A stretch of 56,141 nt of DNA, from positions 1 through 56,141 of the forward strand of contig MNUR01000083.1 of the NCBI GenBank assembly GCA_001871115.1, read 5' to 3'. Positions 1 to 56,141 of this stretch are shown here, in pieces. The first letter of the stretch is position 1. Each line of letters starts with the position of its first letter. This DNA is from Elusimicrobia bacterium CG1_02_56_21 (GTDB taxonomy: Bacteria; Elusimicrobiota; Elusimicrobia; Elusimicrobiales; UBA9959). The notes below the pieces were generated by a model, which was not told the origin of the DNA, did not search any database, and saw nothing but the letters and a program-made list of their open reading frames with translations. The translations under genes and the position numbers were made by a program.

Positions 1-792
1 ATACGCAAAAACAGGGATTTTTACGCAAAATGCGGACTGTTTTCCGGCCCGAATGTTATAGAAAGTCTGGACCTGAGAGACTTTGCCCACCTTAATACCG
101 TTCTGGATGAAATCAGGCCTTCCGTTATTGTGAACTGCGCCGGGGTTACCCTGCGCAGCAAAGAGGCCCAGGACAAGAACTCCGCCATTTCCATCAACGC
201 GCTGCTGCCGCACCGGCTGGCCGAGTGGTGCTCCCGCACCGGGGCGCGGCTGATACATTTCAGCACGGTCTGCGTCTACGACGGCAAGAAAGGCGGTTAT
301 ACCGAGGAAGACCTGCCCGACGCCCGCGACCTGTACGGCATGACCAAGATACTGGGCGACGTCACCGCGCCTTTCGCGTTGACGCTGCGCTCTTCTTTCA
401 TCGGCCGGGAGATCTTCGGCGGAAACGAACTGCTGGAATGGTTCCTGGCGCAGAAAGGGAAAAAGATAAAAGGTTTTACAAAGGCGATGTTCACCGGCCT
501 GACCACTAATAAACTGGCCGAGCTGGTAGGCAATCTGATAGAGAAGCACCCGGCCCTTAGCGGGCTTTATCATGTATCAAGCGAAACCCTTTCAAAATAC
601 GAAATGCTCTTGATGATGAAAGAGGCTTATAAACTGGACGTGGAAATAGAGGCGGATAGTACTTTTGAATGCCGCCGAGACCTTAAAGGGAGCAGGTTCG
701 AGGCGGCGGCCGGTTTCACCTGCCCGCCCTGGCGGCAGCTGATGAAGGAAATGGCCGCGGACCCGACACCTTACGGAGAGTGGAGAAAATAA
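1..792 (+). CDS. NAD(P)-dependent sugar reductase, FnlB/WbjC-like (5' end outside window)
   Basis: The frame is open from base 1 to the stop at 790-792, so the N-terminal Rossmann nucleotide-binding motif lies outside the window and about 263 residues are seen. The visible part is an extended SDR/RmlD-type enzyme: VNCAG, a serine/threonine-rich strand (FSTVCVYDG) and the catalytic YGMTK (Y-x3-K). In UDP-N-acetyl-L-fucosamine synthesis the second enzyme, FnlB/WbjC, reduces and epimerises the 4-keto intermediate. The next two genes are FnlA- and FnlC-like, and the stop is three bases before the next start, so an operon is clear. The FnlB assignment rests on this context; the sequence alone supports only an RmlD-like dTDP/UDP-sugar reductase. 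Confidence 0.75.
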   Translation: MRKNRDFYAKCGLFSGPNVIESLDLRDFAHLNTVLDEIRPSVIVNCAGVTLRSKEAQDKNSAISINALLPHRLAEWCSRTGARLIHFSTVCVYDGKKGGYTEEDLPDARDLYGMTKILGDVTAPFALTLRSSFIGREIFGGNELLEWFLAQKGKKIKGFTKAMFTGLTTNKLAELVGNLIEKHPALSGLYHVSSETLSKYEMLLMMKEAYKLDVEIEADSTFECRRDLKGSRFEAAAGFTCPPWRQLMKEMAADPTPYGEWRK

Positions 793-795
793 TTT

Positions 796-1812
796 ATGCC
801 GAATATTAAAAATAAAACCATTCTTATCACCGGGGGCACAGGTTCCTTCGGGCACGAACTCCTCGATACCATAATGGACAAAGGCTTTAAAGAAGTCCGC
901 ATTTTCAGCCGGGACGAGCTTAAGCAGGAGCATATGCGCATCCGGCTTAATAACCCGAAAGTAAAGTTTTACATCGGCGATGTTCGGGACCGGGACAGCG
1001 TGGACGCCGCTATGAAAGGCGTGGACATGGTGTTCCACGCCGCGGCCCTCAAGCAAGTTCCCTCCTGCGAGTTCTTCCCGATGCAGGCCGTGATGACCAA
1101 TATTCTGGGCAGCCACAACGTGGTGGAGTCAGCTGTGCAGCACGGGGTGGGCAGCGTAGTCTGCCTGGGCACCGACAAGGCCGTTTATCCCGTGAACGCC
1201 ATGGGCATGACCAAGGCGCTGATGGAGAAAGTGGCCCAGGCGGCCTGCCGCGGCCTCAAGGAAAGCGACACCCGCGTCTCCACGGTGCGCTACGGCAACG
1301 TGATGTGCTCGCGCGGCTCGGTGATACCGCTGTTCATCAAACAGATCAAAGAGAATAAGCCGATCACCGTCACCGACCCCGGCATGACGCGCTTTCTGCT
1401 GCCGCTGCCCGACGCCATCAAGCTGGTGCTGTTCGCTTTTACCAATGCCAAGCAGGGCAATATCTTTATCAAGAAGGCCCCGGCCTGCACCGTGGGAGAC
1501 CTGGCCGCGGCGCTTAAGGAGCTGTTCAAGTCCGATGTGCCTGTTAAGACCATAGGCATACGTCACGGCGAGAAGATCTACGAGACCCTTGCCACTATAG
1601 AGGAACTGCGCCGGGCGGAGGATATGGGGGATTATTTCAGGGTCAGCATGGACGACCGGGACCTGAACTATAATAAGTATTTTACGGAGGGGGATAAGAA
1701 AGAAGCTTTGCTCTCCGATTATACCTCGCATAATACCAGGCGCCTGAACGTAGAAGAAGTTAAAGAGATGCTTTTGAAGCTGCCGGCAGTGGCTGCGGAA
1801 CTAGAGGACTAG
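796..1812 (+). CDS. UDP-GlcNAc 4,6-dehydratase/5-epimerase, FnlA/WbjB/CapE-like
   Basis: This 338-residue polysaccharide-biosynthesis SDR begins with a glycine-rich NAD(P) loop (ITGGTGSFG). It continues with FSRDELKQ, GDVRD, FHAAALKQVP, GTDKAVYPVNAMGMTK and YGNVMCSRGSV, which are hallmarks of the FlaA1/CapD/CapE family. The active-site tyrosine of classic SDRs is replaced by the family's MGxTK motif. The expected reaction is UDP-GlcNAc to a 4-keto-6-deoxy hexosamine, with 5-epimerisation on the FucNAc route. The protein is cytoplasmic. The start is supported by GGAG about ten bases upstream. The last codons lie in a GAGGACTAGAGGAT stretch resembling the left arm of the dispersed repeat found elsewhere in this window. 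Confidence 0.88.
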   Translation: MPNIKNKTILITGGTGSFGHELLDTIMDKGFKEVRIFSRDELKQEHMRIRLNNPKVKFYIGDVRDRDSVDAAMKGVDMVFHAAALKQVPSCEFFPMQAVMTNILGSHNVVESAVQHGVGSVVCLGTDKAVYPVNAMGMTKALMEKVAQAACRGLKESDTRVSTVRYGNVMCSRGSVIPLFIKQIKENKPITVTDPGMTRFLLPLPDAIKLVLFAFTNAKQGNIFIKKAPACTVGDLAAALKELFKSDVPVKTIGIRHGEKIYETLATIEELRRAEDMGDYFRVSMDDRDLNYNKYFTEGDKKEALLSDYTSHNTRRLNVEEVKEMLLKLPAVAAELED

Positions 1813-1818
1813 AGGATC
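1804..1818. repeat. Possible half-copy of the dispersed GAGGACTAGAGGAT element
   Basis: The bases around the stop of the FnlA-like gene (AGAGGACTAGAGGAT) match the purine-rich left arm of the inverted-repeat element seen near 9477, 16484, 22593 and 30164. No right arm follows, so this is either a decayed half-element or chance purine-rich sequence. Confidence 0.35.
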
Positions 1819-1847
1819 GGAAAGCAAAAGAAAGATTTGGAGAAAAT

Positions 1848-2981
1848 ATGGCTTTGAAAGTAATGACGATAGTAGGGACCAGGCCGGAAATAATAAAGCT
1901 GAGCCGCGTGATGGCCGAGCTGGAGGCCCACGTTAAGCACGTTATAGTGCATACCGGCCAGAACTACGACTACGAACTTAACGAGATATTTTTTCAGGAA
2001 CTGGGCATACGCAAGCCGGACTATTTCCTGAACTCTGTGGGCAAAACGCTGGCGGCCACAATAGGCAATATAATAGCCAAGGCCGACGAGGTTATGGAGA
2101 AAGAGCAGCCGGACTGCATTTTGCTTTACGGGGACACCAATAGCTGCCTTTCGGTGATGCCGGCCAAGCGCCGCAAGATCCCCGTTTTTCACATGGAGGC
2201 AGGCAACCGCTCATTCGACCAGCGCGTGCCGGAAGAGCTCAACCGCAAGGTGGTGGACCATTTAAGCGACATTAATATGACCCTTACCGAGCATGCCCGG
2301 CGCTACCTTATCTCCGAGGGCATCAGGCCCGAGACCGTTATAAAGACCGGCTCCCCCATGAAAGAGGTCCTGACGCATTATATGCCCAAGATCCTCAAAT
2401 CCCCGGTGCTTAAGCGGCTGAAGCTGAAAGCGGGCGCTTATTTTGTAGTCAGTACCCACCGCGAAGAGAATATAGACAGCCCCGAGAACTTTAAGAACCT
2501 GCTTGGTTCGCTGAACGCCCTGGCTAAGAAATATTCAATGCCGGTGATAGTTTCCACCCACCCGCGCACCCGCAAAAAGCTGGAAGAGCTGGGGATGAAA
2601 GGCCTGGATAAGCGCATCAGTTTCCTTAAACCGCTTGGTTTCTACGATTATGTTAAGCTTCAGCTCAGCGCTTTCTGCGTGGTTTCCGACAGCGGTACTA
2701 TAACCGAGGAGTCCACTATCCTTAATGTGCCAGCCGTAACCATACGCCAGGCGCATGAGCGGCCCGAAGGGATGGACGAAGGTACGCTGATAATGTGCGG
2801 GCTTAAGACCGAGCGCGTGCTTGAATCCGTGGCCGTGGTGGTTAGTCAGCATTCTGCCGCAAAGCGCCAGTTCAAGCTGGTTCCTGACTACGATACGGAC
2901 AATGTCTCCAAGAAAGTTCTGCGCATAATACTCAGCTATACCGATTATATTAACCGCACGGTCTGGCGCCGCACGGTCTGA
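1848..2981 (+). CDS. UDP-N-acetylglucosamine 2-epimerase family, FnlC/WecB-like
   Basis: This 377-residue cytoplasmic epimerase has the WecB/FnlC signature order: GTRPEIIKLS at the N-terminus, HTGQNYDYELNEIFF, LLYGDTNSC, HMEAGNR, RVPEELNRKVVDHLSD, STHREENID, and SDSGTITEESTILNVPAVTIR for the UDP-binding C-terminal lobe. With the preceding FnlA- and FnlB-like genes the likely step is C2 epimerisation giving UDP-N-acetyl-L-fucosamine. A plain ManNAc-forming WecB is the alternative. GGAG lies eight bases before the start. The gene is about 35 bases after fnlA-like and nine bases before the next glycosyltransferase. Confidence 0.88.
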   Translation: MALKVMTIVGTRPEIIKLSRVMAELEAHVKHVIVHTGQNYDYELNEIFFQELGIRKPDYFLNSVGKTLAATIGNIIAKADEVMEKEQPDCILLYGDTNSCLSVMPAKRRKIPVFHMEAGNRSFDQRVPEELNRKVVDHLSDINMTLTEHARRYLISEGIRPETVIKTGSPMKEVLTHYMPKILKSPVLKRLKLKAGAYFVVSTHREENIDSPENFKNLLGSLNALAKKYSMPVIVSTHPRTRKKLEELGMKGLDKRISFLKPLGFYDYVKLQLSAFCVVSDSGTITEESTILNVPAVTIRQAHERPEGMDEGTLIMCGLKTERVLESVAVVVSQHSAAKRQFKLVPDYDTDNVSKKVLRIILSYTDYINRTVWRRTV

Positions 2982-2989
2982 CCGCCGAT

Positions 2990-4201
2990 ATGCCGGAGAA
3001 ACTCAAGGTTTTAATAATAACCGAACGGTTCTATCCGGAGGAATTCATAATTAATGATCTTGCTTCCCAATGGGCTGAGGAGGGGATGCAGGTTGATGTG
3101 CTTACTCAGGCGCCCAGCTATCCTCTCGGGAAGATCTTCGCGGGCTACTCCAATAAAATATTTTCCAGCGAGCGCTGGCGGGACATAACGGTATTCAGGT
3201 TCTTTACCGTAACCGGGTACCGGAATTCCCTTTTTTTAAAACTTTCAAACTATCTCAGCTTTGCCGTGACGGGCTGCTTTGCGGCTTTGTTCAAAGCCCG
3301 CGGCTATGACCGTATTTTTGTTTACCAGACCGGGCCGCTTACGCTGGCCCTGCCCGCCGTGCTGGCGCGCAAACTTTACGGGATCCCGGTTACTATCTGG
3401 ACCCAGGATATCTGGCCTGATATGGTTTACGCTTACGGCTTTAAAAAAACCAGGCTGCTGGAGTGGTTCCTGGGCCGGGTGATAAAATTTATCTATTCCG
3501 GTTGCGACAATATACTGGTGTCCTGCGAAGGCTTCGTCCGGCGCATAGCCGAATATGTGCCTGGCAGGGAAATCAGGCATTTTCCTAACTGGCCTACGGT
3601 TGTTCCGGACGGCAGCCAGGAGAAAGCCGGTCTGCCTGGCGGTTTTAATTTTACTTTTGCAGGGAATGTAGGCAAGCTGCAGAACCTGGATAATGTCCTG
3701 AGAGGATTCGGCCTGGCCTCCAAAGCTCAGCCCGGCCTCTGCCTGAATATAGTAGGCGACGGGTCTTATCTGGAAAACCTGAAAGAAATTGCGCATAAGC
3801 AGGATATTTCCGGAGTGGTTTTCTGGGGACGGCGCAAAAGCTCAGATATGCCGGCTTTCTTTCGCGCCAGTGACGTTATGATAGTATCCTTAAATAATAC
3901 GCCCGGCCTTAACCTTACAGTTCCGGCCAAGTTCCAGGCTTACCTGGCCTTCCATAAACCCGTGCTTTGCGTGATGAACGGAGAGGTTCGCGCGCTGGTA
4001 GAGAAGCACGGTACGGGGCTCTGGGCCGATCCGGACGGCCCCGAAGCTATCCGGGACGCGTTCTTAAGATTTTCTTCCATGAAGGAGTCAGAACTTGGTA
4101 ATTTTGCCTCTAACTCACGGAACCTCCTTGAAGCTGAGTATTCCCGTGAAAAGATAGCAGTTGGTATAAAGGCAGTTGTTATTGGCAATAGCGGGAAATA
4201 A
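2990..4201 (+). CDS. Glycosyltransferase family 4, WbuB-like (possible L-FucNAc transferase)
   Basis: This 403-residue GT-B fold protein has N-terminal TERFYPEEFIINDLA, a central WTQDIWPDMVYAYG motif, a FAGNVGKLQNLDN donor-domain start and LNLTVPAKFQAYLAFHKPVL. It lacks the E-x7-E motif of most GT4 enzymes. The LTVPAKFQAY segment and the missing E-x7-E resemble WbuB-type transferases, which in enteric O-antigen loci add L-FucNAc. It directly follows genes that would make UDP-L-FucNAc, which fits. No clear Shine-Dalgarno sequence is present; translation may be coupled to the upstream gene nine bases away. Sugar specificity is inferred from context only. Confidence 0.75.
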   Translation: MPEKLKVLIITERFYPEEFIINDLASQWAEEGMQVDVLTQAPSYPLGKIFAGYSNKIFSSERWRDITVFRFFTVTGYRNSLFLKLSNYLSFAVTGCFAALFKARGYDRIFVYQTGPLTLALPAVLARKLYGIPVTIWTQDIWPDMVYAYGFKKTRLLEWFLGRVIKFIYSGCDNILVSCEGFVRRIAEYVPGREIRHFPNWPTVVPDGSQEKAGLPGGFNFTFAGNVGKLQNLDNVLRGFGLASKAQPGLCLNIVGDGSYLENLKEIAHKQDISGVVFWGRRKSSDMPAFFRASDVMIVSLNNTPGLNLTVPAKFQAYLAFHKPVLCVMNGEVRALVEKHGTGLWADPDGPEAIRDAFLRFSSMKESELGNFASNSRNLLEAEYSREKIAVGIKAVVIGNSGK

Positions 4202-4203
4202 CT

Positions 4204-4233
4204 TATAATTAGGATATGGCGGGTTTAAAATAA
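4204..4233 (+). promoter_or_regulatory. TATAAT box plus five-codon leader ORF overlapping the next start
   Basis: TATAAT at 4204-4209 is followed six bases later by an ATG at 4216. That ATG opens a five-codon frame (Met-Ala-Gly-Leu-Lys, stop). Its TAA (4231-4233) shares its last base with the ATG (4233) of the sugar transferase. The spacing equals that at several other putative leaderless genes in this window, so a leaderless mini-ORF translationally coupled to the downstream gene is possible. Chance cannot be excluded. Confidence 0.4.
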
Positions 4234-5633
4234 TGCTTTTATTCCGTTGGCGCAGATTTTTTCTTTTTCTGGGAGACGCGCTTTTGTTTTACGCGGCCTT
4301 GGCGCTTGCCCTGATGGCGAGGCGGCTGAGCCTGATCCCTCTAGATTTCTTCCTGCAGCATGTGCTGGTTTTCTCCGTCTTCCTGCCCGTCTGGGCCGGG
4401 GTGTTTTATGTTCTGGGTTTTTATGACCTTCGCCGGATAAACAAGCTTGTAAAACTTATAAATACCAGCATTATCGCTTTCGCCGTTAATCTGGCCGCGG
4501 CCAGCGCCCTCTTCTACGCTTTTTACCTTCAGTTGGGGCTCACGCCCAAGACGCATTTATTCCTGACTATATTCTTTCTGCACATTTTGGCTACTTTCTG
4601 GCGGCGCCTGTGGACCCGGGTGGTTCTTTCAAAGGTGCTGGTACAGAAGGTAGCTTTTCTGGGCAGCAACCCGCTGGTAGAAGAAATAAAGGCCGACCTG
4701 CGCAACAGCCCGCACCTTGGGTTCTCGGTGGTGGGAATTCCGCAACTAGGAATTTCTGCCGCCCGCAGCGAGGGCTATTGGCGGCCCAATGGCAGATGCT
4801 GCGGAGATCTCGCGGCCAAGATAGACCTGCTGGTTGTGGACGCTGAAGACGCCGAGCGCAGCCCGGCCATGGAAGGCCAGCTGCTGTCCACCGCGGTGAT
4901 GGATCAGATACCTATAATAACCCATCTTGATTTCTACGAGGACCTCTACGGCAAGATCCCGCCTGAGCATGCCGCCAAGTCCAGCTGGCTTTTCAGCAAT
5001 GTGCTGCACCAGGGAAACAGATTTTATTCTATCTTTAAGCGCTTGATGGATATATTAGCCGCGGCATTCGGGCTGCTGCTGACCCTGCCGCTGTCGGTTC
5101 TTGTTTTAATTGCGGTCAAGATCGACGGCGGTTTGTCAGCCCCTGTTTTTTTTGTTCAGAAGCGCGTAGGGCATTTGGGCAAGCGCTTTATAATATGGAA
5201 GTTCCGCACTATGGTAGTGGGCGCCAGCAAGTCCGGCCCGCTTTACCAGGCCGAGGCGAAGGATACCCGCATAACAAAACTGGGCCGCTTCCTTAGGGGT
5301 GCCCGCCTGGACGAATTGCCGCAACTGTGGAACGTGCTGAAGGGGGAAATGTCCCTGGTAGGCCCGCGGCCCGAATGGGTGAGCGAGGTCCGCATACTGG
5401 AGCGCAGTGTGCCTCATTACCATCTGCGCCATCTGATAAAGCCGGGCGTTACCGGCTGGGCGCAGATAAACTACCACGCCACTTCAAGCGAAGCCGAGTC
5501 CGTGGAAAAGCTGCATTACGACCTGTACTATGTTAAGAACATGTCGCTAGCGCTGGACCTTGGTATTATTTTAAGGACTTTCCGCAGGGTATTCCAGAAA
5601 GACGCCGGGATGGTTAAAAACCCGTCGGCCTAA
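4233..5633 (+). CDS. Polyprenyl-phosphate sugar-1-phosphate transferase (WcaJ/WbaP-like)
   Basis: The 466-residue membrane protein initiates repeat-unit assembly by moving a sugar-1-phosphate onto undecaprenyl phosphate. Four or five hydrophobic helices fill residues 1-135, followed by a Rossmann-like CoA-binding-type middle domain. The catalytic C-terminal domain starts near residue 268 (KRLMDILAAAFGLLL helix). It carries KFRTM, DELPQLWNVLKGEMSLVGPRPE (listed as key segments DELPQLWN and SLVGPRPE) and PGVTGWAQI, the bacterial sugar transferase hallmarks. It ends the capsule/O-antigen operon and overlaps the convergent ligase gene by four bases. No Shine-Dalgarno sequence is seen at this start; see the mini-ORF just upstream. 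The sugar donor cannot be read from sequence. Confidence 0.9.
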   Translation: MLLFRWRRFFLFLGDALLFYAALALALMARRLSLIPLDFFLQHVLVFSVFLPVWAGVFYVLGFYDLRRINKLVKLINTSIIAFAVNLAAASALFYAFYLQLGLTPKTHLFLTIFFLHILATFWRRLWTRVVLSKVLVQKVAFLGSNPLVEEIKADLRNSPHLGFSVVGIPQLGISAARSEGYWRPNGRCCGDLAAKIDLLVVDAEDAERSPAMEGQLLSTAVMDQIPIITHLDFYEDLYGKIPPEHAAKSSWLFSNVLHQGNRFYSIFKRLMDILAAAFGLLLTLPLSVLVLIAVKIDGGLSAPVFFVQKRVGHLGKRFIIWKFRTMVVGASKSGPLYQAEAKDTRITKLGRFLRGARLDELPQLWNVLKGEMSLVGPRPEWVSEVRILERSVPHYHLRHLIKPGVTGWAQINYHATSSEAESVEKLHYDLYYVKNMSLALDLGIILRTFRRVFQKDAGMVKNPSA

Positions 5634-6853
5634 ATCTTTTCTTCTTCAGCCGCGGCGGAGAAAGCCAGCGCCAGGAAAATGGCGAAGGCCGTATGTACAT
5701 GCTGGAAAGAGATCTCCGTCAGGTTCATCATATAATAAGCGGGCAGTACGCACAGCGCCCACAAAGTATAGGGGCTCCTGGCCGCCCTGAACCTTTTCAG
5801 CGCGAAGGCTGCCATTGAGCCGAAAAGAAAGAGCAGCGCTCCCAGGCCCAGAATGCCGCGCTCGGCCGCCTGGTGTATATAAAGATTGTGCAGGCTGCCC
5901 CAGGTCTCGAAGTAACCTATCTGTACCGGCTGGAATTTCTTAAAAACTTTCTTTACATTATCCGGGCCTACTCCGAACACGGGGTGGGCTTTGAGCATTC
6001 TGCCGCCGAGTTTCCAAAGCCCCATCCGGATATTTATCCCTGTCGTGGGGGAATTTTCTGAGGTGTCGGCTGTTTTCTGCCCGGCCATAGCCAGGGTGCG
6101 CGCGCGCATAGCCGGGCTGAGCGTCATTACCAGGGCTGCGGTAACCAACATTAAACCCGCATAGGCCGCCATCTTTTTTCTGGAAGGGCTGGCGAAATAA
6201 AGCATCGCCATCACGCCGGTGAAAAGACCGAGGTAAGCCCCCCGGGTCTGGGTCAGTACAATAGAAACAAAAACCGGCAGGGCTATTAGTTTATAAAGCA
6301 GGTGCTCGCCCTTAAAGGATTCTTTAGTTCGGATAACCAGCCTGCTCAGGATAAGCATAAAGGCTATGGTCATCACCTCGCTGTAGCGCACCGCGTTCAT
6401 TAAAGCGTTAGCGCGCACTGAGCCCTCTCCGTAGACGCTGGGAAAAAGATGGGCTACCTGGGCTAGGCCGATCAGCGCGGACACTGCTGCGCCAGCTATA
6501 TAAAAACCAGAGAGGGCGGAAAGGTGTTCTTTCTTCACCGCCAGCAGCAGGGTTGAAAGGCAGACATATTTAAGGAAGTCGGAGTTAAGCTGGCCGAAGC
6601 CTTTATAGGGATAGTAGGCGGTAATTGAAGTAAGCAGGCAGACGCCCAAATAGACCATCCAGGGGATGAAGAGGGGGTGGCCGGTAAGCGCCCGGGGGAT
6701 TCCCCCGAGGGTTTTGTCGCGGTAGCGCTTTGCCAGGAGCAGGCCCAGGGTCAGGAGCAGGGCGGCTTCCACTACTGTTACCGAAAATATCACTGAAAAA
6801 GAGAAAAGCCAGAGCGTGAATACTATAAAATCGTCTATGGTGTAGCGCTTCAT
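5630..6853 (-). CDS. O-antigen ligase / Wzy-type membrane protein
   Basis: The 407-residue protein is almost entirely hydrophobic, with about ten to twelve predicted helices. The Wzy_C-family loop is visible near residues 285-345: FGVGPDNVKKVFKK, then GSLHNLYIHQAAERGILGL, the pattern of a large periplasmic loop followed by the H-N-x-Y helix. The family includes O-antigen ligases (WaaL), polymerases (Wzy) and related glycan ligases, and these cannot be told apart here. Its position convergent to the FucNAc cassette suggests it handles that polymer. A TATAAT box lies seven bases upstream of the ATG with no Shine-Dalgarno sequence, suggesting a leaderless transcript. Confidence 0.8.
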   Translation of the reverse strand: MKRYTIDDFIVFTLWLFSFSVIFSVTVVEAALLLTLGLLLAKRYRDKTLGGIPRALTGHPLFIPWMVYLGVCLLTSITAYYPYKGFGQLNSDFLKYVCLSTLLLAVKKEHLSALSGFYIAGAAVSALIGLAQVAHLFPSVYGEGSVRANALMNAVRYSEVMTIAFMLILSRLVIRTKESFKGEHLLYKLIALPVFVSIVLTQTRGAYLGLFTGVMAMLYFASPSRKKMAAYAGLMLVTAALVMTLSPAMRARTLAMAGQKTADTSENSPTTGINIRMGLWKLGGRMLKAHPVFGVGPDNVKKVFKKFQPVQIGYFETWGSLHNLYIHQAAERGILGLGALLFLFGSMAAFALKRFRAARSPYTLWALCVLPAYYMMNLTEISFQHVHTAFAIFLALAFSAAAEEEKI

Positions 6854-6860
6854 AGATTGA

Positions 6861-6866
6861 ATTATA
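6861..6866 (-). promoter_or_regulatory. -10 box of the O-antigen ligase gene (leaderless type)
   Basis: On the minus strand TATAAT ends seven bases before the ATG at 6853. Transcription would start at or next to the initiation codon. No convincing -35 hexamer is seen. Confidence 0.5.
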
Positions 6867-7020
6867 GTAAAAAGCGGTGCGTATTATGGAGATAAGGCTG
6901 TTTTAAGAGTTCCTCTTGCCCGGCCCGGTGCCCGCCAAATCCAAATTTGCTACAATTATTTACTGTTCAGACCCGCAATTTGACATTATATTCGCCTTTA
7001 TAGGCACAAGGAGACTTAAA

Positions 7021-8073
7021 ATGGCTACTAAAATAGGTATTAACGGCTTCGGACGCATTGGCAGACTGGTCGCCCGCGCGATATTGGCGCGCACCGACGG
7101 CCAGCTCGAGCTGGTCGCTATTAATGACCTTACCGATTCCAAGACCAATGCCCACCTTTTAAAATACGACTCAGTGCACGGCCGCCTGGATAATGAGATC
7201 AAAGCCACCGGAGAAGATGAGATCTCCGTGGACGGGAAGAAAATAAAGGTTTTCAAAGAAATGGACCCCTCCAACATCCCGTGGAAGAGCCTGGGCGTGG
7301 AGATAGTGGTGGAATCCACCGGCTTGTTCACCCTCAAGAAGGACGGCGTCAATAAGAAGGGCAAGGCCGTGAAGGGCGCCGAGAACCACATCACCAAGGG
7401 CGGCGCAAAGAAGGTCATCATCTCCGCGCCCGCGCAGGGCGAGGACATCACCATAGTGATGGGCGTCAACGACGACAAATACAACGCGAAGAACCACCAC
7501 GTGGTGTCGAACGCTTCCTGCACCACTAACTGCCTGGCGCCCTTCGCCAAGGTGCTCCAGGACAACTGGGGCATAGAGAAAGGCCTGATGACCACCATTC
7601 ACGCCTATACCAATGACCAGAAGATCCACGACATGGCGCATAGCGACCTGCGCCGCGCCCGCGCCGCCGCGCTTTCTATGATCCCCACTTCCACCGGCGC
7701 CGCCAAGGCCATAGCCCTGGTAATGCCCGAGCTGAAAGGGAAACTGGACGGCTACGCTATCCGCGTGCCCACCCCCAATGTCTCCGTGGTTGACCTTACC
7801 GTGACCCTGAGCAAGCCGGCCACGGCTGAAGAGATCAATGCCGCAATAAAGAAGGCCGCCGAAGGCCCGATGAAGGGCATCCTGGCCTATGTGGAAGAGC
7901 CCCTTGTCAGCATAGACTTCAACCACTGCCCGCTCAGCTCCAGCGTGGACGCCCAGAACACCAAGGTGATGGGCGGCAATATGGCCAAGGTTCTCGCCTG
8001 GTACGACAATGAATGGGGCTATTCCAACCGCGTGGTCGACCTCGCCCTGCTGATGATAAAGAAAGGCCTGTAA
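7021..8073 (+). CDS. gap: Glyceraldehyde-3-phosphate dehydrogenase (phosphorylating)
   Basis: This 350-residue glycolytic enzyme converts glyceraldehyde-3-phosphate, NAD+ and phosphate to 1,3-bisphosphoglycerate in the cytosol. The N-terminal Rossmann motif is [10 protein letters not shown]. The catalytic cysteine is Cys167 in [11 protein letters not shown], and HAYTNDQ and the C-terminal [11 protein letters not shown] are standard. The frame stays open upstream to about 6916, but the ATG at 7021 is chosen because AAGGAG lies seven bases before it and the protein then starts exactly at the Rossmann fold. The cDPGS-like gene and pgk follow on the same strand, so lower-glycolysis enzymes are clustered. 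A TTGACA hexamer at 6980-6985 lacks a well-spaced -10, so I do not call a promoter. Confidence 0.97.
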
Positions 8074-8082
8074 TTGCCCGGC

Positions 8083-8107
8083 CCGCGCCCGCTCTAGGCG
8101 GGCGCGG
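8083..8107 (+). other. Perfect 10-bp GC hairpin between gap and the cDPGS-like gene
   Basis: CCGCGCCCGC (8083-8092) and its exact reverse complement (8098-8107) flank a five-base loop. No T-run follows, so it is more likely an mRNA 3'-end stabiliser or Rho-associated stem than an intrinsic terminator. Confidence 0.6.
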
Positions 8108-8157
8108 ACAATTTACATCTTAACAATACCGGGTTTACTGCCTGCCTGGGAGAGTAA

Positions 8158-9477
8158 ATGATGAAGAAAAAAGTGCTTATAATGGGAGCCGCCGGCCGCG
8201 ATTTTCATAACTTCAATGTTTACTACCGCGACAATCCCGAGTATGAAGTAGTGGCTTTCACCGCTTTCCAGATACCGAATATCGCCGGCCGCAAATACCC
8301 GGCCGAGCTGGCCGGCAAGCTTTATCCCCACGGCATAGCCATATACGAGGAGAAAAAGCTGGCGGAGCTTGTAAAGAAGTTCTCCGTGGACGAAGTGGTC
8401 TTCTCCTATTCCGACGTAGCTTTTAATGCCGTGATGGCCAAAGCCTCTGTCGCTCTCGCGGCCGGAGCTGATTTTAAACTGCTCAGCGCGGACCATACCT
8501 ATCTCAAATCCAGCAAGCCCGTCATAGCCGTGACCGCCGTGCGCACCGGCTGCGGAAAGAGCCAGACCACCCGTTTTATAGCCTCCACGCTTAAAGCTAT
8601 GGGCAAGAAAGTGGTGGTGATCCGCCACCCTATGCCTTACGGCGACCTGGCGGCCCAGACCTGCCAGCGCTTCGCCGCCCTGGCCGACCTGGATAAACAT
8701 AAATGCACTATCGAGGAGATGGAGGAGTACGAGCCGCATATAGCCGCCGGCCATGTAGTTTACTCCGGCGTAGATTACGCCAAAATACTCGGGCAGGCTG
8801 AAAAAGAAGCCGATATCATTCTCTGGGACGGCGGCAATAACGACCTGCCTTTCTACAAGCCCGACCTCCACATAGTGGTCACGGACCCGCTCCGGGCCGG
8901 CCACGAGGTAATGTACCACCCGGGCGCGGCTAATATCCGCATGGCGGACGTGGTCATCATAAACAAGGTTGATACCGCCGAGCCCGACGCCGTGGACGAT
9001 GTGCGGGACAATGTGAAGATGATGGCCCCCGAGGCCGTGATCATAGAGGCCGAATCCCCCGTTTCGATAGAGGGCGAGAACGGCCAGATAAAGGGCAAGC
9101 GGGTGCTGGTGGTTGAAGACGGACCCACGCTGACCCACGGTGATATGGATTACGGCGCCGCTTTCGTGGCGGCCAGGCATTTCGGAGCCGGGGACATAGT
9201 TGACCCCCGGCCCTATGCCAAAGGGTCCATTAAAAAAGTTTTCGATAACTTCAAACAGCTCAAAGATATCCTGCCCGCGATGGGCTACGGCGAAAAGCAG
9301 ATGAAGGAACTTAACGACACCATCAACGCCGTGCCCGCGGACCTGGTCCTGGTAGGCACGCCGATAGACCTGGCCAAACATCTGAAGCTGAACAAGCCGG
9401 CGCTGCGCGTGAACTATTCGCTTAAGGAGCGCACCTCTCCGGGCCTGAAAGAGGTTTTGGAAAAGCTGCTAAAGTAG
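8158..9477 (+). CDS. Cyclic 2,3-diphosphoglycerate synthetase-like P-loop NTPase
   Basis: The 439-residue protein has an N-terminal Rossmann-like half (KKVLIMGAAGRDFHNFN) and a P-loop near residues 129-135 (RTGCGKS). A SIMIBI-type GTPase/kinase half follows, with LWDGGNNDLPF, VVTDPLRAGHE and a NKVD guanine-specificity-like motif near residue 268. This matches the family annotated as cyclic 2,3-DPG synthetase, known biochemically from methanogenic archaea, where it makes the thermoprotectant cDPG from 2,3-bisphosphoglycerate. Bacterial homologues are largely uncharacterised. Its position between gap and pgk, the enzymes making and using 1,3-bisphosphoglycerate, supports a bisphosphoglycerate-related substrate. 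Whether it makes cDPG here is open. The ATG at 8158 is followed at once by a second ATG at 8161, so the exact start is uncertain by one codon. Confidence 0.8.
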   Translation: MMKKKVLIMGAAGRDFHNFNVYYRDNPEYEVVAFTAFQIPNIAGRKYPAELAGKLYPHGIAIYEEKKLAELVKKFSVDEVVFSYSDVAFNAVMAKASVALAAGADFKLLSADHTYLKSSKPVIAVTAVRTGCGKSQTTRFIASTLKAMGKKVVVIRHPMPYGDLAAQTCQRFAALADLDKHKCTIEEMEEYEPHIAAGHVVYSGVDYAKILGQAEKEADIILWDGGNNDLPFYKPDLHIVVTDPLRAGHEVMYHPGAANIRMADVVIINKVDTAEPDAVDDVRDNVKMMAPEAVIIEAESPVSIEGENGQIKGKRVLVVEDGPTLTHGDMDYGAAFVAARHFGAGDIVDPRPYAKGSIKKVFDNFKQLKDILPAMGYGEKQMKELNDTINAVPADLVLVGTPIDLAKHLKLNKPALRVNYSLKERTSPGLKEVLEKLLK

Positions 9478-9545
9478 AGGATTAGAGGGGAAGGCCAGAG
9501 GACGAGGGGGGATTTGCTCTTTTCGGGCTAATCCTCCAGTCTTCC
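9477..9545. repeat. Dispersed inverted-repeat element, divergent copy
   Basis: GAGGATTAG (9477-9485) pairs exactly with CTAATCCTC (9528-9536), and the right arm continues CAGTCTTCC. The element begins inside the stop codon of the cDPGS-like gene and ends 14 bases before pgk. Its right arm matches the copies at 16561 and 30219; its loop is different. Confidence 0.6.
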
Positions 9546-9559
9546 ATAAAGGGGTAAAT

Positions 9560-10777
9560 ATGTCCACAGAAAATAAAACTGTTTTAAAACTCGCCAAGGT
9601 GCAGGACGCCAATCTTAAGGATAAGAGCGTGCTGGTCCGCGTGGACTATAATGTCCCCCTTAAGGGCGGCGCAATAACCGACGATACCCGCATCCGCGAG
9701 ACTTTGAAAACCGTCAAACTTCTGCTGGAAGGGAACTGCAAAGTGGTCCTGATGGCGCATCTCGGCCGCCCCAAAGGCAAGCCCGAACCCAAGTACAGCC
9801 TGAAGCCGATAGCGGAACACCTGGAGAACCTGGCCGGGGTTAAGGTTCATTTTGCCCCCGACTGCGTAGGCCCGGAGGCCGACAAGATTGTGGCCTCGGC
9901 AAAGAACGGGGAGATAGTCCTGCTAGAAAACCTGCGCTACCACGCCGAGGAAGAGAAGAACGACGAGGCTTTCGCCAGGCTGCTCGCCAGGCACGGGGAG
10001 TTTTTTGTGCAGGAGGCCTTTGGGGCGCTCCACCGCGCGCACGCCTCCACAGCGGCTATCGCCAAATTCCTGCCCGGGTCCATAGGCTTCCTGGTGCAGA
10101 AGGAGCTGGAGTACCTGGACAAGACCATGGTCAGCCCGGTCCGGCCTTTTCTGGCCATAATCGGCGGCGCCAAGGTCTCCGACAAGATAAGCGTGCTTTA
10201 CAGCCTGATAGAGAAAGTGGACACCCTTATAATAGGCGGCGGCATGGCTTATACCTTCCTGGCCGCGCAGAATACGAATATAGGTAATTCCCTGCTCGAG
10301 GCCGACAAGGTGGAAGAGGCCAAGAACATAATTTTAAAAGCGCACCGCAATAATGTGGAGATGCTCCTCCCGGCCGATCACCGGATAGTGACCGGGATAA
10401 AGCCGGACGCGACCGTGGAAGTCACCCAGGCGATGGCAGTGCCTGACGGCTGGACCGGCGTGGACATAGGGCCCCGCACGGAGCTGCTGTTCGCCGACAA
10501 GATAAAGGCGGCCAAGACCATATTCTGGAACGGGCCCGTGGGCATTTTTGAGACCCCGGCTTTTGCCGGCGGCAGCATAACGGTAGCCCACGCGATGGCG
10601 CAGGCCACGCGCAGCGGGGCCGCCACCATACTAGGCGGCGGGGACACGCTGGCGGTGCTTAAGACCGCCAAGGTGAAGCCTGAGAATATTTCTCATTGCT
10701 CGACCGGCGGCGGCGCCAGCCTTGAGTTCATTGAAGGCAAGCAGCTGCCGGGCCTGGTGGCGCTGTCCCAGAAATAG
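9560..10777 (+). CDS. pgk: Phosphoglycerate kinase
   Basis: This 405-residue cytosolic kinase moves the acyl phosphate of 1,3-bisphosphoglycerate to ADP. Signature segments are RVDYNVPL near residue 29, AHLGRPKG, LLENLRYHAEEEKND, IGGAKVSDKI, WNGPVGIFE and the C-terminal GGGDTLAVL and CSTGGGASLEF. The N-terminus has about ten extra residues relative to many PGKs. The start is supported by GGGG seven bases upstream. It lies in a gap-cDPGS-pgk-secG row, separated from the preceding gene by a copy of the dispersed repeat. A gc-rich imperfect hairpin (about 10784-10822) without T-run lies between pgk and secG. Confidence 0.97.
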   Translation: MSTENKTVLKLAKVQDANLKDKSVLVRVDYNVPLKGGAITDDTRIRETLKTVKLLLEGNCKVVLMAHLGRPKGKPEPKYSLKPIAEHLENLAGVKVHFAPDCVGPEADKIVASAKNGEIVLLENLRYHAEEEKNDEAFARLLARHGEFFVQEAFGALHRAHASTAAIAKFLPGSIGFLVQKELEYLDKTMVSPVRPFLAIIGGAKVSDKISVLYSLIEKVDTLIIGGGMAYTFLAAQNTNIGNSLLEADKVEEAKNIILKAHRNNVEMLLPADHRIVTGIKPDATVEVTQAMAVPDGWTGVDIGPRTELLFADKIKAAKTIFWNGPVGIFETPAFAGGSITVAHAMAQATRSGAATILGGGDTLAVLKTAKVKPENISHCSTGGGASLEFIEGKQLPGLVALSQK

Positions 10778-10854
10778 GATTTGCCGATTATCCCGCCGGC
10801 ATCTAGTCGGCCGGGCGGCAATAATGCTTTAATGTATCTTTAGGAGAATAATTA

Positions 10855-11226
10855 ATGTATACAATTATCATTACCGCGCATATCATACTGGCTTTCGTGA
10901 TCATACTCGCGATCGTGGTCTTCCAGACCAGCAAGGGTTCGGCCCTCTCGATGTTCGGTGGAGGGGGAGACTCCCTCTTTAACGCCGCCAGCGGGACTTC
11001 TTTTATAAAGAAATTCACTGCCTGGGCCGCCGCGCTCTTCGCCGTCACTTCGCTCCTTCTGACCATCTTCGGCGCTAATAACCGCTTCCGTTCCGTAGTG
11101 CAGGATTATCCCCTGCAGAACGCCCCGACCGGGCAGGCCGCTCCCGCCAAGCCCGGCGCCAAAGGCCCGGCCGGAGCGTTGCCAGCGAAAGCCGCTCCCG
11201 CCCCTGCAGCCGCCGAAACGAAGTAA
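10855..11226 (+). CDS. secG: Preprotein translocase subunit SecG
   Basis: The 123-residue inner-membrane protein supports SecYEG export. Helix 1 is residues 3-23 and helix 2 about 47-68, joined by the SecG cytosolic loop VFQTSKGSALSMFGGGGDSLFNAASGTSF, here cited by its key pieces QTSKGS and MFGGGGDSLF. The C-terminal 35 residues are a low-complexity alanine/proline/lysine tail not needed in E. coli SecG. AGGAG precedes the ATG by seven bases. The pgk-secG adjacency occurs in several phyla. A strong bidirectional terminator follows 40 bases downstream. Confidence 0.93.
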   Translation: MYTIIITAHIILAFVIILAIVVFQTSKGSALSMFGGGGDSLFNAASGTSFIKKFTAWAAALFAVTSLLLTIFGANNRFRSVVQDYPLQNAPTGQAAPAKPGAKGPAGALPAKAAPAPAAAETK

Positions 11227-11266
11227 AAAGGAGCCGGTTCCCGGAAAACAGGATATCGATACAAAA

Positions 11267-11302
11267 GAAGAGCCCCGCGTTCAGCGCGGGGCTCTTCTTT
11301 TT
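11267..11302 (+). terminator. Intrinsic terminator after secG
   Basis: A perfect 13-bp stem (11267-11279 with 11285-11297) around a five-base loop is followed by TTTTT. An A-run upstream makes it usable from the other strand for the convergent CNNM gene. Confidence 0.92.
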
Positions 11303-11358
11303 CTTTGACCCGATTCTCGTTCCTCGATTTTCGATTCTCGATTCTTGATTCCGGATCT

Positions 11359-12876
11359 TTACTTCATTATTTTATTCTCGAAGGTGCTTATTATGTCCAG
11401 CAGGTTGTCGGGGGTTTTGGCGGACAGCAGGCGCTTGCGCAGAGTGGGGTTTGAGATAAGCCCGGAGAGCTGGGACAAAGTGTTCAGCTGCAGGGTGGGC
11501 TCGTTGAACGGGGTGAGAATAAGGAAGATCAGCTTTACCGGCTGGTTGTCGGGAGAGGGGAAGAGAATGCCCTCTTTGCTTTTGCCGATGGCCAGGAGCG
11601 GTTTTGTGAGCGAGGCCAGGCGGGCGTGGGGGAAGGCTGTCTGGTGGCCGAGGGCGGTGGAGAAGTTGCTCTCGCGCTTGATTATGGCTTTCAGCGCCTC
11701 GCTCTTGCCGAAAGTGGGGGAGGCCTCGTGCAGCGCGGTCAGGACCTCTTCTATAACCTCTAACCGGCCGGTCTCTTTCAGGTCCAGGCGGCAGGCCCCG
11801 GGAACCAGCAGGACGCTCAAAGGCAGCTTGGGCGGCTGTTCAAATTCGTCGCGGATCTCCCCGGTGAGTTCCTCTACTATGTCTTCCATTGTAAGCAGTC
11901 CTGTCGTTTCGCTTTTAGCGTTCTTTACCATTGCCAGCTGTATGTGTTTCTGCTGAAAATCGCGCAGGGCCCGTTCTACGGACATCTCTTCCGAGATGGA
12001 GGTGATGGGCCTTTGTAAAGCTTTGAAATCCGGGCCGGGGGTGCAGGTGTCCAGGAGACAGCTGTAAAAATCCTTGAAATGTACGTAGCCGGTAGTGGTC
12101 CCGTCGGCCTGGACAACAGGATAGCGGGAGAGGCGTCTTTCCTTTATAAGTTTCAGGGCCTCTTCGGGCGGGGCGGAGAGATTGATAAAGCTTATCGCCC
12201 CCCTGGGGGTCATTACTTCTTTTACCTTGGTCTTGCCGAAATCGAACAGGTTCTCGAACATCATCAGTCGGCCCAGGGAAAGCCGGCCGTGCTCCTGCGA
12301 CTGGCCCAGGATCATCCGCAGCTCTTCGTCCGAATGCAGGGCCTCGCTTTCTCCGGGCTTAAGATGGAACAGGCCCAGGAAGAAATTGGCGCTTTTGTTT
12401 ATTACCAGCATCGGCACATAGGTGATCTTGTAGAAAACTTCAAGTGGGATGGCGGCGATAAGGATGATCTTCTCCGGCATCAGGATAGCGAGGTATTTAG
12501 GGGCCTGCTCGCCTATTACGACATGGATTCCCGTGATCAGGCCGAAAGCTATTATAAAGGAAACGGTATGCGTCAGGGCGGGAGAGATGGGGAGGGCCAT
12601 CCAGATGAAGACCGGCTTGAGTATAGCGGCCATGGCCGGTTCACCCACCCAGCCTAGGCCCAGGCTGGACATTGTTATCCCTAGCTGTATGGAGGAAAGG
12701 TAGGCGTCTATGTGCTGGACCTGTTTCCTGGCCAGTTTTGCCGTTTTAAGGCCGCTGGCGGCCAGCTCTTCAAGCCGGGTGAGCCGCACTTTGACCAGGG
12801 CGAATTCTACAACTACAAAAATAGCGTTAAGGACTATCAGGAGCGCGGCGATAATCAGGTCTAGAAGGTAAATCAC
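11359..12876 (-). CDS. CNNM/CorC-type membrane protein with CBS pair and C-terminal PTS EIIA-like domain
   Basis: The 505-residue protein has three parts. Residues 1-190 form a CNNM (DUF21) transmembrane domain with EFALVKVRLTRLEELA, GWVGEPA and GEQAPKYLA. Residues 205-345 form a CBS-pair module with KVKEVMTPRGAI and LSRYPVVQADG. From about residue 365 the usual CorC_HlyC domain is replaced by a PTS EIIA type-2 fold: GHQTAFPHAR carries His417 at the position phosphorylated in EIIA-Ntr/Fru proteins, and the domain ends LLDIISTFENK. CNNM proteins relate to Mg2+/Co2+ or Na+ transport; an EIIA tail suggests control by phosphotransfer. No other PTS gene is in the window. The start is GTG, with TAAAAT six bases upstream and no proper Shine-Dalgarno sequence. 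Confidence 0.85.
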   Translation of the reverse strand: MIYLLDLIIAALLIVLNAIFVVVEFALVKVRLTRLEELAASGLKTAKLARKQVQHIDAYLSSIQLGITMSSLGLGWVGEPAMAAILKPVFIWMALPISPALTHTVSFIIAFGLITGIHVVIGEQAPKYLAILMPEKIILIAAIPLEVFYKITYVPMLVINKSANFFLGLFHLKPGESEALHSDEELRMILGQSQEHGRLSLGRLMMFENLFDFGKTKVKEVMTPRGAISFINLSAPPEEALKLIKERRLSRYPVVQADGTTTGYVHFKDFYSCLLDTCTPGPDFKALQRPITSISEEMSVERALRDFQQKHIQLAMVKNAKSETTGLLTMEDIVEELTGEIRDEFEQPPKLPLSVLLVPGACRLDLKETGRLEVIEEVLTALHEASPTFGKSEALKAIIKRESNFSTALGHQTAFPHARLASLTKPLLAIGKSKEGILFPSPDNQPVKLIFLILTPFNEPTLQLNTLSQLSGLISNPTLRKRLLSAKTPDNLLDIISTFENKIMK

Positions 12877-12882
12877 CCTTAT

Positions 12883-12888
12883 ATTTTA
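12883..12888 (-). promoter_or_regulatory. -10 box of the CNNM-EIIA gene (leaderless type)
   Basis: Minus-strand TAAAAT, preceded by TTG, ends six bases before the GTG at 12876. The same TTGTAAAAT arrangement occurs at sixA. Confidence 0.5.
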
Positions 12889-13086
12889 CAATACTATCCG
12901 GGGTCCTCAGCTACCTGCGCGCTAAGCGGGCCTTAACCCCAGCCGCGCCCGGGACAAACCGGGAGGGGGGGAACAGCATTTTATTTACGCGTGCCTTACT
13001 AATTTAGTAAAATAAATACAGTTCTTTAAACATAGTTCACAATGGTTCGACGGGTCAGCCCGCTTCGGATTCAATAATAGACTTAT

Positions 13087-13168
13087 GCTCGGGTGGTGGA
13101 ACTGGTAGACACGCACGTTTGAGGGGCGTGTGCCTAACGGCGTGGGGGTTCGATTCCCCCCCCGAGCA
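13087..13168 (+). tRNA. tRNA-Leu (anticodon GAG)
   Basis: A class II tRNA of 82 bases. The acceptor stem GCTCGGG pairs with CCCGAGC at 13161-13167, the D-arm reads GTGGAACTGGTAGAC, and the anticodon loop is TTGAGGG within stem CACGT/GCGTG. There is a short variable arm and a GGGGGTTCGATTCCCCC T-arm. The 3' end reads A then AAT, so CCA is not encoded. A rho-independent terminator follows 30 bases later. Confidence 0.97.
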
Positions 13169-13197
13169 AATTTTTCAGCCAGGGGGGAAACCCCGGA

Positions 13198-13222
13198 AGC
13201 GGGCCCAGGTCCGCTTTTTTTT
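13198..13222 (+). terminator. Intrinsic terminator of tRNA-Leu, abutting lysA
   Basis: AGCGGGC pairs with GTCCGCT (one G-T wobble) around a four-base loop, followed by eight T residues. It ends only six bases before the lysA ATG, so lysA must have its own very short or internal initiation, or depend on read-through. Confidence 0.8.
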
Positions 13223-13228
13223 ATACCT

Positions 13229-14446
13229 ATGTTATCAAGATACTTCAAACCTTCTATCCTTAAAAAGATCGCCGAAAGCGCCGGAACCCCGGTGTATGTT
13301 TATTCCGCTTCCGCTTTCCTCAGGCAGATCGCTTCTTATAAAAAAGCTTTCCGCGCTCTGGACCCGCTTTTCTGCTACGCTATGAAGGCGAACTCCTCCG
13401 GGGGCCTTTGCTCCCTGGCTGCCGGGGAAGGCTGGGGAGCGGACGTGGTGAGTGGGGGGGAATTGTACCGCGCCCTGAAGGCCGGGTTTAAGCCCGGTAA
13501 AATAATATTTTCAGGCGTAGGCAAGACGCCGGCGGAACTTGAATACGCCCTCAGGACCGGGGTGCTTTTTGTGAACGCCGAGTCTTTCGAGGAAGTTATA
13601 GAACTCGAGCGGGCGGCGGCAAGGCTTAACTTGCGGGCCCCGCTTTCGCTGCGGATAAATCCCGACGTGGACCCGCACACACATAAATACATAACCACCG
13701 GCAGGCTGGGGAGCAAGTTCGGGGTTTCTTTCAAAGAAGCGCGGAAAATTTATCTTTACGCCGCCGGGTCAAAGCGCCTGCAGCCCGTGGGCGCCCAGTT
13801 CCATATAGGCTCCCAGGTGCATTCTCCGCGGCCTTACGCAATGGCCGCCGGCCGCCTGGCCGCTTTTATCCTGAAGCTGGCCTCGCGCGGGATTAACCTC
13901 GGATACGCCGATATCGGCGGGGGCTGGGGGGTAAAAGAAGGGGCCGAGATGGCCGACCCCGCCCCGCTGGCCGCGGCGGCAGCCGGTGTTTTCTCCGGCA
14001 CGGGCATAAAGCTGGTGGTGGAACCGGGCCGCTCCGTGGCCGCGCCCTCGGGGCTGCTTCTTACCCGGACTATTTACCGCAAGCGCGGCGGGCATAAAAA
14101 TTTCATTATAGTCGACGCGGCTATGAACGACTTTATCCGCCCGGCTCTTTACGGGGCCAGCCACCCGGTCTCGCTTATAGGCCCGGGCCGCGGTCCGCAG
14201 AAGCTTTACGATATAGTGGGCCCTGTCTGCGAGAGCGGTGATTTCCTGGCCGAGGGCGCGCTCCTGCGCGAACCGGCCAGCGGCCAGCTGCTCGCGGTTT
14301 ACTCTGCCGGAGCCTACGGCTTTTCAATGAGCTCCCAGTACAATTCCCGCCCCCGCGCCGCCGAGGCGCTTATCACCGGGGCCTCTTCCTGGCGGCTTAT
14401 CCGCCGCCGGGAAACCTATAAGGACCTGACAGCCAACGAGCTTTAA
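13229..14446 (+). CDS. lysA: Diaminopimelate decarboxylase
   Basis: This PLP enzyme of 405 residues decarboxylates meso-diaminopimelate to L-lysine. The PLP lysine lies in FCYAMKANSS near residue 51. HIGSQ, a glycine-rich phosphate loop (DIGGGWG), EPGRS, CESGDFLAEG and the C-terminal AYGFSMSSQYNSRPRAAE are all in place. The frame is open back into the tRNA-Leu gene, but the ATG at 13229 gives a normal N-terminus (LSRYFKPSILKKIAESAGTP). No Shine-Dalgarno sequence is visible between the tRNA terminator's T-run and this ATG, which is unusual for a biosynthetic gene. A 15-bp bidirectional terminator follows. Confidence 0.93.
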   Translation: MLSRYFKPSILKKIAESAGTPVYVYSASAFLRQIASYKKAFRALDPLFCYAMKANSSGGLCSLAAGEGWGADVVSGGELYRALKAGFKPGKIIFSGVGKTPAELEYALRTGVLFVNAESFEEVIELERAAARLNLRAPLSLRINPDVDPHTHKYITTGRLGSKFGVSFKEARKIYLYAAGSKRLQPVGAQFHIGSQVHSPRPYAMAAGRLAAFILKLASRGINLGYADIGGGWGVKEGAEMADPAPLAAAAAGVFSGTGIKLVVEPGRSVAAPSGLLLTRTIYRKRGGHKNFIIVDAAMNDFIRPALYGASHPVSLIGPGRGPQKLYDIVGPVCESGDFLAEGALLREPASGQLLAVYSAGAYGFSMSSQYNSRPRAAEALITGASSWRLIRRRETYKDLTANEL

Positions 14447-14466
14447 CTACCGCGGTCTGCCGCCTG

Positions 14467-14502
14467 AAAAGAAAACGCCCCTTGAGAGGGGCGTTTTCTT
14501 TT
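14467..14502. terminator. Bidirectional terminator between lysA and the amidase gene
   Basis: A perfect 15-bp inverted repeat (14467-14481 with 14488-14502) has AAAA/TTTT ends and a six-base loop, between two convergent genes. Confidence 0.95.
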
Positions 14503-14516
14503 GCGCGAGCGCGGGC

Positions 14517-15647
14517 TCAGGAGCCGCCGAGGTATTTTATCAGCTGGCGGAGGCTCCGCTCCTGCGCCGGAGTGGTTGCGGGAGTTTCTCCGGGGCTCAG
14601 CGGCAGGCCGGTGATCTGCGGGGTGAATATCAGGCGCCTGAGGCTGTCTTTTTCCGCGTAGAGATCGTCGCCTGGGCAGTCCGTCCTGCCCAGGTCGCGG
14701 TGTGCGTAGAAACGGTCCGCGGGCACCTCATAGGTTTCTTTGAGATACCGGCCTACCGAGATAAAGGAATCCCGGGCGGCAGGGGTGAAAATGTCGTGCG
14801 TCGGCGGGTGGTAACTGCCCATTATGGAGACCCCGATATTGGAAGTGTTGTAGTTCTTTACATGCGCTCCCAGAACTTTGATGGGCCGGCCTTCGAAAAT
14901 ATTGCCTGCCGGATCTATCAGGAAATGGTAGGCGATGTCTATCCAGCCGCGGCCGTTCTGGTGAAAATCCTGTATGAACTGCATTTCCTGCACGGCCCTT
15001 TCATAGTTCTCGGGATAATGCGCCTGGGTGTGGTGCAGGGTGAAATATTGGGGCTCGTGCTGCGTATAGGGCGCGGTGGGGGGGGCCGCGTTCCAGCCGG
15101 CTCTGCGGATAAGCTTGAAGGGCGCCGGCTCCGGGAGGAAGAGTTCCGGGTCCGGCACATAGGCAACCGTGGACTGCTCCACGCCCTCTTCCCTGTCTTC
15201 GGAAGTTCGGACCAGGTCCGTTTCGTACAGAGTGAGCGAGGAGGCGGCTCTTGAACCGCTGTTAACTACGCTGATCTTAAGAGGCAGGCGGGACAGGGGC
15301 ACCCGGAACCTGGCCCAGAAGCGTCCGTTCGGAAAACGGCGGAAACCGTCGCTGCGGTAGCTGGCGGGCGCTGAAAAAAAGGATTCGGACTTTAATACCA
15401 GGTCTAGCCTTATCCCCGGGTCCGGCATTTCTCCCTGCATCAGTACGGTGTCATAGTCCGCCTCCGGCGCTTCGCTGAAGGGCGTCTCGAAAATTATGGA
15501 ACCATCTTTGTCCGAGGCCGGAAGGCCGAGCTTTATGGGGTAGGTCAGGCCGCTGAAGCTGATGGGGGTTTCCTCGGCGCGGCCGGGCAGGGAAAAAGAC
15601 GCGAGCAGCAGCAGGCAAAGCAGTGAAGTTTTGAATTTAGCCGTCAT
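14517..15647 (-). CDS. Secreted N-acetylmuramoyl-L-alanine amidase (PGRP/Amidase_2)
   Basis: The 376-residue protein has a signal peptide (residues 1-24, hydrophobic SLLCLLLLASFSLPGRA). A beta-rich region of about 150 residues of unknown function follows. From about residue 180 there is an Amidase_2/PGRP zinc hydrolase domain. Candidate zinc ligands are the His in FTLHHTQ, the His in FYAHRDLG and the Cys in TDCPGD; YHFLIDPAGNIFEGRP and GVSIMGSYHP are typical. It should cut the lactyl-alanine amide bond of peptidoglycan in the periplasm. TATAAT lies six bases upstream of the ATG, with no Shine-Dalgarno sequence. It is transcribed after, but 90 bases away from, the glycosyltransferase operon. 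Confidence 0.9.
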   Translation of the reverse strand: MTAKFKTSLLCLLLLASFSLPGRAEETPISFSGLTYPIKLGLPASDKDGSIIFETPFSEAPEADYDTVLMQGEMPDPGIRLDLVLKSESFFSAPASYRSDGFRRFPNGRFWARFRVPLSRLPLKISVVNSGSRAASSLTLYETDLVRTSEDREEGVEQSTVAYVPDPELFLPEPAPFKLIRRAGWNAAPPTAPYTQHEPQYFTLHHTQAHYPENYERAVQEMQFIQDFHQNGRGWIDIAYHFLIDPAGNIFEGRPIKVLGAHVKNYNTSNIGVSIMGSYHPPTHDIFTPAARDSFISVGRYLKETYEVPADRFYAHRDLGRTDCPGDDLYAEKDSLRRLIFTPQITGLPLSPGETPATTPAQERSLRQLIKYLGGS

Positions 15648-15653
15648 GTTTTT

Positions 15654-15659
15654 ATTATA
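15654..15659 (-). promoter_or_regulatory. -10 box of the amidase gene (leaderless type)
   Basis: Minus-strand TATAAT preceded by G ends six bases before the ATG at 15647; the bases between are AAAAAC. Confidence 0.55.
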
Positions 15660-15737
15660 CAGCGAGAGCTTGTTAATACTAAGAGTATAAAGGCCCAGGC
15701 GGCCTTAGGACTTTAGGGAAGTTGAAGAGAGCCGATG

Positions 15738-16481
15738 TCAGAGCTCCCTCCGCCGGATATAAAGCAGCGCGGCCGCCATAATATTCCCGAAGTCCGTATA
15801 AGCCGTGCGTAGCCCCTCTATACCGTCCAGGAACCCAAGTTTGAAGAAGTAGGCGGATACGAACCTGGTGAAAGGGCGGAAAAGTATCAAGAGCCGGCTG
15901 CGCTTTTTAAGCGCGTAGGACCTGGCCAGCAGGTCTGAATAGAAATCCCTTTTGTTCCTGATATCCTCCGCGTCTGAATAAGGGTAATGGAGCAGCGGCT
16001 CCTTCAGCGTTCCGACGGCCCCGTTCACCTCAAGACGCTCGTGCACCGGCAGGGGGAGAAAGCGGGCAGTGTTCCGCCGGAACAGGCGCAGCTGGGCGTC
16101 CGGGTACTTCCCGCCGTGTTTAAGCCAGCGGCCGAAGTAGAAATTTCTGCGCGGCATTCTGAAGGCCGCCGCGCTTCCGGGCGAGGCCGTAACGCGCTTG
16201 AGCTCGGCGCGGAGGGCCGGGCTGATCTCCTCGTCGGCGTCCAGGATCAGTACCCAGTCCGAGGCGGCCTGGTCTATGGAGAACTGCTTGTTAACGTAGA
16301 CCGCCCTGCTGTTGGGGCGGGAGAAATATTTTATCTTGAAGTCGCGGGCGGCCAGCGCCGTCCCGTCCGTAGAGCCGCAATCCACAAAAATTATCTCGTC
16401 GGCCCAGGCCGCGCTCGCCAGGGAGCGGGCGAGGTTCTTTTCCTCGTTGTGGGCTATCATCGCTATTGAGATTGTGGGCAT
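15738..16481 (-). CDS. Glycosyltransferase family 2 (WaaE/KdtX-like)
   Basis: The 247-residue GT-A enzyme starts with ISIAMIAHNEEKNLARSL and has IIFVDCGSTDGT for nucleotide binding. LILDADEEI contains the metal-binding D-x-D-type segment, and RMPRRNFYFGRWLKHGGKYPD follows. The latter belongs to the WaaE/KdtX group of lipopolysaccharide-core beta-glucosyltransferases and relatives. A hydrophobic C-terminal segment suggests membrane association. It is the last gene of a four-gene minus-strand glycosyltransferase operon. The region upstream of its ATG is occupied by the dispersed repeat, and no Shine-Dalgarno sequence is visible there, so translation may be weak or coupled. Confidence 0.85.
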   Translation of the reverse strand: MPTISIAMIAHNEEKNLARSLASAAWADEIIFVDCGSTDGTALAARDFKIKYFSRPNSRAVYVNKQFSIDQAASDWVLILDADEEISPALRAELKRVTASPGSAAAFRMPRRNFYFGRWLKHGGKYPDAQLRLFRRNTARFLPLPVHERLEVNGAVGTLKEPLLHYPYSDAEDIRNKRDFYSDLLARSYALKKRSRLLILFRPFTRFVSAYFFKLGFLDGIEGLRTAYTDFGNIMAAALLYIRRREL

Positions 16482-16483
16482 TG

Positions 16484-16598
16484 GTTAGAGGGTTAGAGGG
16501 ATAGAGGACTGGAGGATTAATAACAAGGCTGTCTTTGTAAGTTCCGTATTCATTATAGCCAATCCTCCAGTCCTAATCTCCCAGTCCTTTCTCTTAGG
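16484..16598. repeat. Dispersed inverted-repeat element, full copy
   Basis: The left arm (about 16484-16520, repeats of TTAGAGGG then GAGGACTGGAGGATTA) pairs with the right arm (16561-16598, AATCCTCCAGTCC then TCTCCCAGTCC) to give a near-perfect stem of about 20 bp. The 40-base loop contains TTTGTAAGTTCC and TTATAGCC, also seen in other copies. The right arm encodes the last dozen residues of the upstream glycosyltransferase, and the left arm replaces the ribosome-binding region of the downstream one. Confidence 0.75.
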
Positions 16599-17632
16599 GC
16601 TTCTTCGAAGGCGGCGCAGGTGGCGGCGGCGAAGGCCTCCGGGGTGAAATCTTTTGCGGCGCGGGCGCGGTTCTCTTCTCCCAGCGCTTTCAGCTTTTGC
16701 GGGGCTTTGAGCAGCGCGGCCAGCTTTGCGGCGATAGCGGAGTGGTCCCCGGGCGCTACCAGCCATTCCGGATCCAGATATTCCGGCAGGCTGCCGGCGG
16801 AAGTAGAGACCAGGGGCCGGCCCGAGGCCAGCCATTCCAGCGAGCAGCGCGAGACCGCCTCGCTGCCAAGGGAAGCTATTACGCCTATATCGCAGGAGGC
16901 CATGAATTCAAAAGGCCCGTTTACCTTGCCGTGGAACTTTACTTTTTCCGCGATATTAAGCTCACGGGCCGCGCTGCGCAGGTCTTCATATTTAACATTG
17001 GCTTCATAGCCGGCAATATGGAATTGCGCGCCGGCCCCGGAGGCAAGGAGTTCGGCCGCGGCTTTGAGAAAGCAGGCGTGGCCCTTTACGGGGTCCAGCC
17101 GGCCAAGCAGGCCTATTCTAAAAGGTCCGGCTGCGCGCAAAGGAGCGGGGGGCGGGAGTTTAATGCCCTGGCGTATCACGGTCAGGCGGGAGTTCTCCAT
17201 CCCGGCTTCCAGGTACAGCCTTTCTATATAGGCCGAGGCCGCTATGGTCTTTTTTACGAATGAGAAAGTGAAACCCGCGGAGGGCTTTTTAGCGTCTGCC
17301 TTAACCCTGATCAGCGGGAGGCCCAGGAGAAAGCCCAGGGTCTGGGCGCGGCCGGTGTGGGCGCAGACCGCGTCTATATTTTCTATGCGGGCTGCGGCGC
17401 GCAGGCGCCTCAGGGTCTGGGGCAGGCGGTGGTATTCTTTGCGGCCGGGGATGGCGAAGGAACTGAAGCCTTCCCGCCGGGCGAACTCCATCGCGGCGCT
17501 GCCCTCGGGGCAGGCGAAAGACACGCAGTGGCCTCCCCCGCGCAGGGCCGTGGCCTGGGCAAAGGCATAAGCGGCCAGGCCGCTATTCCAGGGGATGTCT
17601 ATGACGCTTAAAATTTTCAATGGCTGTTTCAT
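16553..17632 (-). CDS. Glycosyltransferase family 4
   Basis: This 359-residue GT-B enzyme has a typical N-terminus (LKILSVIDIPWNSGLAAYAF). The linker-strand RIGLLGRLDPVKGH begins the donor-binding half near residue 180. An E-x7-E motif lies in GSEAVSRCSLEWLASGRP, followed by PLVSTSAGSLPEYL. It probably adds a core or capsule sugar at the cytoplasmic face. It overlaps the upstream glycosyltransferase gene by about 50 bases, so initiation is likely coupled. Its final residues (GRLGLEDWL) are encoded by the repeat element at 16561-16598, so the native C-terminus may have been replaced. Confidence 0.87.
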   Translation of the reverse strand: MKQPLKILSVIDIPWNSGLAAYAFAQATALRGGGHCVSFACPEGSAAMEFARREGFSSFAIPGRKEYHRLPQTLRRLRAAARIENIDAVCAHTGRAQTLGFLLGLPLIRVKADAKKPSAGFTFSFVKKTIAASAYIERLYLEAGMENSRLTVIRQGIKLPPPAPLRAAGPFRIGLLGRLDPVKGHACFLKAAAELLASGAGAQFHIAGYEANVKYEDLRSAARELNIAEKVKFHGKVNGPFEFMASCDIGVIASLGSEAVSRCSLEWLASGRPLVSTSAGSLPEYLDPEWLVAPGDHSAIAAKLAALLKAPQKLKALGEENRARAAKDFTPEAFAAATCAAFEEALRERTGRLGLEDWL

Positions 17633-18743
17633 AACATTTCAGAGTGAGGGCCGCCATGCGCGGCGAGGAAAAGTCCCCGCGGCGGCGGTGAGCTTCCGCC
17701 GCCAGGCGCTCTCTTAAAGGCCCGTTCTTTATCAGGTGCAGGACGGCAGCGGCCAGCTCTTCCGGGTTTTTCGGCTCTACGGTGAGGCCGTTCGCGCCGT
17801 TCTCTATCACTTCGGTTATTCCTCCGGCTGTAGTTGCTACTATGGGGAGTGCGGCGTTCATAGCTTCTACTAGTACGCTGCCCATCCCCTCCTCGGCCGA
17901 GGAAAGCAGGAACATGTCCAGCGCGGCCAGGATCTTATAGGGATCGCTGCGGTAGCCGATAAGCCTGAAATTGTCCTGGATCTTGAGCATCCGGGCCAGG
18001 TGCTGAACTTTTTTGTAAAGGGGACCTTCTCCGGCTACCAGGAACTGCGTCCGGGGGGTTTCCTTGAGGACAAGCGCGGCCGCGCGGACCATGTTCTCGG
18101 GGTCTTTGTGCGGGACCAGCGCTATCAGCGAGCCGGCCCAGAAAGCGTCGCTGGGGATATTCAGCTCGGCCGACAGTTCGGCCCGGGCGGCCGAGCGGTA
18201 GGCCTCGTATTCTCCGGGCTTCCAGGGGGTGTCGTCTAAGTCTATGGTGCTGTTGACCACGGCTATTTTTTCCCCGGGCACGCCGGCTTTTAAAAGTATC
18301 GTTTTGATCGCTTCCGAGATAGCGATTACAGAGTGGGCTTTGCCGTATTTGTAGCGCGCGGTAAAAGAGCCGGGAATGAAGTCCACCCGGCGGTGGGATA
18401 CCCTCACGCAGTCGAGGCCCGCCGAGGCCAGCCAGGAAACGGCCGCGGCGTGGGAGGTGTGGGAATGCAGCACCGGCGGGAACTGCCTGCCGGTAAAGGG
18501 TTTCAGTTTTTTCCTGAGCATCGCTGCGGAAACGGGGTCCCACTCAAAAAAATAGGGCAGGGTGACCGTTGCAAAGCCTTTTCTGCGGGCGGCGTGATAA
18601 AGGGGGGAGTTCTCCCGGCAGACCACGGCGTTGCAATGCCCGAGCAGGTTGAGTTCCTTTACAAGGTAGAGCAGCTGGCGCTGGCCGCCGCGCAGTTCTT
18701 TCCCGTCGTCCAGGTGAAATACAGTGAGGCGATTTTCCGTCAT
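17583..18743 (-). CDS. Glycosyltransferase family 4
   Basis: This GT-B enzyme of 386 residues begins LTVFHLDDGKELRGGQRQLLYL, with the Gly-Gly acceptor-side loop. HSHTSHAAAVSWLA, IALVPHKDPENMVRAAAL and an E-x7-E motif in SSAEEGMGSVLVEAMNAALPIVATTAGG follow. The family retains stereochemistry and uses nucleotide sugars. Substrate is unknown; the neighbouring heptosyltransferase-family gene suggests lipopolysaccharide core assembly. A TAAAAT box nine bases upstream overlaps the end of the preceding gene, so an internal operon promoter is possible. Confidence 0.87.
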   Translation of the reverse strand: MTENRLTVFHLDDGKELRGGQRQLLYLVKELNLLGHCNAVVCRENSPLYHAARRKGFATVTLPYFFEWDPVSAAMLRKKLKPFTGRQFPPVLHSHTSHAAAVSWLASAGLDCVRVSHRRVDFIPGSFTARYKYGKAHSVIAISEAIKTILLKAGVPGEKIAVVNSTIDLDDTPWKPGEYEAYRSAARAELSAELNIPSDAFWAGSLIALVPHKDPENMVRAAALVLKETPRTQFLVAGEGPLYKKVQHLARMLKIQDNFRLIGYRSDPYKILAALDMFLLSSAEEGMGSVLVEAMNAALPIVATTAGGITEVIENGANGLTVEPKNPEELAAAVLHLIKNGPLRERLAAEAHRRRGDFSSPRMAALTLKCYETAIENFKRHRHPLE

Positions 18744-18755
18744 ATAGCCATTATT

Positions 18756-19733
18756 TTAACAATTACCGCGGCCCGGTTGCCCGGCGTCCAGGAGTTTCTT
18801 TGTTCTTGTCAGCAGTTCCTCTGCGTTTATTTCGGCCGGGTCTTTTGAAAAAACGGCCAGTTCGGGTAAAAATTTCCCCCTGGGAGAGATCTTTTTTATC
18901 CAGCTTTCCTCGAATATCCCCAGGCAGGGGGTTCCGAGAGCGCTGGCCAGGTGCAGCGGGCCGGAGTTATTGCCGATGAAAATTGCCGCCCGGGAAACGG
19001 CGAAGGCCAGGTTCTTGATATCCAGCGCCAGGTCGCAGGAAAAAACGCAGTTAGTCCCGGCCCGGGCCGCGGTTTTAAAAAGTTCTTTTTCAGCCGGGGC
19101 GGCGTTAATCAGTACGCGCAGGCCGCGGCTTTCAAGGAATTCAAGAACTCCGGTCCAGGCGCCGAGAGGCAGGTTTCTTCTGGAATTGCCCGAGAAAGGG
19201 TGGATCACCGCCCAGGTCCCGGAGGAGAACAGCGCCGCGGTCTGCGGGGTTTCGCCGAAAGTATCCGGGGCCACAAGGTAGCGCAGTTCCCCGGGGTCGC
19301 GGCCCAGGGCGGCTGCTGTAAGTTTGCGCGATGAATCCAGTATATGGGCGTCGTCTTCGGTAATACTGACCCGGTCGGTGGCGAAAGCGCCTTTAAGCGC
19401 GAACCTGCGGGGGATCCCGGAGAGGAGGCAGGACAGGTTCTTCCTCCAGTTAGCGTGGAGTATTATTGCGGCGTCGAACCTGGCCCTGCGTATTTTCAGC
19501 AGGGTTTTGAGGTAATTCAGGACACCGCCTTTGCCCTGTCCCGGGGACCGGTCCCAGAACGGGTCGCAGTGATAATGGAGAATTCCGTTTCCGGCCAGCG
19601 GGATAACTTCACGGGAATATTCCTTGGTCCAGAAAGCGGGTTTCACGCCGGGCTGCGCGCGCAGCGCGCGGTAGACGGCCAGGCTGATAAAGGTGTCCCC
19701 TACATTATCAAGTGAGACGATCAGGATTTTCAT
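18756..19733 (-). CDS. Glycosyltransferase family 9 (ADP-heptose:LPS heptosyltransferase-like)
   Basis: The 325-residue GT-B protein starts MKILIVSLDNVGDTFISLAVYRAL, the N-terminal GT9 signature (here cited by VSLDNVGDTFIS). It has IHPFSGNSRRNLP for the phosphate contact and FIGNNSGPLHLASALGTPCLGIF in the donor half. GT9 enzymes transfer heptose to Kdo or inner-core sugars in Gram-negative bacteria. It is the first gene of the minus-strand glycosyltransferase operon and lies just after tRNA-Ala and its terminator. GGAAA precedes the start. The exact sugar is not certain, because no heptose biosynthesis genes are in this window. Confidence 0.88.
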   Translation of the reverse strand: MKILIVSLDNVGDTFISLAVYRALRAQPGVKPAFWTKEYSREVIPLAGNGILHYHCDPFWDRSPGQGKGGVLNYLKTLLKIRRARFDAAIILHANWRKNLSCLLSGIPRRFALKGAFATDRVSITEDDAHILDSSRKLTAAALGRDPGELRYLVAPDTFGETPQTAALFSSGTWAVIHPFSGNSRRNLPLGAWTGVLEFLESRGLRVLINAAPAEKELFKTAARAGTNCVFSCDLALDIKNLAFAVSRAAIFIGNNSGPLHLASALGTPCLGIFEESWIKKISPRGKFLPELAVFSKDPAEINAEELLTRTKKLLDAGQPGRGNC

Positions 19734-19744
19734 TGTTTCCGGTT

Positions 19745-19772
19745 ATAAAAAAAGCCCCGTAACGGGGCTTTT
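19745..19772 (-). terminator. Intrinsic terminator of tRNA-Ala
   Basis: On the minus strand AAAAGCCCC-GTTAC-GGGGCTTTT is followed by a T7 run. It begins six bases after the tRNA 3' CCA and ends shortly before the GT9 start. Confidence 0.92.
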
Positions 19773-19777
19773 AGATT

Positions 19778-19853
19778 TGGTGGACGTGACAGGGATCGAA
19801 CCTGCGACCTCCTGCATGCCATGCAGGCGCTCTCCCAACTGAGCTACACGCCC
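19778..19853 (-). tRNA. tRNA-Ala (anticodon GGC), CCA encoded
   Basis: A 76-base tRNA on the minus strand. The acceptor stem is GGGCGTG/CACGTCC, the D-arm TAGCTCAGTTGGGAGAGC and the anticodon arm CCTGC-ATGGCAT-GCAGG, giving GGC. The T-arm is GCAGGTTCGATCCCTGT and the discriminator A is followed by an encoded CCA. The tRNA-Leu in this window does not encode CCA, so the genome uses both types. Confidence 0.97.
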
Positions 19854-19924
19854 AAAAACTTCTTTGCTGCTTCTAAAAGAACTTACAATATAATATAAAA
19901 ATTCCCGCGCTACTTCAAGTGCCC

Positions 19925-19940
19925 GCCGCGGCGCCGCGGC
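19925..19940. repeat. 16-base perfect GC palindrome
   Basis: GCCGCGGCGCCGCGGC reads the same on both strands and lies between tRNA-Ala and the glucan phosphorylase promoter region. It could be a protein-binding site or chance in GC-rich DNA. Confidence 0.4.
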
Positions 19941-20000
19941 GCTCCTGCGCCAGGGCTCTTAGAGCGGGATAAAAACCGGGCTATTCCTTTTTAGTCGGGC

Positions 20001-20006
20001 TATAAT
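20001..20006 (+). promoter_or_regulatory. Candidate -10 box of the glucan phosphorylase gene
   Basis: TATAAT lies 41 bases before the ATG, predicting a short leader that contains the GGCGGAG ribosome-binding site. No good -35 is seen at 17 bases. Confidence 0.4.
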
Positions 20007-20047
20007 TTAATAGAATTAAGTTACAAGTTAATATAGGCGGAGAAAAA

Positions 20048-22591
20048 ATGAAAATAAAATCCTTTAACGTCATCCCCAACCTGCCCGAGAACCTGAAGGC
20101 CCTGGAGGAACTCTCGACCAATATGTGGTTCACCTGGAACTGGGACGCTATAATGATGTTTGTCAGCATGGACGATGAGCTCTGGCACCGTTCCCACCGC
20201 AACCCCAAGTGGATACTTGGAACGCTCGCCCCTGAAAGGCTGGACGCTATGAGCAAGGACGGGAATTTCCTGGGCCGGCTGGGTGAGATAAAGCAGAAAT
20301 TTGAGAGTTATATGGCGAAGAAGGACACCTGGTTCGCTACTAGCGCGCAGGACCAGGATAAAGACATGTCTGTCGCCTACTTTTCCATGGAATACGGCAT
20401 AGGCGAAGGTCTGCCGATCTATTCCGGCGGCCTGGGGATGCTTTCCGGCGATCACCTTAAATCCGCTTCGGACCTGGGCATGCCGCTAGTTGGCGTGGGC
20501 CTGCTCTATAAGAAAGGCTATGTGCAGCAGGTGCTTAACCGCGACAACTGGCAGGTAGAGCGCTACCCGGAGAACGACTGGTACAATATGCCCGTGCAGG
20601 TGGTAATGGACGCCTCCGGCAAGCCGCTGCGCGTGGAGGTGGAACTGGCCGGCGAGAAAGTGCAGATAGGCATCTGGAAAGTTCCCGTGGGCCGCACATC
20701 GCTGTTCCTGCTGGATACCAACCTGCCGGAGAACTCTCCCGCCGCCCGCACGATAACCGAAGCGCTTTACGGCGGTGACCGCGAGAACCGGATACGCCAG
20801 GAGATAGTGCTGGGCATAGGCGGCCGCCGCGCGCTGGCCGCTATGGGGATAGAGCCTACCGTTTACCATGTCAACGAAGGCCACAGCGCCTTCCTGCTTT
20901 TCGAGCGCATCCGCCACATTATGAAGACCCGCGGCCTCTCGTTCGCGGAGGCGCGCGAGATAGTGTGGGCCTCGTCCGCGTTCACCACCCATACCCCCGT
21001 GATGGCCGGCAACGAGTATTTTGACTTTGAACTTGTGCGCAAATATCTGGAAGGGTTCGCCAGGGAGATGGGGCTGACCTTCCCGGAGTTCCTGGAGATC
21101 GGCAAGGAAGAACATGCCTCCATGGGCTTCTGTATGACCGTGGTGGCCATCCGTCTCTGCGCTTTCCTTAACGGCGTCAGCCTGCTTCACCGCGACGTTT
21201 CCCGCGAAATGTGGCACAAGCTCTGGCCCGAACTTCCGCTCTACGAGGTCCCGATTGAAGGCATTACCAACGGCGTGCATACCTGTTCCTGGATAAGCCA
21301 CGAGCATCACAAACTTTACAACCGTTCCCTGGCCGGCGGCCATAACGGCGTTCCGGATTCCTGCGACTGGCTCAAAATAACCGATATTGACGATAAGGAA
21401 TTCTGGGACACCCACATGGCGCGCAAAGTGAAACTGGTCACCCTGGTGCGGGAGAGGATGACCCGCCAGCACATGCGCCTGGGCTCCGACCGCACTATTC
21501 TCGAAGAAGTGGGTAAAGTGCTTAACCCCGAGTACCTGACCATCGGGTTCGCGCGGCGCTTCGCCACGTACAAGCGCGCCACCCTGTTCATGCACGACCT
21601 GGAGCGCCTGCTGGAGCTGGTTACCAGCAAGGATATGCCGGTGCAGTTCCTGTTCGGCGGCAAGGCCCATCCGGCCGACGCCCACGGAAAGGAATTTATC
21701 AAGGCCGTGGCCAAGCTCGCGGCTGACCCGCGCTTCAAGGGACGCGTGATATTCGTAGAGGATTACAATATGAACGTCGCCCGCTACATGGTGCAGGGCG
21801 TGGATATCTGGATGAACAACCCGATACGGCCGCTTGAGGCCTCCGGGACCAGCGGCATGAAGGCCGCCATAAACGGCGTGATGAACCTCTCCGTGCTGGA
21901 CGGCTGGTGGGTGGAGGGCTACTCCCCGGACGTGGGCTGGGCCATAGGCGGTTCGGAATCCTACCACTCTGACGAGGAGCGCGACTACGTGGAATCCGAG
22001 TCAATCTATAACCTTCTAAAGAAGGAGATAGCTCCTCTTTATTACGAGCGCGACGAGCAGGGGCTGCCGCGCGGCTGGATAAAGATGATGAAGGCCTGCG
22101 TGCAGAAGCTGGTTCCGCATTTCAATACCAACCGCATGGTGCGCGAATATCACGAAAAATTCTACTCGCACGCGCACCGCGCCTCCAAGAAGTTCGCGGA
22201 GAATTCCCGCGCGGCCGAGATGGCCGCCTGGCGCAGGAAGCTGGAGGCGAACTGGCCCCGTGTGAAGGCCGTCGTGGACCATTTTAAGCCGGAAATGGAA
22301 GTCCGGGCCGGTGCCAAGCTGCCGGTCAACGCCGTGGTCTGGCTGGGCGACCTTACCCCGGAGGATGTGGACGTTCAGCTTTACACCGGTACGGCCGGAG
22401 ACCAGGGCTTTAAGGACGGCCACGCGATATCGATGACGCACGACGCCCGAATGGGCGACGCGTACGTGTATAAAGGCGAGCTGCCCTGCTATAAAAGCGG
22501 CCGGCACGATTTCTGCGTGCGCGTTATAGGGAAGCACCCTGACGCCGTTAACGCGCTGATGCCCCTCCATCTCAAGTGGAGCGAGGAGTAA
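20048..22591 (+). CDS. glgP: Alpha-glucan (maltodextrin/glycogen) phosphorylase
   Basis: The 847-residue cytosolic enzyme releases glucose-1-phosphate from alpha-1,4-glucans. The N-terminal 100 residues form the DUF3417 region typical of the shorter, archaeal/thermophile-type GlgP subfamily. Catalytic-domain landmarks are YFSMEYGIGEGLPIYSGGLG, HVNEGHSAF, TTHTPVMAGNEYF, GFARRFATYKRA, and the PLP-lysine segment EASGTSGMKAAINGVMNLS (each cited by position in that order). GGAG six bases upstream supports the start. A terminal beta-rich stretch (about residues 745-847) follows the phosphorylase fold. It stands alone between tRNA-Ala and a cold-shock gene. With gap and pgk it suggests carbon storage feeding glycolysis. 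Confidence 0.95.
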   Translation: MKIKSFNVIPNLPENLKALEELSTNMWFTWNWDAIMMFVSMDDELWHRSHRNPKWILGTLAPERLDAMSKDGNFLGRLGEIKQKFESYMAKKDTWFATSAQDQDKDMSVAYFSMEYGIGEGLPIYSGGLGMLSGDHLKSASDLGMPLVGVGLLYKKGYVQQVLNRDNWQVERYPENDWYNMPVQVVMDASGKPLRVEVELAGEKVQIGIWKVPVGRTSLFLLDTNLPENSPAARTITEALYGGDRENRIRQEIVLGIGGRRALAAMGIEPTVYHVNEGHSAFLLFERIRHIMKTRGLSFAEAREIVWASSAFTTHTPVMAGNEYFDFELVRKYLEGFAREMGLTFPEFLEIGKEEHASMGFCMTVVAIRLCAFLNGVSLLHRDVSREMWHKLWPELPLYEVPIEGITNGVHTCSWISHEHHKLYNRSLAGGHNGVPDSCDWLKITDIDDKEFWDTHMARKVKLVTLVRERMTRQHMRLGSDRTILEEVGKVLNPEYLTIGFARRFATYKRATLFMHDLERLLELVTSKDMPVQFLFGGKAHPADAHGKEFIKAVAKLAADPRFKGRVIFVEDYNMNVARYMVQGVDIWMNNPIRPLEASGTSGMKAAINGVMNLSVLDGWWVEGYSPDVGWAIGGSESYHSDEERDYVESESIYNLLKKEIAPLYYERDEQGLPRGWIKMMKACVQKLVPHFNTNRMVREYHEKFYSHAHRASKKFAENSRAAEMAAWRRKLEANWPRVKAVVDHFKPEMEVRAGAKLPVNAVVWLGDLTPEDVDVQLYTGTAGDQGFKDGHAISMTHDARMGDAYVYKGELPCYKSGRHDFCVRVIGKHPDAVNALMPLHLKWSEE

Positions 22592-22592
22592 T

Positions 22593-22660
22593 TTAGAGGA
22601 TCAGTTTGTAAAGAGTTCCTTTCCTCTATTCCTCCGGCGCCCCAGTCTTCCGGTTTTCCT
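22593..22660. repeat. Dispersed inverted-repeat element, degenerate copy
   Basis: TTAGAGGATCAG is followed by TTTGTAAAGAGTTCC and then TTCCTCTATTCCTCCGGCGCCCCAGTCTTCC. The core TTTGTAA(A)G(A)GTTCC and the CCTCC(A/G)G...CAGTC arm match the copy at 16484-16598. It starts two bases after the glgP stop. Confidence 0.6.
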
Positions 22661-22689
22661 ATTTTTGTGTTTTTGTTCCGTATTTAATA

Positions 22690-22695
22690 TATAAT
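22690..22695 (+). promoter_or_regulatory. Candidate -10 box of the cold-shock gene
   Basis: TATAAT lies 60 bases upstream of the ATG in a locally AT-rich stretch. TTGTGT at 22665-22670 is a weak -35 with a long 19-base spacer. The leader would be about 54 bases. Confidence 0.45.
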
Positions 22696-22755
22696 AAGAA
22701 CAACGGCCGGAAACGGCCCCGTAGTACTAGTAATTAAAGAGAGGTAAATAAGCAA

Positions 22756-22962
22756 ATGGCAAAAGGTAAAGTTAAGTGGTTTAACGACAAAAAGGGATTC
22801 GGTTTTATCATCCCGGAAGACGGTTCTAAAGACCTCTTCGTGCATCACTCTTCCATCACCGGAGAAGGGTTCAAAACTCTGGCCGAAAACCAGGAAGTTG
22901 AATTCGAGACCGAAAACACGGACAAAGGCCCCAAGGCCGTAAACGTGAAAAAAGCCCAGTAA
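22756..22962 (+). CDS. Cold-shock domain protein (CspA family)
   Basis: The 68-residue protein is a single OB-fold cold-shock domain binding single-stranded RNA and DNA. RNP1 is KGFGFI and RNP2 is [17 protein letters not shown] starts the fold and [10 protein letters not shown] ends it. GAGGTAAATAAGCAA gives a ribosome-binding site 11 bases before the ATG. The gene has its own candidate promoter and a strong terminator, so it is monocistronic. Whether it responds to cold or is constitutive cannot be read here. Confidence 0.96.
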
Positions 22963-22982
22963 AAACGGACTTTCGCAGCTTA

Positions 22983-23014
22983 AACCGGCCCCGCTTAAAC
23001 GGGGCCGGTTCTTT
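22983..23014 (+). terminator. Intrinsic terminator after the cold-shock gene
   Basis: A perfect 11-bp stem (22983-22993 with 23000-23010) around CTTAAA is followed by CTTTT. Confidence 0.9.
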
Positions 23015-23043
23015 TAGTGTGTTTGCGCTGCGGGAGGGGGAAA

Positions 23044-24042
23044 TTAGTAGTACATTAACTCGCGCAGGGTAATTTCTGGAGCGTGCTGGGTGTCCTGCAT
23101 CCGCTTGCCGTTGTAGACTATCTCGCGCGTTTTGCGCTCCTCTGTCCAGTTGCCTTTTGCGTCGTACTTGTAGGTATAGGTGATCTCGTATTTGGGGCCG
23201 GCGGCGTCCGCGTCATACACCAGTTCCTTCTCAGGCCTGCCTTTGGCGTCGTGGTAGATCTCGCTGCGGGTTACGGGCTGTTCGCCGGAGTCGTAGGTGG
23301 AGCGTACTTCCCTGCGCAGGGTCCCGTCCTCCCTGTTTTCAAAGACGGTTTTTTTGCGCAGTTCGTTGTTCCCGCCGTAAACCGAATAGGTCCTGGAATT
23401 GGTGGCCTTGCTCCAGGAATAAGCCTCGCGCTTCATCTGGCGGCCGTCAAAGTCGTTCACGGTCAGGCCTGTAAGATTATTGGCTTTGTCGTAAGAGTAA
23501 AGCGTCACGCTTTCCAGGTTCATCAGCGGGTCGAAAGAGTGCTCGGCGACAACGAAGCCGCGCTTGTTGAAAAGCCGGAAAACCTGTCTGACGGGCTTGC
23601 GGGAGGTTTCCCGGCCCTGGGAGGGGGAGGCGTCGTAGACCAGTACTACGCCGAAGTCTTTCTTGCTGTACTTGCGGCAGAAATCGTCCATGGACGATTG
23701 CGCCTCGGAGGAGAAACTGGTGGTCAGCTTCTCCCTGGACTTGAGCTGCCGGCAGAGTTCCCTGGACTCGTCCTTGTCTTTGTAGATGAAGGAATTCTTA
23801 AGCACCAGGGTCTTGCCGTCGTATTCGGCCTCCTCGGTTTTCATGCCGTAGAGGTCGCACGAGACGGAATTTATGTTTTTGGCCGTTCCCGGCAGCCAGA
23901 CCTTGGAGCGGCGCAGCGGCTGCATGCGCGAAATTTTTATAGCGCGGGTCCTGGGGGTCAGCTCCGGGCATTTAAGCGAAGTCTGGGCCGCGGCGGGTGC
24001 GCACAGGCGGAATAAAAGAATGAGTAAAACGGTGTTTTTCAT
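23044..24042 (-). CDS. Secreted protein with YD-like repeats, function unknown
   Basis: The 332-residue protein begins with a signal peptide (MKNTVLLILLFRLCAPAAAQ). The first half is unrecognised and contains several cysteines. The second half (about residues 200-332) repeats a Y-x-Y/D-x-x-G-(N/R) pattern: YSYDKANNLTGL, VYDADAAGPKYEITYTYKYDAKGNWTEE. This resembles RHS/YD-type beta repeats but is far shorter than an RHS toxin, with no toxin tip. The frame extends upstream to 24438, but that part overlaps the divergent DUF3467 gene. The ATG at 24042 has GGAG eleven bases upstream and starts the signal peptide, so it is preferred. Likely periplasmic or surface-exposed; function not assigned. Confidence 0.75.
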   Translation of the reverse strand: MKNTVLLILLFRLCAPAAAQTSLKCPELTPRTRAIKISRMQPLRRSKVWLPGTAKNINSVSCDLYGMKTEEAEYDGKTLVLKNSFIYKDKDESRELCRQLKSREKLTTSFSSEAQSSMDDFCRKYSKKDFGVVLVYDASPSQGRETSRKPVRQVFRLFNKRGFVVAEHSFDPLMNLESVTLYSYDKANNLTGLTVNDFDGRQMKREAYSWSKATNSRTYSVYGGNNELRKKTVFENREDGTLRREVRSTYDSGEQPVTRSEIYHDAKGRPEKELVYDADAAGPKYEITYTYKYDAKGNWTEERKTREIVYNGKRMQDTQHAPEITLRELMYY

Positions 24043-24141
24043 TAGTATGTCTCCGCTGCGCGGCCGCGGGGCCGAGCAGAACCTTGTGAAATATATTATA
24101 CTTTTACATGCCGCCAATTGAAACGATTTAAGGAGAATATC

Positions 24142-24444
24142 ATGACAGACCCCAAACAGCAAGCAAACAAGCCGATGCAGCTGGAAGTGCAGATGGACGA
24201 AGCTACGGCGCAGGGAAATTACGCCAACCTGGCGGGAGTTACCCACAGCGAAACCGAGTTCATCTTCGATTTTCTTTTCCTGCAGCCCAACCAGCCCAAG
24301 GCCAAGCTGCGCTCGCGCATAATTTCCAGCCCGGTGCACACCAAGCGCTTCCTGTCGGCCCTGCTTGAAAACATAAAGCGCTACGAAGAGCGTTTTGGCC
24401 CTATCCCCGAGCGCGCCGTGAACCTGACCCAGGGACACAGCTGA
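24142..24444 (+). CDS. DUF3467 family protein
   Basis: This 100-residue soluble protein matches the small DUF3467 family: QLEVQMDEATAQGNYANLAGVTHSETEFIFDFLFLQP is its core (key pieces GNYANL and EFIFDF). ARIISSP-like SRIISSPVHTKRFLSALLENIKRYEERFG then follows. The family has no established function. AGGAG six bases before the ATG at 24142 fixes the start; an upstream in-frame start at 24118 lacks one. It is transcribed divergently from the YD-like secreted protein, with about 100 bases shared upstream, and is followed by an intrinsic terminator. Confidence 0.85.
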   Translation: MTDPKQQANKPMQLEVQMDEATAQGNYANLAGVTHSETEFIFDFLFLQPNQPKAKLRSRIISSPVHTKRFLSALLENIKRYEERFGPIPERAVNLTQGHS

Positions 24445-24506
24445 GAGGGAAACGGGAATCGAGAATCTGCAAGCAGGAGCAGGGGACGGGGAACCGTCCG
24501 AAAAAT

Positions 24507-24538
24507 AAAACCCGGAAAGCTCCGGGTTTTCTTTTTTT
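24507..24538 (+). terminator. Bidirectional intrinsic terminator
   Basis: AAAACCCGGA-AAGC-TCCGGGTTTT (24507-24530) is followed by CTTTTTTT. A second small hairpin, GGACGG-GGAA-CCGTCC at 24484-24499, precedes it. The GGAAAGCTCC loop core recurs in the terminator at 27554. Confidence 0.92.
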
Positions 24539-24553
24539 CAGGCGCGGAGCCAG

Positions 24554-25885
24554 CTACTTGCTTCCCTGCAGCAGGAAGGTCTGCTTTTCTACGGGGAGGT
24601 GGCAGTTAAGGGCGTAGCCCTTGGTCTGTATCCTTTCGTTGGCGTCGGCCAGCATTTTATCCAGCTCTTCGTCCGTATAGTCGGGATGGGCGTGGAACAG
24701 CATCAGGTCGCGGGCCTGCGCTTTCTCTACGGCGAAATCTACTACGATAGAAAGGCCCGAATGCCCTTCGTGCTTGCGGGTTTCGTAGTCTGTGTCCGTG
24801 TAGACCGCGTCGTGGATAAAGATGTCGGAGCCCTTTACGAAGCCGCCTAGTTTTTCATCGTAATCCTGGAAAGCGGTAGCGTCTCCCCAGATCTCGCTGT
24901 CCGGGGCGAAGGTGATCTTTTTGCCGAACATCTCCAGCATGTAAACCATGGTGCTGGTAGGGTGGTTGGCGTACATGGAGGAAAGCTTTACGCCCGGAAA
25001 AAGCTCGTAGTTGTCCTCAAGGATCTCGTAAATATCTATTTTGGCCTTGGGCGGCTGCTTGGTCAGGGCGTAAGAACTGTAGAAGGTCGCCTGCGCGACT
25101 TCTTTCAGGCTTTTCTCGGGGTCATTGGCCCCGATGAGGTGTATTGAATAGGCAGGGTCGTAAATAGGGGCGAAGCGCCCCAGCCCGAGGATGTGGTCGA
25201 GGTGGAAATGGGTGAGGCAGATCCAGATCTCCTTGTAGTAGCTTTTCTTTTCCACTATTTCCCGGCCCAGGTCCACCATGCCGGTGCCGGCGTCGAAGAT
25301 GAAAAGATGTTCTTTGGTCTCCACCGAAACGCAGGCGGTCTGGCGCCCGTAGCGGGAAGTGGTATTGGGCAGCACATGCGGCAGGCCGCGGGCGCCCCAG
25401 ACGGTAAGGCGTATCTGCCCTTCGTCGAGGTCGCTGGCCTGGGCGAAACCCTCGTTCTCGATTACGATAGAGGGGGCGGCGGAGGCCGGCTGCTCGGGGG
25501 CCTGGGCCGGAGCCGAACCCTCAAGGATGGTCTTTACCGTATTTGAGAAGGTCTCTACGTTGTAGGGTTTCTGCAGGAAGAAGTCCGCTCCGAACTGGAA
25601 AGCGCGCTGTTTTTCCACCTGGTAGGATTTGCCGGACACTACGATTATTTTTATGTGCTTTAAAGCGGGGTCGGATTTTACGGCCTTGCAGATATCCATG
25701 CCGGTTATGCCGGGCATCATTATATCCGTCACAATCAGGCGGGGCATCTGGGCCTTTATGGTGGGGATGGCTTCAAGCGAGTCCTGGACCAGGGTGACGG
25801 TATAGCCGGCGTCCGTAAGCAGGTCGCGCGAAAGCTCTCCCACCATGGGGTCGTCGTCTATTATGAGTATGTCGGGATTTGCCAT
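24554..25885 (-). CDS. Response regulator with metallo-beta-lactamase-fold output domain
   Basis: Residues 1-122 of this 443-residue protein form a receiver domain. It has acidic pocket D10-D12, phospho-acceptor Asp54 in VTDIMMPG and Lys106 in LQKPYN. A 30-residue Pro/Ala linker leads to a metallo-beta-lactamase hydrolase from about residue 157. This has FDAGTGMVDLG, metal motif THFHLDH (225-231), and a C-terminal HDAVYTDTDYETRKHEGHSG plus LFHAHPDY supplying the remaining ligands. The MBL part resembles the phosphodiesterase/RNase Z-like group. A regulated hydrolase acting on a nucleotide or second messenger is the natural guess, but the substrate is unknown. GGAG precedes the ATG by six bases. 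A promoter is visible at 26017-26045, giving a leader of about 125 bases with a GCCGC/GCGGC hairpin. No kinase gene is adjacent. Confidence 0.9.
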   Translation of the reverse strand: MANPDILIIDDDPMVGELSRDLLTDAGYTVTLVQDSLEAIPTIKAQMPRLIVTDIMMPGITGMDICKAVKSDPALKHIKIIVVSGKSYQVEKQRAFQFGADFFLQKPYNVETFSNTVKTILEGSAPAQAPEQPASAAPSIVIENEGFAQASDLDEGQIRLTVWGARGLPHVLPNTTSRYGRQTACVSVETKEHLFIFDAGTGMVDLGREIVEKKSYYKEIWICLTHFHLDHILGLGRFAPIYDPAYSIHLIGANDPEKSLKEVAQATFYSSYALTKQPPKAKIDIYEILEDNYELFPGVKLSSMYANHPTSTMVYMLEMFGKKITFAPDSEIWGDATAFQDYDEKLGGFVKGSDIFIHDAVYTDTDYETRKHEGHSGLSIVVDFAVEKAQARDLMLFHAHPDYTDEELDKMLADANERIQTKGYALNCHLPVEKQTFLLQGSK

Positions 25886-26016
25886 TGTTTTCTCCGGCCT
25901 GTTGTGCTGGGCAGACGCCGCTCTGAACGCGGCAGCCTGGCTAACATAGCTCTTTCACGACGACCGCCAAGCTGAAGGCTGTCTTATGACCGAGCGGGCC
26001 AAGGTCAGTATTTACT

Positions 26017-26045
26017 ATAATACATTATATATTTCAGCGCGTTAA
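26017..26045 (-). promoter_or_regulatory. Sigma-70-like promoter of the REC-MBL gene
   Basis: On the minus strand TTAACG (26045-26040) and TATTAT (26022-26017) are separated by exactly 17 bases. The start would be near 26010. Confidence 0.5.
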
Positions 26046-26143
26046 GAAAATGTTGCGTAGACATTAACATTTTTTCCCTCCGGCCCGGACCCGGAAAAGC
26101 CGGTACCGGGAGCCGGTTCAGGGAAGCAGCCACAGGCAATTAT

Positions 26144-26728
26144 ATGATGAGAATAATAGCGGGCAGTAAAAGAGGCAGGAGTATCTTCACCATCCCGAAG
26201 GACAAGTTCGTTAAACCTATTTCAGGCCGCATCCGCCAGTCCCTGTTCGACATCCTGCGCCCTTATGTCACGGGCGCTATTTTCCTGGACCTCTACGCCG
26301 GCACCGGCGCGGTAGGCCTCGAAGCGCTCTCCCGCGGGGCGTCCAAAGCCGTTTTTGTGGAAAAAGACGGGCAGTGCATGAAGGTCATCGAGAGGAACAT
26401 CGCCCATCTCGGGTTTGACGAACAGGCGAAAGCCCTTAAAGCGGACGTGCTGACGGGCGTTAAATGGCTGGAGCATTTTTCCGGCTATAAGGGTTATGAC
26501 ATAGTTTTTATGGGCCCTCCTTACCGCACCTCGGAGAACCTGCCCCTTTACTACAGCATGGAAACCCTTAAGCTTCTTGCCGAGGCCCGCGTCACCACTC
26601 CTGCCGGGCTGATAGTTGTGCAGCACCATAAGACGGAAGACGTAGAGGCGCCTCCGGGCCTTGAACATGTGCGGGTTGAGAAATACGGCGACACCAATGT
26701 GGATTTTTTCCGTCCGGTAAAGAAGTGA
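26144..26728 (+). CDS. rsmD: RsmD-type 16S rRNA guanine-N2 methyltransferase
   Basis: The 194-residue AdoMet-dependent enzyme belongs to the RsmD family, which methylates G966 of 16S rRNA. N-terminal RIIAGSKRGR and ISGRIRQSLFDIL, SAM-binding LDLYAGTGAVGLEALSRGA and FVEKDGQCMKVIERN are as expected. The catalytic (D/N)PP(Y/F) motif is changed: the sequence reads FMGPPYRT, with glycine where Asp or Asn normally contacts the target amino group (codon GGC near 26512). The rest of the fold is intact, so this may be a functional variant or an altered enzyme. Two adjacent ATGs (26144 and 26147) could start it; neither has a clear Shine-Dalgarno sequence. In many bacteria rsmD sits beside coaD; here it does not. 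Confidence 0.9.
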   Translation: MMRIIAGSKRGRSIFTIPKDKFVKPISGRIRQSLFDILRPYVTGAIFLDLYAGTGAVGLEALSRGASKAVFVEKDGQCMKVIERNIAHLGFDEQAKALKADVLTGVKWLEHFSGYKGYDIVFMGPPYRTSENLPLYYSMETLKLLAEARVTTPAGLIVVQHHKTEDVEAPPGLEHVRVEKYGDTNVDFFRPVKK

Positions 26729-26809
26729 CCTTTAACTCCGTCCCGGAGCCTGCGGTTTCAGGGAGCGGAAACCGGTGAAGCCGTTTTTGACTCCGAGATT
26801 CTATTAAAA

Positions 26810-27535
26810 ATGATCTTCGACCCTTTCGAATTAAACTACAGCAAGATACGCGCCTACCTGGACTGCCCTTTTCTGTACCGCTATATTTATGTGGAGCGGC
26901 GCTTTACGCCGCCCACTTCCTTCTCCTCGCTGGGGCTTTCGGTGCACAGGGCGCTGGGCCGCTACCACGCCGCGCCCGGGGGGGACCTGAGCGACCTGCT
27001 GGCGCATTACGAGGACGCCTGGCTGCACCAGGGCTACGCCACCCCGCAGGAGAGCATGGAGTTCTATAATCGCGGCGCGCTGGTGCTGGAGAACTGGTGG
27101 CTGCACTTCCAGCAGCACCGGGCACAGGTAATGTATTCCGAAAAGCATTTTGAATTCCCTTTTGAGAAATGGCGCATTAAAGGAACCATAGACAGGGTCG
27201 ACCGCATGCCCGGCGGGCTGGTGGAACTTATCGATTATAAGATGGGCTTTGAAGGAAAGACTGGGGCGGACGTGGCCGGCAGCCTGCAGCTGGCTATCTA
27301 CGCTATCGGTCTCTCCCGCGCCCTCAAACTCAAAGTGGGCTCCATTGCTTATTTTGTCCTTACAGGGCCGGTAAAGGTCGCCCTGCCCTATGATCCTTCC
27401 GGAGAAGAGGCCGTACTTAACCTGATCCGCGAGACAGGAGAAAAGATGCTGGCGCTGGACCTGTCCCGCAAAGGGAAGTGCGCGCGCTGCCCGATACGGA
27501 AACTTTGCGCGGAGTACGGGGAAGAAAAACCGTAA
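26810..27535 (+). CDS. Stand-alone RecB/Cas4-type PD-(D/E)XK nuclease with Fe-S cysteines
   Basis: This 241-residue protein matches the PDDEXK_1 nuclease domain found at the C-terminus of RecB/AddB and in Cas4. It begins with LNYSKIRAYLDCPFLYRYIY, containing the first cysteine (Cys19). An LGLSVHRALG helix, the nuclease core GTIDRVDRMPGG and ELIDYKMG (the D...ExK-type catalytic segment), and QLAIYAIGL follow. A C-terminal C-x2-C-x5-C in KCARCPIRKLC, with Cys19, would form the 4Fe-4S staple. No helicase or CRISPR gene lies nearby, so it acts alone or with distant partners, probably in DNA repair. No Shine-Dalgarno sequence is evident. An intrinsic terminator follows. Confidence 0.88.
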   Translation: MIFDPFELNYSKIRAYLDCPFLYRYIYVERRFTPPTSFSSLGLSVHRALGRYHAAPGGDLSDLLAHYEDAWLHQGYATPQESMEFYNRGALVLENWWLHFQQHRAQVMYSEKHFEFPFEKWRIKGTIDRVDRMPGGLVELIDYKMGFEGKTGADVAGSLQLAIYAIGLSRALKLKVGSIAYFVLTGPVKVALPYDPSGEEAVLNLIRETGEKMLALDLSRKGKCARCPIRKLCAEYGEEKP

Positions 27536-27553
27536 GGACGGCGGCCAAAACAG

Positions 27554-27584
27554 AAAACCGCGGAAAGCTCCGCGGTTTTTTTAT
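27554..27584 (+). terminator. Intrinsic terminator after the nuclease gene
   Basis: AAAACCGCGGA-AAGC-TCCGCGGTTTT followed by further T residues. It lies 18 bases from the convergent AI-2E-type gene. Confidence 0.93.
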
Positions 27585-27601
27585 TTCCCGGGGAAGTTCT
27601 T

Positions 27602-28702
27602 CTAAGAAGGGGCGCCCGGCGACTGGCTGCTGTCTTCGGGATACTGCAGGTTCTTGTTTTCGCGGTAGATCTGCAGGAAAACCGTAACGCAGGAAATAAG
27701 CAGCGGCCCGAGGAAGATGCCTATGGGCCCGTAGACCTTTAAACCGCCGAAGATGCCGAGAAAAAGCAGGAACACGGGCAGTTTGGCGCCCTTGCCTATC
27801 AGGATAGGGCGGAGGAAATTGTCGGTAAGCGCCACCGCTACCGCTCCCCAGATCAGTACGAAAAGGCCCGTATTAACCCCTTTAAGGAAGAACATCGCAA
27901 CGCTCAGCGGGAGCCAGACCAGGCTGGTCCCTACAAAAGGGATGAGGGCCGCGAAAGAGGTGAGCATACCGAAGAGGGCCGGGGAGGCGACGCCGGCCAT
28001 CCAGTAGCCCAGGGCGCCGATGATGCCCTGTATCATAGCCGTCAGGAGCAGGCCGCGCACCACGGCGAGAGTGGTGGTGTAAAGCTGGTTGGCTATGCGG
28101 TGCTTGTATTCCTGGTCCATAGGCATGATATCTATCAGCCAGTTCAGGAAAGTTTCACCGTCCCTGAAGAAAACGAACAGCGTAAAGATCATCACTATCA
28201 GGTTGACCAAAAAGAAGAAGATGTTCTTGAACAGTCCGGCGCCCGAGCGGGTGATGGTTTCCTGCACGCTTTTAAGGTTTCCCGCGACGATGTCGCCGAC
28301 GTCCAGGTCCCAGTAGGTCTTGAAGCGCTCGGGGATAGGAACTTCGAATTCACGCTGGGAAATATTAGTGAGCCAGACATTGGTCTTGGGATAAAGAGTG
28401 CGCGATTCCCGCAGCAGCAGCCAGCCGAAGATAAGCAGCGGCAGGACCAGGGTAAATACGGCGGTCAGGGTGGCCATGCCGGCGGCGGCCGTCCTGTTGT
28501 CCACTATGGTGCGGCGTATCCGGGTGTAGAGCGGGTAGAATATCAGGGTAACGGTGGCGGAGATCAGGATAGCGCCGGCAAAAGGGGAAAGGATATGCAG
28601 CAGCTGATACAACAGGAATAAAAGTATCCCGAAGAAGAAAAAATTAAATAGCTGGGCCTTGTCGAACCGCAGAAGTTTAGGAGCAGGCGGAGTACCGTGC
28701 AT
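27602..28702 (-). CDS. AI-2E family (PerM-like) permease
   Basis: This membrane protein of about 366 residues has the AI-2E/PerM layout. Two N-terminal helices (LFNFFFFGILLFLLYQLLHIL and the next), a long extracytoplasmic or amphipathic region at about 110-190, and a cluster of helices with the family signature GALGYWMAGVASPALFGMLTSFAALIPFVGTSLVWLP follow (key pieces GVASPALFG and LIPFVGT). Family members include exporters of quorum signals and Na+/H+ antiporters; substrate is unknown. A TTG at 28720 opens the frame further, but ATG at 28702 is preferred because a TATAAT box lies nine bases upstream, consistent with leaderless initiation. Confidence 0.85.
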   Translation of the reverse strand: MHGTPPAPKLLRFDKAQLFNFFFFGILLFLLYQLLHILSPFAGAILISATVTLIFYPLYTRIRRTIVDNRTAAAGMATLTAVFTLVLPLLIFGWLLLRESRTLYPKTNVWLTNISQREFEVPIPERFKTYWDLDVGDIVAGNLKSVQETITRSGAGLFKNIFFFLVNLIVMIFTLFVFFRDGETFLNWLIDIMPMDQEYKHRIANQLYTTTLAVVRGLLLTAMIQGIIGALGYWMAGVASPALFGMLTSFAALIPFVGTSLVWLPLSVAMFFLKGVNTGLFVLIWGAVAVALTDNFLRPILIGKGAKLPVFLLFLGIFGGLKVYGPIGIFLGPLLISCVTVFLQIYRENKNLQYPEDSSQSPGAPS

Positions 28703-28711
28703 ATCAGGGTA

Positions 28712-28717
28712 ATTATA
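28712..28717 (-). promoter_or_regulatory. -10 box of the AI-2E gene (leaderless type)
   Basis: Minus-strand TATAAT, preceded by TTG, ends nine bases before the ATG at 28702. Confidence 0.5.
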
Positions 28718-28885
28718 CAATAGATAAGCTCGGGCGCGGACAGGCGGTTTAAGCCTTAAAGCGGCAGGAGCCAGGCCGAGCAGGCGCAGTGACGGAAACG
28801 GGAACTTAGCTGGCGAGTGTCCCGCTGCCCCGGGGCCCCGACAGTTGTGTCCCGGTATTTATGTATGCTTTAATTCAGGAATAGT

Positions 28886-30160
28886 ATGAAAAACTATCTG
28901 AGGGCTATGGACAGGGGGGAGGTCACCAGTTTCTCGCGCAATTCTTACGAGGTTATCTTTGCCGTCTTCATGATAGCCCTGGCTTATTTCTACCGGGAGA
29001 ATCCGCAGATAGACTACCCGCGGATTCTTTATTTCTTCCTGCTTCTTCTGGGCTCTAATTTTTTATTCAATTACCTTCTCCGGCGCCGGTCCTCCGTAAA
29101 TCTCTGGCTGATAGACCTTATCCTGCTGTTGAATTTCTGGGTAATAACCGGGGTGCTTTATTGTTCCGGCGGCGGGAGCTCTTATTTCTGGGTGCTCTAC
29201 CTGCTTCCGGTATTCGGGGCTTCCCTTATGGCCAGTTTCAAGGACGCCGTAGGAATTGTCTTTTTATGTTCTCTGGCTATAACCTTTATGTCCTGGCCGC
29301 TGACCGCGGCCGATCTCGCCGGGGTGCTTGCCCTGGCCGTTAAAATAGGGGTGCTGTCCTTTTCTGCCGGGGTCGTTTACAGCACTTCCCAGTCCAGGAA
29401 GAGGGCTGAGGCCGGGCTGGCTTTTAAGCGCGGGCAGGTTGAGCAGCTTGAGAGGAAAATAACCGAAACAGAAAGCGATATAGTAAAGACCGCTTCCACC
29501 GGCGAGGTGGGGACGCTGGTCAGCGGGGTTCTGCACGATCTGGGCAATGCTGTTTCCGTGATACTCCTGAGCGCCGAGCTTTCAATATCCGGCGAAACCC
29601 CGGAAAAGAAAGACCTGGAGAGGATCCTTAAAGGCGCCCGCTACGCCAAGGGCCTGCTCGCGGCCGCTTTAAGCATAGTCCGCGGCCAGGAATACTCCTT
29701 TGAGACAGGACAGCTTAAGGAAGCCGTAGAGAGCGCGGTACTGCTTACTGATTTTTCCGCCAAGAAGCGCGGCGTCACCGTTGAGCTGGACCTGCCGGGC
29801 GACCTCCCGCCGCTGCGGATGTGCCGGGCGCATATAGAGCGGGTCTTTATAAACGCTATTTCAAACTCTCTGTCCTTTGTTCCCGGGGGCGGGAAGATAA
29901 GGGTCTCCGCCAGGACCCGGGGGGACCTGATAATAACAGAGATATCCGACAGCGGGCCGGGCTTTCCCGGGAAGATGCTGAAAGAGGGAATAAAGGCGTT
30001 CGGAACTACGCGCAAGGACGCCGGCGGTACCGGCCTCGGGCTTTTTGTCTGCGAGCAGATAGCGCTGCGGCACGGCGGCAGGATCTCCCTGGGCAATATC
30101 GCCGAGGGCGGGGCTAAAATAACAATGTCACTTCCTATAGCCGGCCCGGCAGGAAAATAA
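28886..30160 (+). CDS. Membrane sensor histidine kinase
   Basis: The 424-residue kinase has five or six transmembrane helices in residues 25-170, a short coiled-coil (residues 172-205) and a DHp domain with phospho-acceptor His in SGVLHDLGNAVSVI near residue 219. A HATPase_c domain (NAISNSLSFVPGGG, SDSGPGF, GTGLGLFVCEQIALRHGG) completes it. No PAS, HAMP or receiver domain is present and no response regulator is adjacent. AGGAAT lies four to five bases before the ATG. The membrane domain resembles those of the two kinases at 52786 and 54068. Signal and partner are unknown. Confidence 0.9.
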   Translation: MKNYLRAMDRGEVTSFSRNSYEVIFAVFMIALAYFYRENPQIDYPRILYFFLLLLGSNFLFNYLLRRRSSVNLWLIDLILLLNFWVITGVLYCSGGGSSYFWVLYLLPVFGASLMASFKDAVGIVFLCSLAITFMSWPLTAADLAGVLALAVKIGVLSFSAGVVYSTSQSRKRAEAGLAFKRGQVEQLERKITETESDIVKTASTGEVGTLVSGVLHDLGNAVSVILLSAELSISGETPEKKDLERILKGARYAKGLLAAALSIVRGQEYSFETGQLKEAVESAVLLTDFSAKKRGVTVELDLPGDLPPLRMCRAHIERVFINAISNSLSFVPGGGKIRVSARTRGDLIITEISDSGPGFPGKMLKEGIKAFGTTRKDAGGTGLGLFVCEQIALRHGGRISLGNIAEGGAKITMSLPIAGPAGK

Positions 30161-30163
30161 GGG

Positions 30164-30252
30164 TTTGAGGATTAGAAGATTAGAGGACTAGTTGTAAGGT
30201 GTTTAATGTCTTATAGCCAATCCTCCGGTCCTCTAGTCTTCTAGTCCTCTAA
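30164..30252. repeat. Dispersed inverted-repeat element, full copy
   Basis: The left arm (30164-30191, GAGGATTAGAAGATTAGAGG and on) pairs with the right arm (30219-30252, which reads AATCCTCCGGTCCTCTAG and on) over more than 20 bp with few mismatches. The loop contains TTGTAAGGT and TTATAGCC, as in the copy at 16484. It fills the whole space between two convergent genes and supplies the stop codon of uppP. Confidence 0.78.
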
Positions 30253-31025
30253 TAAAACATCAGGATTATCGCTGTTCCGAGAATTACCCTGTATATTATG
30301 AAGGGGGTAAGGGTCCGCTTTTTAAGCCAGGACATTAAAAGGCTGATGAAGGCGAGTCCAGAAATAAGGGAAGCGGCCAGCCCGGCCGCGAAGGCCGGGT
30401 TGAACTGCCCGGGCGAGATATTGCGTATTTCCAGCAGCGCCGCCCCGAAAATGATGGGGGTGCCCAGCAGGAAAGAGATGCGGGCGGCGGCTTCCCGCTT
30501 ATAGCCCAGGAAGAGCGCCGCCATTATAGTCATGCCGGCGCGGGAGGCCCCGGGCATCAGAGCTATAGACTGGGCCAGTCCTATTAAGAGGGCGTGTTTC
30601 AGGGTAAAGGACACTTCGTCCAGGGTTTGCCGCGCTTTGCGGTCAGCCAGGTAAATAATTATGGAGAAGAAAAGCAGGTTGAAGCCTATCCAGAGCGGGT
30701 CCCTGAAAATTGTTTCCGCCTGCTTGTGGAGCAGAACTCCGGCCAGTCCCGCAGGAACCGTGCCGGCCGCGAGCAGCCACAGTGTCCGGCCTTCTTTTTC
30801 GGAGGGCCGTTTTATTGCGTCCGAGAATATTTTAAGCCAGTCCCGCCAGAAATAAACCAGGACGGCCAGCAGCGTGCCGAGGTGCAGCATAACGTCGTAA
30901 GCCAGCCCGGGGTCGCTCCAGCCAAAAACCCGCGGCGCCAGCGCCAGATGGGCGGAGCTGGAGATAGGCAGGAATTCTCCCGCGCCCTGCAGTACTCCTA
31001 AAACGATCGCCTGTATTTCAGTCAT
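30249..31025 (-). CDS. uppP: Undecaprenyl-diphosphatase
   Basis: The 258-residue integral membrane enzyme (BacA family) recycles undecaprenyl pyrophosphate for peptidoglycan and glycan assembly. Motif 1 is LQGAGEFLPISSSAHLALA, which keeps the Q/E-x3-E pair and the His. Motif 2 is PGASRAGMTIMAALFLGY, where most homologues have SRSG; the catalytic Arg is kept but the following Ser is Ala. About eight helices are evident. The gene overlaps spoIID-like upstream by eight bases and is the last of a sixA-spoIID-uppP operon. Its stop codon is formed by the repeat element. Confidence 0.92.
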   Translation of the reverse strand: MTEIQAIVLGVLQGAGEFLPISSSAHLALAPRVFGWSDPGLAYDVMLHLGTLLAVLVYFWRDWLKIFSDAIKRPSEKEGRTLWLLAAGTVPAGLAGVLLHKQAETIFRDPLWIGFNLLFFSIIIYLADRKARQTLDEVSFTLKHALLIGLAQSIALMPGASRAGMTIMAALFLGYKREAAARISFLLGTPIIFGAALLEIRNISPGQFNPAFAAGLAASLISGLAFISLLMSWLKKRTLTPFIIYRVILGTAIILMFY

Positions 31026-32199
31026 GAACTGCCACCTTTGTTCCCGGATAGAAATGCCGCAGTATCTCCCGGTACGTGTATCCTATCCGCCCCATCCCTT
31101 CCGCGCCCCACTGGCACAGGCCTACCCCGTGTCCGTTGCCGACCCCGTCGAGAAGGACATAATCCCTGCCGGTCAGGACCTTAAAAAAAGAACTCCTGAC
31201 GGCCTGCCAGCCGGCCCTGCGGCCTATCCCGTGGTAAAAGTCGGTGGCGGAAACCTTGGCCCTGCGCCGCTGGGTAAATATCTCAAGTTCCGCCGCCCGC
31301 CCGGAGGCTCCCCAGGCGCTTATTCTCATCCCGACGGCCACCTCGTCCGAGGCCAGCCAGCCGGCCCCGCGGGCCAGGCGCGTAAGGCCCGTAAAATAGA
31401 TCTTTGTTTTCCATTTGAAGCCGGGGGCAATGGAACAGTAAGGCCTGGCCGCCGGCCCGTCCCGCACCGAAATCAAATAGGGTTTGTAGTCATAGGGCCA
31501 GACATAGGTCATCTCGGCGGTGCGTCCGCCGCAGACGGAATGGTAATAAGTCAGGGCCGGCTGGCCCCTGTAGAGCAGCATCTCCCCGCTGGTGGCGGCT
31601 GAAGCGGCGCTGGCTTTTGCGCTGATATTCCCCAGGCCCGGGTAAAACTGGCAGTGGGTGGAATCGCAGAGATTATAGCCTTCTCCCGAGTGATTCTTCA
31701 GGTGGGTCACAGTATAGGTGCGCGCGGCGACCGCCTGCGCTTTATATGCCTCTATACTGGAAAGGTCGCTTGCCTCGCCGGTTACAACCCCGGCCAGGTA
31801 GGTTTCCATGGGAACGGTGTTTATTATTTTCAGTTGTTTTTTTTCCGGGGTAATAACCAGCTCGCCGCTGTAGAGTTTGCGGTTAAGTCCGGGTCCCGAA
31901 ATCCAGACCGTGCCGCGGAGGCGGAGGCTTTTCAAAGGGCCCGTTTTCAGCGCGCCGTCGAGAACAATGGAGGAACCGGAGACATAGGCGCGGGCCTGGC
32001 CGAGAAGCGGGCGGCCGCCAGCGGAGACGCCGCCTTCGCCCGGGTTGAGCGTGACTGAGGAGGTTTTGTTAAGGGAGTAGATGCGTACGGCGATCCGGCG
32101 TGTTTCCGGTACGGCGGGCCTGAGCGACGCCTCCGCCTGCGCGGTCCCGGCCTGCGGCAGGGAGGCCGCCGAAAACAGAAGTATAAGAAAAACCTTCAA
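31018..32199 (-). CDS. SpoIID/LytB-domain protein (probable peptidoglycan glycosidase-type)
   Basis: The 393-residue secreted protein has a signal peptide (MKVFLILLFSAASLPQAGTAQA). A beta-rich N-terminal region of about 130 residues is followed by a SpoIID domain. Typical segments are YLAGVVTGEASDLSSIEAYKAQAVAARTYTV (key pieces GEASDLSSIEAYKAQA and AARTY), CDSTHCQFYPG, the SVCGGRTA motif, and GVGLCQWGAEGMG with FYPGTKV at the C-terminus. SpoIID is a lytic transglycosylase acting on denuded glycan in sporulation, but the domain is common in non-sporulating bacteria as well. It overlaps sixA and uppP in an operon, which suggests a role in cell-wall turnover. Confidence 0.9.
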   Translation of the reverse strand: MKVFLILLFSAASLPQAGTAQAEASLRPAVPETRRIAVRIYSLNKTSSVTLNPGEGGVSAGGRPLLGQARAYVSGSSIVLDGALKTGPLKSLRLRGTVWISGPGLNRKLYSGELVITPEKKQLKIINTVPMETYLAGVVTGEASDLSSIEAYKAQAVAARTYTVTHLKNHSGEGYNLCDSTHCQFYPGLGNISAKASAASAATSGEMLLYRGQPALTYYHSVCGGRTAEMTYVWPYDYKPYLISVRDGPAARPYCSIAPGFKWKTKIYFTGLTRLARGAGWLASDEVAVGMRISAWGASGRAAELEIFTQRRRAKVSATDFYHGIGRRAGWQAVRSSFFKVLTGRDYVLLDGVGNGHGVGLCQWGAEGMGRIGYTYREILRHFYPGTKVAVHD

Positions 32200-32684
32200 C
32201 GGTTTGTATCCTCGGGCGGAGGAGGGGTGTAGTATTCTATTAGCGAGCCGGCGCCCGGTCCTTTGCCTGAATTCAGGCGGACGAAGCCCGCCGGAGAAAT
32301 GTCGAAGCCGTCCATCCCCAGTAAAAAGCCGGCGGCGGCCCCGAGCAGGGGCTGGTGGCCGACCATGAGCACTCGCGAATCCTCGGGGAAAGTTCCCAGT
32401 ATCAGTTCCAGCAGGGCCTGGAGCGGGCCGTCGCTGATCTCGGCGGCTTTTTTGCGCTCGGCGCCGGTGAATAATTCGGCCGCTATCGAGGCGGTGCGGT
32501 CGGCCCTAAGGAAAGGGCTGGAAATTATAAGGTTTGGAAAGAAACCGGCGGCGTTAAGATGCCGGGCGGTTTCACGGGCCTCTGCTTCGCCAAGAGGGGA
32601 AAGGGGGCGCTCGGAGTCCGGTTGTGCACCGGCCCTTTGCGCGGAAAAAGCGTGCCCGTGCCGCATCAGTACTATTTCTGCCAT
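32196..32684 (-). CDS. Phosphohistidine phosphatase SixA-like (histidine phosphatase family)
   Basis: The 162-residue protein of the histidine phosphatase superfamily has the catalytic RHG in VLMRHGHAFS at residues 5-14. It also has SPLGEAEARETARHL, ISSPFLRADRTASIAAE, and the second catalytic His in VLMVGHQPLLGAAAGFLL. SixA removes phosphate from phospho-His of HPt domains or of the PTS in enterics. With many kinases and an EIIA-like domain in this window, a similar role is plausible but unproven. It is first in the sixA-spoIID-uppP operon and has a TAAAAT box six bases before its ATG, with no Shine-Dalgarno sequence. Confidence 0.88.
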   Translation of the reverse strand: MAEIVLMRHGHAFSAQRAGAQPDSERPLSPLGEAEARETARHLNAAGFFPNLIISSPFLRADRTASIAAELFTGAERKKAAEISDGPLQALLELILGTFPEDSRVLMVGHQPLLGAAAGFLLGMDGFDISPAGFVRLNSGKGPGAGSLIEYYTPPPPEDTNR

Positions 32685-32690
32685 GGATAA

Positions 32691-32696
32691 ATTTTA
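32691..32696 (-). promoter_or_regulatory. -10 box of the sixA operon (leaderless type)
   Basis: Minus-strand TAAAAT, preceded by TTG, ends six bases before the ATG at 32684. ATGACG lies 18 bases upstream as a weak -35. Confidence 0.5.
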
Positions 32697-33012
32697 CAAT
32701 ACTTGGTTGCGTTTCGTCATAGCAAAAACAGGTACTGGCCTGTTATGAAGTGAGGTTTCGCTATGCTGCTCCGCCGGTTCAGCGGCCGTCCGGGCCGCGC
32801 GGATATATTAATAATTCTAATCCGCGGCCGGCCCTCCCAATTCAGAATTAAATTTCCGGGTATTATCGCCCGCCTATCCCCGGGATACAGGAGTATTAGA
32901 CTTGCTAATAAAGCCTGAAGGGCCGGTATTTCTATCTCTTTACGGGCCGGCCTTTAATGTGTAGAGTTGATGATAGAAACACGCCGTTCTGGCGTAAAGA
33001 CGGAGGCCTGGT
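32697..33012 (+). promoter_or_regulatory. Upstream region of the hydrogenase operon, hairpin-bearing
   Basis: About 316 bases without a gene separate the divergent sixA and hydB-like starts. I see CAGG-TACTGG-CCTG near 32730 and CCGGG/CCCGG near 32857. A larger imperfect stem, 32918-32926 with 32947-32955 (GGCCGG core, 20-base loop), has only a short T-run after it. A GCCG-TTCT-GGC hairpin sits just before the ribosome-binding site. No confident -35/-10 or sigma-54 site was found. The stretch probably holds the hydrogenase promoter. Confidence 0.35.
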
Positions 33013-34041
33013 GTGAATTACCATATACTTAAAAAGAGCGAACTGGACTGGTTTATTAAAAAGCTTTCCAGGAAGATGAAAGTGTGCGCGCCCGTGGCAA
33101 AGGGGCACGGGAGTTTTGCCTTTAAAGAGGTCAAGTCAGCCGGCGAGATAGCTCTTAGCTATATTCCTACCATACTGCCCCCGAAAAAATACTTCATGCC
33201 TCCGCGGGAGAAGCTGCTGGATTTCGACCTGTCGGGGGGCAAGCCTTCGGATACGGCTTACCTTGAGGCCGTGAAGACGGCCCTCTTCGGGGTGCATACC
33301 TGCGACCTGGCCGGGATACAGTGCCTGAACATGGTCTTCGCCGAGAGGCCGCGCGACTACAATTATCTCCTGCGCAAGGAGAGTATCTTTATAATAGGCC
33401 TGGAGTGCAATGCCTATTGCGACGGGTATGCGAGCTGCGCCCTGGTGGGGAACCATAATCCCAACGGCGGCTATGACCTGTTCTTTACGGACCTCGGCGA
33501 CAGGTTCATTCTGCATGTCGGAACCCAGAAAGGCGAGGAGCTGGCCGAGGGGCTGGGCCTGGCCAGGGCCGTGCCGGCCGATATGGTGGCGCTCGCCGGG
33601 GTGCGCGAAACCAAGAAAGCGGTATTCCGCAACGAGATAGGCGTGGGCCTTAGGAACCTGCCGGGGATATTGGCCGGGAGCGTGGACAGCGAGGTCTGGA
33701 AGGACCTGGGCGAGCGTTGCGTTTCCTGCGGCAACTGTACCAATGTCTGCCCCACCTGTTACTGTTTCGACATGGCCGATACGATAAATCTGGATATGAA
33801 GACCGGGTCCCGCAACCGCAGCTGGGATTCCTGCCAGTTCGAGAGCTTCGCCGCGGTAGCGGGGGGGGAGAACTTCCGGGCGGAGCGCGCCGAGCGCCAG
33901 CGCCACCGTTTCTACCGCAAATTCAAATATCCCCTGAACAAATTCTACAGGTCTTTCTGTACCGGCTGCGGCCGCTGTACCAGGACCTGCATGGCCAAAA
34001 TAAGCCTTAAAGATACCCTCAAAGCGCTGGCCGCGGGCTGA
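33013..34041 (+). CDS. hydB: [NiFe] hydrogenase group 3b, beta (Fe-S) subunit
   Basis: The 342-residue subunit matches HydB of sulfhydrogenase/NADP-reducing hydrogenase and AsrA-type Fe-S proteins. Two ferredoxin-like cysteine clusters are visible: CVSCGNCTNVCPTCYCFDMAD near residue 240 (C-x2-C-x2-C-x3-C with extras) and CTGCGRCTRTCMAKI near residue 318. Upstream, HTCDLAGIQCLNMVF and GLECNAYCDGYASC are family features. It should relay electrons between the FAD/NAD(P) subunit and the hydrogenase dimer in the cytoplasm. The start is GTG, supported by GGAGG six bases upstream. It opens the hydBGDA operon with 15-base or smaller gaps. Confidence 0.9.
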   Translation: MNYHILKKSELDWFIKKLSRKMKVCAPVAKGHGSFAFKEVKSAGEIALSYIPTILPPKKYFMPPREKLLDFDLSGGKPSDTAYLEAVKTALFGVHTCDLAGIQCLNMVFAERPRDYNYLLRKESIFIIGLECNAYCDGYASCALVGNHNPNGGYDLFFTDLGDRFILHVGTQKGEELAEGLGLARAVPADMVALAGVRETKKAVFRNEIGVGLRNLPGILAGSVDSEVWKDLGERCVSCGNCTNVCPTCYCFDMADTINLDMKTGSRNRSWDSCQFESFAAVAGGENFRAERAERQRHRFYRKFKYPLNKFYRSFCTGCGRCTRTCMAKISLKDTLKALAAG

Positions 34042-34056
34042 ACTAAAGGGAGAGCT

Positions 34057-34893
34057 ATGACGGAAGAAATACTGAATTCAAACTGGAAACTGCGCAAAGG
34101 GCTGATAACCGCCGCCCGTCAGATGACGGAAACGGAGAAGCTGTTTGAGATAAAGCTTGAAGGCAGAGAACTGGACCATGAGCCCGGACAGTTCGTACAG
34201 GTGGAGATCTACGGCGTAGGCGAGGCGCCTATTTCCGTCTGTTCCAGCCCCACCAGGCGCGGCTCATTCGAGCTGACCGTGCGTGCGGCCGGCCGCCTGA
34301 CCGCCCATATGCACTCGCTCGGGAAAGGGGATTGGGTAGGCATACGCGGGCCGTTCGGCAAGCCTTTCCCGGTGAAGCTGATGACCGGCAACGACCTGCT
34401 GTTCGTGGCGGGGGGGCTCGGCATAGCGCCGCTGCGCTCCCTGATAAATTACGTCATAGACAACCGCCGGGAGTTCGGCAAGGTGGATATCCTCCTCGGC
34501 TGCAAAACTCCGGCGAACATGCTGTTCGGCGAGGAAGTGGCCGGCTGGCAGAAGCGCCTGGACGTTAATTTCTCCTGCACTATAGACCGCACGGACCCGG
34601 ACTGGAAGGGCAATGTCGGGCTTATAACCAGCCTGATCCCCGGCGTGCACATAAACCCGGAAAAGACCTTCGGCGTAGTGGTCGGCCCGCCCATAATGTA
34701 TAAATTCGTAATAGCCGAGCTGCTGAAAAAAGAGATACCGGAGCGCCAGATAATACTTTCCCTTGAAAGGCATATGAAATGCGGCATGGGGAAATGCGGC
34801 CATTGCCAGATAGATCATCCTAAAAATTATTATTGCTGCAAGGACGGGCCCACCTTTACCTACGAAGAAGTGAAGGCAGCGAAGAGATTTTGA
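34057..34893 (+). CDS. hydG: [NiFe] hydrogenase group 3b, gamma (FAD/NAD(P)-binding) subunit
   Basis: The 278-residue flavoprotein of the ferredoxin-NADP reductase fold matches HydG/AsrB. It has the flavin segment ISVCSSPTRRGSFELTVR, a pyrophosphate loop GPFGKPFPV, the NAD(P)-binding LFVAGGLGIAPLRSLI, and a C-terminal [2Fe-2S] motif CGMGKCGHCQ with a later CCKDGPTF. It would exchange electrons with NAD(P)H. GGGAG precedes the ATG by six bases. It lies 15 bases after hydB and 14 before hydD. Confidence 0.92.
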   Translation: MTEEILNSNWKLRKGLITAARQMTETEKLFEIKLEGRELDHEPGQFVQVEIYGVGEAPISVCSSPTRRGSFELTVRAAGRLTAHMHSLGKGDWVGIRGPFGKPFPVKLMTGNDLLFVAGGLGIAPLRSLINYVIDNRREFGKVDILLGCKTPANMLFGEEVAGWQKRLDVNFSCTIDRTDPDWKGNVGLITSLIPGVHINPEKTFGVVVGPPIMYKFVIAELLKKEIPERQIILSLERHMKCGMGKCGHCQIDHPKNYYCCKDGPTFTYEEVKAAKRF

Positions 34894-34907
34894 CACGGAG
34901 GAAAAAG

Positions 34908-35696
34908 ATGAAAACAGAGAAAGAACCGGCAAAGGCCTCCGCTAAGCCGAAAGTGGCTTTCTTCGACTTCGCCTGCTGCGAAGGCTGCCAGCTGCAGGTG
35001 GCCAATATCGGCGAGGCGCTGCTCGACGTGCTCGGCGCCATCGACGTGGTGGAGTTCCGCGAGGTGATGAGCGAAAAATACGATAAGGCTTACGACATTG
35101 CGATAATAGAGGGGTCAATAACGGATTTCCACGCCGAAGAGCGCCTGAAGGCCATCCGCGCCCGCTCCAAAGTGCTGATCGCCTACGGGGCCTGCGCGGC
35201 CATCGGCGGCGTCAACGGGATGAAGAATTCTTTCGACCTCGACGAGATCCGGGCCAGCGTCTACGGCAGCGACTACCATCTTTTCGACAGCACGCCTACC
35301 AGGCCCGTGCACCAGGTGGTGAAGGTGGATTACACCGTGAACGGCTGCCCTATCTATCCGCCGGAGCTGATAGAGGTGCTTAAGCACGCGCTGCGCGGGC
35401 TTCCCTATACCGTGCCGGACAAACCGGTCTGCTCCGAATGCAAGCTTAACGAGAACGTCTGCATGTACGAGCGCGGCGTCTCCTGCCTGGGCCCGTGGAC
35501 GAAGGCCGGCTGCAATTCCTGGTGCGTTAACAACGGGAACATCTGCTACGGCTGCCGCGGCGAGGTGAAGAACCCGGCCAAGGCCGCCGCCAGCGACATT
35601 ATCAGCAAATACAACCTCAAGCCCGAACTCATCAAAGGTAAGTTCGACATGTACAATAAGTGCAAGGAGGGCGACAACAATGGCGACCACAAATAA
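34908..35696 (+). CDS. hydD: [NiFe] hydrogenase group 3b, small (delta) subunit
   Basis: The 262-residue small subunit houses the proximal Fe-S cluster. FDFACCEGCQLQ supplies C-x2-C, with GACAAIGG and NGCPIYPPE completing the proximal site. Extra cysteines in CSECKLNENVC, GPWTKAGCNSWC and ICYGCRGE fit the medial and distal clusters of cytoplasmic group 3 enzymes. There is no twin-arginine signal, so it is cytosolic. The frame opens earlier, but ATG at 34908 follows GGAGG by six bases. Its 3' end overlaps hydA by 17 bases. Confidence 0.93.
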   Translation: MKTEKEPAKASAKPKVAFFDFACCEGCQLQVANIGEALLDVLGAIDVVEFREVMSEKYDKAYDIAIIEGSITDFHAEERLKAIRARSKVLIAYGACAAIGGVNGMKNSFDLDEIRASVYGSDYHLFDSTPTRPVHQVVKVDYTVNGCPIYPPELIEVLKHALRGLPYTVPDKPVCSECKLNENVCMYERGVSCLGPWTKAGCNSWCVNNGNICYGCRGEVKNPAKAAASDIISKYNLKPELIKGKFDMYNKCKEGDNNGDHK

Positions 35697-37011
35697 GAAC
35701 CTGGACATCAAAGTAGAGTACGTCACCCGCGTCGAGGGCCACGGCAATATCGTGGTCAATGTCAAGGACGGCAAGATAGAGAAATGCGAATTCCACGTGG
35801 TGGAGTCGCCCCGGCTTTTTGAGGGCATGCTCCGCGGCCGCTCCGTCTTCGAGGCCCAGCATATCACCTCCAGGATCTGCGGGATCTGCTCCTGCGGGCA
35901 TACCCTGGCCTCTATCCAGGCCGCGGAAGACGCGCTGGGTGTGGTCCCGGCTCCCCAGACCACAAAACTCCGCAAGCTGCTGCTGGATTATGAATTTCTG
36001 GACAGTCATATCCTGCACGTTTACCTCCTGGCCGCGCCAGACTTACTGGGCGTGCCCTCTTTTATGCCGCTGATACAGACCCAGAACGCGGTGGTGCGCC
36101 GCGCCCTGCGCATGAAAAAGGCGGCTAACGACCTTTGCGATATCCTGGTGGGACGCCACGTGCACCCGATAAGCGCGATAGTGGGGGGCTTTACAAAACT
36201 GCCGAAGCCCGGAGACATAGAGGCCCAGATAAAAATACTCGAGGGGATGGCTCCCGACATGGCGGAAACGCTCAAGCTGGCCAAGGCGCTTAAATTCCCG
36301 GACTTCCGCAGGGAGACGGAATATGTGGCCCTGGTCTCGGACGAAGCCGAGTACCCGCTGCTGGAGGGGGATATAGGGTCTACCGACGGCAAGCGCTTCA
36401 CAAAGAAAGATTACAGGAAAGCTACCAATGAATTCATAGACCCCCGGAGTTCCGCCAAGTTCACCAGGCTTTCGCGCGAGAGTTTCTTCGTGGGTGCGCT
36501 GGCGCGTTTCAACCTTAACTCCGGCAAGCTGCGCCCCGAGGCGAAGGCCGCGGCGGCGGAACTGGGTCTTAAGCCGGTCTGCCATAACCCGTACCTGAAT
36601 ACCGTAGCGCAGATAGTGGAGATAGTGCACTGCTATTACCACGCCCTGGAGCTGCTGAAAGACCTTAAAAAGAACGGTCTGGACTACGGGCAGCAGGTAA
36701 CGGTCGGAGCCAATGAGAAAGGGGTGATCCCGGTGCGCGCCGGCAACGGCGTAGGCGCGGTGGAAGTCCCGCGCGGAGTCCTTTACCACAACTACGATAT
36801 AGATAAGGCCGGGCTGATAAAGCGCGCTAACTGCATTATCCCGACCAACCAGAACATAAACAATATCGAGTACGACTTCGCCAAGCTGCTGCCCGAGATC
36901 ATTACCATGCCCAGGGATACGATCCGGCTGCGGCTTGAAATGCTGGTCAGGGCTTACGATCCGTGTATCTCCTGCTCGGCCCATTATCTCGATGTCAAAT
37001 TCGTGGACTGA
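35680..37011 (+). CDS. hydA: [NiFe] hydrogenase group 3b, catalytic large (alpha) subunit
   Basis: The 443-residue subunit carries the Ni-Fe site. The N-terminal L1 motif is RICGICSCGH (residues about 65-74) and the C-terminal L2 motif is DPCISCSAH. Eight residues (YLDVKFVD) follow the final His and are the expected peptide removed by a maturation protease; that protease gene overlaps this one. The pattern with hydB, hydG and hydD is that of group 3b bidirectional NAD(P)-linked hydrogenases, the sulfhydrogenases of Thermococcales, also common in anaerobic bacteria. AAGGAGGG lies eight bases upstream. The enzyme would vent or take up H2 to balance NAD(P)H. Confidence 0.95.
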   Translation: MATTNKNLDIKVEYVTRVEGHGNIVVNVKDGKIEKCEFHVVESPRLFEGMLRGRSVFEAQHITSRICGICSCGHTLASIQAAEDALGVVPAPQTTKLRKLLLDYEFLDSHILHVYLLAAPDLLGVPSFMPLIQTQNAVVRRALRMKKAANDLCDILVGRHVHPISAIVGGFTKLPKPGDIEAQIKILEGMAPDMAETLKLAKALKFPDFRRETEYVALVSDEAEYPLLEGDIGSTDGKRFTKKDYRKATNEFIDPRSSAKFTRLSRESFFVGALARFNLNSGKLRPEAKAAAAELGLKPVCHNPYLNTVAQIVEIVHCYYHALELLKDLKKNGLDYGQQVTVGANEKGVIPVRAGNGVGAVEVPRGVLYHNYDIDKAGLIKRANCIIPTNQNINNIEYDFAKLLPEIITMPRDTIRLRLEMLVRAYDPCISCSAHYLDVKFVD

Positions 37012-37477
37012 AGAAATTAAACAGGCGCTGGCCCCGAAGGGCCGGACGCTCCTGATAACCCTGGGCAGCGCCCTGAGGGCCGACGACGGCTTAGGGCCTT
37101 CCCTGGGCGCCCGCCTTAACTTTACCCGCCCCGACCTGAAGCTGCTGGACGCCGGGACCACTCCCGAGAATATAGCCCAGGACGCCATAGACTGGAAACC
37201 GGGTAAAATAATAGTTATAGATGCGGCCCGCTTCGGCGGGGAGGCCGGAGAGCTCCGGGTGATACCGCCCGGGGATATGAACCGGGCCGCCGTGCTCTCC
37301 ACTCACAGCTTTCCGCCCTCGGTCACTTTTTCAATAGTGAAAGAAGACACCGGGGCCGAGCTGGTATTTATAGGGGTGCAGGCCGGTTCCCTGGATCATA
37401 AGGAAGGCCTGTCACCCGAAGTAGAAGAAACCGCTTCAAACCTTGCCCTGTATTTTAATAATATTGATAAAGCGTGA
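36992..37477 (+). CDS. Hydrogenase maturation endopeptidase (HycI/HyaD family)
   Basis: The 161-residue protease should cut the C-terminal peptide of the large subunit once nickel is inserted. It has TLGSALRADDGLGPSL (the G-x4-DDG-x-G motif with the nickel-sensing Asp), LLDAGTTPEN, IVIDAARFGG and a conserved His in LSTHSFP. The start is uncertain: the frame is open from 36935, but ATG at 36992 gives a normal N-terminus and overlaps hydA by 20 bases, implying translational coupling. Its position directly after hydA makes HydA its likely substrate. A HypC/D/E/F set is not in the window. Confidence 0.88.
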   Translation: MSNSWTEEIKQALAPKGRTLLITLGSALRADDGLGPSLGARLNFTRPDLKLLDAGTTPENIAQDAIDWKPGKIIVIDAARFGGEAGELRVIPPGDMNRAAVLSTHSFPPSVTFSIVKEDTGAELVFIGVQAGSLDHKEGLSPEVEETASNLALYFNNIDKA

Positions 37478-37553
37478 TATTTGCCGCGAGTTGCCGCCTT
37501 ATGTTTATGAGGCTCCTGCTCCGGCCCGGCTTTTTCGGCCTTAAAGGGTAAAA

Positions 37554-39002
37554 ATGAATTCTCCTTCTCACCATAAAGCGGCTATAAACATCTACTGGGC
37601 GCTGTTCCCGGTAATCGCGACCGTAGGGATGCTCGCTTACAATGTGGGAGTTTACGGCGACAACGCTGTCGGCGGTTCCAACCAGTTCATCCTCCTGATG
37701 GGGGGCGCCGTATCGGCCCTGGTGGGGTTCCGTCACCACGTGACTTATCACAGCATGATAACCCACGTTTCGGATAATCTGAAATCTACCACGGGATCTA
37801 TCCTGATACTCCTGATGGTAGGGGCTCTTTCCGGCTCCTGGCTGGTCAGCGGAATTATTCCCGCCATGATCTATTACGGCCTTAAGCTCCTCAATCCTGC
37901 CATCTTTCTTCCGGCCGCCCTCATCGTCTGCTCGGTGGTCTCCCTGGCCACCGGCAGCAGCTGGTCCACCTCGGCAACTGTCGGTATAGCTCTGGTAGGC
38001 ATCGGTAAAGCCGTCGGCATCCCTCAAGCGATGGTCGCCGGCGCCGTAATCTCCGGCGCCTATTTCGGCGACAAACTTTCCCCTATGTCGGACACCACCA
38101 ACCTGGCCCCGGCCATGGCCGGTACCGACCTGTTCACGCATGTGCGCTATATGACCATCACCACCGTGCCCAGCTATATCGTGACTATGATCGCTTTCAT
38201 CATAATGAGTTTTACTCTTCATCCTCACGGCAGCGCCGATACCGGAGTTATTATGTCCGCTATCGGGCAGTCGTTCCATATAACCCCGCTGCTGTTCCTG
38301 GTCCCCGGGCTTGTGATCTTTATGATCGTAAAGAAGACGCAGCCTTTGATAGCCCTGCTGGCGGGCACGCTGCTGGGCGGGGCTTTTGCCCTTGTTTTCC
38401 AGCCGCATGTGCTGGCCCAGGTCGCCGGGGTGGAAAAACTGGACTTCGTTTCCGCTTATAAAGGCATAATGAACGCGCTGACCGTCAAGACCTCTATCGT
38501 TACCGGCGATACGGCTTTGAACGACCTCTTCTCCTCCAAAGGTATGGGGGGGATGCTGGATACTATCTGGCTGATAATATGCGCTATGGTCTTCGGCGGC
38601 GTGATGGAAGCGATAGGCGCCCTGCACAAGCTAAGCAGCTCCCTGCTTAAAATGGCCACCTCCGTGTTCGGCCTGTTCGCCAGCACCGTGGCCAGCTGTC
38701 TGGCGGTCAATTTGACCGCTTCGGACCAGTACCTGGCTATAGTCGTCCCGGGTAAAATGTTCGCCGAGCCTTTCAGGGACAAAGGCCTGGCCCCCGAGAA
38801 CCTGAGCCGCACCCTGGAGGATTCCGGCACGGTTACTTCCGCGCTGATCCCCTGGAATACCTGCGGGGCTTACCAGTCCGGGGTCCTGGGCGTAGGAACC
38901 CTCGATTATCTGCCTTACGCGGTTTTCAACTATGTCAGCCCGTTCATAACATTGCTATTCGCGGCTCTTAATATAAAAATCAAAAAACTGGCCGGTAAAT
39001 AA
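37554..39002 (+). CDS. nhaC: Na+/H+ antiporter NhaC family
   Basis: The 482-residue integral membrane protein has about eleven helices and NhaC signature segments: ATGSSWSTSATVGIALVGIG, GAVISGAYFGDKLSPMSDTTNLAPA and the C-terminal SGTVTSALIPWNTCGAYQSGVLG. It exchanges external H+ for Na+, or a related organic anion/H+ pair, across the inner membrane. It lies 76 bases after the hydrogenase protease gene, same strand, and ybaB-like follows nine bases later. Because group 3b hydrogenases are soluble, coupling to this antiporter would be indirect. The ATG at 37554 has a weak GGG ribosome-binding site (AAAGGGTAAAA). Confidence 0.9.
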   Translation: MNSPSHHKAAINIYWALFPVIATVGMLAYNVGVYGDNAVGGSNQFILLMGGAVSALVGFRHHVTYHSMITHVSDNLKSTTGSILILLMVGALSGSWLVSGIIPAMIYYGLKLLNPAIFLPAALIVCSVVSLATGSSWSTSATVGIALVGIGKAVGIPQAMVAGAVISGAYFGDKLSPMSDTTNLAPAMAGTDLFTHVRYMTITTVPSYIVTMIAFIIMSFTLHPHGSADTGVIMSAIGQSFHITPLLFLVPGLVIFMIVKKTQPLIALLAGTLLGGAFALVFQPHVLAQVAGVEKLDFVSAYKGIMNALTVKTSIVTGDTALNDLFSSKGMGGMLDTIWLIICAMVFGGVMEAIGALHKLSSSLLKMATSVFGLFASTVASCLAVNLTASDQYLAIVVPGKMFAEPFRDKGLAPENLSRTLEDSGTVTSALIPWNTCGAYQSGVLGVGTLDYLPYAVFNYVSPFITLLFAALNIKIKKLAGK

Positions 39003-39011
39003 GGAGACTAT

Positions 39012-39299
39012 ATGCTTGATAAGATGAAGCAGCTTTGGGAGATGAAAGGCAAGATGGACGCTATAAAGAAGGAACTTGATGTTCTTCTGCTGGCCAGCGA
39101 GGACAGCCTGGTCAAGGTCAGCATAACCGGCTCCCAGGAGGTTAAGGGAGTGGAGATAAAGTGCGACCTGGCCACCGTCAGCAAGGCCAAGCTGGAAGCG
39201 GCCCTGGCTGAAACGGTCAACCGCGCGGTGCGCGAGAGCCAGAAAGCCGCGGCTCAGAAGATGAGCGCCCTGGGCGGCCTGCCCGGTATGGGGATGTGA
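39012..39299 (+). CDS. YbaB/EbfC family nucleoid-associated protein
   Basis: The 95-residue protein has the YbaB/EbfC N-terminal coiled helix (KMKQLWEMKGKMDAIKKEL) and the VKVSITGSQEVKGVEIK strand pair. A Met/Gly-rich tail (GGLPGMGM) ends it. Such proteins bind DNA as dimers. In most bacteria the gene is with dnaX and recR; here it is next to nhaC. AAGGAG lies six bases before the ATG. A bidirectional terminator follows 38 bases later. Confidence 0.85.
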   Translation: MLDKMKQLWEMKGKMDAIKKELDVLLLASEDSLVKVSITGSQEVKGVEIKCDLATVSKAKLEAALAETVNRAVRESQKAAAQKMSALGGLPGMGM

Positions 39300-39337
39300 G
39301 AGAGTAAAAGATTATTCCTGATAATCAGTGCGGAAAT

Positions 39338-39367
39338 AAAAAAACCGGCCTATTGGCCGGTTTTTTT
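39338..39367. terminator. Bidirectional terminator between ebfC-like and secreted-protein genes
   Basis: A7-CCGGCC-TATT-GGCCGG-T7, a perfect palindromic stem with matching A and T runs between convergent genes. Confidence 0.95.
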
Positions 39368-39391
39368 ATTGGTCCGGGAAGTCAGCCCGGA

Positions 39392-40111
39392 TCAGTTCAT
39401 TCCCGCGTATTTTATCTGGAACGAGGTGAGTTTTAAGGTTTCCTGCCGGTCTTCGGAGATTATCTGCTCGTAAACCAGGCCTATGCCGGGGGCGTAGTAG
39501 CGCTCGCCGGCGCCGGAGTCTCCGCCGTTGAGGCGGGTGGTGATCTTGAGGCAGCCGTTATAGGTTCCCGCGGGCACGGTTATCTTTGCGTTAAGGGCGG
39601 CCACGCGGTTGCGGTCCGGGCCTTCGTTCCAGACTGCATTGTAAACCAGCGGGTACGGTATTTCCAGCCGGGGGCCGTAAAGCGGGGAGTCGGTTGAGCG
39701 GACCCCGTCTTTGCCGGAAGCCAGTATGAAATTGGCGACCTGGGGCTTATTCCTGCTGAAGATTATCATATTGACCCTGGCGGACTGGTCTTTTTCGGAG
39801 TAGTCCAGGTATTCCATCCTTATGGTTTTAACCCCGGGAAATTCGCTTGAGGCGTACTCGTATTCAATTACGGTCCTTTTATTGAGGGGCAGATAGTCGG
39901 CCGCGGGGGTGTTTGAGAACCTGTCGTCCGCGATGCTGGCAGGGGCGGGCACGGTGAAAGCGGGCATTTCCTCCTGCGCTTGAAGAAACGCCGCCGAGAG
40001 GGCCGGGTCTGTATTAGCGAGAACGGTCTCCAGGACGCCGGACCGGGCCGCGGCGCAAAGGGGCGCGGCAATAAAGGATGCGAAAATAAGCGATTTAACG
40101 AACTTTTTCAT
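39392..40111 (-). CDS. Secreted protein of unknown function
   Basis: The 239-residue protein begins with a signal peptide (MKKFVKSLIFASFIAAPLCAAA). After a short linker the body (about residues 75-239) is beta-rich, with RTVIEYEYASSEFPGVKTI, VPAGTYNGCLKI and YYAPGIGLVYEQII. The last two resemble DUF3108-type proteins of the periplasm, where YAPGVG and VPAGTF segments recur. The frame extends to 40645 but ATG at 40111 has GGAGG ten bases upstream and begins the signal peptide, so the upstream part is leader. That leader is strongly structured (see 40130-40290). Monocistronic, convergent with ebfC-like. I cannot assign a function. Confidence 0.75.
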   Translation of the reverse strand: MKKFVKSLIFASFIAAPLCAAARSGVLETVLANTDPALSAAFLQAQEEMPAFTVPAPASIADDRFSNTPAADYLPLNKRTVIEYEYASSEFPGVKTIRMEYLDYSEKDQSARVNMIIFSRNKPQVANFILASGKDGVRSTDSPLYGPRLEIPYPLVYNAVWNEGPDRNRVAALNAKITVPAGTYNGCLKITTRLNGGDSGAGERYYAPGIGLVYEQIISEDRQETLKLTSFQIKYAGMN

Positions 40112-40129
40112 AGCAATAAGCCTCCGAAA

Positions 40130-40290
40130 TATAATTTTCTTTATATTTCCGATACTTTGTGCCAAGTTTCGTTTTGGTGGGAGAAACTTAACGCGTCTTC
40201 CTGGTACTAGCTGGAAGAACATCACCGCGCCGGTAGTCTTTGGACTTTCGGGATACCTTTGCGGCTTGTAAGGTACGGATCCAACAAGAA
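40130..40290 (-). promoter_or_regulatory. Structured 5' leader of the secreted-protein gene (candidate cis-RNA)
   Basis: Read on the minus strand this leader has nested pairings. GCC/GGC and GGTA/TACC enclose a GTC-CAAA-GAC hairpin with unpaired CGAAA and GCAAA. GCGCG/CGCG encloses TCTTCC-loop-GGAAGA. An AAGTTTC/GAAACTT hairpin (40164-40189) lies nearest the gene. I do not recognise it as a known riboswitch class. A TATACTTTTCTTG stretch upstream may be the promoter. Confidence 0.4.
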
Positions 40291-40560
40291 AAGTATAGCA
40301 AAAGAAATCCGGAAAGGCAAATATAAATCCGGTTTGTAAATATGAGGGCTGCCGCAGGGGAAGGAACGGAAAACACGCCCGGCTACACCGTGGCCTCGCT
40401 CGGTATTTGCCCGCCGCGTATGCAAGCGGCGGGCAAGAAAGTGGGGCTGCGCTCCACACAACCCGGTTTTCCTTATCCTCCCCCTGCTGCATCCCTGGCG
40501 ATCTTCTACAGGGTTTGCACTTTGCCGGGAGATTGAACTGAACTGAGGGGAAACCAGGAG
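40291..40560. other. Non-coding stretch between divergent genes, with one strong hairpin
   Basis: This stretch separates the leader of the minus-strand secreted-protein gene from the large palindrome. The only strong feature is an 11-bp inverted repeat at 40407-40436 (TTGCCCGCCGC with GCGGCGGGCAA, loop GTATGCAA), without a T-run. Short frames here show no family resemblance. Confidence 0.45.
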
Positions 40561-40690
40561 GGGTGGCCGGGGTATTGCCCTCCGAACCCTTTGGGGAGAG
40601 GGGGGCCCCGCCATAAATTCCCAAAGGCGGGGGGGAACCGCGCAACGGTTCCCATCTTCCAGGGTTCGGGGGGCAATACCCCTGACAGGC
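40561..40690. repeat. Large structured palindrome (about 115-130 bases)
   Basis: Outer 22-base arms, 40569-40590 and 40661-40682, are reverse complements with one mismatch (both include GTATTGCC/GGCAATAC). GGGGTGGCC before and GGCCCCC after extend the stem imperfectly. Inside are two smaller hairpins: CCCCGCC...GGCGGGG (40606-40632 region) and GGGAACCG-CGCAA-CGGTTCCC (40633-40653). The layout is that of a cruciform or multi-branched RNA. No transposase is adjacent and no second copy is seen in the window. Confidence 0.75.
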
Positions 40691-40772
40691 CCCCGACTTC
40701 GCTTCCTGATTAAGGCTAGTGTAATACTTTCCCGCCGCCGCCGTATTTATTAGTATAGAGGGAATGGCAGCT

Positions 40773-41273
40773 ATGACTTTTACCGAACTTTATGACCGCT
40801 ATTTCAGCAAGGTCTATAATTATGTCCGCTACCATGTGGGGCTGGCTGCCGAGGCGGATGATATTACCGGGAAGATCTTTGAGGCTGCGCTGCACAGGTT
40901 CGGTACTTATAAGGAAGAGCGGGGACCGCTTCAGGCCTGGCTGTTCGGCATAGCGCGCAACGCGGTCATAGACTGGGCCAGGGCCAGGAACAGGCGGGCG
41001 GAGGTCTCCCTGGAGGACTCCGGGTACCCGGCCGGGAATGAGCCCCGCCCCGACGCGGCCTTTGAAAAGAAAGAAGAGGCCGCATTGATCCTGGAAGCCG
41101 TCGGGGCACTGGATGACCGGTCTAAAGACGTGATAGCGCTTAAATTCAGCTCCGGGCTGAACAACAGGGAAATAGCGGTTATCACCGGCCTGGGCGAAAG
41201 CAATGTGGGGATTCTGATCTTTAGAGCCGTAAAGAAAATGCAGTCGCGCATAGAGGCTAAAAAAAAGCTATGA
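40773..41273 (+). CDS. ECF-type RNA polymerase sigma factor
   Basis: The protein of 166 residues has sigma region 2 (FTELYDRYFSKVYNYVRYH, then AWLFGIARNAVIDWARARNRR) and region 4 (LDDRSKDVIALKFSSGLNNREIAVITGLGESNVGILIFRAVKKM), cited here by these segments. It lacks regions 1 and 3, as ECF factors do. The ATG at 40764 is another candidate, but GAGGGA lies only a base or so before it and at a better nine bases from 40773. The stop overlaps the next gene (ATGA), so it is coupled to a membrane protein that is probably its anti-sigma factor. It likely drives the following secreted-protein genes. Confidence 0.9.
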   Translation: MTFTELYDRYFSKVYNYVRYHVGLAAEADDITGKIFEAALHRFGTYKEERGPLQAWLFGIARNAVIDWARARNRRAEVSLEDSGYPAGNEPRPDAAFEKKEEAALILEAVGALDDRSKDVIALKFSSGLNNREIAVITGLGESNVGILIFRAVKKMQSRIEAKKKL

Positions 41274-41953
41274 ACGAGCAGGAACAGTCGGAACTTTTTA
41301 ACAGGGAACTGGACGGCTTTATCCGGGACGGAGGGCAGCCTGCCTTCGCGCCTGAACCCGGGGCTATGAGCCTCGCCGTAAAGCTCGCCGGGGCCGATTT
41401 CAGCGGCGATTCCCTTATAAAGGAAAGCCTGAGAGCGCGTCTTGCCGGGGCGCCGGGTTTTACGGACAGTCTCCGCAGCGCTTTTGCCGGAGCTTATGTC
41501 CGCGTCTCCCTGGCCGCCGCCGTACTACTCCTGGCTCTGCTGCCGTTGGTACGGCGCCCTGCTCCTGTCCCTGTGTCGTCCGGCCAGGCAAAGCCGAAGG
41601 TAATAGCCGGTTTGCCCCTGCCCGCCCCGGCCCTTAGTGAAGCGGGACAGCCGGCCGGTTTGGGTTCATCGGCGCCCTCCCTGCAGTCGCCGCGGAAAGT
41701 CACTTTTCCCTCAGCCGCGCGCCCTGCCGGGATTGTTTTCGTCTCGGTCCCCATGCGCAGGCTGGAAACTGAACCCGTAAAGGAATTTCCCATAGCCGAG
41801 GCCGGCGCGGGCCTGAAGATAACGCTGGCCGAAGGGCGGCCGATAATGCAGGGAACAGGTCCCGGTATAGTCCTGAAGACCGAGCGCGCGCCTTTCCCGA
41901 TTGAGCGGCGCGTAATTAAGCCGGAAGATCTCTTTGAGCGCAGGATACTTTAA
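41270..41953 (+). CDS. Putative anti-sigma factor, single-pass membrane protein
   Basis: The 227-residue protein has a soluble N-terminus, with LAVKLAGADFSGDSLIKESLRARL resembling anti-sigma or sigma-associated helices (key piece ADFSGDSLIKESLR). One transmembrane helix lies at about residues 78-95 (VSLAAAVLLLALLPLV). A Pro/Ala/Ser-rich periplasmic part follows, with no recognised domain. There is no HxxxCxxC zinc motif, so it is not a ZAS-type anti-sigma. The assignment rests on the four-base overlap with the ECF gene, its topology and its place in the operon. Confidence 0.65.
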   Translation: MNEQEQSELFNRELDGFIRDGGQPAFAPEPGAMSLAVKLAGADFSGDSLIKESLRARLAGAPGFTDSLRSAFAGAYVRVSLAAAVLLLALLPLVRRPAPVPVSSGQAKPKVIAGLPLPAPALSEAGQPAGLGSSAPSLQSPRKVTFPSAARPAGIVFVSVPMRRLETEPVKEFPIAEAGAGLKITLAEGRPIMQGTGPGIVLKTERAPFPIERRVIKPEDLFERRIL

Positions 41954-41970
41954 CGAAGAACGGAGGAAAT

Positions 41971-42474
41971 ATGAAATTGCTCAGACTCGCTGTGGTATTC
42001 GCGGCCGCACTGGCCGCACCGGTGCAGTTGCCGGCCGCTGTATCGGACACTCCGGGCAAACCGGCGGCGCCCGTAGCGGCCAAGGCTGAGGCCGCGCCCA
42101 AGGCCCACGCAACGGTCCTTGTAAAGGGCTACCGCGGAACCTCCCTGACGGTCGGCGGGGCACAGCTCCTGTTCCTCAAGAAGGGAGACAGGGTGGACGT
42201 CCTGCTTACGTTCGATGCGAAGACTTCGGGTGACGGCAAGGAACGCAAGGAGAAGATTACCGCGACCTTCCTGCAGAACGTGGTGGTGATCAATATGACG
42301 AAGCCCGAAAAGGTGGACGGGGTAGGCGCCGTGGAACTGCTGTTAAATCCCGTGGAGGCGCAGTACGCAGCCCTTGCACTGGCGCAGGGAGATATAGTCA
42401 TAACGGTGCGTGCGCCGGGTGACACGGAACTGCACCCCATGGAGATGGCCAGTTTCCGTAAGCTGATAAAATAA
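41971..42474 (+). CDS. Secreted protein with CpaB/RcpC-like domain
   Basis: The 167-residue protein has a signal peptide (MKLLRLAVVFAAALAAPVQLPAAV), an Ala/Pro/Lys linker and one C-terminal domain from about residue 46. This reads GYRGTSLTVGGAQ, KKGDRVDVLLTFDA, TATFLQNVVVINM, LNPVEAQYAALALAQGDI, and ends in PMEMASFRKL. It matches the RcpC domain of the Flp-pilus assembly protein CpaB (GDRVDVLVT, LQNVxVL, TPEEAQxLALA). Whole CpaB proteins carry an N-terminal SAF domain, absent here. GGAGG precedes the ATG by six bases. The next gene repeats this domain. Role unknown; no Flp pilus gene is nearby. Confidence 0.72.
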   Translation: MKLLRLAVVFAAALAAPVQLPAAVSDTPGKPAAPVAAKAEAAPKAHATVLVKGYRGTSLTVGGAQLLFLKKGDRVDVLLTFDAKTSGDGKERKEKITATFLQNVVVINMTKPEKVDGVGAVELLLNPVEAQYAALALAQGDIVITVRAPGDTELHPMEMASFRKLIK

Positions 42475-42483
42475 GGGGGACTT

Positions 42484-43497
42484 ATGAAAAACATGATATT
42501 TGCTCTTATTGCTGGAACCATACTTGCGCTCCCATCCGGCCCGGCAAGGGCGGCGGCAAACGCAAGTGAAGCAGCCTGCGCGGCCGAGGATATGCAGCTG
42601 TTATATTACTACCTGGCGCCGGAGCTGGACGCGAAGGTCACGTACCGCCCTACGGGCTGTCATGACGAGAAGACGGCCCTGAAGATACCGGGGTGGCTGG
42701 AGGCGGGCCGCCCCGCCATGCTGGCGCGCAAAGTGTGGAAGGATCCGGAGGAGGGCGATCTGAGCGAGGCCCTCCTGTGGCAGGCGCCGGCGTCCATACT
42801 ATACGAGTTTCTCTCCAAAGCCTCCAAAGCCGAAGATATCCAGGACGAAACGGCCGGTTATGAGGATATGCGCATACGCTTTATGATGAGCGTCGACCGC
42901 ATTTCCAGGGCCGGACTGGAGTCTTCGTTCGGGGGCCGAGGCGGTCCGATGATGTCGGTCCTCAATAAACTCATGCGCGATTTCGACGAACTGACCGAGG
43001 CCGCTTCGGACTCGGGCAAGAGGAAGTTTGAAGGCAAGACCGCGGATATCGCGCGGCGCAGCCGGGACCTGTTCGCGCAGCTTTTTGAGACGCCCCGCAA
43101 GGGAGCTGGTAAAAAGCCTGCGGACGAGTATTCCCCGGAAGCTCGCGTATTGCCCGGCTACCGCGGCGTCAGCCTGCCCCTGTCCGGCGCCCAGGCCCTC
43201 TACATAAGCCGCGGCGACAGAGTGGATATGCTGGTTACCTTCGAGGCGATAATGGGCGATAACATCAAAGAGAAGGTGACGGCCACTATACTGCAGAACG
43301 TGCTGGTCACGGGCGTTCATAAGCCAGCCGCGGCCGATGCTACCGGGGTAGCGCAGCTGCTGTGCAATCCCAACGAGGCCCAGTATGCCGCCCTCAGCCT
43401 GGCCCAAGGCAGCAATATCGTCCTGGTTCGGCGCGCGCCTGGCGACTTCGAGATGCGCCCGATGGAGATAGCCAGTTTCCGCAAATTGGTGAAATGA
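42484..43497 (+). CDS. Secreted protein with helical region and CpaB/RcpC-like domain
   Basis: The 337-residue protein has a signal peptide (MKNMIFALIAGTILALPSGPARA). A mostly helical, cysteine-containing middle (about residues 25-210) with no recognised family follows. The C-terminal domain (about 217-337) is closely similar to the previous protein: GYRGVSLPLSGAQALYI, SRGDRVDMLVTFEA, TATILQNVLV, CNPNEAQYAALSLAQG, and PMEIASFRKLVK. The two domains share the same block order and ending, so a duplication is clear. GGGGGA lies just before the ATG. It is in the ECF operon. Confidence 0.75.
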   Translation: MKNMIFALIAGTILALPSGPARAAANASEAACAAEDMQLLYYYLAPELDAKVTYRPTGCHDEKTALKIPGWLEAGRPAMLARKVWKDPEEGDLSEALLWQAPASILYEFLSKASKAEDIQDETAGYEDMRIRFMMSVDRISRAGLESSFGGRGGPMMSVLNKLMRDFDELTEAASDSGKRKFEGKTADIARRSRDLFAQLFETPRKGAGKKPADEYSPEARVLPGYRGVSLPLSGAQALYISRGDRVDMLVTFEAIMGDNIKEKVTATILQNVLVTGVHKPAAADATGVAQLLCNPNEAQYAALSLAQGSNIVLVRRAPGDFEMRPMEIASFRKLVK

Positions 43498-43518
43498 GGC
43501 GTGAAACCGTGAAGTTAT

Positions 43519-44286
43519 ATGACCGCCCCTGTCCCGAAAGCAATCGCTCTCCTGCCGGCGCTGCTGGCGCTTCAGGCGGCGGCCGGCTTTGCCCGGGGCG
43601 CTGCCGACCTGCCTGATTTTAATCTGAACTCAAAGCGGGCTTCGGTTATTTACAGCTATAACGATGACAATATCCCCGCGGTCCCGCCTCCTACCGACAC
43701 AGGATATTATTCAGGGGAAAAGGCGGGGAGTTCGCGGCTGGAGAGCTTGGTAAAGGTTATTATAGAGGGGGAACAGGGCAGGGCGGAGATAAGTTTCCCG
43801 GGCAGTGAATACGGAGAGGCTGGTACAGGGTTCCGGTCCTCCCTTTTTGTTAAATTCGCCGCGAACGGTTCTTCAGCCGTATTGTCCTGGGCTTCAGTGC
43901 TCTGCTCCGGCTCCCGGTACCTGGGCTATAAGGGGGCCAGTCTGAAATTGCCGGGTAAAGACGGGACTTTTGTTATCAGGGATGAGAACCTCGCCCTGGG
44001 CCCGCAGAAAACCATGCTGCAAAATACCCATCCCTGGCTTGTCCCGGTCCCGGAAACAGACAGTTTCCAGGGCCTGCGCCGGTTCCGGGCGCAGGGGCTG
44101 TGCCCGGCAGAAACTAAAACCCTGGACAGACTCTGCTCCGGGGACTTCCCCGGGAAGATGAAGGCTTACTCCGTTAAAGCCCTGCCCGGGGAGACCGGCG
44201 GCTACAGCTTTAAATACGATGCGAAAAAGAGCAGCCTTACGCTGCGCTGGACGCAAACAAGTCCCGCCCGCCAGGGTGAGGATTAA
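43519..44286 (+). CDS. Secreted protein of unknown function in the ECF operon
   Basis: The 255-residue protein has an N-terminal export signal (IALLPALLALQAAAGFARG). The mature part is beta-rich, with several tyrosine/serine-rich strands (VIYSYNDDNIPAVPPP, LVKVIIEGEQGRAEISF, GYSFKYDAKKSSLTLRW) and three or four cysteines that could form disulfides. No family is recognised. No convincing Shine-Dalgarno sequence precedes the ATG, which is 21 bases after the RcpC-domain gene; translation may be coupled. Last gene of the ECF sigma operon. Confidence 0.65.
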   Translation: MTAPVPKAIALLPALLALQAAAGFARGAADLPDFNLNSKRASVIYSYNDDNIPAVPPPTDTGYYSGEKAGSSRLESLVKVIIEGEQGRAEISFPGSEYGEAGTGFRSSLFVKFAANGSSAVLSWASVLCSGSRYLGYKGASLKLPGKDGTFVIRDENLALGPQKTMLQNTHPWLVPVPETDSFQGLRRFRAQGLCPAETKTLDRLCSGDFPGKMKAYSVKALPGETGGYSFKYDAKKSSLTLRWTQTSPARQGED

Positions 44287-44388
44287 GGGAAGGGCGGCTT
44301 TATTTTATTGCTTTAAGTCGCTTCCCAGGCCTGTAAAACTTAACCCTGCTCATGATTTCTCCCGGTACCCGTACAGTTGCGCCTTTTG

Positions 44389-44394
44389 TATAAT
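44389..44394 (+). promoter_or_regulatory. -10 box of hypA (leaderless type)
   Basis: TATAAT preceded by TTG ends six bases before the hypA ATG at 44401; no Shine-Dalgarno sequence is present. Confidence 0.55.
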
Positions 44395-44400
44395 TTTCCT

Positions 44401-44805
44401 ATGCATGAATGGGCTTTAGCCGAATCCGTAATAAAGGCCGCGGTAGAGCACGCCGGGGCCGAAAAGATTAAAACGCTTAAAGAGGCCGGGGTGGTCTTCG
44501 GCGAGCTGCAGGCCCTAGATAAAGAGATCTTTATCTTCGCGCTTGAGGAATTGCGCAAGCAGTTCCCCGGAGCCAAAGCCTGCAGGTTCAGGATAATAAA
44601 AGAGCCGGCCGCTTTCCTCTGCAAGGCCTGCTCCCATAAGTTCCTTTTAAAGGGCCTGGAGAAGACTATGGACGAAGCTGAGTTCATCCATTTTGTCCCC
44701 GAGATGGCGCATACTTTTCTGAAATGTCCCAAATGCAAAAGTCCGGATTTTGAAATTGCCGCCGGGCGGGGCGTCAGCATCAGTTATATCAAGGGCGCTA
44801 AATGA
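44401..44805 (+). CDS. hypA: Hydrogenase nickel incorporation protein HypA
   Basis: The 134-residue metallochaperone begins MHEWALAESVI, with the nickel-binding MHE. It carries a structural zinc site, C-x2-C in CKACSHKF and CPKCKSPDF. It delivers nickel to the hydrogenase large subunit, here probably HydA encoded seven kilobases away. The upstream frame extends eight codons, but MHE must be N-terminal for nickel binding, so ATG at 44401 is chosen. TATAAT six bases upstream suggests a leaderless mRNA. The next gene overlaps by four bases. Confidence 0.93.
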   Translation: MHEWALAESVIKAAVEHAGAEKIKTLKEAGVVFGELQALDKEIFIFALEELRKQFPGAKACRFRIIKEPAAFLCKACSHKFLLKGLEKTMDEAEFIHFVPEMAHTFLKCPKCKSPDFEIAAGRGVSISYIKGAK

Positions 44806-45506
44806 AGATAGATCCCCGCCCCTCCGTAATAGAGGAGCGCCTTAAAAACGTCAAGCGCATTATTGCCGTGACCGGCTGGAAGGGCGGGATAGGCAAGAGC
44901 GTTACCGCCTGCTCGCTTGCGCTGCTGCTCGCGAAGAAAGGCTATAGGACCGGCCTGTTCGACCTGGATTTTGCCGGCGCTTCGGACCATATAATACTCG
45001 GCTCAAAGAATATTTTTCCCGGGGAGAAAAAGGGACTGGAGCCTCCTGTTCTGGCAGGCGTTAAATTTATGTCGGTGGTTTTCTTCTCGGAGAACAAGGC
45101 CGTCCCTTTGCGCGGGGCTAATGTTTCGGACGCTATAATAGAGCTGCTCGCTATAACGCAATGGGGGGAGCTGGACTTCCTGGTGCTGGACATGCCGCCC
45201 GGCATAAACGACGCCGCCCTGGACGTGATGCGCTTTGCGCGCAGGGCGGAAGTCCTGGCGGTTACCACGCCTTCGGTCATAGCCCGCTCGGTGCTTGACC
45301 GCTCACTGCTTCTTTACCGCTCCCTTAAAGCCCCGGTGCTGGGAGTAGTGGTGAATATGGCCCGCGGTGCGGCCTCAAAAGGTTCTTCGGCCCGCCTTCG
45401 CTTAGATCCGGGCCTGGAAGCGGCCCTAGGCCGGCCTGCCGCTCTGCTTAAAACAGCATTCTGCCGCGACCTTTCCGGCGCGCTTGAAATTCTTAAATTG
45501 AAATAA
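44802..45506 (+). CDS. Mrp/MinD-type P-loop ATPase, probable archaeal-type HypB
   Basis: The 234-residue ATPase has the deviant Walker A of MinD/Mrp/ParA proteins (GWKGGIGKSVTACSLALLL), DLDFAGASDHIILG, VLDMPPGINDAALDV and VTTPSVIARSVLDRSL. Classical HypB is a SIMIBI GTPase with a NKxD motif; that motif is not seen here. In Thermococcus the HypA partner is a Mrp/MinD-type ATPase. The four-base overlap with hypA makes the same role very likely here. Alternatively it is an Mrp Fe-S carrier, but the CxxC of Mrp proteins is not apparent. Confidence 0.8.
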   Translation: MKIDPRPSVIEERLKNVKRIIAVTGWKGGIGKSVTACSLALLLAKKGYRTGLFDLDFAGASDHIILGSKNIFPGEKKGLEPPVLAGVKFMSVVFFSENKAVPLRGANVSDAIIELLAITQWGELDFLVLDMPPGINDAALDVMRFARRAEVLAVTTPSVIARSVLDRSLLLYRSLKAPVLGVVVNMARGAASKGSSARLRLDPGLEAALGRPAALLKTAFCRDLSGALEILKLK

Positions 45507-45526
45507 TTGTCCGCGGGCCGGAAGGC

Positions 45527-47338
45527 TCAGGACTTTCCCGTCTGGTTGGGGATAGAAAAGAAGAAGGAAGTCCCTTTCCCCGGCCCGGACTCGAACCAGA
45601 TCTGCCCGCCGTAGTGCTCTACTATCTTTTTGCAGGAAGCCAGGCCGATACCGGCCCCCGGGGTTTCGTTGCCGTGGAGCCTGCCGAAAAGCTTGAAAAG
45701 CTTTCCGGCGTGCCTTTCCTCTATCCCGATGCCGTTGTCCCTGACGTGAAAGACCCACCCGCCTTCGCTCCGCTCAGCCCCTACGTGAATAAGCGGGGTT
45801 CCCCCGTTCGTGAATTTAACGGCATTGCTCAGCAGGTTCTGGAAGAGCCGCTCTATCTGGCAGCGGTCGGCCAGAATAACGGGCAGGTTCCCGCGCTCTA
45901 TGACCGCTCCGGCCGCGGAGATAGCGTCCCGGAGCATAGTCTCTACATAATCCAGCGCTTCGCCCGTTTCAACTTCTTCCAGGCGGCGGGCAGAGTTTAT
46001 TTTTGAATAATCCAGGAGATCCCGGACCAGGCCCCTCATCCGCGTTACGGCGTCGGTTATAAAGTTAACGTTCCTTTCAGCCTCCGGGCCCAGCACGGTC
46101 CTGTATTTGCTCTCAAGCAGCTGTATATAGCTTGAGACGGTGCGCAGGGGTTCCTGCAGGTCGTGGGAAGCCACGAACGCGAAGCGCTGCAGTTCCTCGT
46201 TGGAGCGGGCCAGTTCGGCCTCGTGCTTCTTGCGGAGAGTGATGTCCCGGACTACCGCAACTATACCGGAATTATTTCCTTCGGTGTCTTTAATAAAAGA
46301 GGCCGAAATGAGGACAGGGACCGTAATGCCGGGCCCGGCGGCCAGCGTGGCTTCATAGTCCCTGACCTCCCCGGTTTTTCTGAGTTTACCCAGCCAGCCG
46401 CCCGCTTCGCGGTCATCCCACGGAAAGAATCCCATTATCCCCTGACCTTCCAGCTTCCTGCTGCCGCGGTCGAGCAGGACCCTGGCGGACTTATTGACCT
46501 TCCCGATAATTCCGTGCAGGTCCGTTACTATCAGTGTATCGACTACATTGTCCACAATGGCGTCCAGGTAATTTTTAGAAACTATGGTTCCGGAAAGAGC
46601 GCTGGACATCTCGTTGAAGCTCTTTGCCAGGTCCCCGAACTCGTCTTTGGTAGACACCGGTATCGTGAAGCCGTAATCGCCCAGGCGGATGCGCTCGGTA
46701 CCGGAGATAAGCTTGTGTATAGGCCGGAGGGCCATCTCGGTAAGGAGGAAGGCGGCAACAAAAATAAGCAGGTAGACGACAGCCAGTATGGAGATTATGT
46801 TCCTGGCCATTTTATGCTCTATTGCTATCGAGTCTTTAAGGCTGAGGTCGATCAGCAGGGTTCCCAGTCTTTTTCCCTTATAGCCGGGCTCACGAAGGGC
46901 CAGTTCCTCGGCAGAGTCGGAGAGCGTCTTGATGACGGCCGTATAAACGCTTAAGTACCCTTTAGGGTTGTGCTCCTTTATTTGGTACTTACCGTCAACG
47001 GGGGAGTATTCTGCGGAATTGGCCTGGGACAGTTTTTCTCCCTTTCTCAGCACATTGGTATGGGCCAGGATAGTTCCGGAGTTATCAGCGAATCCTACTT
47101 GCCCGGCCTTGAGGTCTGTAGCTATTTCATACAGCAGCGGGAGGAGGTTCTGTTCGCTGGGGGCCTCAAAAGAGGCGATGTGCATTTCCACAAGGTGCCT
47201 GGCCGTTGTACCCGCCCTTTCGGCTGTTTCCGCGTGCAGGGTGCGGCAACCGGCGCGGCCGGCTAAATAATTTATCAATAAGCCGCTGAGCAGGAGGAGG
47301 GGGACGAGCAGGAGGAAAAGCTTTGCGCGGATCTTCAT
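45527..47338 (-). CDS. Sensor histidine kinase (periplasmic Cache-like, HAMP, PAS, HisKA, HATPase)
   Basis: The 603-residue membrane kinase starts at ATG 47338, which follows AAGGAG by four bases. One helix lies at residues 5-25, and a periplasmic sensor domain of about 150 residues, probably Cache-type (GQVGFADNSGTILAHTNVLRKG), follows. A second helix near 185-205 leads to HAMP, then a PAS domain (DLHGIIGKVNKSARVLL). HisKA has FVASHDLQEPLRTVSSYI, and HATPase has NAVKF, DNGIGIEERHAGKLFKLFGRLH and AGIGLASCKKIVEHYGG. The ASHDLQEPLR H-box is typical of kinases paired with Rcp1-like CheY regulators, and such a regulator is the first gene of this operon. The start overlaps the binding-protein gene by four bases. 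Confidence 0.92.
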   Translation of the reverse strand: MKIRAKLFLLLVPLLLLSGLLINYLAGRAGCRTLHAETAERAGTTARHLVEMHIASFEAPSEQNLLPLLYEIATDLKAGQVGFADNSGTILAHTNVLRKGEKLSQANSAEYSPVDGKYQIKEHNPKGYLSVYTAVIKTLSDSAEELALREPGYKGKRLGTLLIDLSLKDSIAIEHKMARNIISILAVVYLLIFVAAFLLTEMALRPIHKLISGTERIRLGDYGFTIPVSTKDEFGDLAKSFNEMSSALSGTIVSKNYLDAIVDNVVDTLIVTDLHGIIGKVNKSARVLLDRGSRKLEGQGIMGFFPWDDREAGGWLGKLRKTGEVRDYEATLAAGPGITVPVLISASFIKDTEGNNSGIVAVVRDITLRKKHEAELARSNEELQRFAFVASHDLQEPLRTVSSYIQLLESKYRTVLGPEAERNVNFITDAVTRMRGLVRDLLDYSKINSARRLEEVETGEALDYVETMLRDAISAAGAVIERGNLPVILADRCQIERLFQNLLSNAVKFTNGGTPLIHVGAERSEGGWVFHVRDNGIGIEERHAGKLFKLFGRLHGNETPGAGIGLASCKKIVEHYGGQIWFESGPGKGTSFFFSIPNQTGKS

Positions 47339-48231
47339 TCGGCTCCTTTGCCGGAAGGGAGCTTTATCTGAAGACCGCATCTGTTTATAAATTCCGGGTT
47401 GATAGTGGTTTCTGCGCTTTTTAGGTAGATCGTTCCGGGCTGCGTCTTCCCTGAAAGTATTTGTTGAAGGGCCGAGGCCGCAGTATTCCCTATTTCATTG
47501 AGATCGGGGGCAACTGCCCCCGCCGCCCCGAGGTCGGCTAAGCCGCCCGAGGGCGCGTAATAAGGCACTTTATTGGAGCAGGAGAACTGCGCAAGGACCT
47601 GGAGGGAGACCTTTGTAATAAGGGCCGGGTCAGGCAGCAGCCATATAGCGTCCGCTTTTCCGGACAAGGTCCGCAACTGGTCAGGCATTTCCGCGGCGCT
47701 AGTTAGCCCGACGGGAACTATTGCTACCCCGCGGAGCTCCGCGGCGGCGACCAACTCTGAAAGGTAAGTCTCACGCGCCGGCTCCTTAAAAAAAACCGCC
47801 AGCCGTTTGAGTCCGGGCTGCAATTTAAGGTAAGCATCAATAGCCAGCGCGGGATCCGGGCGCGATGAAATTCTTGTGAACGTGCCTTTAGGCCCGGCTG
47901 CGGTATAACCGGGGGCCAGGAGGTAGATCACTTTTATTTTTGCAGGATAGTCAAAATTAGCGGCCTTAGAGCCGAAGGCTACCACCGCCTTAAGGTCTCT
48001 GGGGAGTTGAGGTTTTTCTTTTGACAGGTCAAAAGCGGTAATCGGGCGGCCGAGTGCTTTCTGGAAAGAGAGGAAAGTGTGGAAATAGAGCCCTGAGCCC
48101 CTGGAAAGTACGGCCGCGGCTTCCTGTGCCGGGCAGAGGGAGGGCATGGATGAGAGCGCGAGGAACAGCAGCGGGAGGGCCGCGCGTGGGGCGGATATAT
48201 AGAGCTTTTTCCCTGCTTTATTGAGTACCAT
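47335..48231 (-). CDS. Periplasmic ABC-type substrate-binding protein (ABC_sub_bind family)
   Basis: The 298-residue protein has a signal peptide (about residues 1-36, PRAALPLLFLALSSMPSLCPA). A two-lobe binding-protein fold matching family PF04392 follows: VAFGSKAANFDYPAKIKVIYLLAPGY, LAVFFKEPARETYLSELVAAAELRGVAIV, DAIWLLPDPALITK and PYYAPSGGLADLGAAGAVAPD (cited in order). No ABC permease or ATPase is nearby. Instead it sits between a TonB receptor and a histidine kinase, overlapping the kinase by four bases, which suggests it presents a ligand to the kinase. Ligand unknown. Confidence 0.82.
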   Translation of the reverse strand: MVLNKAGKKLYISAPRAALPLLFLALSSMPSLCPAQEAAAVLSRGSGLYFHTFLSFQKALGRPITAFDLSKEKPQLPRDLKAVVAFGSKAANFDYPAKIKVIYLLAPGYTAAGPKGTFTRISSRPDPALAIDAYLKLQPGLKRLAVFFKEPARETYLSELVAAAELRGVAIVPVGLTSAAEMPDQLRTLSGKADAIWLLPDPALITKVSLQVLAQFSCSNKVPYYAPSGGLADLGAAGAVAPDLNEIGNTAASALQQILSGKTQPGTIYLKSAETTINPEFINRCGLQIKLPSGKGAE

Positions 48232-48254
48232 GCGAGTTAATTCACAACCCGGCT

Positions 48255-50222
48255 TTAAAATTTATATGAGAGCCTGGCCCGTACTTCTCTTGAGGCGGCT
48301 GGCAGCGGGGAATGCCCCCCGTTATACGGCTGTGCATAGGAATAGCCGGAGTCCAGAATGTCGTAGACTCCAAGACCCGCGTCCATTCTTCCTCCTATAA
48401 GATTCCTGCGTGAAAAATAAATATTGGCCAGGAGGGTATCTTCGGAGCCGCGGATTTGCCCGATGGCGGAGTAACCGCGCCTGCCGGAATAGTACGCCGC
48501 GGAAGGGTTGACGGTAAAATCCCGGGCGAGATTAAAGCTGGAGTTCAGAGTGAACTTGTGGGGGGCGAATCCCAGCATAGTGTCGCTGCCGGCGCCGGGA
48601 TTGTAAAAGCCGGCGCCGTCGTTGGTAGCCGCGTAATATGAATAGTTTAAATCGGCATAGCCCCATTCTTTTTTCAGGAGCACGGTCAGTTCTAAACCTT
48701 TTGTCCCGGATTCGCCGTAATTGCCGTAAGGCGCGGCAATGTTGAGCGGATAGTAAACTATAGGGTCTTTGATCGTTATTGTGAAGGCGTTTGCGGACAT
48801 GAATAAACTGTCAGTCATTTTATATCCTGCCTCAAATTCGATTACGGAAGTTTTCTCCGGCGCCAGGTCCGGGTTGGCTTCAAGATTGTCTATGCCGGGG
48901 GCGCGGAAGGATCTGCTGTAAATAGCTTTAAAATGCAAGCGGTCGTAAACCTTGGTCCAGGCCAGTCTTGGAGAAAAAGCCGAATCGAACTTTTCATGCT
49001 TGTCGTACCTGGCTCCTGCTGAAATTGTACCGAAGGGATATTCTGTTACTGCTTCTGCGAAGAAAGCCCTGTTGGAATAACGGATGGTCTTTTTTCCGTT
49101 CTTGAAGTACATCGGTATGGCGTCCCATAACAAAGGGGTAGTGTCTGCGAGTATGGCTGTATCCTGCGACAGCTCAATTCCGCCTGTTAATTTAAGACGC
49201 TCCGAGGGCGAATATGCGGCTGTGAGCGTTGCCTCGGTATAGTGGCTGCTTTTATCCCTGGGGTATTCAACGGGGTCGTATCCGTTAAAAGGCTCCTGGT
49301 AGCTGTATTTTAAGGAGGGGACCAGGGTGATATTTTCCGCAAGCCGGAAACTGCGGCTTGCTCCGGCGAAATAAGCGTCGTATTTCCTGGGGAGGGGCCG
49401 GGGCAGGATAGTGCTGTCGTAATGGTCCTGCTGGGTTGTGCGGTACAGGTCGGCTATCAGCCGCAGGTCCACTAGCCGGCTTTTTAGTCCTATGTTCAGG
49501 TTTCTCGAGCGTATCTTAGAGGCGTCTTTCATTGAATAGGACCCGCCGTTAAAATCCGCATAGCGCCTGTCGCTTCTGTTGAAATCCCCGTAATAAGCCT
49601 GCGCCGAGAGTTCTCCGCCCTCAAAGACCTTGCCGAAAGCGAGGTTCCCGGTCCGCCCTCCATAGGTTTTGGCCATATAGCCGTAAGAGAGGGCGGCTTC
49701 CGTTCCGTTTATGGATTTCGGGCTCCTGGTAGTTATCTTGATAACTCCGAGTTCCGCGAAGCCGCCGTAAATTGCCGAGCCCGGGCCTCTTATAACCTCT
49801 ATTTTTTCCACCTGCTCTATGGGGAACCTCATTATCTGGGAACTGCCGAAGAAGGGTTCATTATAGTGCTGGCCGTCCACCAGAAAAAGCACTTTCCCTT
49901 CCAGGCTCCAGTTTCCCCTGACGCCTACGCCAAGGCTGCTCTCCACATCTACACCGAAGTCCAGGCCGGGGATCAGTCTCAGAGCGTCGACCAGGTTCCT
50001 GGCTCCGCAATTCTGGATCTCTTCCCGGGTTATAACGGTAATTATGCCGGGGGCTTCCCGGAGGGGGGAATTCAGCCTGGAAGCTACCGCTGTCCTGATA
50101 TTAAGGATATCCTCAAGCGAGGCCCTTTCAAAATCAAAGAACTCCAGGTCGGCCGACGGGGCGGCCAGAGCTGTACTCCCTGCGAGCAGGATTGTAAACA
50201 GAATTAATAACGAGTATTTCAA
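48255..50222 (-). CDS. TonB-dependent outer-membrane receptor
   Basis: The 655-residue receptor has a signal peptide (LLILFTILLAGSTALAAP). The preplug segment FDFERASLEDILNIRTAVASRL is typical of small TonB receptors found with signalling genes, and the plug contains APGIITVITREEIQNCGARNLVDALRLIPGLD (cited in pieces). A 22-strand barrel ends in aromatic Phe (ARLSYKF). Start: the longest frame begins at 50426, but TTG at 50222 follows AGGGGGA by six bases and begins the signal peptide, so it is preferred. It is second in an operon after an Rcp1-like regulator and before the binding protein and kinase. Ligand unknown; no cobalamin riboswitch precedes it, so BtuB is unlikely. Confidence 0.88.
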   Translation of the reverse strand: MKYSLLILFTILLAGSTALAAPSADLEFFDFERASLEDILNIRTAVASRLNSPLREAPGIITVITREEIQNCGARNLVDALRLIPGLDFGVDVESSLGVGVRGNWSLEGKVLFLVDGQHYNEPFFGSSQIMRFPIEQVEKIEVIRGPGSAIYGGFAELGVIKITTRSPKSINGTEAALSYGYMAKTYGGRTGNLAFGKVFEGGELSAQAYYGDFNRSDRRYADFNGGSYSMKDASKIRSRNLNIGLKSRLVDLRLIADLYRTTQQDHYDSTILPRPLPRKYDAYFAGASRSFRLAENITLVPSLKYSYQEPFNGYDPVEYPRDKSSHYTEATLTAAYSPSERLKLTGGIELSQDTAILADTTPLLWDAIPMYFKNGKKTIRYSNRAFFAEAVTEYPFGTISAGARYDKHEKFDSAFSPRLAWTKVYDRLHFKAIYSRSFRAPGIDNLEANPDLAPEKTSVIEFEAGYKMTDSLFMSANAFTITIKDPIVYYPLNIAAPYGNYGESGTKGLELTVLLKKEWGYADLNYSYYAATNDGAGFYNPGAGSDTMLGFAPHKFTLNSSFNLARDFTVNPSAAYYSGRRGYSAIGQIRGSEDTLLANIYFSRRNLIGGRMDAGLGVYDILDSGYSYAQPYNGGHSPLPAASREVRARLSYKF

Positions 50223-50281
50223 CTGTCCCCCTGATGTCTTATGCTGAGATCCGGCCCCGGGCGCCTGCTTACCGGCCGCGG

Positions 50282-50734
50282 TTATTTCTTTTTCTGCGCT
50301 TTCTTGCCGCCGGTCTCCAGTTTTACCACCGAGAACCAGAATTCCTCTATGAGGTTTACTATGGTGATGAAGGAATTGAAATCCACCGGTTTGACTATAT
50401 AGCAGTTCGCGCCTTCGGCGTAGCACTTTGAGATCTCGGTTTCCTCTTCGGAGGAGGTCAGGACCACTACCGGTATGGATCTAAGCGCATTATCGGTTTT
50501 AATTTCGCGCAGAACCTCGCCGCCTGCGAGCTTGGGCAGGTTCAGGTCCAGCAGGACCAGGTCGGGCTTTTCGGCTTTCTGGTACGGAGTTTCTTTCTTA
50601 AGGTATTTAAGGGCTTTTTCTCCGTCGTCCAGGGCCGTCAGTTCTATTGAAAGCTTTGAGGCGGCCAGGGCCTGCCTTGTTAACTCGGTATCTCCCGGAT
50701 TGTCTTCAATGAGCAGTACCTGTATTTGTTTCAT
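50282..50734 (-). CDS. Rcp1-like single-domain response regulator
   Basis: The 150-residue receiver-only protein starts QIQVLLIEDNPGDTELTRQAL, has the phospho-acceptor Asp in LVLLDLNLPKLAGGEVL, VVLTSSEE with the conserved Ser/Thr, and the Lys in YIVKPVDFNSF. The NPGD and KPVDF segments define the Rcp1 subgroup that pairs with phytochrome-like kinases. It lacks an output domain, so it acts by protein contact. It heads the minus-strand operon with the TonB receptor, binding protein and cognate-type kinase. GAGGGA lies seven bases upstream of the ATG; a TATAAT near 50775 on the minus strand is a possible -10. Confidence 0.9.
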   Translation of the reverse strand: MKQIQVLLIEDNPGDTELTRQALAASKLSIELTALDDGEKALKYLKKETPYQKAEKPDLVLLDLNLPKLAGGEVLREIKTDNALRSIPVVVLTSSEEETEISKCYAEGANCYIVKPVDFNSFITIVNLIEEFWFSVVKLETGGKKAQKKK

Positions 50735-50853
50735 CGTAAGTCCCTCAAAGTTGTATTGCGCGCCGCGCGGTTTATATATTATACAATAAACAGCCGTGCC
50801 GGGAGCCTGCGCTCTGTTGACCGTCCGCCGGACTTATGGCAGAATATCTTTAA

Positions 50854-51951
50854 ATGAAGACCTTTTCTAAAACCCGCCGGCCCGGGCCGCCGGCTCCCGT
50901 CTCCGGAACGGCGCTCGGAGACAGCGGCCTGTACGCCCTTCTCTTCGGCCAGGCCCGCGATTCGATCATCGTGCTTGAGCTGCCTTCTTCAGGGGTTCCC
51001 GTAATAAGGGACGCCAACCCCGCGGCTCTCGCGCTCCACGGCTATTCAATGGGAGAACTCGTAGGAAAGCCGATTACGGTTCTCGGGGCTTCCCCCAACC
51101 GCAGCCGGTTTCCGGGCCGTAAAAGCAGCGGCAGTACTATTTTCGAAGTAAGGCAGAAACGCCGGGACGGAACGCTACTTGTAACCGAGGTGACGGCGCG
51201 CAATGTCAGGCAGGGAGCGGTCCTTTACGGCATCCTGATAGAGCGGGATATAACGCGCCGCACCGAGCTGGAGGAAGAGGGGCGGCAGGTGTCGGCCCGC
51301 ATCATGCTGGCCAGGGAAGCCGAAAAAAAGAGGCTCGCCGCCTCCCTGCACGACGCGATAGGCGCGATGCAGGTGGGAATGTCCTCGGCGCTGCTGCTGG
51401 TTGAAGCAGAGGTCCGGCAGGGGAAAAAAAGGCGGGCTTATGCCCGCATTGCCGAGGCCCGCGGACTTCTTAAGAAAGTTACTTCCGACCTTAAAGGGGC
51501 TTGTGTCGAGAGCTGGCCGCCCGGGCTTTCTGTTTCCGGCCTGGGCTCGGCGCTGCACGAACTCCTTACGCGGTTTTCCCTTCGCTCCGGTATAAGCGTG
51601 CACGAGGATAAGGCTTCCTACCGGGAATCCGGTACTGAGAGCCCGCTCGATATAATAATTTACCGGCTGGCGCAGGAAGCTCTCAATAACGCAGAAAAAC
51701 ATTCCGGCGCGGGGAACCTGTATTTTGAACTGGGAGTTGACAGCGGCTGGCTGAAACTTTCAGTGCGGGACGACGGACGGGGTTTTGACATGGGGAAAAC
51801 CAAAAATAAAAAAAACAGCCTGGGGCTTAAAATAATGGCCGAGGCAGCAGAGTCGGCGGGAGGCTATTTTTCTTTCTATTCCAAGCCCGGCGACGGGACC
51901 CTTGTTAAAGCCGAATTGCCCATCCCCAAAGGGCCGGGGACGCTCCTATGA
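50854..51951 (+). CDS. Soluble PAS sensor histidine kinase, NarX/HisKA_3 type
   Basis: The 365-residue kinase lacks membrane helices. A PAS domain covers about residues 30-150 (RDSIIVLELPSSGVPVIRDANPAALALHGYSMGELVGKPI). The HisKA_3 dimerisation helix AREAEKKRLAASLHDAIGAMQVGMSSALLLVEA holds the phospho-acceptor His. HATPase motifs are EALNNAEKHSGA and DDGRGFDM. It is paired with the NarL-family regulator gene that overlaps its stop by four bases. The start has no clear Shine-Dalgarno sequence. It is divergent from the Rcp1/TonB operon. Confidence 0.9.
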   Translation: MKTFSKTRRPGPPAPVSGTALGDSGLYALLFGQARDSIIVLELPSSGVPVIRDANPAALALHGYSMGELVGKPITVLGASPNRSRFPGRKSSGSTIFEVRQKRRDGTLLVTEVTARNVRQGAVLYGILIERDITRRTELEEEGRQVSARIMLAREAEKKRLAASLHDAIGAMQVGMSSALLLVEAEVRQGKKRRAYARIAEARGLLKKVTSDLKGACVESWPPGLSVSGLGSALHELLTRFSLRSGISVHEDKASYRESGTESPLDIIIYRLAQEALNNAEKHSGAGNLYFELGVDSGWLKLSVRDDGRGFDMGKTKNKKNSLGLKIMAEAAESAGGYFSFYSKPGDGTLVKAELPIPKGPGTLL

Positions 51952-52613
51952 CCTTAGCCCCGCGTATCCGGGTAATCATAGCCGACGACCATCCTCTGGT
52001 AATAGAGGGACTGAAAGCGGTCCTTAAGAAGACAGCCCCGGATATAGTAGTCTGCGGCGAGGCCGGCGACGGCCTGGGGGCCCTTGCCCTCGCGCGCCGT
52101 TGTCCTGCGGATATCTACGTGCTGGATATTTCCATGCCCGGCCTTAACGGCCTGGAGGCTATGGCGCGCCTGCTTATTAAGGACGCCAAAGCGCGGGTCA
52201 TAATGCTCAGTATGCATGATGACAAGCCCACAATAGAGAAAGCGCTGCGGGCCGGCGCGAAAGGGTACCTTGTAAAAGAAAGCGCGGCCGAAGAGATAGC
52301 GCGGGCGCTCCGCACTGTGCACCGGGGGCAGCGTTATCTAAGCCCTTCCGTTTCGGCTATGCTTGAAGCCGCCTGGCCCGGCCGTCCGCGGAAGGGGGCA
52401 AAAGACCGGGACTGGTCCCGGCTTACCGGCAAAGAAACGGAGATAGTGCGCCTGATAGCCCTCGGCCTGGGCAATAAGCAGATCGCGTCCAGGCTTTCTA
52501 TTTCCGGCAGTACGGTTTCGGTTCACCGGCGCAATATCTCCCGGAAACTGGACATCCATAAACAGACCGACCTGGTGCGCTACGCCATCCGCGAAGGTCT
52601 TTCCAGGCCGTAA
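51948..52613 (+). CDS. NarL/FixJ-family response regulator
   Basis: The 221-residue transcription factor has a receiver domain (IADDHPLVIEGLKAVL, phospho-Asp in YVLDISMPGLNG, MLSMHDDKPT, and the Lys in GYLVKESAAEEI). A C-terminal LuxR helix-turn-helix follows (LTGKETEIVRLIALGLGNKQIASRLSISGSTVSVHRRNI). The ATGA overlap with the PAS-kinase gene marks a two-component pair. An intrinsic terminator follows about 110 bases downstream. Targets are unknown. Confidence 0.93.
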   Translation: MTLAPRIRVIIADDHPLVIEGLKAVLKKTAPDIVVCGEAGDGLGALALARRCPADIYVLDISMPGLNGLEAMARLLIKDAKARVIMLSMHDDKPTIEKALRAGAKGYLVKESAAEEIARALRTVHRGQRYLSPSVSAMLEAAWPGRPRKGAKDRDWSRLTGKETEIVRLIALGLGNKQIASRLSISGSTVSVHRRNISRKLDIHKQTDLVRYAIREGLSRP

Positions 52614-52721
52614 ACGGCTGTTTTCCTATCTACCCTGTTCAGGGTATTTAAACTATCAATTGAATCAGGTAATCTTATATAGACATGGGCCCTCGCCTTT
52701 GGCGGCCAACCGCTGTCTTGT

Positions 52722-52759
52722 GGCGGCCGTCCCGGGGGGTGACGGCCGTCCCATTTTTA
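52722..52759 (+). terminator. Intrinsic terminator after the NarL-type regulator
   Basis: GGCGGCCGTC (from 52722) pairs with GACGGCCGTC (52741-52750), ten base pairs with one G-T, around a nine-base loop, then CCATTTTTAT. It lies between the regulator and the next kinase, which argues that the kinase starts downstream of it. Confidence 0.8.
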
Positions 52760-52785
52760 TTCTTAAGCGGGGATGGATTGACTTG

Positions 52786-54051
52786 ATGAAAGGCGGAACT
52801 GCGGTAATATGTCCGGAACTGGTCCGGAGGAATATGGCTATTGCAGCCTGCCTGGGCCTGGCCGGGGCCGGTCTCTGTCTTCTGCCCAGGTCCCCGTTCG
52901 GCTGCGTTTTCTCGTACTGCGCCCTGATTTCAGGGTTGCTCCATCTCCTGGCTTTTTCCGCTTTCCGTCGTTTTAAGAATAAACCTGCTTTCTTTATTTT
53001 CATAAGCTGGTTCAATGTGGGACTGCTGGCCGTCGCCGTCAGCGATACGGGCGGGATCTTCTCTCCTTTCGTTTTTCTTTTCTTCTGGGTTATGGTTTCC
53101 GAGGCGATCTACGGTATCAAGGACTCCTGGCTGCCTTTTTTTGCCGGGGCCTGCTACCTGGCGGCGGTATACGGAGACCTCCCGAAACTTATAGGCCGGC
53201 CTCACGGCAGTCCTGTCTTTAATTACGAAAGCGGCATTGCCGCTATAATAGTTTCCGGGATCGTCTGCGCGTTCATCCTTATGGCGGGGCTGAGGTCCAG
53301 GTATATAATAAGCGCGGTGCTGGCAAAGCTTGAAATGTCCCGTATGAAGCAGGAAGAACTTGGGAGAAAGTGCAGCGAGATGAGCCCCTATTCCCAGATA
53401 GGGAAGGCCGTACACCGTATAGCGCATGATCTGCGCACCCCGCTGGCTTCGGCCCTGGGCTATCTTGACTTTAAAATAACCAAAACCTCCGACCCGGACG
53501 ACCAGGAAATCCTGAAATATATACGTGAAAGTCTTGAGCAGATGTCTTCTATGATGACGCAGATAACCTGCTACGGCCGCCGCTCCGAACTAAAAAAAGA
53601 GCGGTTCTGCCTTAAGACGCTCCTGGCCGGGATTAAAACCATCCTGGCTTTTCACCCCTCGGCGGCCGGCGTTCAGTTTGTTTCAGCGTCGCCGGAAGGA
53701 GATGTATATGTGGAGCTGCCGAGGTACGAACTGCAGCTGGCTTTATTCAATGTAATAAAGAATTCTCTGGAAGCGGTTGCCGAGCGGGCTGAAAAAAAGG
53801 TAAATATTATTCTGAGGACTACTGTCAGCCACGCGGAGATAGAGGTTTCCGACTCCGGCCCGGGCCTTAAGGAGCAAATACTGGAAGCGGTTGCCCGCGG
53901 AGGGGAGACAACGAAGCCCGACGGAACCGGGGTAGGACTCGCTATTGCGAGTGATTTTATACATGAGCAGGGCGGAACTTTTGAAATAGGGAACTCTCCG
54001 GACTCCGGGGCCCTCGTCAGGATAAGACTGCCCCTGCACTCCGCTGCTTAG
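52786..54051 (+). CDS. Membrane sensor histidine kinase
   Basis: The kinase of about 421 residues has five or six helices (residues 15-165 of this reading), a coiled-coil linker, and a DHp domain with His in HRIAHDLRTPLASALGYLDF. A HATPase domain (NVIKNSLEAVAERA, SDSGPGLKEQI, GTGVGLAIASDFIHEQGG) follows. The frame is open from a TTG at 52660, but that region contains the terminator at 52722-52759, so the first ATG after it (52786) is preferred; TTG 52783 is also possible. The membrane segment GGIFSPFVFLFFWVMVSEAIYG recurs in the next kinase. No cognate regulator is adjacent. Confidence 0.85.
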   Translation: MKGGTAVICPELVRRNMAIAACLGLAGAGLCLLPRSPFGCVFSYCALISGLLHLLAFSAFRRFKNKPAFFIFISWFNVGLLAVAVSDTGGIFSPFVFLFFWVMVSEAIYGIKDSWLPFFAGACYLAAVYGDLPKLIGRPHGSPVFNYESGIAAIIVSGIVCAFILMAGLRSRYIISAVLAKLEMSRMKQEELGRKCSEMSPYSQIGKAVHRIAHDLRTPLASALGYLDFKITKTSDPDDQEILKYIRESLEQMSSMMTQITCYGRRSELKKERFCLKTLLAGIKTILAFHPSAAGVQFVSASPEGDVYVELPRYELQLALFNVIKNSLEAVAERAEKKVNIILRTTVSHAEIEVSDSGPGLKEQILEAVARGGETTKPDGTGVGLAIASDFIHEQGGTFEIGNSPDSGALVRIRLPLHSAA

Positions 54052-54067
54052 CACCCTGCGCATTCTT

Positions 54068-55339
54068 ATGAGCCATAGCGACTACGGATTTAAGGTTAAA
54101 AAGCTGATGAAGCAGCAGGCCCTGCTTTCCGGTCTTGGGTCTTTATTTTCAGGGTTTATTTATTTCGCGGTGGATTTCCCTTTCCCGGAGATCATCGCCG
54201 GCATAGCCTTCCTGGCAGCGGCCTGCTATTTCGCCTACTATTTCTTTTTCGATCTTATCTGCGTTACCTGCCATGAAAGCGCCGGCGCCGCGCTGAGCGT
54301 TATGGGGATATTGGCTCTTACGCTGGTGGTGCATTTCAGCGGCGGGATAGTTTCGCCTTTTATATTTTTCTATTTCACCATACTTATCCTGGAAGCCCTC
54401 TATGGCCTCAGGAACCCTTATACACTGCCTACGGCGCTGGGCGGCTATTTGCTGGTAGTGGCCGGGCAGTTCTCGGGCTTCCTGGAAAATAATAATCTCT
54501 GGGCGCTGGAGTTCTACAGCAGCCCTACCGCCACTTTTCTGATGGCGGGCGTCACTGCCTTTAATATCGGGCTTACCCGCCGCCTGACCAGGCTGATAGT
54601 TAATAATCTGCGCACCAGCCTGGAGCAGGAAGCCGGCGAGAAAGAAGCCCTGCTGCGGAAGTTCTCAGAGCTCAATTCTACGCTCCAGATAGGCGTGCTG
54701 GCCCACCGTATAGCGCACGACCTGCGCGGGCCCATAGCCTGCATCTCGGGATATATACAGATAGAAATGACCAGGGAGAAGAGCCCGGAGGACCGTGAGG
54801 TTCTCAAAGACCTGGATGAAACTGTAACAGCCATGTCCGAGTCCCTGTTCGGGATCACCCGCTTCGGCAAGGCCGGCGGGCCCACCAGCGAAAAGATAGT
54901 GATAAAAGATTTTATGCGCGACCTGCTGGCTATAGCGACTTATTCGCCGCTGGCAAAGGGAGTGAAATTTGAGACCGTTTGCCCCGGGACCCTGAAGGCC
55001 AGCGTTAACGCTTCCCGCGCGGACCTGCAGCAGGCTTATTTTAATATTATCAAGAACGCCGTAGAGGCCGTGAGCGATAATACTGACGAGAAAAAAATAC
55101 TGATAGAGATAGCCCAGGAAGGGAAGGATGTGAAAGTTTCGGTTTCCGATAACGGCCCCGGTATCTCCGAGGACGTGCTTAAGACGGTATTTAGAAAATC
55201 CATAACTACCAAAAAAGAAGGCACCGGGGTAGGTTTGCTGATAACCCGCGACCTTCTGGTCCGCAACAGCGGGGAAATAAAGCTGCACAACCGCAAAGAA
55301 GGCGGACTGGCCGTAGTAACCTGCCTGACCGCTGCCTGA
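54068..55339 (+). CDS. Membrane sensor histidine kinase, paralogue of the preceding
   Basis: The 423-residue kinase has the same plan as its upstream neighbour: five or six helices in the first 175 residues, with GGIVSPFIFFYFTILILEALYG matching the neighbour's GGIFSPF segment. A coiled-coil and DHp follow, with phospho-acceptor His in HRIAHDLRGPIACISGYI. HATPase motifs are NIIKNAVEAVSDNT, SDNGPGISED and GTGVGLLITRDLLVRNSG. It begins 16 bases after the preceding gene, without a clear Shine-Dalgarno sequence, so a duplicated co-transcribed pair is likely. No regulator gene is adjacent. Confidence 0.88.
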   Translation: MSHSDYGFKVKKLMKQQALLSGLGSLFSGFIYFAVDFPFPEIIAGIAFLAAACYFAYYFFFDLICVTCHESAGAALSVMGILALTLVVHFSGGIVSPFIFFYFTILILEALYGLRNPYTLPTALGGYLLVVAGQFSGFLENNNLWALEFYSSPTATFLMAGVTAFNIGLTRRLTRLIVNNLRTSLEQEAGEKEALLRKFSELNSTLQIGVLAHRIAHDLRGPIACISGYIQIEMTREKSPEDREVLKDLDETVTAMSESLFGITRFGKAGGPTSEKIVIKDFMRDLLAIATYSPLAKGVKFETVCPGTLKASVNASRADLQQAYFNIIKNAVEAVSDNTDEKKILIEIAQEGKDVKVSVSDNGPGISEDVLKTVFRKSITTKKEGTGVGLLITRDLLVRNSGEIKLHNRKEGGLAVVTCLTAA

Positions 55340-55390
55340 CCTCCCGGTTTATGGCTTTAGGCCTCCGGTATATGGCATAATCTAACTATA

Positions 55391-55535
55391 GCGCAGAAGG
55401 AACGGGGTGAGAATCCCCGGCTGCCCCGCAACGGTAATGCCGCAAGGCTTAGCCCGGTCTACTGCAACCCCCGCCGCTCCGGGGGAGATCCCGAGGGAGG
55501 TTTTAGGCCTTTTTCCCCGGGGAAGAGGTTTTTTT
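55391..55535 (+). ncRNA. Cobalamin riboswitch with intrinsic terminator
   Basis: The aptamer core reads GAACGGGGTGAGAATCCCC, then GCTGCCCCGCAACGGTAATG (the B12 core) and AGCCCGGTCTACTGC. The downstream hairpin CCCCCG-CCGCTC-CGGGGG (55468-55485) is the likely L13 partner. A terminator follows: CC...TTCCCC with GGGGAA...GG (55508-55528) and a T7 run at 55529-55535. CATAAT at 55376-55381 is a candidate -10. Cobalamin binding should stop transcription of the downstream binding-protein gene. Confidence 0.9.
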
Positions 55536-55572
55536 ATTTAAACTCGGCATATCGGAGGTTCGTAACAAATTT

Positions 55573-56141
55573 ATGAAACTTAATATTAAGTCTTTTCCGC
55601 TGCTCTGTGCCTTAACTCTATTCCTCCTCTGGTCCGCCCCGGGCCCCGCGCAGGCCAAGCGCCTTGTTTCGCTCATGCCTTCGTATACGGAGATAGTTTT
55701 TGAACTGGGGGCGGGCAATGACCTGGTGGGGGTTTCTAATTTCTGCAACTGGCCTCCGGAAGCGGAGAAGATTGAGAAGACCGGGGATTATCTGCGTCCG
55801 AATATTGAAAAGATCTATTCACTCAAGCCCGATACCGTGTTCTCCGGAGCCTGGGCCGGTCCCTCTACCACAAAGCAGCTTTCTTCGATGGGGATTAAAG
55901 TGGTTTCCCTGCCGGAAGAGAAAAGCGCGGCCGATATCTTTGCCACGGTCAGGCTTATAGCTTCGGAACTCGGGCTTAAACGCAGGGGCGAGGTCCTTAT
56001 CCGCAAACTTTCCGCCCTAATGCCCGGAAAATTCCCGGAGAAACCGCTGAAAGTTTACCTGGAGGCTGACGCGGGAGGATGGACCGCAGGGGGCCAGTCT
56101 TTCCTTACGGACGCCGTGCGGCTGGCAGGCGGCAGGAATAT
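55573..56141 (+). CDS. btuF: Cobalamin ABC transporter substrate-binding protein, BtuF-like (3' end outside window)
   Basis: About 189 residues are visible before the window ends. A signal peptide (about residues 1-28, FPLLCALTLFLLWSAPGPAQA) is followed by the periplasmic binding-protein fold of class III. Segments are RLVSLMPSYTEIVFELGAGNDLVGVSNFCNWP, then GDYLRPNIEKIYSLKPDTVFSG and VYLEADAGGWTAGGQSFLTDAVRLAGG, cited in pieces. These match BtuF/FecB-type vitamin B12 binders. The cobalamin riboswitch directly upstream supports B12. The ATG has GGAGG 14 bases upstream, a long spacing. The rest of the transporter presumably lies beyond the window. Confidence 0.9.
   Translation, partial: MKLNIKSFPLLCALTLFLLWSAPGPAQAKRLVSLMPSYTEIVFELGAGNDLVGVSNFCNWPPEAEKIEKTGDYLRPNIEKIYSLKPDTVFSGAWAGPSTTKQLSSMGIKVVSLPEEKSAADIFATVRLIASELGLKRRGEVLIRKLSALMPGKFPEKPLKVYLEADAGGWTAGGQSFLTDAVRLAGGRN

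Follow-up and report, generated by a model that had tools for sequence, protein, structure and literature searches.

The usual explanation of signalling through TonB-dependent receptors is the FecA-type route of sigma and anti-sigma factors, and a handful of sensor kinases are known to be fed by a binding protein. Among the latter, LuxP-LuxQ, TorT-TorS and XylFII-LytS have been reviewed, and many more are suspected to have gone unrecognised (PMC6321045); the sensor domains of LuxQ are of the PDC/Cache type (PMC8534201). In Vibrio, chitin is sensed by means of a chitoporin, a chitooligosaccharide-binding protein and ChiS (PMC10667598), which, going by the title of a reference cited in that paper, is a DNA-binding hybrid kinase, unlike the kinase described here.

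Here we describe a cassette from Elusimicrobia bacterium CG1_02_56_21 (GCA_001871115.1, contig MNUR01000083.1), positions 1-56,141 of whose forward strand form the whole stretch analysed (56,141 nucleotides, hereafter the window). It encodes a TonB-dependent receptor (TBDR), a periplasmic binding protein of family PF04392 (SBP), a histidine kinase (HK) and a receiver-only response regulator (RR), and it is probable that the permease-less SBP couples the TonB receptor to the kinase in a trans-envelope sensory cassette. In its working it would stand closest to LuxPQ, TorTS and XylFII-LytS, in which a kinase's sensor domain reads a binding protein outside the cytoplasm, as the cassette kinase probably does too. 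What it adds to these is a dedicated TonB receptor encoded in the cassette, an SBP of PF04392, a single Cache domain, and a receiver-only regulator beside a kinase core of phytochrome type; the receptor, the family of the SBP and interchangeable outputs would be its new elements. Outer-membrane entry, a periplasmic SBP that also controls signal transduction and a sensor kinase recall chitin sensing in Vibrio, where, however, a porin takes the place of the TonB receptor and the SBP also serves uptake. The cassette SBP has its family and fold in common with PF04392 ABC binding proteins of the TrpX/CD0873 type (3lft, 6hni/6hnj), but it is partnered with a TBDR and a kinase, and no ABC permease or ATPase lies alongside. 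The nearest families to both the kinase core and the regulator are those of phytochrome signalling, as in Cph1-Rcp1, whereas the HK, unlike Cph1, is a membrane kinase with a periplasmic Cache sensor and without chromophore domains. An outer-membrane TonB receptor tied to signalling also recalls the FecA/FpvA transducers, from which the cassette differs in that its receptor has no N-terminal signalling domain and a kinase replaces the anti-sigma/ECF sigma pair. No description of the receptor-SBP-kinase combination was found in the titles and abstracts of the open-licence literature searched. A recurrent permease-less cassette of this kind would offer a general signal route across both membranes, testable in culturable Geobacteraceae, and if it is true, the routine label "ABC transporter substrate-binding protein" would need correcting for a whole PF04392 subfamily.

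The locus and its proteins

Positions 45527-50734 of the window hold, on the minus strand, exactly four genes in the order RR, TBDR, SBP, HK (open reading frame list and Pfam), and the interval fits them to the base: the regulator begins at 50734 and the kinase ends at 45527. The original prediction had named these four families, a Rcp1-like regulator, a TonB receptor, a binding protein and a Cache kinase, in an operon devoid of an ABC permease or ATPase; all four are in place, and in the window annotation neither gene of an ABC importer occurs inside the cassette or next to it. The features are as follows.

50282..50734, minus strand: receiver-only response regulator (RR) of Rcp1/RcpA type, 150 aa (PF00072, PDB relatives)
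48255..50222, minus strand: TonB-dependent receptor (TBDR), about 655 aa, from a TTG start chosen by us (Plug PF07715, weak beta-barrel match)
47335..48231, minus strand: PF04392 periplasmic binding protein (SBP) with signal peptide (Pfam, AlphaFold model)
45527..47338, minus strand: membrane histidine kinase (HK), 603 aa, with periplasmic single Cache, HAMP, PAS, phytochrome-type HisKA and HATPase (Pfam and predicted fold)
50735..50853, no strand: divergent promoter region common to the RR cassette and the HK2/LuxR pair (nine orthologous loci compared)
50854..51951, plus strand: divergent soluble PAS histidine kinase HK2 (PAS_9 and HATPase)
51948..52613, plus strand: LuxR/NarL-type response regulator, pair partner of HK2 (PF00072 and GerE)

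At its other end the cassette adjoins a HypA and Mrp/NUBPL-like ATPase gene pair (window 44377-45506), as do the cassettes at loci L054, L078 and L083.

The open reading frame list opens the TBDR at 50426, where it would overlap the RR. The TTG at 50222, 59 bases past the RR stop, is the likelier start, since an AGGGGG ribosome-binding site precedes it and a signal peptide follows, with the plug beginning about 30 residues after that peptide. Pfam gives the plug (71.7 bits) and barrel alone, with no N-terminal signalling (STN) domain, and a FecA-type transducer was rejected on that ground. With plug and beta-barrel in the protein, and with TonB and ExbD found by genome search as one copy each, side by side, the TBDR has the marks of a TonB-dependent receptor. 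Its nearest NCBIfam family is TonB-B12; a BtuB-like receptor for vitamin B12 was rejected, as the match reaches 112.9 bits against a cut-off of 599.7 and the cassette has no cobalamin riboswitch. The cobalamin riboswitch of the window (Rfam RF00174, 55349-55458, plus strand) precedes another gene at 55574-56141, clipped by the contig end, whose translation by eye resembles a BtuF-type binding protein.

HAMP, PAS, HisKA and HATPase of the HK all exceed their Pfam cut-offs, while Pfam matches no Cache domain in the window protein. A model of the periplasmic part (AF2 with 29 relatives, pLDDT 82) nevertheless matches in Foldseek the single-Cache/PDC sensors DcuS, CitA, DctB and WalK, citrate- and succinate-bound sensors among them, and Pfam names sCache_3_2 or sCache_4 in relatives, so that the predicted Cache kinase is borne out by fold and by family. 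The phytochrome-type H-box read from the sequence also holds, because the best PDB relatives of the kinase core are 8f71 and bacteriophytochromes. As for the regulator, it is indeed Rcp1-like: receiver-only (PF00072, 77.5 bits), with 5te9 and the phytochrome regulators RcpA (1k68) and Rcp1 (1i3c) as best PDB relatives, and with the E10-D11 acid pocket, the phospho-acceptor D63, T93 and K115 invariant in 17 relatives. Since a phytochrome-type core thus stands beside an RcpA/Rcp1-like receiver that keeps its catalytic residues, HK and RR are plausibly a cognate pair.

The SBP matches PF04392 at 43.9 bits (cut-off 25.9) and carries a signal peptide, and by eye no clear lipobox is seen. Its AlphaFold model (pLDDT 91) finds the Trp-bound SBP 3lft and CD0873 (6hni/6hnj) as best folds, in agreement with a profile search. 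From the fold, a small molecule resembling an aromatic amino acid is weakly suggested as ligand; the neighbours of the class II and class III loci described below (a set with a FAD oxidoreductase, peptidases, Mn efflux, endonuclease I) gave no consistent answer.

Recurrence within and beyond the genus

PF04392 is carried by 27 of the 32 genomes of the genus, and 29 further genomes from the same family and order all lack it. The loci of the genus were fetched and annotated, yielding 51 SBPs, and they fall into three classes: class I, the type of the window, runs RR, TBDR, SBP, HK and is transcribed divergently from a PAS kinase/LuxR regulator pair; in class II the order is TBDR, SBP, HK, RR, and a GAF protein often comes next; class III has TBDR and SBP without a kinase. 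The window genome has one locus of each (L033 being its class II and L032 its class III). A TBDR lies directly upstream of the SBP in 47/51 (the other four being explained by contig ends or a merged frame), a HK directly downstream in 32/51, and no permease occurs among the 51 loci. The survey of gene order that the original prediction had proposed hence finds its co-occurrence recurring, and the four-gene arrangement is far beyond chance. As a general unit, though, the four-gene set gives way: it recurs as class I, while about one third of the SBPs of the genus follow a TBDR with no kinase nearby, for which reason the invariant core is the TBDR-SBP pair and the SBP may have another job. Because class III pairs are without a kinase, some of them may have a role in uptake or serve a distant kinase.

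Of the class III loci L063-L081, one was scanned, L070, where an M14 zinc carboxypeptidase gene neighbours that of the receptor and endonuclease I genes lie to either side. An M29 peptidase is found at L032, and a peptidyl-arginine-deiminase-like gene with argininosuccinate synthase at L064.

That TBDR-SBP is the most conserved pair would also suit a reading in which the SBP serves the TBDR in the periplasm as a lid, an acceptor or a gate, and what the kinase senses is the receptor's state instead of the ligand. At L043 and at L045, one HK-RR is preceded by two TBDR-SBP pairs that differ from each other, and SBP divergence tracks that of the TBDR (partial r 0.43 over 25 loci, kinase-core distances removed). 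We regard this reading as improbable: the SBP retains a two-lobed binding fold close to that of Trp-bound 3lft, and the fusions of PF04392 domains to kinases, described below, do not include a TBDR. The divergence of the SBP likewise tracks that of the HK sensor (partial r 0.33, same loci and correction; within class II alone, 0.35 for SBP-TBDR and 0.34 for SBP-HK sensor). Partial Mantel tests are lenient: their correlations look more significant than they are and stem in part from shared ancestry, so that the correlated divergence is no more than supporting evidence for coupling.

Outside the genus, 84,980 species genomes were scanned and the hits annotated with HMMs; the scan was seeded on one conserved motif, and therefore underestimates the spread and cannot argue for conservation of that motif. 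The TBDR/SBP/HK trio was found in Nitrospirota, Geobacteraceae and Eisenbacteria, sometimes rearranged; in some Oxalobacteraceae and one gammaproteobacterium, SBP-HK pairs have a TBDR in their vicinity. In Geobacteraceae, where the three genes are colinear or divergent, the SBPs of the TBDR-linked subfamily have a TBDR within 6 kb in 22/22 cases and a HK within 6 kb in 20/22, and transporter-type PF04392 proteins of the same family of bacteria adjoin a permease (L185, L186). In a quick SBP tree of unknown root, a well-supported branch sets all TBDR-linked SBPs apart from the transporter-type proteins, whose side also includes several proteins of unknown context and several from SBP-SBP-HK arrangements. 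The outputs differ among loci (Rcp1-like regulator, sigma-54 regulator, hybrid with GGDEF-EAL), whereas the input of TBDR, SBP and membrane HK is constant. Taken as a whole, this suggests a widespread sensory system with close versions in several unrelated bacterial groups. The broader proposal that the PF04392 subfamily is the non-ABC periplasmic link of a three-protein TonB receptor-SBP-kinase sensory system with interchangeable cytoplasmic outputs, sensing ligands too scarce or bulky for porins across Elusimicrobiota, Nitrospirota, Geobacteraceae, Eisenbacteria and Proteobacteria, is one that we put forward tentatively. That the genes are neighbours by chance or local co-regulation, with HK-RR and TBDR-SBP pairs working separately, is the least probable of the readings considered; class III pairs without kinases do exist, yet the set recurs across several phyla in different gene orders, with overlapping frames and with fusions.

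In Oxalobacteraceae, loci L147, L150, L153 and L154 have two tandem SBPs before a large hybrid kinase, which at L150 carries HPt, GGDEF and EAL domains. A plasmid search with the SBP gave no match.

The permease question and coupling to the kinase

Transporter-type PF04392 proteins are partnered by permeases of family PF02653 (BPD_transp_2), which is also the family next to those of Geobacteraceae. PF02653, the sole inner-membrane transporter family searched, has no match in any of the ten genomes with the orthologous cassette, namely the window genome, about 94% complete, and nine others. The search itself works, because six congeners and 12 of the 14 control genomes give matches; PF02653 is present in all non-Elusimicrobia genomes searched and hence uninformative there. 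The original prediction was to fall if the binding protein served a distant permease, and for the class I carriers no such partner of this family came to light. A TrpXYZ-type ABC importer was rejected, BPD_transp_2 being missing from both locus and genome. As far as PF02653 goes, the SBP would be dedicated to signalling, without a cognate permease.

It is unlikely that the genes form an uptake operon with its own regulator, in which TBDR and SBP feed an unlinked transporter outside PF02653 and the Cache domain of the HK senses the same or another molecule directly and controls expression. Many TBDR-SBP pairs have no kinase, some lying by peptidase genes (M14, M29) as in nutrient systems, and Cache domains often bind small ligands directly, as the citrate- and succinate-bound folds matched here recall; the HK Cache domain could bind a ligand of its own. 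Against uptake, no transporter gene was seen recurring beside TBDR-SBP pairs and PF02653 is absent, and two further features of the genes suggest that the SBP acts on the kinase. The SBP frame shares exactly 4 bp with that of the HK in 9/9 orthologous loci (ATGA in the window), and PF04392-histidine kinase fusions exist, five in Geobacteraceae at or above the family cut-off and one, a weak match, in the genus. As in systems of the LuxPQ/TorTS kind, the SBP gene of the window adjoins that of a membrane kinase with a periplasmic sensor domain. Two other candidate fusions were rejected: the long frame called at L034 is a peptidase S41, and the PF04392 and dCache protein of L035 (4999-7743, minus strand) has no kinase domain by Pfam.

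The sensory relay, largely as in the original prediction, is supported at the level of genomics; the two different TBDR-SBP pairs before one HK-RR and the correlated divergence also speak for it. It would run as follows. The TBDR, powered by the single TonB-ExbD locus, would let a bulky or scarce ligand through to the periplasm, where the soluble PF04392 SBP, with a binding fold as modelled and no ABC permease, would capture it. Loaded or empty, the SBP would then dock on the single-Cache domain of the HK, presumably made from the same message by translational coupling, and switch the kinase. Judging by family, the phytochrome-type core would phosphorylate the Rcp1-type RR, which would act by binding another protein.

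Divergent neighbours and promoter region

HK2 and the LuxR/NarL regulator are kept beside seven other class I cassettes among the fetched loci of the genus. In the shared intergenic region, a TTGTATAAT box precedes the RR in 9/9 orthologous loci, and a GATATTCTGGCATAA-like box, or a near variant, precedes HK2 in all nine. The LuxR/NarL regulator is a candidate transcriptional output, and we conjecture that the HK2/LuxR pair is the likeliest route from the cassette to transcription. The conserved box before HK2 lies close to its ATG in the window and at L051, L054, L060, L062, L073, L078, L083 and L089, so near that the HK2 mRNA may have almost no leader. Further along, at 52660-55339, the window holds two membrane histidine kinases in a row, alike in make-up and without a receiver gene of their own.
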